Source: Candidatus Saccharimonadota bacterium (GTDB lineage Bacteria > Patescibacteriota > Saccharimonadia > Saccharimonadales > Saccharimonadaceae). Taken from it: a stretch of DNA of 34,045 nucleotides. Made by a program: the position numbers and the translations under genes. The stretch covers positions 1 to 34,045 of the forward strand of contig JAEEKR010000021.1 of the NCBI GenBank assembly GCA_016282495.1. The letters are read 5' to 3'. This document shows positions 1 to 34,045 of this stretch, piece by piece; position 1 is the first letter of the stretch; the number at the start of each line of letters is the position of its first letter. The notes below the pieces were generated by a model. The model searched no databases and was not told the origin of the DNA. It saw only the letters and a list, made by a program, of their open reading frames with translations.

Positions 1-1
1 T

Positions 2-1270
2 GCTTTACTTAGTCGTAAAAGTAAGGAGGAAAAAACCAATACCGACAAAGACGCGATTCTCGCGCTTGATATTGGTACCGAATTTGTCAAAGCCTTGATT
101 GCTAAAAAGCAAAAAGACGGCACGCTCAAAGTTATTGGCGCTGGCCGTGCACGCCAAGATCCGGGCAACATGTATGCCGGGGCAATTGCTGATATTCCAG
201 GGGTAATTGATATTTGTGAACGCGCGCTTTCCCGCGCCGAGAATGAGGCTGGCCTCACCACTAAAACCGTTGTAGTTGGCATTGCTGGTGAGCTAGTCAA
301 AGGTGATACTTCCACTGTTCGCTATCACCGCGAAAATGGCAATAAGCCAATTTCTGAACAAGAAATGTCTCTCATTATTAAAAAAGTTCAAGATTCTGCT
401 GCCGAAAAAGCCAGAAAAGAAGTTGCGCTCGAAACCAATAATCCAAATGTTGAAGTTCGTTTGATTAACTCCGCGATCGTCTCGCTAAATATCGATGGAT
501 ATAAGATTAGTAACCCAATTGGCTTTAAAGGCTCCGAAGTCACCACTCAGTTTTATACTGCTTTTGCGCCGCTCGTGCATATCGCTGCTATCGAAAAAGT
601 CTGCGTTGAGTTAGATCTCGAGCTTCTCGCCGTTGCAGTTGAGCCGTTTGCAGTTTGCCGTGCTTGCCTTGGCGATAGCGGTTCTGATGATTTTTCCGGC
701 ATTGTTATGGACATCGGCGGTGGCACCACCGACCTCGCTGTAGTCAATGAAGGTGGCGTCGACGGCACCAAGATGTTTAACATTGGTGGCCGCAGCTTTA
801 CTCACCAAATCGCCGAGTCTTTAGGCGTAGATTTTGAAACCGCTGAAAATTACAAATTGAATTTAGAGAATCCAAAGCTAAAAGCTGTGATTAAAAACAA
901 AACCACCGCAGCGGTAAAACGCAATCTAGCCGTGTGGCTCGCTGGTGTTGAAATTGCACTAGAAGAATTTGATTCGATCAATATTTTGCCAAGCCGCGTG
1001 CTTTTATGTGGTGGTGGTGCTGGCCTCACTGAACTTCAAGAAAATCTCGCCACATCCGATTGGTATAAAAAACTGCCATTCTCCAGGCGCCCAATTATCC
1101 ATCTAATCGATCCAGAAGACATTCCAGATATTATTAACGGCTCTAAAATCAACTTAGATCATTCATTCATCACTGCGCTAGGGTTGCTTCGCGTTGCTAC
1201 CGACACATTAGACGGTGCACCTAGTGGCGATGGCGTCAAAACCAAACTCGCCAAACTACTTCAAAAATAA
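2..1270 (+). CDS. FtsA/PilM-family actin-like ATPase (5' end outside window)
   Basis: The frame is open to the left edge, so this is the C-terminal 422 residues of a longer protein; the first in-window start-like codon (TTG at 95) lies inside the phosphate-1 motif ALDIGTEFVKAL and cannot be the true start. A second phosphate-binding motif, GIVMDIGGGTTDLAVV, and an adenosine motif, RVLLCGGGAGL, place it in the actin/Hsp70 ATPase superfamily. The segment between the phosphate motifs has the look of the SHS2-type 1C domain of FtsA and PilM. FtsA tethers FtsZ to the membrane in division; PilM binds PilN at the inner membrane in type IV pilus assembly. The sequence alone does not settle which, and no ftsZ or pilN is visible in the window. 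Its 3' end overlaps the convergent pseudouridine synthase gene by 15 bp. Confidence 0.85.
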   Translation, partial: ALLSRKSKEEKTNTDKDAILALDIGTEFVKALIAKKQKDGTLKVIGAGRARQDPGNMYAGAIADIPGVIDICERALSRAENEAGLTTKTVVVGIAGELVKGDTSTVRYHRENGNKPISEQEMSLIIKKVQDSAAEKARKEVALETNNPNVEVRLINSAIVSLNIDGYKISNPIGFKGSEVTTQFYTAFAPLVHIAAIEKVCVELDLELLAVAVEPFAVCRACLGDSGSDDFSGIVMDIGGGTTDLAVVNEGGVDGTKMFNIGGRSFTHQIAESLGVDFETAENYKLNLENPKLKAVIKNKTTAAVKRNLAVWLAGVEIALEEFDSINILPSRVLLCGGGAGLTELQENLATSDWYKKLPFSRRPIIHLIDPEDIPDIINGSKINLDHSFITALGLLRVATDTLDGAPSGDGVKTKLAKLLQK

Positions 1271-1951
1271 ATATTTTCCTGGCTCAAGATCATTCAATAC
1301 GTATTTACCGAATTGCTTGCGGTGTAACTTTACCACGTCATAACCCACCGCTGCAAAAGTGCGCCTAATTTGACGGTTTCTGCCTTCGCTCATGGTCACT
1401 TCGAATTTTGTACGTTCATCATTTAGTTTAACAAGTCCAAGTTTAGAGACGCCGTCGCCAATTTCAATTCCGAAATCAGCAATCATCTGCTGATGCAAGG
1501 GCTCGAGCGCTCGGTCGAGCTCCACTTCATAAATTTTAGTTTTGTAAAACTTTGGGTGAGTCATCGAAAATGCGAAGTCGCCGTCATTAGTGAGCAGAAT
1601 TAAACCAGATGAGTTTTTATCAAGCCGTCCAACAGTTTTAAGGCTACGCAAATCTTCTGGCAATAAATCGTAAATCGTGGGCGCATCACCCTGCTGTTTG
1701 CGTGAGCAAACATACCCAACAGGTTTATTTAGCGCAACATACAAGAATTTCCCAGCTTCCTCGAAGGGGATTATCTTTCCATTATAGCATACTTTACTCG
1801 ATTTGTCAATTCGTTGCCCAAGTTCGGCTGGTTGATTATCAACTAAAACCTTGCCACTCGCAATAATATCATCGGCTTCACGCCTTGAAATTCCAATAGC
1901 TTGTGCAAGAAATTTATTGAGCCGGAGCTGCTGGCTGTGTTGGTTGTCCAT
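1256..1951 (-). CDS. RsuA/RluB-family rRNA pseudouridine synthase
   Basis: A 231-residue protein that isomerises a uridine in rRNA. It starts with an S4 RNA-binding domain (LRLNKFLAQAIGISRREAD, residues ~6-50), followed by the synthase domain with the catalytic-Asp motif VGRLDKNSSGLILLT and the family signature EGRNRQIRRTFAAVGY. The length fits the RsuA/RluB/RluE/RluF group; the target site cannot be told. ATG at 1951 was chosen because it directly precedes the S4 domain. The frame stays open up to 2083, but that stretch is a Q/P-rich translation of the response regulator's tail in another frame. The gene therefore begins 38 bp inside the response-regulator gene, which suggests translational coupling, and ends inside the convergent FtsA/PilM gene. 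Confidence 0.9.
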   Translation of the reverse strand: MDNQHSQQLRLNKFLAQAIGISRREADDIIASGKVLVDNQPAELGQRIDKSSKVCYNGKIIPFEEAGKFLYVALNKPVGYVCSRKQQGDAPTIYDLLPEDLRSLKTVGRLDKNSSGLILLTNDGDFAFSMTHPKFYKTKIYEVELDRALEPLHQQMIADFGIEIGDGVSKLGLVKLNDERTKFEVTMSEGRNRQIRRTFAAVGYDVVKLHRKQFGKYVLNDLEPGKYLFLK

Positions 1952-2453
1952 TTGGTTGTTGACTTTCTTGAGCTGGTGCTGGGGCTGGGGCAGTGGCTGG
2001 TTGAGCTGGAGCTGGCTGTGCCGGTGCTGGCGCAGCGGCTGGAACTGTCGAAGTTTCTGCAGGAGCGGCTGGAACTGCACCACCTTTATCAGCTAAAACT
2101 TCATGAATTGCATTAATTACATCTTCGATGCCAACCTGAGATTTAACTAGGTAGCGGTTGGCGCCAAGAGCTTCGCCGCGTTTACGTTGATCTTCGGAGG
2201 AAAGAGCGGTCATCATAATAACCTTTATGTCCTTAGTTTCTGGAGTTTGACGTAGAATATCAAGCATGTCAAAACCAGAAATCTTTGGCATCATCACATC
2301 GGAAAGAATTAGATCTGGCTTTTCACGGACTGCAACTGCTAAGGCCTCTTCACCGTCGCCCGCCGAGACAACCTCATAACTTTCGGCTGTAAGTCTAATA
2401 CTGTAGATTTCGCGCAAATTCTGATCGTCCTCTACTACCATTATTTTTGTCAT
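1914..2453 (-). CDS. Single-domain response regulator with Pro/Ala/Gln-rich tail
   Basis: A 179-residue CheY-like receiver. Residues 1-120 carry the acidic pocket (E8, D9, D10), the phospho-acceptor D52 in LILSDVMMP, the switch Thr82 and the conserved Lys104. No DNA-binding or enzymatic output domain follows; residues ~127-179 are a low-complexity tail of Pro, Ala and Gln. It lies 36 bp after the histidine kinase gene, has a strong ribosome site (GGAGGA) before its ATG, and a possible internal -10 element at 2479-2484. It probably receives phosphate from the adjacent kinase and acts by protein-protein contact. The kinase has a similar Pro/Gln tail, so the two tails may serve a common purpose; that is inference. 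Confidence 0.93.
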   Translation of the reverse strand: MTKIMVVEDDQNLREIYSIRLTAESYEVVSAGDGEEALAVAVREKPDLILSDVMMPKISGFDMLDILRQTPETKDIKVIMMTALSSEDQRKRGEALGANRYLVKSQVGIEDVINAIHEVLADKGGAVPAAPAETSTVPAAAPAPAQPAPAQPATAPAPAPAQESQQPNGQPTQPAAPAQ

Positions 2454-2489
2454 ATATTCCTCCGTTTTAACTTATTTTATTATAAAATT

Positions 2490-4154
2490 TCAATTTTGAA
2501 TAGCCCCTTGCGGTTGTGGTGTAGGCGGAGACGTTGGTGACGGCACGCCGGCTGCCATAACTTGCGGCATAGGTTGCTGCGCAGGTTGTTGTGGTGGTTG
2601 CACTGTGGGCTGTGGAATTGGTTGTTGAACTGTTTGTGGTATCGGTCGTTGGGCTGGCTGTTGTTGTGCTGTAGGCTGCTGAGGCGGCGGAGCTACGGGC
2701 TGTGGAACTGGCTGAGGCGGGAGCTGCTGATTAGGTTGTGCCAGCACTTGTGGCTGTTGAGGGGCTTGAGGCTGAGCCGGTTGAGACGTAACGACAGGTG
2801 CTGTTGGCGTAGGTTGTGGCATCGGCTGTGCGGCCTGCGGAACAGGCTGCGCAGAAATGTTTTGTTGAGAGGTTAACCCATTAACTGCTGGAGATTGAGG
2901 CAACTGCACCATCTGGGCTTGTGTTGCTGCGGTACTTTTCTCAAGACTTTCAGCAAAGGCTTGTGCTGCTTGCTGGTTTTCAAATGCCAACTTGCTCTTT
3001 TCGTAATCGTTAGAAGACAATCTCGGTAAAGAAACAAAAAATGTTGAACCGTGTCCAAAATTGCTTTCTGCCCACACACGACCATTCATTGCTTCTACAC
3101 GTTGCTTAACCAAATATAGACCAAGGCCAGTTCCACCAATAGTGCGGGTTTGCGAATTGTCTACACGATAGAATTTCTGAAAAATATGTTGAAGATCACT
3201 CTGTTCAATACCAATGCCAGTGTCGGAAACCGTAAAAATTGCTCTATCGCCATCACCATGTACGTCTACAGTAATTAAACCGCCTTCAGGCGTATACTTT
3301 ATAGCATTCTCTACTAGATTTATGTAAACCTCTCTTAAAAAATCTATGTCTGTAGTAGTGTAAACTGTCTGTTCGAGCCTTTTCACACCACCAGTCGAAG
3401 AACTTTTGCCAAAGTTGAAACTTAGTTTTTTATCTTGAATTTTCGGGATCAGCTCCTTAGACATCTCTTTAAGAGTTTCATTAAGATCAAGTGGTCTTGG
3501 CTGCGGTTTGAGTTTTCCATCATCCAGTTTAGTTACATCTAGCAAGTCTTTTAATAATCTCCCAAGATGCTGACTCGAAGCATGGGCTGCACCAACATAT
3601 TGTCTTGCACGGTCATCAATTGTAGCAGTTTGCGGGTTTAAGGCTAAGCCCAAATATCCTTCCATTGATGCAACTGGCGTACGCATTTCGTGACTTGCTG
3701 TTGATATAAACTCAGCTTGTTCACCCTCTTCTTTCAGCTCTTTTTCAATATCTCGCATGGTTAGAATTTTGTTTCCGTTGATATCTCCAGTAGGCGTTAG
3801 AATCAGTGCTACAGGGATAACTCTGCCAACTTGTGTAGTAGAAGCAAGGGCATATTCACGGCTCTCAAACGCTTCATCCTTTTGAATTGCAGTGAGTAAC
3901 TTGTTCTGATCGTCTGGAACAGGAGCGTTTTCTTTATCCACTAGTTTTATAATTAGTCCAAAATCAAAACCAAGGGCTACTTCGGCGTTGAGACATCCAG
4001 TCATAGTCATAGCGGCAGGATTAATAAAGCGGATCTTCCCACTTCTATTAATAATAATCACGCCTTCATGGATCGAATTCAAAGCAAGCTCAGCCAACAT
4101 CGCGGCATCAGAAGATTTTGAGACGGCGTTCGATTTCTTACTAAAAAGCCCCAT
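2490..4154 (-). CDS. Soluble PAS sensor histidine kinase with long Pro/Gln-rich tail
   Basis: A 554-residue kinase without any hydrophobic segment, so probably cytoplasmic. Order: N-terminal PAS-like sensor domain (~18-135), dimerisation/phospho-acceptor domain with H155 in the H-box STASHEMRTPVASMEGYLG, then the ATPase domain with N-box (N283 in VENAIKYTPEGG), G1 box (DTGIGI, 311-316), F box (IFQKFYR) and G2 box (GGTGLGLYL, ~340). Residues ~381-554 are a disordered tail made largely of Pro, Gln, Ala and Val. It is the first gene of a minus-strand operon with the response regulator. The -10 element TAAAAT at 4164-4169, with an upstream TGC, leaves only about 9 bp to the ATG, so the mRNA has almost no leader. 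Confidence 0.94.
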   Translation of the reverse strand: MGLFSKKSNAVSKSSDAAMLAELALNSIHEGVIIINRSGKIRFINPAAMTMTGCLNAEVALGFDFGLIIKLVDKENAPVPDDQNKLLTAIQKDEAFESREYALASTTQVGRVIPVALILTPTGDINGNKILTMRDIEKELKEEGEQAEFISTASHEMRTPVASMEGYLGLALNPQTATIDDRARQYVGAAHASSQHLGRLLKDLLDVTKLDDGKLKPQPRPLDLNETLKEMSKELIPKIQDKKLSFNFGKSSSTGGVKRLEQTVYTTTDIDFLREVYINLVENAIKYTPEGGLITVDVHGDGDRAIFTVSDTGIGIEQSDLQHIFQKFYRVDNSQTRTIGGTGLGLYLVKQRVEAMNGRVWAESNFGHGSTFFVSLPRLSSNDYEKSKLAFENQQAAQAFAESLEKSTAATQAQMVQLPQSPAVNGLTSQQNISAQPVPQAAQPMPQPTPTAPVVTSQPAQPQAPQQPQVLAQPNQQLPPQPVPQPVAPPPQQPTAQQQPAQRPIPQTVQQPIPQPTVQPPQQPAQQPMPQVMAAGVPSPTSPPTPQPQGAIQN

Positions 4155-4163
4155 TACATAATT

Positions 4164-4196
4164 ATTTTAGCACAAGCGTTAAAAATGTGATACACT
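4164..4196. promoter_or_regulatory. Divergent promoter pair for the histidine kinase and the 4205 gene
   Basis: Minus-strand TGCTAAAAT (core 4164-4169) serves the kinase; plus-strand TGATACACT (core 4191-4196) serves the membrane-protein gene. The cores are 21 bp apart, and each lies 8-9 bp before a start codon. Confidence 0.7.
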
Positions 4197-4204
4197 AAAA
4201 ACAT

Positions 4205-5839
4205 ATGAATAAAGACACGATTTATATTGAGCCAGAAAACGATATTACAGACATTATCGCTAAAATTAAGGGGTCAAAGCAAAAAATTGTTGCTTTAGTT
4301 CCACCAAAAAAGAGCAGCGTCCTTCGCAGTACTATCAATATGAAACTAATAACCAAGTCGGCTAAGGAATTTGAAAAAACCGTAGTACTAGTTACTAACG
4401 ATCCTTCTATCATGAAGCTCGCTATGGGCGCAAAAATCTTGGTAGCTGAAAACCTTCAGTCCCCACCATCCATTCCTACCATGGAGGATATAAAATCTAA
4501 AACAGACGACAAAGAAGAAGCCGTCGCTGAAGAATTTACCAAAGCTCCAGAACCAGCTGATAAAGTTATCAAATCCTCTGATCTAGATGAAAATGAAGAT
4601 GAAGAAAAAGACGACGAAGAGGATAAAGTCACTAAAAAAGATAAAAAGGATAAAAAAGGCAAAAAAGAGCCAAAAATCCCGAGCCTAGACAAATACCGCA
4701 AAAAGATTATCGTAGGTGTTGTACTAGCCGTTTTGATTATTGGTGCGTTAGTTTGGGCATTTGTTTTTGCGCCGAGGGCAGACATTGTGGTTTCTATTCG
4801 TACGACTTCCAATAATTTTTCCGAAGGAGTTAGCTTTACAAACAAAAAAGATGAAGAAAACGGCAAAGATGGCAAATTCTTATTAGAAGAGCAAAAATAC
4901 TCCGACGAATCGGAAGTTGAATTCACTGCTACCGGCAAAAAGGATATTGGTGTAAAAGCCAAGGGCGAAGTCATCATTAGCGCACGAGTTACTTTTGGGC
5001 AATCCGTCTCCATCGCAGCTGGGACTGCTATTACATATAATGATTTAGTTTTCTATACTAACAAAGATCTTGTTTTTGATTTTAGCTCTCTTTCCGAGCT
5101 TACTAATTGTGATAGCTATGGCGATAATTACTGCGTCAAAAGCGCATCGGTTGGCGCCACGGCCGCTGAACCTGGCGAAAAATACAATATAGATTCTGGA
5201 AAATCTTTCTCAAGCGACAACAAATCTATCAACGGCATTACTAATAGTAGCGCATTTGCTGGCGGTACATCAAACGTTATCACCGTAGTGCAGGCATTAG
5301 ATATTGAAGCGGCCAAAAACAAACTTGGTATGGATAGTGAGAAGGATGGTAAGAAGAAGTTGTATAGCAAAATCTCTGACGGAAATTATATCATCGAAGA
5401 CAGCTATAAACACGAAGTGTCCGATCCAGTTTCTTCTATTGGCGTAGGGGAAGAAGTTAAAGAGGGTTCAAAGCCAGTTTTAAAGGCAAGTTCAACATTT
5501 TTCGTTTACACTATTGACACCGTACGCATCGAAGAGTTTATTAAACACAAAACCAATCTCCCAGAAGACCAAAAGATTTATTCTATAGGCGAGCCTTTCA
5601 TTGAACAATTCTCTGGCGTAGAAGCTCCCGCTAAGCTCAAAACTACTTACAGGATTGGACCAAAAATTACTGAAGAATTTATACTCGAAAAATCCATCGG
5701 CAAGAAAATTGGAGAAGTCCAAACTTATATCAAATCGATCAATGGCGTAAGAGATGCTAAAGTTAATCCTTCGTTCTTCTGGGTGCGAAAAATCCCAACT
5801 GATACAAATAAGATAACGATTACTATCAAAGAAGAGTAA
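4205..5839 (+). CDS. Single-pass membrane protein of unknown function with acidic linker
   Basis: A 544-residue protein I cannot assign firmly. Residues 1-90 form a small alpha/beta-looking cytoplasmic domain (DIIAKIKGSKQKIVALVPP, then TVVLVTNDPSIMKLA). Residues ~95-165 are a highly charged linker, acidic first and lysine-rich later. One membrane segment (~168-189) precedes a ~355-residue domain that the positive-inside rule places outside. That domain has short beta-rich stretches (KKDIGVKAKGEVIISARV, then SIAAGTAITYNDLVF) reminiscent of baseplate-J/adhesin-like beta domains annotated in Patescibacteria; this is a resemblance, not an identification. It is first in a run with the RuvX-MltG and LysM-CHAP genes (5-bp gap), so a cell-envelope role is likely. 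The ATG sits 8 bp after its -10 element. Confidence 0.85.
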   Translation: MNKDTIYIEPENDITDIIAKIKGSKQKIVALVPPKKSSVLRSTINMKLITKSAKEFEKTVVLVTNDPSIMKLAMGAKILVAENLQSPPSIPTMEDIKSKTDDKEEAVAEEFTKAPEPADKVIKSSDLDENEDEEKDDEEDKVTKKDKKDKKGKKEPKIPSLDKYRKKIIVGVVLAVLIIGALVWAFVFAPRADIVVSIRTTSNNFSEGVSFTNKKDEENGKDGKFLLEEQKYSDESEVEFTATGKKDIGVKAKGEVIISARVTFGQSVSIAAGTAITYNDLVFYTNKDLVFDFSSLSELTNCDSYGDNYCVKSASVGATAAEPGEKYNIDSGKSFSSDNKSINGITNSSAFAGGTSNVITVVQALDIEAAKNKLGMDSEKDGKKKLYSKISDGNYIIEDSYKHEVSDPVSSIGVGEEVKEGSKPVLKASSTFFVYTIDTVRIEEFIKHKTNLPEDQKIYSIGEPFIEQFSGVEAPAKLKTTYRIGPKITEEFILEKSIGKKIGEVQTYIKSINGVRDAKVNPSFFWVRKIPTDTNKITITIKEE

Positions 5840-5844
5840 TTACT

Positions 5845-7431
5845 ATGAAGGTTATAGGACTAGATGTTGGTACTAAGCGTATCGGCGTAGCGAAAGCCGA
5901 CTCTAATGTTAAAATTGCTGTTCCTCATACAACATTAGAAGTTAACGGCACAGAATTTGAACAAATTGCACACATAGCAAAGATTTATAGTGCCGGCCAT
6001 ATCGTCATTGGTTTGCCGCGCAATTCAAAAGGCGAAGAAACTGCTCAGAGTACATACAGTAGAGAATTTGCTATAAAGCTAAAAACACTTCTTCCAGATA
6101 CAAAAATATATCTTCAAGATGAGTCGCTTACTTCAGTAGAAGCCGAAAATCGGCTCAAATCTCGTCAAAAACAATACCAAAAGGGTGACATTGATGCCGA
6201 AGCAGCTACGATTATATTGCAAGATTTTCTTGAGATTCTAGCTAGGCAAGACCCTAGCTTGTTAAATCCAGTAGAATTAAACGATTCTACCAAAGTAATT
6301 AGTAAAAAAAATCGTAAAAAATCTAAAAAATCCAAGACAAAAATCATTATCCCACTTGTAGCCATTGCCATATTGTTAGTCGGCGGGATTGTCGGCGCGC
6401 TGCTATGGTACCATTCGTCCTTAGGACCAGCATCAAACGTAGATTTGTGCGAGTGTGTCTGTGATACTATCGATCAATCCAACGAATGGTGCTGTTGTAA
6501 AACATTTAGTATCGAGGATGGCGAATCGGTGTCTGAAATAGCCTCAAAATTAGAAAAAGAAGGCCTCATTAAAAGTGCCTTGTCCTTTCGTATATATGTC
6601 AAACTCAATAACTTTGGCGATCAATTAAAATCAGGTAAATATTTATTATCCTCTAATATGTCGGTGGAAGAAATTGTGAAAAAATTTGTTGAAGGCGCCG
6701 TAGATGATAACGTGTTTTCTTTTACAATCCTACCGGGGGAAACACTGAAAGACATTAAAAAACGATTGCTAGAAGTTGGCTATACTGAAACCGAAATCGA
6801 CAAAGCATTTAACGCAACTTATGACCACCCTTTGCTTGCAAATAAACCAGCAGACGCATCTTTGGAAGGTTATGTTTTTGGCGAAACTTACGAGTTTTAT
6901 AAGGGCGAAACTGTCGAAAACATCTTTATGACGACTTTTGACCAACTATACTCAGTAGTCAAGGAGAACAATCTCGAACAAAGATTTGCTGAGCATGGGC
7001 TCACTTTGCACCAGGGCATTATATTAGCTTCAATAATTCAAAAAGAGGCTGGCAGGCTCAGTGCCGAAGACAAAGCAATTGTAGCGCAAATTTTTTACTC
7101 TAGATTGAATTCCGGGTTGAATCTAGGCAGTGACGTGACCGTAACTTATGCGCTTGATCAGATTGACCCAGATAGAACAGTGTACACGGACAATCAACTG
7201 GCTCTAACCGTTGACTCTTGTTATAATACCAGGCTTTATAGTGGTCTTCCGTGTGGTCCAATTTCTAACCCTGGCGCCGAATCATTAATTGCGGCGGCGA
7301 ACCCAGCTGATACCTCTTACCTTTACTTCTTGACAGGTGACGATGGTCTGATGTATTATAGTACTACAGAGTACGAGCATAACTCCAATATAGTCCAACA
7401 TTGCCACGAACTCTGTAATGTTTCATTATGA
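5845..7431 (+). CDS. Fusion of RuvX/YqgF nuclease and MltG endolytic transglycosylase
   Basis: One uninterrupted 528-residue frame with two unrelated enzymes. Residues 1-~132 are RuvX/YqgF, an RNase H-fold nuclease acting on Holliday junctions or 16S rRNA ends: GLDVGTKRIGVA with D7, QDESLTSVEAENRL with E93, and DIDAEAATIIL with D117 form the acidic triad. A lysine-rich linker (~150-166) and one membrane helix (~167-188) follow. Residues ~220-528 are YceG/MltG, which cuts nascent glycan strands outside the membrane; the catalytic Glu lies in ILASIIQKEAG, and SNPGAESLIAAANP is typical of the family. Topology is consistent: nuclease inside, transglycosylase outside. A six-cysteine cluster (C202, 204, 206, 216, 217, 218) sits just outside the membrane. 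The next gene overlaps its stop (ATGA). Confidence 0.92.
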   Translation: MKVIGLDVGTKRIGVAKADSNVKIAVPHTTLEVNGTEFEQIAHIAKIYSAGHIVIGLPRNSKGEETAQSTYSREFAIKLKTLLPDTKIYLQDESLTSVEAENRLKSRQKQYQKGDIDAEAATIILQDFLEILARQDPSLLNPVELNDSTKVISKKNRKKSKKSKTKIIIPLVAIAILLVGGIVGALLWYHSSLGPASNVDLCECVCDTIDQSNEWCCCKTFSIEDGESVSEIASKLEKEGLIKSALSFRIYVKLNNFGDQLKSGKYLLSSNMSVEEIVKKFVEGAVDDNVFSFTILPGETLKDIKKRLLEVGYTETEIDKAFNATYDHPLLANKPADASLEGYVFGETYEFYKGETVENIFMTTFDQLYSVVKENNLEQRFAEHGLTLHQGIILASIIQKEAGRLSAEDKAIVAQIFYSRLNSGLNLGSDVTVTYALDQIDPDRTVYTDNQLALTVDSCYNTRLYSGLPCGPISNPGAESLIAAANPADTSYLYFLTGDDGLMYYSTTEYEHNSNIVQHCHELCNVSL

Positions 7432-8510
7432 TAGCGAATAAAACTAAATTTAAGAAAAAGCTGTTTAGACAGTTTATTCCGTATGCTTTAGCTTTCGTTG
7501 CATTGCTTGGTTTAGTTTTTGTTGGTTCATTAGATAAAAAAGATAATAAGAATAATGTTCCAATAATGCTTGCTATGGGTAATAACAACTATGACGTCTC
7601 TGTAGATCAAATTTCAGAGCTATACATGGTAGCGGAAATTGCTCAAAATGTTAATTTAGAGTCAAAAAACTATCTTAACATGGATTATGCTTCTGCTGTC
7701 GCCCAGTATTCTATGAACCAAACCTCTACCACTTCCGCTACTATAGAGAAACCAAATCTTGTTAATACCGCGCTTTCTCGTGGTGTTATAGTTTATACCG
7801 TTTCTGCTGGAGAAAGTATGGAAAGTATCGCTGCTAAATTCGACATCAGTACAGACCAAATTAGATGGTCTAACGGCCTTAAAACTACAGAAATTAGCGT
7901 TGATCAAACCCTTTATATTCCAAGCGTTTCAGGAATTATCTATACGGTTAAAGCGGGAGAAACGATTGAAGGCATTGCCGAAAAATATGGTTCTGACGCT
8001 AAGCTTATTGTTGCTTATAACGATCTAGAGGCATCCGAAGGAATCGCCGAAGGTCAACGCCTAGTTCTGCCAGATGGCACTTTGCCAGAGACAGAAAGGC
8101 CTGAGTATGTTGCTCCAGTAAGGCAATCGTATTCCGGTTATTCGTCTACGATTCACTGGGGTGGCGGTGGTAACCCAATGCCTTATGGTTGGTGTACCTG
8201 GTTCGCCTGGCAATGGCGTCATGACAATATGGATGGTAGCTACACATTACCTTCTGGTCTTGGAAATGCACGCTATTGGGATAGTCAGCTTGCTGGTAGT
8301 TTCTATATCGATAAAAACCCTCAATATGGGGACGTCTTCGTTAATAAGGCTGGTTACTATGGTCACGTTGGTATCGTTACCGGCGTTAATGGTGACGGCA
8401 CGATTACTATTACGGATATGAATGGTAAAGCTGGTTGGGGCAGAGTAGGAACAGAGGTTGTGGATGCATCTACTTGGAGTAGTTGGAACTTCGTTCACGG
8501 AAGGAAATAA
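7428..8510 (+). CDS. LysM-LysM-CHAP peptidoglycan hydrolase
   Basis: A 360-residue secreted or membrane-anchored wall enzyme. A basic N-terminus and one hydrophobic segment (~15-34) act as signal or anchor. Two LysM peptidoglycan-binding modules follow (~121-165 beginning VIVYTVSAGESMESIAAKF, and ~170-215 beginning IIYTVKAGETIEGIAEKY). The C-terminal CHAP domain (~245-360) has a likely catalytic Cys256 in PYGWCTWFAWQW and His313 in YYGHVGIVTGV. CHAP domains are amidases or endopeptidases that cut peptide stems. Its ATG overlaps the stop of the RuvX-MltG gene, so the two wall-cutting enzymes are translationally coupled; they would cleave glycan and peptide respectively. Confidence 0.94.
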   Translation: MIANKTKFKKKLFRQFIPYALAFVALLGLVFVGSLDKKDNKNNVPIMLAMGNNNYDVSVDQISELYMVAEIAQNVNLESKNYLNMDYASAVAQYSMNQTSTTSATIEKPNLVNTALSRGVIVYTVSAGESMESIAAKFDISTDQIRWSNGLKTTEISVDQTLYIPSVSGIIYTVKAGETIEGIAEKYGSDAKLIVAYNDLEASEGIAEGQRLVLPDGTLPETERPEYVAPVRQSYSGYSSTIHWGGGGNPMPYGWCTWFAWQWRHDNMDGSYTLPSGLGNARYWDSQLAGSFYIDKNPQYGDVFVNKAGYYGHVGIVTGVNGDGTITITDMNGKAGWGRVGTEVVDASTWSSWNFVHGRK

Positions 8511-9187
8511 TGCCAAAAATTAAGTTTACAATTATTACCCTTTTTAGGGAGGCCTTAGAACCATATCTTAAAACCTCTATGATGTGGAAGGCAACAGATA
8601 AGGGCATAGCCCAGTTTGATTTTGTTGATCTTCGCGAGTTTGGTCTTGGCCCACATAAATCTGTCGACGACACCCCTTATGGCGGTGGTGACGGTATGCT
8701 TCTTCGCTGTGAGCCGGTTTTTAACGCAATTGAAAGCGTAAAAGAAAAAGATCCTTCCGCTAAAGTAATACTTCCTACCCCTGTTGGCGAAATCTGGAAT
8801 CAGGAAACCGCCAGGAGCTTTGCTACCGCGGCAGAATCTAGCGACAAGCCTATTCATTACATTATCCTTTGTCCACACTACGAGGGCTACGATGAACGTA
8901 TTTTATCAATCGTTGATTTTAAAGTTTCTCTAGGTAAATATGTTTTAACCGGTGGCGAGCTTCCAGCACTAATCATTATCGATTCCGTAGTACGCCTAAT
9001 TTCAGGAGTGCTCGGTGGCGAAAACTCTGCCATTATTGAAAGTTTCTCTGAAGGCGATAATCTAGAGTATCCTCAATACACCAAGCCGTTTGACTTTCGC
9101 GGCATGACTGTTCCAGAGATTCTCCTCTCTGGCAATCACGGCGAAATCGACAAATGGCGCAAAGAGCACAGCAAAAAAGCTAACTAA
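8510..9187 (+). CDS. trmD: tRNA (guanine-37-N1)-methyltransferase TrmD
   Basis: A 225-residue SPOUT methyltransferase that places m1G at position 37 of tRNAs reading CNN, using S-adenosylmethionine, and so prevents +1 frameshifting. Diagnostic stretches are FGLGPHKSVDDTPYGGGDGM, the YDERI element, and the knot LGKYVLTGGELPALIIID. The ATG at 8510 shares one base with the preceding TAA and follows GGAAGGA, which decides it over an in-frame ATG at 8483 that lies within the upstream gene. Genomic partners often found with trmD (rimM, rplS) are absent here. Confidence 0.96.
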   Translation: MPKIKFTIITLFREALEPYLKTSMMWKATDKGIAQFDFVDLREFGLGPHKSVDDTPYGGGDGMLLRCEPVFNAIESVKEKDPSAKVILPTPVGEIWNQETARSFATAAESSDKPIHYIILCPHYEGYDERILSIVDFKVSLGKYVLTGGELPALIIIDSVVRLISGVLGGENSAIIESFSEGDNLEYPQYTKPFDFRGMTVPEILLSGNHGEIDKWRKEHSKKAN

Positions 9188-9188
9188 T

Positions 9189-9197
9189 TGCTATACT
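9189..9197 (+). promoter_or_regulatory. Extended -10 promoter of recG
   Basis: TGCTATACT, ending 6 bp before the recG ATG; no clear -35 and no ribosome site. Confidence 0.75.
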
Positions 9198-9203
9198 TAT
9201 CTT

Positions 9204-11237
9204 ATGGATTTGTTTTGTCCGGTAGAGGAAGTTAAGGGAATTGGCCCAAAAACGGCCGAAATTTTGCATAAAGCCGGTATTTTTACGCTGCGCGACCTCT
9301 TATACTATTTGCCTAGAACCTACGAAAACTATCAATCCGCCACAAGAATTGCCGATTTAAGGCCTGGAAAGGTGGTTATACGGGGCAAAATTAAAGAACT
9401 GGCAGTAAACCGCACCAGAAGGCGAAATTTTACCATCACTGAGGGTATTATTAGCGACGACTCTGGATCGGTACGCGCCGTTTGGTTTAACCAACCTTAT
9501 CGCGCCAAACAGTTTGATAAAAACAAAGAATACTGTTTTTCTGGTGTTTATGACTTTAGCTATGGTCGTTATCAGCTAATGTCACCATCATCCGTGGTAG
9601 CGCAAGATATGCCAACGAGTAGCGGTTTCGTACCAGTATATCCCGCAAAATACACCTTAAAACCACATTTTTTTAATAAAATAATCGCAAATCTGCGCGC
9701 CAATTTTACCTATATTCCAGACATGTTGCCAACAGAGGCGGTTGATAGCGCAACCATAAAAAGCAGAAGCCGTGCCGAGGCGTTATTTGCCGTGCATTTT
9801 CCAGAGAATGAGAAAGACGTCGACAGGGGTAGAAATTATCTAGCCTACGAAGAATTGTTTGAATTAATACTGGCCGCAAAACTTAATAAAAGAGAAAACC
9901 AAAAGTTAAAATCCGCCTCCCTGCCCTTTAGCGCCACAAAAACCAGAGAAATAGTAGCAAAGCTCCCCTTTAAACTCACAAACGCTCAGCGCATTGCGAC
10001 CTGGGATATTCTGCAAGATTTAGAAAAAACCACCCCTATGAACCGCTTGCTTCAAGGTGATGTTGGCTCTGGTAAAACCGTAGTTGCCGCCCTTGCTGCC
10101 CATCAGGCCATATCAAACGGCAAACAGGCCGCCTTGCTTGCTCCGACGGCTATTTTAGCCACGCAACACGCCGAGAGCCTAGATACCCTACTAAGACCAT
10201 TCGGTGTCAAGGTGGGCCTTCTAATTGGCCCTAGCAAGCACAAGGATGATTTAAAGCGTCGAATCCACTCTGGAGAAGTGGATTTAGTGGTTGGAACTCA
10301 CGCCATTTTAACAGATGATACTAGATTTCACAATCTTGCCCTTTGTATTATCGACGAACAGCATCGTTTTGGAGTAGCCCAGAGGCAAAAACTCCTCATG
10401 AAAAACCCAGATAGCGAAACCGTGCCGCATCTTCTCACAATGACCGCAACCCCTATTCCACGCTCACTCCAGCTCTCGATCTTTGGCGATCTTGATATCT
10501 CTATCTTGAACGAACTTCCGAAAGGTCGTCAGCCAATCGAAACAAAGATTATGCCAGAGGTGAACGCCAGGGAAGATTTATATCCAAATGTCAGGAATGC
10601 TCTTTCGAAAAAGCAGCAAGTTTATTGGATTTGCAAAGTTATAGAGGATACCGACGATGCCATCTCTGTTAAAAAACAGGCCGAAAAGCTAAAAAAAGTG
10701 TTTAAAGATGCGAAAATCGCCTTTCTCCATGGCCGTATGAAGCTGGCCGAAAAAGATCAAATTATGGGTGATTTCGCGGCTGGTATAATCGATATTTTGG
10801 TTTCTACTACAGTGGTAGAAGTGGGTGTAAATGTACCAAACGCCACAATTATGGTAATCATGAACGCTGAGAACTATGGTTTAGCACAGCTGCACCAGCT
10901 GAGAGGTAGAGTCGGGCGTGGTAGTGAAAAAAGCTATTGTTATCTGATTGTTGACGGTGATAAAGAGCCAAGCAAGCGCCTAAAAGAGCTCGAAAAATCC
11001 ACGGATGGCTTCTATTTGGCCGAAAAAGACCTAGAAATTAGGGGCCCAGGTGAGATTTATGGCAGTCTGCAGCACGGCGCGCTAAATCTTAAAATTGCAA
11101 CACTAGCCGATACTAAGCTTATCTCTGCGGCAAGCAAACGCGCCGAAGATTTTGCCAAAAACCCCGAAAACATGGTAAAATATAAAGAGTTAGCCAAAAA
11201 TATCAAAAAATATCAACAACTAACTACTCTAAATTAA
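9204..11237 (+). CDS. recG: ATP-dependent DNA helicase RecG
   Basis: A 677-residue branch-migration helicase that remodels stalled forks and Holliday junctions. The N-terminal wedge/OB region (helix-hairpin-helix-like VKGIGPKTAEILHKAGI, then the OB fold to ~135) is followed by the two RecA-like motor domains: Walker A GDVGSGKT (285-292), Walker B with the RecG variant DEQH (384-387), motif III TMTATPIPRSL, and the C-terminal QLHQLRGRVGRG. The length is normal for the family. It has its own extended -10 element (TGCTATACT ending at 9197), exactly 6 bp before the ATG, with no ribosome site: a likely leaderless start. Confidence 0.97.
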   Translation: MDLFCPVEEVKGIGPKTAEILHKAGIFTLRDLLYYLPRTYENYQSATRIADLRPGKVVIRGKIKELAVNRTRRRNFTITEGIISDDSGSVRAVWFNQPYRAKQFDKNKEYCFSGVYDFSYGRYQLMSPSSVVAQDMPTSSGFVPVYPAKYTLKPHFFNKIIANLRANFTYIPDMLPTEAVDSATIKSRSRAEALFAVHFPENEKDVDRGRNYLAYEELFELILAAKLNKRENQKLKSASLPFSATKTREIVAKLPFKLTNAQRIATWDILQDLEKTTPMNRLLQGDVGSGKTVVAALAAHQAISNGKQAALLAPTAILATQHAESLDTLLRPFGVKVGLLIGPSKHKDDLKRRIHSGEVDLVVGTHAILTDDTRFHNLALCIIDEQHRFGVAQRQKLLMKNPDSETVPHLLTMTATPIPRSLQLSIFGDLDISILNELPKGRQPIETKIMPEVNAREDLYPNVRNALSKKQQVYWICKVIEDTDDAISVKKQAEKLKKVFKDAKIAFLHGRMKLAEKDQIMGDFAAGIIDILVSTTVVEVGVNVPNATIMVIMNAENYGLAQLHQLRGRVGRGSEKSYCYLIVDGDKEPSKRLKELEKSTDGFYLAEKDLEIRGPGEIYGSLQHGALNLKIATLADTKLISAASKRAEDFAKNPENMVKYKELAKNIKKYQQLTTLN

Positions 11238-11238
11238 T

Positions 11239-12069
11239 ATGTATTCGACTATTGGTATCTTAAAAGATACGAAATTTTCTGAAAAAATCGTCGGCACCCA
11301 CCAAAAACTAGATCGTGTCGCACGTTCAATATTAGTTAAACACATCCCGAAGAGGGTTTATTTCCCAACCGCTAAAGAGATTGTCCATTTTGAAGGGCTA
11401 CGTGGTCCAGATGGTCTTAAAATAAAAAGTCCAAAAGTTGATGAAGCTACTCACTTTATTATCCCCGATAATGACGACAAAAAGCTCGTTACAGAGATGC
11501 TGGACCATCAGTTTAATTTAAAGATAGCACTCGAAACTAAAAACGAAGTTCGTGCTGCTTTCGAAGCAGCCTGGCTCGCACACTCCATTACCGATGGCCT
11601 CACTCCAGCTCATCATTTCCCTCTAGAAGAAGTCATAGAAGACCTGATGTCCGAAAAAGACTTTTTAAAGCTCTTTGGCAAGCCAGTAAAAATCGTTATG
11701 CGTGGCAATAGCGTACTCCAAACCATGCGGAACAATTGGCTTTATCTTGGCCCAGAAGGTTTTATGAGTAAACATACCGGCTTTGAATATGGTGTTGCGG
11801 TCACCGTTTCGACCATTCCAAACCGATTTTTAGCGGTTAAAATCCCAAAGAAAGATTTCGAAAATATAGACCTAGAAAAAGAGTTTTATGCCGCATTATA
11901 TCGGGTACATGCGCTTAATATTTATGGTCGTTTTGTTAAAAATGGCTGGAATTCCAAGCTCGCCATAGAAGTAAAAAAGATATTACTTCCAGAGATAATT
12001 CGTATGATTACTCTAGCTTGGTATTCTGCTTTGCCAAAAGAAGAGCCAAGATCGAAGAAGAAAAAATAA
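11239..12069 (+). CDS. Hypothetical protein, possibly of the zinc-dependent phospholipase C/P1 nuclease fold
   Basis: A 276-residue protein without signal peptide or membrane segment. Near the N-terminus is VGTHQKLDRVARSIL and in the middle AAWLAHSITDGLTPAHHFP. The TH..I...A start and the H...D......HH spacing recall the metal ligands of the zinc-dependent phospholipase C/S1-P1 nuclease superfamily, whose active sites use His and Asp from several helices. This is a motif-level resemblance only. The C-terminus is lysine-rich (RSKKKK). The ATG follows the recG stop by one base and rsmD follows by two, so it is co-translated with DNA-repair and rRNA-modification genes. The absence of a signal peptide is unusual for such an enzyme. 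Confidence 0.6.
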   Translation: MYSTIGILKDTKFSEKIVGTHQKLDRVARSILVKHIPKRVYFPTAKEIVHFEGLRGPDGLKIKSPKVDEATHFIIPDNDDKKLVTEMLDHQFNLKIALETKNEVRAAFEAAWLAHSITDGLTPAHHFPLEEVIEDLMSEKDFLKLFGKPVKIVMRGNSVLQTMRNNWLYLGPEGFMSKHTGFEYGVAVTVSTIPNRFLAVKIPKKDFENIDLEKEFYAALYRVHALNIYGRFVKNGWNSKLAIEVKKILLPEIIRMITLAWYSALPKEEPRSKKKK

Positions 12070-12071
12070 AC

Positions 12072-12599
12072 ATGCAAATTATCGCCGGAATTTATAAAAA
12101 TAAAAGAATTGAATCTCCAAACGATGCCCATACTCATCCAATGGGGGCTCGTGAAAAGAATGCTTTGTTCAATATGCTCACGCCATATCTTTCTGATGCT
12201 ACAGTACTAGACGCTTATGCTGGTTCTGGTGCGCTTGGCTTAGAGGCTATGTCGCGTGGCGCTAAAAGCTGTGTGTTCGTCGAAAAGTCGCCCAAAGTTG
12301 CCAAAACTATAGAGAAAAACATAAACTTTATAGGGGAAAACGTTGTAAAAAATACAACAATTATAATAAAAAATATTGAAAATTTCTGTCCCAAGCAAAC
12401 CTTCGATATTGTCATAGCCGATCCGCCTTATGATAAGTTTAACCAGATTAATACTGCAAAATTAGCAGATTTCACCTCTGTTGGAGGAATTCTAGCAATC
12501 TCTTATCCAAAAGATAGTGAAATAAATCTGCCAAATTTTGAAATAATAAGTTCCAACACCTACGCAGCAGCCAGAATATCTGTCTTTCGAAAAAAATAA
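12072..12599 (+). CDS. rsmD: 16S rRNA (guanine-966-N2)-methyltransferase RsmD
   Basis: A 175-residue Rossmann methyltransferase. It begins with the RsmD-type IIAGIYKNKRIESP, contains the SAM-binding VLDAYAGSGALGLEAMSRGA, and the target-base motif ADPPYD that binds a guanine to be methylated at N2. RsmD modifies G966 of 16S rRNA in the P-site region of the 30S subunit. ATG at 12072 matches the conserved start of the family and lies 2 bp after the upstream stop; an in-frame ATG at 12018 would lie inside that gene. In many bacteria rsmD pairs with coaD; that is not the case here. Confidence 0.93.
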   Translation: MQIIAGIYKNKRIESPNDAHTHPMGAREKNALFNMLTPYLSDATVLDAYAGSGALGLEAMSRGAKSCVFVEKSPKVAKTIEKNINFIGENVVKNTTIIIKNIENFCPKQTFDIVIADPPYDKFNQINTAKLADFTSVGGILAISYPKDSEINLPNFEIISSNTYAAARISVFRKK

Positions 12600-12604
12600 T
12601 CCCG

Positions 12605-12613
12605 TGCTACAAT
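12605..12613 (+). promoter_or_regulatory. Extended -10 promoter of the PATG surface protein gene
   Basis: TGCTACAAT (core 12608-12613). A TGACCT / AGGTCA inverted repeat (12613-12618 and 12636-12641) flanks the transcription start and ribosome site. Confidence 0.65.
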
Positions 12614-12640
12614 GACCTAAATAACAGGGAGTAACAGGTC

Positions 12641-13168
12641 ATGAATTATATCCACGACGATCTAAACAAAAAACAACGCCGACGCGTAATCATTAGTACG
12701 ATTATTATTTTTATTGTGATCGTGGCGCTATTGGTTTTGCTAGCCTACATGATTACTAATCGCAGCAAGAAAACCATATCTAAAACCACTAATCAGAGTG
12801 AAACTGTGGTAGTAGATAATGGTAAGGAAAAATCTTCTGAAAGCAAGTCTGGCTCTGGTAGCGAAAAGTCAGAATCAAACAAAACTGAATCAAGCAAGAA
12901 TGATTCTAGCGCAGGTTCTAGCTCCGATAAAAAAGAAGAAAAACAAGACTCCACTTCTAGAGGTAATGAAGCAAGCGCGGATGGATCTTCCGAAAGCAAG
13001 TCTGGTTCAAATAAAGATAAATCTACTGCTGGCTCAGCAAAGTCAGGGAATAACAACTCCAAAGACATGCCAGCTACTGGTCCTGCTGATATCACTATCT
13101 CTGTTTTAGGCCTTGGTCTAGCCACCTATCTTGCCGCTAGACTCATAATGCAAAAAACCGAACGCTAA
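12641..13168 (+). CDS. Serine/lysine-rich surface protein with PATG sorting-like C-terminus
   Basis: A 175-residue protein: basic N-terminus (KKQRRR) and one membrane helix (~16-38), then a ~100-residue linker made almost wholly of Ser, Lys, Glu, Asn and Gly (~42-140), and a C-terminus consisting of DMPATGP (142-148), a hydrophobic helix (~150-167) and the charged tail QKTER. That last arrangement copies the layout of a sortase signal (LPxTG, hydrophobic, positive tail) with MPATG in place of LPxTG. Whether a sortase acts on it, or it simply spans the membrane twice with an external loop, cannot be told. It has its own promoter (TGCTACAAT, 12605-12613) and an AGGGAG ribosome site. Confidence 0.8.
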   Translation: MNYIHDDLNKKQRRRVIISTIIIFIVIVALLVLLAYMITNRSKKTISKTTNQSETVVVDNGKEKSSESKSGSGSEKSESNKTESSKNDSSAGSSSDKKEEKQDSTSRGNEASADGSSESKSGSNKDKSTAGSAKSGNNNSKDMPATGPADITISVLGLGLATYLAARLIMQKTER

Positions 13169-13182
13169 AGTTCCGCTTATCC

Positions 13183-13211
13183 TTGCAGATTAACCTGTAA
13201 ATTGCTAAAAT
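13183..13211 (+). promoter_or_regulatory. hppA promoter
   Basis: TTGCAG (13183-13188), 17-bp spacer, TAAAAT (13206-13211) with upstream TG. Confidence 0.75.
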
Positions 13212-13216
13212 TACAG

Positions 13217-13261
13217 ATGTGTTTTGCGACACTAAAATTTTGGGCCCCCAAGAGGGGCTAG
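13217..13261 (+). CDS. Putative 14-codon leaderless leader peptide upstream of hppA
   Basis: ATG at 13217 lies 5 bp after the extended -10 TTGCTAAAAT (13202-13211), about where transcription should begin, and reads MCFATLKFWAPKRG before TAG at 13259. The 3' half can fold as GCCCC-CAAGA-GGGGC, and ACACT (13229-13233) is complementary to AGTGT (13275-13279), which overlaps the hppA ribosome site. The position suggests a translated control element; the ORF is so short that chance cannot be excluded. Confidence 0.4.
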   Translation: MCFATLKFWAPKRG

Positions 13262-13285
13262 TACATTTACAAGGAGTGTGGAAAA

Positions 13286-15397
13286 ATGCTTTATGTTGTT
13301 TTGTGTGTAATCGTTCTTGGCATTGCATACATGACAAGAAATTTCCTGGTCATTGCAAAAATGGATGAAGGAACCGCAGAAATGTCGAAAATGGCGGGTA
13401 TTATCCGCAGCGGGGCTAACACTTTCATGAATACGGAATACCGTATTATCATGGCAGTAGTAGCTGTTGTTGCGATAGTATTTACCTTATTCATCGAAAA
13501 AGGCAGCGGACTCACCTTTATTCTCGGCGCGGCTATGAGTAGCGCCGCCTGTATCATCGGTATGAAGAGTGCCACCAGCGCAAATGTCCGTACCGCCAAT
13601 AAAGCTCGCACGAGTTTATCTATTGGCGAAACGGTTAAGGTTGCATTACTTGGCGGAAGCGTCTCTGGCCTTTCGGTTCAATCGTTTGGTCTTCTGGGAC
13701 TCATCGCAATCTATTTCATGAACGGCGGAATCGAAATTGACGCTACTAGTCATGGCTTAGTTGCAGGCTTAGTGTGCAACCCGACCATTATGCGCATCAC
13801 GACTTATTCTCTCGGCTGTTCAGTAGTTGCCATGTTTAACCGTGTGGCTGGCGGTAACTATACCAAGGCTGCTGATATATCTTCGGATATTTTAGCAAAA
13901 TTGCGTCATGACTTGCCCGAAGATGACAGTCGTGTACCAAACGTAATCGCTGATTTCATCGGCGACAATGTCAATGATATTGCGGGCAACTGCAGCGATC
14001 TTTTAGAAAGTTTCGTTGCTACCATTGCAGCAGCCATCATGATAGTGATTCCTGTTTTTAGAGAAAGCGGTATCACCGACATGACTCTGTTCCATGCTGC
14101 GGTAAAATTCCCCATTTTACTTGCAGGCGGCGGATTGCTTGGCTGTCTGATTGGCCTTGTGGTATCTAACATTCGTAAGATGGGCAAAGACCCTTCAAAA
14201 GACTTAAATCTCACAACCAACATCTCTGCATTCTCTACTGTAGCAATCGGACTTTTCGCGGCATATCTTAGCTTTGGCAAGATTGAACTCTTTAAAGATT
14301 TCACTTTTGGCTGGATTTCGCCTTGGATTTCCGCCGTTTTTGGCATCGTCAGCGGTGTCCTAATCGGTATTATCACAGAGCATTATACTAGTGCGGATAA
14401 GGCCAACAGCCCCACCAGAAAACTGGCTGAAATCGCACCCGAAGGCTCAGCCTTTGTCATCACTAAGGGCGACGCTATTGGCTCGCGTTCATGCCTTTTA
14501 CCCATCCTTATGATAGGCATATCGCTGCTAATCTCGGGTAAAATCTGTGGTATCTACGGTATCGCTATCTCGGCGCTTGGTATGCTGTCGTTCGTAGCAA
14601 CTACGGTTTCGATTGACGCTTTTGGCCCTATTGCTGACAACGCTGGTGGTCTTGCTGAATCTTGCCATCTTGACGCTGATGTACGTAAAATCACAGATAA
14701 GCTCGACGCGGTAGGAAACACCACTGCAGCTATCGGCAAAGGTTTTGCTATCGGTTCAGCTGCATTCGCAACAGTATCTCTGCTCATCGCATACGTAGGA
14801 AACTATACACCTACCAACACGGAGCCTGTGCTGAATATTGCCAGCTTCATCGTTATCGCAGGCGGTATTATTGGCGGCGCGCTAATAGAGTACTTCTCAG
14901 CCCTGCTTACAGATAATACAATTGAGTCAGCTAGACTAATGGCGGATGAAGGTGATAGGCAGATGTCTATCCCGGGCGTACTCGAAGGTACAGTAGAGCC
15001 AGACTACAACAAATGCATCGAAATGGCGGCCAAGCAAGCACTTAGAAAAATGCTGGTTCCGTCAATTCTGTCACTACTGATCCCGGCAGTTGGTGGATTC
15101 ATCTTTGGTGCCGAATTTGTTGGTGGTATTTTGGTTCGCGCTACCGTGGTAGATATCCCTAAAGCAATCTTCATGGGTAACTCGGGCGGAGCATTCGATA
15201 ATGCTAAAAAATATATCGAATCTGGCGCCCTGGAAGGGCACGGCAAAGGCTCAAAAGCTCACAAAGCCGCTGTCACCGGCGATACCGTCGGCGACACCAG
15301 AAAAGACGTCGTTGGCGTCGCGCTCGATATTTTCATCAAATCAATGTCCACGGTCGCAAACACACTCGCACCTATTTTCTCACACGTGGCTCGCTAG
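13286..15397 (+). CDS. hppA: Membrane-bound ion-translocating pyrophosphatase (divergent)
   Basis: A 703-residue, many-helix membrane protein that couples PPi hydrolysis to Na+ or H+ export. Recognisable motifs are YTKAAD (TM5), PEDDSRVPNVIAD, DNAGGLAES, VGNTTAAIGKGFAIGSA and the C-terminal TGDTVGDTRKD. Ala in the position of GNTTAAIG that is Lys in K+-independent enzymes points to the K+-dependent class, and Glu in SDLLES matches the site found in Na+-transporting members. Odd points: the usual DVGADLVGKVE reads DISSDILAKLR, changing the last Glu to Arg, and NVGDNVGD reads FIGDNVND. The gene has a -35/-10 pair (TTGCAG-17-TAAAAT), a ~68-nt leader with hairpins, the ribosome site AAGGAG and a strong terminator, so it is a single-gene unit. 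Confidence 0.93.
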   Translation: MLYVVLCVIVLGIAYMTRNFLVIAKMDEGTAEMSKMAGIIRSGANTFMNTEYRIIMAVVAVVAIVFTLFIEKGSGLTFILGAAMSSAACIIGMKSATSANVRTANKARTSLSIGETVKVALLGGSVSGLSVQSFGLLGLIAIYFMNGGIEIDATSHGLVAGLVCNPTIMRITTYSLGCSVVAMFNRVAGGNYTKAADISSDILAKLRHDLPEDDSRVPNVIADFIGDNVNDIAGNCSDLLESFVATIAAAIMIVIPVFRESGITDMTLFHAAVKFPILLAGGGLLGCLIGLVVSNIRKMGKDPSKDLNLTTNISAFSTVAIGLFAAYLSFGKIELFKDFTFGWISPWISAVFGIVSGVLIGIITEHYTSADKANSPTRKLAEIAPEGSAFVITKGDAIGSRSCLLPILMIGISLLISGKICGIYGIAISALGMLSFVATTVSIDAFGPIADNAGGLAESCHLDADVRKITDKLDAVGNTTAAIGKGFAIGSAAFATVSLLIAYVGNYTPTNTEPVLNIASFIVIAGGIIGGALIEYFSALLTDNTIESARLMADEGDRQMSIPGVLEGTVEPDYNKCIEMAAKQALRKMLVPSILSLLIPAVGGFIFGAEFVGGILVRATVVDIPKAIFMGNSGGAFDNAKKYIESGALEGHGKGSKAHKAAVTGDTVGDTRKDVVGVALDIFIKSMSTVANTLAPIFSHVAR

Positions 15398-15412
15398 TAT
15401 TGAGTCACAAAA

Positions 15413-15449
15413 AGCCCTCTGGTTTTCCAGGGGGCTTACTTTTTTTATT
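15413..15449 (+). terminator. Rho-independent terminator of hppA
   Basis: A 10-bp stem (AGCCCTCTGG / CCAGGGGGCT, one G-U pair) with a TTTT loop, followed by TACTTTTTTT. It lies 16 bp after the hppA stop. Confidence 0.92.
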
Positions 15450-15487
15450 CGGTTTTTTCTCAATGTCTTATAAGTTATTAGGGCAAT

Positions 15488-15516
15488 TTGTCCTCTTATC
15501 TTAAATAAGATATAAT
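15488..15516 (+). promoter_or_regulatory. iscS-iscU promoter
   Basis: TTGTCC (15488-15493), 17-bp spacer, TATAAT (15511-15516); 8 bp before the iscS ATG. Confidence 0.75.
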
Positions 15517-15524
15517 ATAACAAA

Positions 15525-16676
15525 ATGGTGTATTTAGATTATGCGGCCACAACGCCGATGCTTCCAGAAGTTTTAGATGCGATGCATAAAGCAGAACGCA
15601 AATATTTTGCCAATGCTTCAGCTCTGCATACTCCAGGACATCTTGCTTTCAACGAAATCGAACATACGAGGGAATTATTAGCTGAACTAATCGGCGCCAA
15701 ACCAACCGAGATTATTTTTACCTCTGGAGCGAGTGAATCAAACAATACAGTCATCAGAACTTTTGTCGGCCATAAAATCGAAACCTCAAAAATCGAGCAC
15801 CATTCAATTATCGAGCTAGCAAAAAAAGTCTCTGGTAAAAAAATGCCAAAACTGTATTCCTATATGCTTGCCAATAATGAGATTGGTGAAATATTAGATT
15901 TAAAAAAGATTGTTGAAAAAGCCAAAAAAGAACCAATCCCAAAAAGCTCTGAGCTGTTTGAACCCGTTTCAGAATGGGGTAAGCCACTCGTTACCGATAG
16001 GCGCGGAGGTTATGTCCATTCTGATTTAACTCAAGTGCTTGGTAAGATACCAATCGATGTCCATAAGCTGAATCTAGATTATGCAACCTTTAGTGCGCAC
16101 AAGATCGGTGGGCCGATTGGCGTTGGTGCGCTTTATATTAAAGATGGTGTGCCGTTTTCCCCTCTTATTATTGGTGGCAATCAAGAAAACAAGCGCCGTG
16201 GTGGCACTTATAATACCGTTGGAATTATCGGATTTGGCGCTGCACTCGCAAAAATCAAGCAAGAAAAAAGCTGGGAAAATTATGACACGCGTGTCAGAAA
16301 ACTCCGCGACGAACTCGCCAGGCGAATATTAAAAGAAATCCCGGGCAGTAGCCTAAATACCGATCTAAGACCAGGTAAATCCTTGCCAAATATTCTGAAC
16401 GTCTCATTTGAAGCCGCCGAGGGCGAGTCAATTCAACTATATCTCGACGCAGAAGGTATAATTGTATCAACCGGTTCTGCTTGCGCATCGGGTGATATCA
16501 AACCAAGCCATGTATTAATGGCCAAAACTGGCGACGCCGAAGTGGCTCATTCGTCGATCCGCTTTTCGTTTGGCCTAGAAAGCACCAAAGAAGATATCGA
16601 TAAAACCATGGCGGTTTTGCCTGGCATTATCGATCGCCTGCAAAAAATTAGTACCGTAAAAATGAGGAAAAAATAA
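15525..16676 (+). CDS. iscS: Cysteine desulfurase (NifS/IscS family)
   Basis: A 383-residue PLP enzyme that removes sulfur from cysteine for Fe-S cluster assembly or tRNA thiolation. Key residues: LDYAATTP start, SGASESNN, H92 in KIEHHSI, PLP Lys193 in SAHKIGG, and the persulfide Cys320 in STGSACASGD. Compared with E. coli IscS, the span from the active-site His to ANNEIG is ~27 residues shorter, while ~25 extra residues (about 131-162, lysine/proline-rich) occur before HSDLTQ, which holds the PLP-contacting Asp167 and Gln170. The gene starts 8 bp after a TATAAT (15511-15516) preceded by TTGTCC at 17-bp spacing, so it is probably leaderless, and shares one base with the next gene (TAATG). Confidence 0.93.
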   Translation: MVYLDYAATTPMLPEVLDAMHKAERKYFANASALHTPGHLAFNEIEHTRELLAELIGAKPTEIIFTSGASESNNTVIRTFVGHKIETSKIEHHSIIELAKKVSGKKMPKLYSYMLANNEIGEILDLKKIVEKAKKEPIPKSSELFEPVSEWGKPLVTDRRGGYVHSDLTQVLGKIPIDVHKLNLDYATFSAHKIGGPIGVGALYIKDGVPFSPLIIGGNQENKRRGGTYNTVGIIGFGAALAKIKQEKSWENYDTRVRKLRDELARRILKEIPGSSLNTDLRPGKSLPNILNVSFEAAEGESIQLYLDAEGIIVSTGSACASGDIKPSHVLMAKTGDAEVAHSSIRFSFGLESTKEDIDKTMAVLPGIIDRLQKISTVKMRKK

Positions 16677-17071
16677 TGGAAAACGAAGATTGGATTTATA
16701 CCGAAATAGTCAAAGAGCACTTTTTGCACCCAAAAAACTTTTTAATGGGCGACGAAAGCAAGTTTAAATACGACGCTGTAGGCCAAGTCGGCAACCCGAT
16801 TTGTGGCGACCAAATGAGGATGTATATCAAAGTCAAAGACGATAAAATCACAGATATCCGTTGGAAAACCTACGGTTGCGCTTCGGCCATTGCCTCAACT
16901 TCTGCTTTATCGGAACTTGCAAAAGGAAAAACCTTAGACGAGGCTCTAAAGATTGGCGCTAAAGAAATCGACGATTATCTCGGAAAACTTCCAAAACACA
17001 AATTTCACTGTTCTGTTTTAGGGCACGAAGCTCTGGCTGACGCCATCGCGAAATATAGAGAAAAGAAATAA
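16676..17071 (+). CDS. iscU: Iron-sulfur cluster scaffold protein IscU
   Basis: A 131-residue scaffold on which [2Fe-2S] clusters are built with sulfur from the cysteine desulfurase encoded just upstream. The three ligand cysteines are C43 (NPICGDQM, with the conserved Asp45), C68 (TYGCASAIASTSALSE) and C112 (KFHCSVLG, with His111). It matches the compact IscU form, lacking the SufU-type insertion. The start overlaps the iscS stop by one base. No hscA, hscB, fdx or iscA occurs nearby, so the system here is a two-gene minimum. Confidence 0.94.
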   Translation: MENEDWIYTEIVKEHFLHPKNFLMGDESKFKYDAVGQVGNPICGDQMRMYIKVKDDKITDIRWKTYGCASAIASTSALSELAKGKTLDEALKIGAKEIDDYLGKLPKHKFHCSVLGHEALADAIAKYREKK

Positions 17072-17088
17072 TATAAACAGAGGCATAT

Positions 17089-17117
17089 TTGACAAATTAA
17101 AGTACTTATGCTATAAT
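17089..17117 (+). promoter_or_regulatory. Consensus sigma-70-type promoter of the 95-residue protein gene
   Basis: TTGACA, 17 bp, TATAAT with upstream TG: the closest match to the housekeeping consensus in the window. Confidence 0.92.
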
Positions 17118-17124
17118 GAGAATA

Positions 17125-17142
17125 TTGGCATTTTTATGCCAA
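17125..17142 (+). promoter_or_regulatory. 5'-UTR stem-loop of the 95-residue protein gene
   Basis: A perfect 7-bp stem TTGGCAT / ATGCCAA with a TTTT loop, starting about where transcription should begin (~17124). No T-tract follows directly, so it is more likely an mRNA-stabilising or binding structure than a terminator. Confidence 0.6.
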
Positions 17143-17168
17143 AATTTTGCCTTACAGAGGTGTACATT

Positions 17169-17456
17169 ATGAAAGAGAAAATCAAACTGGCAGACATGCC
17201 TGACCATGTTGCGATTTACGCCCTTTGGGCCATCAATCGCGATACAGTCAGAATCGCAAAACAGAACGAACGTACAGTTATCCTCAGTAGTGTTCCACCG
17301 GAACAGTTGAATTGCCCGGAAGGACTCGGCTTTGATGGTAGCGGATGCTACACGAATAAGTACGGCACCAAAAAAGCCTACTTTGCAATCAGAGTCAGAG
17401 ACCTTAAAGGTAAGCCCTGGAACGCCAAACACGTCGATGACATCAAGTTTGTCTAA
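17169..17456 (+). CDS. Small hypothetical protein with a consensus promoter
   Basis: A 95-residue soluble protein (begins MKEKIKLADMPDHVAIYALW, ends HVDDIKFV) that I do not recognise; it has two cysteines and no membrane segment. It stands alone with complete signals: TTGACA (17089-17094), 17-bp spacer, TATAAT (17112-17117) with upstream TG, a hairpin at the predicted 5' end of the mRNA, a GAGG ribosome site 8 bp before ATG 17169, and a strong terminator. The same frame is open from ATG 17136, but that codon lies in the hairpin and has no ribosome site. Codon choice (CAG, CCG, GAC) appears richer in G/C-ending codons than in flanking genes, so transfer is possible. High expression is inferred from the promoter. 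Confidence 0.8.
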   Translation: MKEKIKLADMPDHVAIYALWAINRDTVRIAKQNERTVILSSVPPEQLNCPEGLGFDGSGCYTNKYGTKKAYFAIRVRDLKGKPWNAKHVDDIKFV

Positions 17457-17463
17457 GGGCTTA

Positions 17464-17493
17464 GCCCGATATCAGTTGATATCGGGCCTTTTT
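17464..17493 (+). terminator. Rho-independent terminator after the 95-residue protein gene
   Basis: A 10-bp perfect stem GCCCGATATC / GATATCGGGC with an AGTT loop, followed by CTTTTT. It ends 10 bp before the next promoter's -10 element. Confidence 0.93.
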
Positions 17494-17499
17494 CATGCG

Positions 17500-17508
17500 T
17501 GCTATAAT
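17500..17508 (+). promoter_or_regulatory. Extended -10 promoter of the zinc-ribbon/alkD-like operon
   Basis: TGCTATAAT just after the preceding terminator, with a normal ribosome site (AAAGGAG) downstream. Confidence 0.8.
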
Positions 17509-17528
17509 AAAAGCATAAAGGAGATAAA

Positions 17529-17789
17529 ATGGAAAATACTAAAATTTGTCAAAGTTGCGCGATGCCACTAACTTCAGAAGATATGTTTGCCACCGAAAAA
17601 GACGGCACAAAAAACGAAGATTATTGCAAATGGTGTTATAAAGACGGCGAATTTCTCGATAAGTGTTCGATGGAAGAATACATCGAAAAATGTTCTCAGT
17701 TCGGCGAACAGGCCGGCATGACCAACGAGCAAATGAAAGAATACTGCACCAAAATTTTCCCAACCTTAAAGCGCTGGAAAAAAGATTAA
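17529..17789 (+). CDS. Small zinc-ribbon protein
   Basis: An 86-residue protein of the putative zinc-ribbon family: CQSCAMPL near the N-terminus and EDYCKWCYKDG further on supply two CxxC pairs, and two more cysteines (C46 region, C55 region) occur in KCSMEEYIEKC. KDGTKNEDYCKWCY is the characteristic family stretch. The function of the family is unknown; binding of nucleic acid or protein is a guess. It leads a three-gene unit with a membrane protein and an AlkD-like protein, transcribed from TGCTATAAT (17500-17508), with the ribosome site AAAGGAG. Confidence 0.88.
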   Translation: MENTKICQSCAMPLTSEDMFATEKDGTKNEDYCKWCYKDGEFLDKCSMEEYIEKCSQFGEQAGMTNEQMKEYCTKIFPTLKRWKKD

Positions 17790-17800
17790 AAAGGATATTT

Positions 17801-18025
17801 ATGAGTAAAGTTAAAAAAGGCAGCATTAAACATTTAATACTTCAAATATTATCAATTGCAATCGCGGGCATGATTCTTTGGCCACTGTTCGATCTCATTG
17901 TTTGTAAAATATTTACGCATACAGAATTTGTCTATTCTGTCCCAGAACATGTCGTTGAGCCGATTACGTTTGGTTGTATTTTGGGCATCGTATTTTGGGT
18001 TTTAGATAAGAAAAGTAAAAAATAA
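17801..18025 (+). CDS. Small two-helix membrane protein
   Basis: A 74-residue protein with two hydrophobic helices (~12-32 and ~52-67), basic ends (KVKKGSIK at the start, DKKSKK at the end) and a short external loop (FTHTEFVYSVPEHVVEP). Family unknown. ATG 17801 follows AAAAGGA; the frame is open further upstream, but only as an out-of-frame reading of the zinc-ribbon gene. It lies 11 bp after that gene and shares one base with the next one. Confidence 0.75.
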   Translation: MSKVKKGSIKHLILQILSIAIAGMILWPLFDLIVCKIFTHTEFVYSVPEHVVEPITFGCILGIVFWVLDKKSKK

Positions 18026-18717
18026 TGGCCACGGCATACGCTGATTTTCGTACCAAATTAGCTTCGCTTTCCGACGATGAATATCGCAAGTTTTGTATGC
18101 GTGGTATTCCTTGCGATCGTCCGTTTATTGGCGTGCGCATTCCAGAGATTCGAAAGCTTGTAAATAACATCCCTAAGGAAGATATTGACGCTTTTATCAA
18201 AACAAAACCAGTTGCTATTGAAGAAGTAATTGCTAGAAGTTTCGCAATTGCAAGATTACCGTACGACAAAATGATAAAAGTGTTTGATTCGCAGATTGAA
18301 CTTTTAGATAACTGGTGCACGGTTGATACTTTTTGTGCCGCGCTCCGCAAAACAATCAAAAAGCACGAAGCCGAGTTTTTAAATCAAAAAGTCGAAAAGC
18401 TTTTGAAAGCCAAAAATGAGTTTGCGGTTCGGTTTGGTATCGTATCACTTCTAGATTTCTACGTAAAACCAGACTATTTATTCTTAATTTATGATCGTGT
18501 CGAGACTTTGAGAAACCGCGACGAATATTACATTAAGATGGCTCTAGCCTGGCTCCTTGCCGAATGTTTTATCAAATTCCCAGACGAAACCATGCCATAT
18601 CTCAAAGTTTCAAAGCTAGAACCATGGACTTTTAACAAGACGCTTTCCAAAATCTGCGACTCCTATCGCGTTGACCCAGAAACCAAAACCTTAATTAAAA
18701 CTCTCCGTAAAAAATAG
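18025..18717 (+). CDS. DNA alkylation repair protein (AlkD-like HEAT-repeat glycosylase)
   Basis: A 230-residue all-helical protein of the AlkC/AlkD group, which removes N3- and N7-alkylated purines by binding DNA on a concave surface of HEAT-like repeats. RGIPCDRPFIGVRIPEIRKL and NKTLSKICDSYRV are typical stretches. DNWCTVD places W97 and D101 four apart, as for the Trp-Asp pair of the AlkD active site. It shares the A of TAATG with the preceding membrane-protein gene. A bidirectional hairpin terminator follows at once. Confidence 0.88.
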   Translation: MATAYADFRTKLASLSDDEYRKFCMRGIPCDRPFIGVRIPEIRKLVNNIPKEDIDAFIKTKPVAIEEVIARSFAIARLPYDKMIKVFDSQIELLDNWCTVDTFCAALRKTIKKHEAEFLNQKVEKLLKAKNEFAVRFGIVSLLDFYVKPDYLFLIYDRVETLRNRDEYYIKMALAWLLAECFIKFPDETMPYLKVSKLEPWTFNKTLSKICDSYRVDPETKTLIKTLRKK

Positions 18718-18720
18718 CGC

Positions 18721-18742
18721 AAAAAAATGCCAAAGGCATTTT
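18721..18742. terminator. Bidirectional terminator between alkD-like gene and tRNA-Leu
   Basis: An AAAATGCC / GGCATTTT stem with a 3-nt loop, flanked by A-run on one side and T-run on the other. It can end the plus-strand gene and, with the longer T-run, the minus-strand tRNA pair. Confidence 0.85.
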
Positions 18743-18744
18743 GT

Positions 18745-18829
18745 TGGTGCGCGAGACTGGACTTGAACCAGCACGCCCGAAGGCATATGCTCCTAAGGCA
18801 TACGTGTATACCAATTTCACCACTCGCGC
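18745..18829 (-). tRNA. tRNA-Leu (anticodon UAG)
   Basis: An 85-nt cloverleaf on the minus strand: acceptor GCGCGAG / CTCGCGC, anticodon stem TATGC / GCATA around loop CTTAGGA (anticodon TAG), a class II variable arm (TGCCTTCGGGCG), T arm GGTTCAAGTCC and an encoded CCA end. It follows tRNA-Ala by 6 bp and is surely co-transcribed with it. Confidence 0.96.
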
Positions 18830-18835
18830 GTAGTT

Positions 18836-18911
18836 TGGTGGAGTATAGGAGATTCGAACTCCTCACCTCTTCCATGCCATGGAAGCGCTCTACCAAATGA
18901 GCTAATACCCC
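18836..18911 (-). tRNA. tRNA-Ala (anticodon GGC)
   Basis: A 76-nt cloverleaf: acceptor GGGGTAT / ATACTCC with the G3-U70 pair that marks alanine tRNAs, anticodon stem CTTCC / GGAAG around ATGGCAT (anticodon GGC), T loop TTCGAAT, encoded CCA. A TGATAAAAT promoter element ends 9 bp before its 5' end, so the transcript has almost no 5' leader. Confidence 0.97.
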
Positions 18912-18920
18912 AACACTTTT

Positions 18921-18944
18921 ATTTTATCACAAAATTGTTATAAT
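18921..18944. promoter_or_regulatory. Divergent promoter pair for tRNA-Ala/Leu and trpS
   Basis: Minus-strand TGATAAAAT (core 18921-18926) for the tRNAs and plus-strand TGTTATAAT (core 18939-18944) for trpS, cores 12 bp apart. Confidence 0.78.
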
Positions 18945-18950
18945 TTAAAT

Positions 18951-18992
18951 ATGGAAAAGTATCGTTCAGCTTCAATTCCGCATTGGCGTTAA
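18951..18992 (+). CDS. Putative leaderless trpS leader peptide with a Trp codon
   Basis: ATG at 18951 lies exactly 6 bp after the extended -10 TGTTATAAT (18936-18944), the same spacing as several full-length leaderless genes here. It encodes MEKYRSASIPHWR, with the only Trp codon (18984-18986) next to last. AATTCC (18974-18979) inside it is complementary to GGAATT at the trpS ribosome site (19023-19028). A ribosome stalled at the Trp codon would cover AATTCC and free the site. The ORF is directly seen; the mechanism is inference. Confidence 0.6.
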   Translation: MEKYRSASIPHWR

Positions 18993-19030
18993 ACAGCTAC
19001 TTTTGATAACTTAATTTTGAAAGGAATTTT

Positions 19031-20041
19031 ATGCAAACAATACTTACTGGAATCAGATCAAATAGCGTCCTCACTCTTGGCAACTATCTTGGCGCGCTTT
19101 TGCCGATGGTTCGCCTTGCTAATCAGCATTCAAAAGATAATCAAATTAACATTTTTGTCCCAGATCTCCATTCAATTATTTCTGAGGTAGATGGCGATCT
19201 TAAAAAGAATACGATCAGGACTCTCAAATACTACTTTGCCGCCGGCCTAGAGCTAAACGACAACGTCCATATTTATCGTCAAAGCTACGTGCCAGCCCAC
19301 TCTGAACTCTGCTGGATTTTAGATTGCGTTGCCACTATGGGCGAAACTTCTCGCATGATTCAATACAAGGAGAAATCCAAAGGCAGCGAATCCTGCAACG
19401 TTGGTATTTTTAATTACCCAATTTTGATGGCTGCCGACATTTTGCTCTACGATGCCACTTTTGTCCCAATCGGCGAAGACCAATTCCAGCACATCGAGCT
19501 CACCCGCAATATTGCGATTCGTTTCAACAATAAATTTGGCGAGATTTTCACTATTCCGGCCAAAACTTCCGATCAAATTAAGTTTATGGGCCAAGAAGAG
19601 GGAATCCGCATTCGCGATTTGCTAAATCCAGAGAAAAAGATGAGCAAATCTACCGCGGCTGAAAATAGCAAGATTATGCTGGATGACGATCCTGCCAAAG
19701 CTGCCAAGAAAATTATGTCTGCCACCACTGATAGCGAGGGCAAGATAAAGTTCGACATGTTTAATCAACCAGGCATTTCCAACTTGCTCCAAATCGAAGC
19801 CCTTGTGAATGACCGCCCGCTTCAAGATGCTATTGGCGAATGGGCTGGCCAAACTAGCTACGGCGATCTCAAAAAGAAAGTTGCAGGCAGTGTCGAAACT
19901 CTTCTCCGTGATTTCCAAGCCAAACTAGATACCATTTCAGACGATTTTATTCTCGAAGTTCTAGAGAAGGGCGAAAAATACGCCAACGAGAAGGCTAATG
20001 CCAAGTTGTTAGAGGTGCAAAAAGCTTTCCACCTCCGTTAA
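19031..20041 (+). CDS. trpS: Tryptophanyl-tRNA synthetase
   Basis: A 336-residue class I synthetase that charges tRNA-Trp. The HIGH-like element is TLGNYLGAL (15-23), the KMSKS loop is complete (203-207), and the Trp-binding region ILLYDATFVPIGEDQFQHIEL is typical. The length fits the bacterial enzyme. It is preceded by the ribosome site AAAGGA and an ~80-nt leader that holds a short ORF with a Trp codon, so expression is probably tuned to Trp-tRNA supply. It is divergent from the tRNA-Ala-Leu pair; the two -10 elements are 12 bp apart. Confidence 0.97.
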   Translation: MQTILTGIRSNSVLTLGNYLGALLPMVRLANQHSKDNQINIFVPDLHSIISEVDGDLKKNTIRTLKYYFAAGLELNDNVHIYRQSYVPAHSELCWILDCVATMGETSRMIQYKEKSKGSESCNVGIFNYPILMAADILLYDATFVPIGEDQFQHIELTRNIAIRFNNKFGEIFTIPAKTSDQIKFMGQEEGIRIRDLLNPEKKMSKSTAAENSKIMLDDDPAKAAKKIMSATTDSEGKIKFDMFNQPGISNLLQIEALVNDRPLQDAIGEWAGQTSYGDLKKKVAGSVETLLRDFQAKLDTISDDFILEVLEKGEKYANEKANAKLLEVQKAFHLR

Positions 20042-20055
20042 TTTAGATCCTGCTA

Positions 20056-20084
20056 TTGCTTTTTAAGACAAAATGTGGTATAAT
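20056..20084 (+). promoter_or_regulatory. Promoter of the RluA-family/delta'-like operon
   Basis: TTGCTT (20056-20061), 17 bp, TATAAT (20079-20084) with upstream TG. Confidence 0.8.
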
Positions 20085-20092
20085 AGATAGAT

Positions 20093-20980
20093 ATGATTAG
20101 AACTGGGAAAAAATTCAGCAAACCAGAGATGTCCCGCGTTATTAATGGGGACGTCATTCTGGATGCTGGCCCAGATAAACCAGAACTCTTTCGCTTAGAT
20201 CACCTCTTAGTCGAACAAAATAAAGAATATAATCGTTCTACTCTTCAAACATTTATCAAATCAGGTTTTGTCGAAGTAGATGGTAAAATCGTCAAAAAAC
20301 CAAACACTAAAGTCGAAAAAAACGCCAAAATTGTTTTAAATGCGCCAAAAAATACCAAAAAACTCGAAAAACTAGAAGTCATTTTTGAAGACGAAAATGT
20401 GCTCGTGGTTGATAAACCTGCTGGGCTACTCTCTATGGCTAAAGGCGAATATTGCCCAGAAGCGACCCTCGAAGACTATGGGCTTTTGGTTCATCGTCTA
20501 GACCGTGATACTTCTGGCGTAGTTATCCTCGCAAAAAATGAAGAAACCCAGAAAATGCTAAGAAAGCAATTTCAGGATCGCAAAACTCACAAAACCTACT
20601 ATGCAATTGTAGAAGGCCGTCCAAAACTCGACGAGGCAATGATTGATCTTCCGATTGCCAGAAATCTCAAACATCCTACCACTTTCCAGGTAGAAGCCGG
20701 CGGTAAACCTTCAGAAACTTATTACAAAGTATTAAAAACCAACGATAAATATTCACTCTTAGAGTTAAAGCCAATTACCGGTCGCACTCACCAACTTCGT
20801 GTACACCTTAAGTATATTGGTACTCCAATTTTAGGTGATCGTGTTTACAGTGAAAAAAAGAGCAACACGCGTCTATTTTTACACGCACATTCCTTAGAGA
20901 TTACTATTCCAGGTAGTCCAGATAATATTCGCAAAACTTTTATTGCAAAAACTCCAAAGGAGTTCGAAAGTGTTCTTTGA
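20093..20980 (+). CDS. RluA-family pseudouridine synthase
   Basis: A 295-residue protein with an S4 RNA-binding domain (~34-82, RLDHLLVEQNKEYNRSTLQ) and the RluA/RluD synthase domain: catalytic Asp137 in VHRLDRDTSGVVIL, then QDRKTHKTYYAIVEG and GRTHQLRVHLKYIG. It probably converts uridines in 23S rRNA (RluD-like), but the sites are not predictable from sequence. It starts 8 bp after TGGTATAAT (20076-20084; TTGCTT 17 bp upstream of TATAAT) without a ribosome site, so it is probably leaderless. The next gene begins inside its 3' end. Confidence 0.94.
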   Translation: MIRTGKKFSKPEMSRVINGDVILDAGPDKPELFRLDHLLVEQNKEYNRSTLQTFIKSGFVEVDGKIVKKPNTKVEKNAKIVLNAPKNTKKLEKLEVIFEDENVLVVDKPAGLLSMAKGEYCPEATLEDYGLLVHRLDRDTSGVVILAKNEETQKMLRKQFQDRKTHKTYYAIVEGRPKLDEAMIDLPIARNLKHPTTFQVEAGGKPSETYYKVLKTNDKYSLLELKPITGRTHQLRVHLKYIGTPILGDRVYSEKKSNTRLFLHAHSLEITIPGSPDNIRKTFIAKTPKEFESVL

Positions 20981-21629
20981 CGAAATCGAAAAAATCCCAG
21001 AGATCGCCAAAAACACTAATTTTTCCATTTTTGTTATGCCAGCAGACACTAAAATCGGCATAAAAAATGCTTTTTACCTTAATCCAGACCCCAAAACTAA
21101 CAAGATAACGGTTGATATGGTGCGTGAATTCACTAGCCAGGCTCGCACTAAAAACATCAAAGATCGATACTTTATCGTTTGCCCAGCCGACACCATGAAT
21201 GAGGCGGCGCAAAACGCATTTTTGAAGAATCTTGAAGAGCCAAATGAACATGACATTTTTGTCCTCGTAACTAAAAATCTATCCGCGCTTTTGCCAACAG
21301 TTGTTTCTCGCGCTCAGGTTTATGTCTTAAAAACCAAAGATACTCTTTCGTCTCAAATTGATGCAAGCGAAGACGTCAAAAGCCTTGCCAAACAGTTAAT
21401 CGTGGCTAAAAATAAGGATTTGCCAAAGCTAGCAAACCAGATTTCTGGCAAAAAAGACCGAAACTATGCTCTAGAGGTCGTAGGTACTGCTATAGACATG
21501 CTCTATAAAACCTTCTTTTTAACAAACGACACAAAATTTTTGCCGCGTCTTGAGAAGCTGCTTAAACTATATGAGAACATTAAAGCCAACGGCCATATCA
21601 AGTTGCATATTGTGGCCGATTTATGCTAA
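20970..21629 (+). CDS. DNA polymerase III delta'-like protein (short)
   Basis: A 219-residue protein resembling the AAA+ part of the clamp-loader subunit delta'. DRYFIVCPADTMNEAAQNAFLKNLEEP and LLPTVVSRAQVY are the typical clamp-loader stretch with sensor-1 region. It starts beyond the usual P-loop position, so no Walker A motif is present; delta' subunits do not hydrolyse ATP, but this one is also much shorter than the common 300+ residues and lacks a clear C-terminal collar domain. The start is GTG 20970, 7 bp after AAAGGAG, overlapping the preceding gene by 11 bp; an ATG at 20943 in the same frame lacks such a site. Confidence 0.78.
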   Translation: MFFDEIEKIPEIAKNTNFSIFVMPADTKIGIKNAFYLNPDPKTNKITVDMVREFTSQARTKNIKDRYFIVCPADTMNEAAQNAFLKNLEEPNEHDIFVLVTKNLSALLPTVVSRAQVYVLKTKDTLSSQIDASEDVKSLAKQLIVAKNKDLPKLANQISGKKDRNYALEVVGTAIDMLYKTFFLTNDTKFLPRLEKLLKLYENIKANGHIKLHIVADLC

Positions 21630-21632
21630 AAT
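21624..21632 (+). promoter_or_regulatory. Extended -10 promoter of the TPR gene
   Basis: TGCTAAAAT; its TAA is the stop codon of the preceding gene, and it ends 6 bp before the ATG. Confidence 0.75.
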
Positions 21633-21638
21633 ATTCTT

Positions 21639-22397
21639 ATGCTAGGTGTATTCATCCTAATTATTTTTACCATCTTCTTAATTTTTTTCTATAAAGAAAA
21701 ACCAGAGAAAACCGAAGAAAAACCAAAGAATCCTAAGTATGCTGCTCAGATGCGAAAACTTTGGACAATCGCGCAAACTTCGATGAAAGAGCGCAAGCCA
21801 CTTCGCGCTGAAAAGGCTCTTCTCACCATTTTGAAGTTTGATGAAAAAAACGCTGCGGCCTACAACCGTCTTGGCATTTTGTATGCCAAAGAGCAAAAAT
21901 TCGATGATGCAATTGAATGCTTTGAAATCGCCCAATCATTAGACGATAATCCATCCTCACTCCATAACGCAGGTCTTATTTATCTTGAAACTGGCGCTTA
22001 TGAAAAAGCCGAGCTTGCTTTTGAACAAGCGCTGGAACTGGAGGGCGATATTCCAGCACGTTATATTGCCCTCGCTAAAGCTAAAGAGCAACTCGGTCGT
22101 AGAAAAGATGCTATTGCTGCGCTAGAATCAGCTTACGAGTTAGACCATAGTACCACCACGCTTCGTCAAATCTTAGCTCTTCACGAAGCTGCCGGTGACG
22201 AAGAGGCTATTATTACTACTACCGCCAGAATCGAACAGCAACTCGCTGAAGATGTTGCTAAAAAACGCCGTGCCAAAAATAAGAAACTCGGCATTGTTAG
22301 AAAACAAGCCCCAACAAACGCTGCGCCAGCCCCAAAAGCACGCCTTGCTAAACCTAAAAAACTCATTAGACCAAAAAACCGAAAAATCATTCAATAA
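21639..22397 (+). CDS. Membrane-anchored TPR-repeat protein
   Basis: A 252-residue protein with an N-terminal hydrophobic anchor (2-17), then a lysine/proline linker and about four TPR repeats between ~50 and ~185 (for example NAAAYNRLGILYAKEQKFDD and SSLHNAGLIYLETGAYEKAE). The C-terminus is basic (Lys/Arg/Pro-rich). TPR repeats bind other proteins; the partner is unknown. Since the anchor is followed by a positively charged stretch (YKEKPEKTEEKPK), the repeats probably face the cytoplasm. The extended -10 TGCTAAAAT overlaps the stop codon of the preceding gene and ends 6 bp before ATG: leaderless. Confidence 0.87.
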   Translation: MLGVFILIIFTIFLIFFYKEKPEKTEEKPKNPKYAAQMRKLWTIAQTSMKERKPLRAEKALLTILKFDEKNAAAYNRLGILYAKEQKFDDAIECFEIAQSLDDNPSSLHNAGLIYLETGAYEKAELAFEQALELEGDIPARYIALAKAKEQLGRRKDAIAALESAYELDHSTTTLRQILALHEAAGDEEAIITTTARIEQQLAEDVAKKRRAKNKKLGIVRKQAPTNAAPAPKARLAKPKKLIRPKNRKIIQ

Positions 22398-22409
22398 TTA
22401 TTCTGCTTA

Positions 22410-22418
22410 TGCTATAAT
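22410..22418 (+). promoter_or_regulatory. Extended -10 promoter of the 22490 gene
   Basis: TGCTATAAT, followed by a ~65-nt leader and a GAGAGGTG ribosome site. Confidence 0.78.
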
Positions 22419-22489
22419 TGATGTAAATAAGGTGAGGTTTTTGTCGAAAATATTTTTTGACAGAAATTAATAAATTAAGAGAGGTGAAA

Positions 22490-24115
22490 ATGGTCGAAAA
22501 AGATCCAAAGAAAAAACCGCTAGTTATGGATGCGGTCAAACCGCAAAGCTTCCCAGACCCTTCTGAAGAAACACTAGAAGAGAAGGAGTTAGACGAAATA
22601 GAAGCTGCTGTAGCAAAAGAAGCTGCGCAGGAAAAAGACGTAGTTCCAGCAGATGAACCAAAAGAAGAAACAACCGAGGAAACTGAAAATATAGAACAAC
22701 CCGCAGCAGAAGAACCAGCTACAGAACCAGAAGAAATTACGAAAACAGAGTCCGAAAAACCCTCAGATACGCAGGAACCAGAATCAGAAGCAACTGCGCC
22801 AACTATTAATGGACTCGAAGACGAACAACCAAAAACTGAAAAACCTACAAAAAATGTCAACTCTCCTAGCTTTGCCGAGCAAATAGAACTGACTCACGAT
22901 CAAAGCAAGAAGCCTACCGACCCTCCAACGGCATCCCCAAAGAAAGAACACATAGCCTTCAAGATTATTAGGATTATTATTTGGCTGCTTGTCGCAATTA
23001 TGCTCCCAGTTGGCATTTATATTATAAGAAATAGTGAAAAAATCACAGCGTATGCGAACGGCACCCATGATGCCCAACTTAGCTTTGGCCAAATTGTTTT
23101 CTGGTCTGCGCTTGTCGTTGGTGTCTTAAATTTTATCTGGGGCGTAACACGTTGGGTTTTACGAGTCGTGCGGAATCATTATGGCGTCGGTCGCATTATT
23201 GGTAAACTCATCGGTGGTGGCGCATGGCGCCTTCTAACCTTTGTCCTAATCATTACGGCTTCATTTATATTTGTAGCTCCAATGATTAACAACAAAATAC
23301 GCGCAGATGCTTTCGACCAAAGTAAAAGTTCAAAGAATGAGGTAATCTACTGCGGTGGTATATGCACCGAAAAGCTTTCAATAGAGCCGGCATCGTCAAA
23401 ACAATTCTATTTATCAACATTAGACTCCACCAACACCGAAGTCACTGTGCATGCGCCAATCAGCACATCCGTAACAATCTACAAAGCGGGTGGAGGCTCT
23501 GATCAACAACTAACGAAAGGTAATGGAAAAGTCACATATACTTCAGGCTCGGAAGTAGAAAACATTATAATTGCATTAGAAGACGACTCGCTGGATTCTG
23601 TAGAGTTTGTTGTGTCCATTATGCCAGAAGAGATAAGAGAGATTTCAAAAGAACAAAAAATCGATTTTAACAGCAAAAACCCATTTAAAAAGATTAAAAA
23701 CAGCTGCACAGAAGTGGACGTAAAGAGCTTGTTAGACGTTCCAGGAGAAATAAGCGGTTTTATTAAGGGGATAGATCCAGGAATCAATTTCAGCGACGTT
23801 TCGGCAAAACTTGACAAAATTAATACGGATGTCGAAAAGAATAGAAAAGATTTCGAAGGTTATACTATTTCAATTTGTACTAGCGAGTTTAAAGATGGTA
23901 CAGATTTTGCTACGGCCAAAGCCAAACTTGAAAATACCATCAAATCTAAACTAGGAGTAATCAATTTAAGTTTCTACAATCGTGATGATAACAATCTAAA
24001 ACTAAGCGTATTTGGATCAATTAATGTTATGGATAAAACTAGCAGAATTTATTCGCTCTTCGAAACAGGAAAAGATGCACCAGCGTTATTTAGTATTAAT
24101 GTAGAACCAAAATAA
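22490..24115 (+). CDS. Multi-pass membrane protein with acidic N-terminal region, function unknown
   Basis: A 541-residue protein. Residues 1-~155 are disordered and rich in Glu, Pro and Thr. Three hydrophobic segments follow (~158-180, ~200-227, ~243-266), and the last ~275 residues form a soluble domain, probably outside the cell, containing CGGICTEKLS and other paired cysteines and beta-rich stretches. No known family was recognised. ATG 22490 follows GAGAGGTG; the same frame opens at TTG 22457 without a ribosome site. A promoter TGCTATAAT (22410-22418) gives a ~65-nt leader. Confidence 0.82.
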   Translation: MVEKDPKKKPLVMDAVKPQSFPDPSEETLEEKELDEIEAAVAKEAAQEKDVVPADEPKEETTEETENIEQPAAEEPATEPEEITKTESEKPSDTQEPESEATAPTINGLEDEQPKTEKPTKNVNSPSFAEQIELTHDQSKKPTDPPTASPKKEHIAFKIIRIIIWLLVAIMLPVGIYIIRNSEKITAYANGTHDAQLSFGQIVFWSALVVGVLNFIWGVTRWVLRVVRNHYGVGRIIGKLIGGGAWRLLTFVLIITASFIFVAPMINNKIRADAFDQSKSSKNEVIYCGGICTEKLSIEPASSKQFYLSTLDSTNTEVTVHAPISTSVTIYKAGGGSDQQLTKGNGKVTYTSGSEVENIIIALEDDSLDSVEFVVSIMPEEIREISKEQKIDFNSKNPFKKIKNSCTEVDVKSLLDVPGEISGFIKGIDPGINFSDVSAKLDKINTDVEKNRKDFEGYTISICTSEFKDGTDFATAKAKLENTIKSKLGVINLSFYNRDDNNLKLSVFGSINVMDKTSRIYSLFETGKDAPALFSINVEPK

Positions 24116-24123
24116 AATTCTTA

Positions 24124-24132
24124 TGGTAAAAT
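24124..24132 (+). promoter_or_regulatory. Extended -10 promoter of the 24158 gene
   Basis: TGGTAAAAT, followed by a short leader with GAAAGGT. Confidence 0.75.
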
Positions 24133-24157
24133 TAAATAAAATATAGAAAGGTATCAT

Positions 24158-25147
24158 ATGGACGAAAGTCAAAATAATCAAACTCAATCAAGTGCACCAG
24201 CGCCAGAACCAGCCCCAGCGCCAGCAGCACCAGCTCCGGCTGTCGATCAGCCTGCGCCAGCACCTGCTGATTCAACCACGACGACCGAGTCAAAGCCAAT
24301 GGACCCAAAAACAAAAAAAGCTATTATTATTTTTTGCATAATCGGAGCAATTGTAATTACTCTAACAGTTCTTGCGGTTATCTTTTTGCCTATTATTTTC
24401 AAGGTTGACTACGGTGAGTCCTACAAGACGGCAAAACAAGTTGATGAAAAAATTGACGCGCTCATATACAACAGTGATTGTGACAAGGTTTTGAATTATT
24501 ATGACGATGCCTATTATACCAACAAGGAATTTAACGGCTATTCTGAAGGCTGTCTAGCCTCAACGGAAGGGCTAAGCGATTTAGTAGATAAACTTGGCGA
24601 AACATCTGGCGTCAAACGCAATAATGAAATTCAAGAATTATATAAAGGATTCAAAGAATCATTTAATAAAATGGCGATAAATTCCGATTCATTAAAAGGC
24701 AAACTAGAAGTCTATAAAGCTTGGCATGCTTTCGAAGTAGCAAGAGACGACCTTGAATGGCTTAGCACAGATTCCGCATTCACCACAGCCGGAAATGCGC
24801 TTATTCAGTCCGACAATGAAAAACTCAAAACTTATGGCACTAAATGGCTAGAGCTTGCATTAGCCACCGCCAAAGCGTACAAGATCTATTATGATTCGGA
24901 TTATGGCAAAAGCTACTATGAGAAGAAAAATGCTTACAATGAAGCCAAAAAAGCCTTCGATGATTACGTGAAGAGCGAAGAACCAGATATCACAGAGCTT
25001 GCCCCAATTAACCTCGAAAACATCAGCGCTGCCGCTACGAGATTCCAAACTTTATTTACGAAAATAGCTGAGACTTATGCACAGAACTACAATACGGGAA
25101 GTGGTGACTGTACGGACTTCCTCGGCGAAGTATATTGCGCAAGCTAA
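24158..25147 (+). CDS. Single-pass membrane protein with Ala/Pro-rich N-terminus, function unknown
   Basis: A 329-residue protein. Residues 10-45 repeat Ala-Pro pairs (APAPEPAPAPAAPAPA), a membrane helix spans ~54-80, and the remaining ~250 residues are mostly helical and rich in Tyr, Lys and Asp (for example YGKSYYEKKNAYNEAKKAF), with four cysteines (SDCDK, EGCLA, GDCTD, EVYCAS) that could form disulfides outside. No family was recognised. It has its own promoter TGGTAAAAT (24124-24132), the ribosome site GAAAGGT and a terminator. The composition resembles the preceding gene's general plan (charged or disordered inside, anchor, external domain), so both may be cell-surface components. Confidence 0.82.
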   Translation: MDESQNNQTQSSAPAPEPAPAPAAPAPAVDQPAPAPADSTTTTESKPMDPKTKKAIIIFCIIGAIVITLTVLAVIFLPIIFKVDYGESYKTAKQVDEKIDALIYNSDCDKVLNYYDDAYYTNKEFNGYSEGCLASTEGLSDLVDKLGETSGVKRNNEIQELYKGFKESFNKMAINSDSLKGKLEVYKAWHAFEVARDDLEWLSTDSAFTTAGNALIQSDNEKLKTYGTKWLELALATAKAYKIYYDSDYGKSYYEKKNAYNEAKKAFDDYVKSEEPDITELAPINLENISAAATRFQTLFTKIAETYAQNYNTGSGDCTDFLGEVYCAS

Positions 25148-25160
25148 TTTTCAAATCTTT

Positions 25161-25187
25161 AAATAGCCCCGCATAGGGGCTATTTTT
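25161..25187 (+). terminator. Rho-independent terminator upstream of queA
   Basis: A stem AAATAGCCCC / GGGGCTATTT with a GCATA loop and a T-run, 14 bp after the preceding stop codon. Confidence 0.93.
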
Positions 25188-25214
25188 AAGCTTCTGGTAA
25201 AAATATCAAAAATA

Positions 25215-25223
25215 TGGTATAAC
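25215..25223 (+). promoter_or_regulatory. Extended -10 promoter of queA-tgt
   Basis: TGGTATAAC, ending 7 bp before the GTG start; no ribosome site between. Confidence 0.75.
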
Positions 25224-25230
25224 ATACAGA

Positions 25231-32499
<7,269 letters not shown>

Positions 32500-32513
<14 letters not shown>

Positions 32514-32532
32514 TTTTATCTCCACTTTGCAT
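32500..32532 (-). CDS. Possible 10-codon leaderless upstream ORF of the giant gene
   Basis: ATG at 32532 lies 7 bp after TATAAT (32540-32545, minus strand) and encodes MQSGDKSGSL, ending at TAG inside the start region of the giant gene in another frame. The ribosome site GGAG and the GTG start of the giant gene are within it. Position and spacing match the trpS and hppA leader ORFs, but no regulatory codon is evident and chance is quite possible. Confidence 0.25.
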
Positions 32533-32539
32533 AAGTATT

Positions 32540-32545
32540 ATTATA
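32540..32545 (-). promoter_or_regulatory. -10 element of the giant surface protein gene
   Basis: TATAAT on the minus strand, without the TG extension; the leader before the chosen GTG start is ~20 nt. Confidence 0.6.
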
Positions 32546-32584
32546 TGCTTGTGGTTTAGAAAAATCAAGGCGATATTGTAAATT

Positions 32585-33268
32585 TTACTCTGTTTTTTTG
32601 TCGTCTTTCATGATTTCGACAATATCTTTTCCGTCTTTTATTGTACTCTTTATATTAGCCATCGTAAGTGCTGACAGTACTTCGACAGTACCAGCGGCCA
32701 TTGTTAATACGCCCATCACAATATATCCACCAATATCAATTGAATTTGAAGCGAAAATGAAATAAGGACCAACAATCAATTCGATAAACATCAAGAGCAA
32801 AGTTAGCTTCCAACGAAGGTCTTTGTTTTCGCGATTCTTCCACACATAAATAGCTCCAAAAATACCGTTTAGAATCGTGAAACCGCCAGCCATCAAGTCT
32901 AGGGCTTTATTTGTGAATTTTTCGTCTATCAATAAGAAAATTCCTAAAAATGCAATTGCAGTATAAATCAGAGTTTCTCCCATTTGCAAAAATAAAACTT
33001 TTCTTCGGGCTTTGTCTTTTTCAATCCCATCTAAAACTAATTTGTCGTAATTCGATTTAATGTAACCGAGCTTATAAAAACCCCAAAAAGCAAATATAAT
33101 TCCACCTAGAGTTATGATAAGAGGAAGGGTTTTAGTGTCGTTACCGCGTCCATTAATTGCGCCAATGAACATCATGATGCCAGAAAAAAGCATCAAGAAA
33201 GACATTGCTAGTTTATTTTTTAAAAATACTTTATAGGCAGAAAGCCCTCTTTTGACCAATTTATTCAT
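32585..33268 (-). CDS. Multi-pass membrane protein (DUF308/HdeD-like)
   Basis: A 227-residue protein with about six hydrophobic helices in pairs between ~22 and ~200 (for example LAMSFLMLFSGIMMFIGAI, TLIYTAIAFLGIFLLI) and a charged C-terminus (KDDKKTE). The evenly spaced short helices with Gly-rich turns (AGGFTILNGIFGAIYVW) recall the DUF308/HdeD group; this is tentative and the group has no firm function. TGCTAAAAT (minus strand, core at 33275-33280) ends 6 bp before ATG, so it is probably leaderless. It lies between tRNA-Thr and the giant gene. Confidence 0.78.
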   Translation of the reverse strand: MNKLVKRGLSAYKVFLKNKLAMSFLMLFSGIMMFIGAINGRGNDTKTLPLIITLGGIIFAFWGFYKLGYIKSNYDKLVLDGIEKDKARRKVLFLQMGETLIYTAIAFLGIFLLIDEKFTNKALDLMAGGFTILNGIFGAIYVWKNRENKDLRWKLTLLLMFIELIVGPYFIFASNSIDIGGYIVMGVLTMAAGTVEVLSALTMANIKSTIKDGKDIVEIMKDDKKTE

Positions 33269-33274
33269 AATTAT

Positions 33275-33283
33275 ATTTTAGCA
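33275..33283 (-). promoter_or_regulatory. Extended -10 promoter of the DUF308-like gene
   Basis: TGCTAAAAT on the minus strand, 6 bp before the ATG and directly after the T-run that follows tRNA-Thr. Confidence 0.75.
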
Positions 33284-33290
33284 TAAAAAA

Positions 33291-33366
33291 TGGAGCCGCG
33301 AACGAGATTTGAACTCGTGACCTCATCCTTACCATGGATGCGCTCTACCAACTGAGCTATCGCGGC
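33291..33366 (-). tRNA. tRNA-Thr (anticodon GGU)
   Basis: A 76-nt cloverleaf: acceptor GCCGCGA / TCGCGGC, anticodon stem CATCC / GGATG around ATGGTAA (anticodon GGT), T loop TTCAAAT, encoded CCA. A run of six T follows the CCA directly and may help end transcription. A TATATA element (33374-33379) lies 7 bp before the 5' end. Confidence 0.97.
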
Positions 33367-33410
33367 AACTAGATATATACTAACACGTTTTTTGCTAACC
33401 AGCAAGTTCT

Positions 33411-33785
33411 CTATTTATTCGATTCTGTAAATTCATCAAATGCTGGATTTATAAAACTCTCATTAAACTTCTGACGTTGCTGTTCCATTCCATTTTTTGC
33501 ATTTATATACATGAATATACCGAAAACTGTCATTCCTATCATAATGATAAGTACGATTACAAAGAAAACCTTTGAAAAAGAGCGGGCTTTCATATAATCG
33601 TCCATAAGTTTAAGCTGAATATCTTTAGCTTTTAGCTGTACTTCCGGATCAATAAATCTAGTTTGATCATATTCTACTGCATACGTTCGGCGACAATGTG
33701 GACAAACGATATCTTGTTCTCCAACTTTAAATTCTAAATTAGCATTACAGTTTGGACATTTCTTTTCAAAAATTTTCATTGCCAT
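33411..33785 (-). CDS. Zinc-ribbon protein with C-terminal membrane helix
   Basis: About 124 residues. The N-terminus has two CxxC knuckles (KCPNCNANLEF and DIVCPHCRRTY), a zinc ribbon of the type found in many small membrane-linked proteins; one membrane helix spans ~76-98 and a short polar tail follows. The ribbon side probably faces the cytoplasm. The start is uncertain: ATG 33785 lies 7 bp after a TATATT (33793-33798) and would be leaderless, whereas ATG 33779, two codons later, has AAAGGG at ribosome-site distance. Function unknown. It is flanked by tRNA genes on both sides. Confidence 0.82.
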   Translation of the reverse strand: MAMKIFEKKCPNCNANLEFKVGEQDIVCPHCRRTYAVEYDQTRFIDPEVQLKAKDIQLKLMDDYMKARSFSKVFFVIVLIIMIGMTVFGIFMYINAKNGMEQQRQKFNESFINPAFDEFTESNK

Positions 33786-33806
33786 CCCTTTTAATATAAT
33801 CTATTG

Positions 33807-33891
33807 TGGTGCCCGAGATGGGACTTGAACCCATATGGATTTCTCCATTCGATTTTAAGTCGAACGCGTATACCAATTCCGCCACTCGGGC
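33807..33891 (-). tRNA. tRNA-Leu (anticodon UAA)
   Basis: An 85-nt class II cloverleaf: acceptor GCCCGAG / CTCGGGC, anticodon stem TTCGA / TCGAA around CTTAAAA (anticodon TAA), long variable arm (TGGAGAAATCCA), T arm GGTTCAAGTCC, encoded CCA. It lies 52 bp downstream of tRNA-Cys and is probably co-transcribed with it. Confidence 0.97.
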
Positions 33892-33943
33892 TTCGCTTCG
33901 CTCAGCCCGACGCGTCCTAAGGGGCGAACGGGCAAGCCTTTGC
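33892..33943 (-). other. G/C-rich spacer between tRNA-Cys and tRNA-Leu
   Basis: A 52-bp spacer visibly richer in G and C than its surroundings. It holds a CGGGCT (minus strand) that is complementary to AGCCCG at the junction with the 5' acceptor strand of tRNA-Leu, and a second GCCCG that could pair with it instead. It may steer folding or processing of the pre-tRNA. Confidence 0.5.
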
Positions 33944-34017
33944 TGGAGGCACCGACCGGAATTGAACCGGTGTACGCGGTTTTGCAGACCGCTGCGTAAC
34001 CACTCCGCCACAGTGCC
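33944..34017 (-). tRNA. tRNA-Cys (anticodon GCA)
   Basis: A 74-nt cloverleaf: acceptor GGCACTG / CGGTGCC, anticodon stem GCGGT / ACCGC around CTGCAAA (anticodon GCA), T arm GGTTCAATTCC, U73 discriminator as usual for cysteine, encoded CCA. It is first in the minus-strand Cys-Leu transcript; the promoter core TAAAAT (34026-34031) puts the transcription start within about 2 nt of the mature 5' end. Confidence 0.97.
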
Positions 34018-34025
34018 ACGAAATT

Positions 34026-34034
34026 ATTTTACCA
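34026..34034 (-). promoter_or_regulatory. Extended -10 promoter of the tRNA-Cys-Leu transcript
   Basis: TGGTAAAAT on the minus strand, 8 bp before the mature 5' end of tRNA-Cys. Confidence 0.75.
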
Positions 34035-34045
34035 TATTCCAGACA

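Follow-up and report, generated by a model that had tools for sequence, protein, structure and literature searches.

The RuvX/YqgF proteins, known as pre-16S rRNA nucleases and putative Holliday junction resolvases, are essential in several bacteria, and yqgF often adjoins mltG. They are normally free in the cytosol and about 140 aa long. In Bacillus subtilis the same two families are encoded close together on the chromosome by yrrK and yrrL (BSU27390/BSU27370), but as separate genes, and the two have been connected in a co-evolution analysis (PMC3814617). The characterized role of MltG/YceG in Escherichia coli and B. subtilis is the trimming of nascent glycan at the outer face, and the catalytic glutamate is E218 in the former and E242 in the latter (PMC8135044). 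In Deinococcus radiodurans YqgF, residues D22, E106 and D122 are needed for RNase activity (PMC9601230). Here we describe a gene of gut Saccharibacteria in which RuvX and MltG form one chain on either side of a predicted membrane helix. The sequence-only reading of this DNA did not know the fusion as a standard architecture, and no prior description of it was found in the literature searched. Both families are known, and their combination is a new domain architecture rather than a new system.

The stretch of DNA analysed (the window) comprises 34,045 nucleotides from a Candidatus Saccharimonadota genome of 730 kb, a metagenome-type assembly in 42 contigs that is about 90% complete. The fusion frame (Table 1) runs from an ATG to a TGA over 528 codons without an internal stop or break, and encodes, from the N- to the C-terminus, a RuvX/YqgF domain, a charged linker, one membrane helix, a LysM-like region and a YceG/MltG domain. 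In Pfam, residues 1–130 match RuvX (PF03652, E 1.6e-32, 113 bits against a cut-off of 29.2, profile positions 1–133 of 134) and residues 221–516 match YceG (PF02618, E 1.9e-69, 234.7 against 32.4). Similarly, the NCBIfam models score above their cut-offs on the window protein, TIGR00250 (RuvX) with 89.6 against 43.25 and TIGR00247 (MltG) with 196.6 against 103.4. RuvX and YceG are each matched once in the genome, both inside the fusion frame, and no second RuvX or MltG was found elsewhere in the assembly at its completeness of about 90%.

Table 1. Positions of the fusion gene, its parts and its two neighbours in the window
Feature	Position	Strand	Basis or remark
Upstream membrane protein, family without Pfam/NCBIfam match	4205..5839	+	stop 5 nt before the fusion ATG
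ruvX::mltG fusion gene, 528 aa	5845..7431	+	single open frame; orthologues are 102 distinct extracted sequences
RuvX/YqgF domain, residues 1–130, predicted cytoplasmic nuclease	5845..6234	+	PF03652
Proposed catalytic RuvX residues D7, E93, D117	5863–5865, 6121–6123, 6193–6195	+	invariance, structure alignment
Cytoplasmic linker, residues 131–166, Lys-rich, disordered	6235..6342	+	pLDDT, N-terminal tails of unfused MltG
Single transmembrane helix, residues about 167–192	6343..6420	+	hydropathy 2.82, model helix 169–192
Cys-rich extracellular juxtamembrane segment, CECVCD...WCCCK	6421..6498	+	at least 2 Cys in 55/56 long-form members
LysM-like N-terminal part of YceG/MltG ectodomain	6499..6708	+	YceG profile from residue 221; short forms
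YceG/MltG catalytic part; proposed catalytic E401 (7045–7047), YNT 460–462	6709..7392	+	PF02618
LysM-CHAP cell-wall hydrolase, downstream	7428..8510	+	Pfam LysM, CHAP; overlaps the fusion stop by 4 nt

The fusion has the full domain, the fold and the carboxylates of RuvX/YqgF in common with the free proteins, but holds them membrane-anchored within a longer chain. With E. coli MltG, B. subtilis YrrL and Listeria Lmo1499 it shares the membrane helix, the LysM-like part, the E218-equivalent and the YNT motif. It differs from an ordinary MltG in that its cytoplasmic tail bears a complete RuvX and in its cysteine pairs, outside the membrane and at the C-terminus. MltG of Streptococcus pneumoniae likewise has a cytoplasmic domain ahead of its membrane helix, one of unknown function, a likeness drawn from its description only (PMC8135044).

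An AlphaFold2 model, built with an alignment of 45 members, has a mean pLDDT of 89, with values below 50 only at residues 147–168 and a helix at 169–192. Its pTM of 0.54 is expected for flexibly joined domains; how the model places them relative to each other is thus uninformative. In Foldseek searches the RuvX half matches the YqgF structures 1nu0, 7ess, 1vhx and 7w89, and its RNase H-like fold is assigned with probability 1.00 to 1nu0, 7ess and 7w89; the MltG half matches the MltG structures 4iiw, 8yoa, 2r1f and 8yq7. All three RuvX carboxylates are present: D7 in LDxG, E93 in QDES (the glutamate of DE-x-x-T) and D117 (the aspartate of D-x-x-A). They align with B. subtilis, Mycobacterium tuberculosis and E. 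coli YqgF structures, and we equate them with the D. radiodurans residues by motif and by way of these other YqgF structures. E401 aligns to the second glutamate of E. coli MltG ASIIEKET, which is E218, a register that the description of AgmT supports (PMC11444678). The carboxylates D7, E93 and D117, and E401, Y460, N461 and T462 of the MltG half, are invariant in 102/102 fusion sequences, which bears out the earlier remark that both catalytic sets appear intact in one unbroken frame. By homology, each half would retain the catalytic role of its family.

Hydropathy and the model helix predict a single N-terminal membrane helix with the ectodomain outside. The positive-inside rule, applied to the basic segment ahead of the helix, gives an N-in/C-out orientation that would place the nuclease inside and the wall enzyme outside in vivo. 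This prediction agrees with where each family is known to be located, and the topology that had been called sensible from the letters thus appears sound. The C-terminal pair C520 and C524 (7402–7416) is nearly invariant among fusion members; together with the two or more cysteines outside the helix in 55/56 long forms, it suggests that the Cys-rich segment and the C-terminal pair form extracellular disulphides.

RuvX is present in 142/147 sampled genomes of the window's genus, and in 140 of these 142 it lies in one long frame (430–617 aa in 139 genomes), a recurrence that greatly exceeds what chance would give. In genome G151 the fusion frame is cut by a contig end, and the rest of MltG opens another contig. 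Both domains occur in every one of the 102 distinct long frames extracted from the genus genomes and from named contigs. The named relatives that carry the fusion are all Candidatus Saccharibacteria, mostly from goat, sheep and deer gut, and the fusion is intact across more than 100 species of this one large gut genus. In pairwise comparisons of pairs with unsaturated dS, dN/dS is about 0.00–0.04 for RuvX, 0.03–0.13 for MltG and 0.03–0.16 for the linker and membrane region. This purifying selection indicates that the whole frame is translated with both domains constrained, and that the linker is read in the fusion frame. A degenerate RuvX kept merely as a tag is disfavoured because its motifs are invariant and its dN/dS is low. 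Other parts vary in length, with 17 to about 138 aa between the end of RuvX and the membrane helix, and the LysM-like part is lost in about 46/102 members (one of the 46 cut by a contig end).

The possibility that an assembly or sequencing error joined two genes was raised by the fragmented, metagenome-type origin of the window (42 contigs), but its chance is vanishingly small given more than 100 independent assemblies with the same architecture at roughly 50% identity and selection on the linker; we regard an artefact as ruled out. The sequence-only reading had set against the fusion the case of relatives with separate genes combined with an assembly error here. Relatives outside the clade do have separate genes, but the fusion is genus-wide and under selection.

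The linker could also conceal a second product, with MltG or RuvX made separately as well, from an internal start or by slippage at A-runs. Shine-Dalgarno-like matches do occur at 16/93 internal ATGs against 8.4% of other codons, about twice the rate, and many linkers hold A-runs of 6–9 nt. However, 41/102 fusions lack an ATG in the stretch from RuvX to the membrane helix. The fusion of the window is one of them; its sole candidate start ahead of the helix is a TTG (codon 139) with no Shine-Dalgarno sequence. Long A-runs are not conserved across linkers. Separate production is therefore very unlikely; an internal MltG start is not credible in the window and is sporadic in other members.

Other genera of the family have ruvX (a frame of about 130–196 aa) as a gene of its own directly upstream of mltG, and nearly all relatives in the family have short overlaps or gaps between the two. 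The likely ATG of unfused mltG usually falls within ruvX, 1–14 nt from its end, or a few nt beyond it, mostly in another frame, and the unfused MltG has a cytoplasmic tail of roughly 10–100 residues ahead of its membrane helix. The fusion linker looks like the counterpart of this N-terminal tail of an ancestral MltG. It had been proposed that fusion of adjacent genes is a simple route. The adjacency is confirmed, since the genes of relatives abut or overlap, but simple stop loss does not fit: the unfused genes are usually in different frames, and joining them took a frameshift. In the usual arrangement one frameshift near the overlap would be enough. Several genomes in the class and phylum search have ruvX and mltG in one frame, separated by one or two stops.

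In the sister genus (45 genomes), 41/43 RuvX genes are separate and two lie in long frames. One of these long frames, in G725, is RuvX, membrane helix and MltG. The other (L190, G720:C1, 447–2222, plus strand) has RuvX, a membrane helix and a LysM-like, partial YceG region, followed by a GH73 glucosaminidase (PF01832, E 1.9e-30) that stands in place of the catalytic half of MltG; that genome has no YceG match outside this frame. An IQ-TREE phylogeny was built on RuvX plus MltG. The window's genus forms a clade (support 96), as do the genus and its sister together (100), and within the sister genus G720 and then G725 branch first (96, 99), ahead of an unfused core (98), the placement of G720 resting partly on its shortened MltG. 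An earlier tree did not contain the sister genus, and adding it put the probable origin one node deeper. Two related species of the window's genus, G248 (L114) and G135 (L115), have both coding regions intact with frames offset by 1 nt at the RuvX C-terminus, and candidate mltG start codons inside ruvX. They are nested within the fused clade (100) as sister to a fused member (98), which indicates a secondary split. One fusion followed by splits takes three changes against four for repeated fusions, so that a single origin is favoured. The most likely history, favoured and not proven, would be a single fusion before the two genera diverged and at least two re-splits afterwards, in the sister-genus core and in one species pair.

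Beyond these two genera the architecture appears rare. In full-length alignment against 342 class and 381 phylum genomes, no other uninterrupted RuvX-MltG frame was found among the top matches listed. A long RuvX frame in another Patescibacteria family (L113, G355:C1, 48–1565, plus strand) proved not to be a RuvX-MltG fusion; it joins a methionine-aminopeptidase-like Peptidase_M24 domain to a RuvX that follows it. In a further frame (L117, G461:C13, 653–1495, plus strand) a PD-(D/E)XK nuclease-superfamily domain (PF13366) precedes RuvX.

The neighbours of the fusion are also conserved. The membrane protein lies directly 5' of it in all ten g1 loci checked, and the LysM-CHAP gene lies downstream in the ten g1 loci checked and is recognizable by sequence after the G720 fusion. 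The 4-nt overlap of the LysM-CHAP gene with the fusion stop suggests translational coupling. Elsewhere in the window, the minus strand (27423–32525) encodes a protein of 1700 aa that carries six Listeria-Bacteroides (Flg_new) repeats; it is large for so small a genome (730 kb) and is possibly a surface adhesin.

The reading that we consider probable is a true bifunctional membrane protein, joined once and retained, whose RuvX is active at the inner face of the membrane and whose MltG is active on the outside. From the above we infer both enzymatic activities, the topology in vivo, the absence of processing and any benefit of the join. The N-terminal RuvX would be a cytoplasmic, metal-dependent nuclease of RNase H fold that, by analogy with YqgF, processes pre-16S rRNA. 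A single membrane helix and a flexible basic tail, derived from the former N-terminus of MltG, would anchor it, and it would act on RNA at the inner face as on a flexible leash, while the LysM-like and YceG parts would cut nascent glycan strands near the membrane on the outside. Given the predicted topology, a fused form would hold RuvX close to where glycan is synthesized, as was suggested earlier. The join would have arisen once from an overlapping ruvX-mltG pair, most likely in the ancestor of the genus and its sister genus, and we propose that it persists because the cell needs both activities and puts up with the join or gains slightly from it, perhaps through co-synthesis in a fixed ratio and membrane placement of RuvX.

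The main rival to this bifunctional protein, although unlikely, is that the single chain is cleaved within the linker or at the membrane, which would free RuvX and leave the fusion as a matter of co-translation only. A disordered, basic and fast-changing linker would suit such processing, as would the sufficiency of separate genes in the sister genus and two re-split species. However, the linker alignment shows no conserved cleavage motif, and the linker frame is itself under purifying selection. The variable linker and the two re-split lineages do indicate that the covalent link is not strictly required. Nevertheless, the link itself may be useful, as suggested by its retention in 140/142 genomes and by G720, where the scaffold was kept with the cutting domain replaced.

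Less likely still, in our view, is the co-option of RuvX as a cytoplasmic control or localization domain that couples ribosome or RNA status to glycan cleavage. Genus-wide retention of the fusion would fit, as would the GH73 swap in G720, which keeps RuvX, the helix and the LysM part as though the connection between RuvX and glycan cutting were important, and the cytoplasmic domain of S. pneumoniae MltG, of unknown function (PMC8135044). Against it, none of the proposed catalytic residues of RuvX has been lost and the genome has no other copy, so that RuvX must still perform its usual function; moreover, two lineages separated the genes again. More speculative and distinctly doubtful is a transmembrane link through which wall growth responds to the state of the ribosome or translation, or through which ribosomes bound to the membrane mature on site. 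If this were true, G720 would be a case in which the cutting tool was replaced and the link through the RuvX-membrane-LysM scaffold preserved.

In summary, the fusion clearly marks out one large genus of gut Saccharibacteria, and the fused genes may be named by annotation pipelines after one half only. Furthermore, the clade offers a natural experiment on the functional link between RuvX and MltG, in which the two were covalently joined, both proposed active sites were kept and, in one lineage, the wall-cutting domain was swapped.
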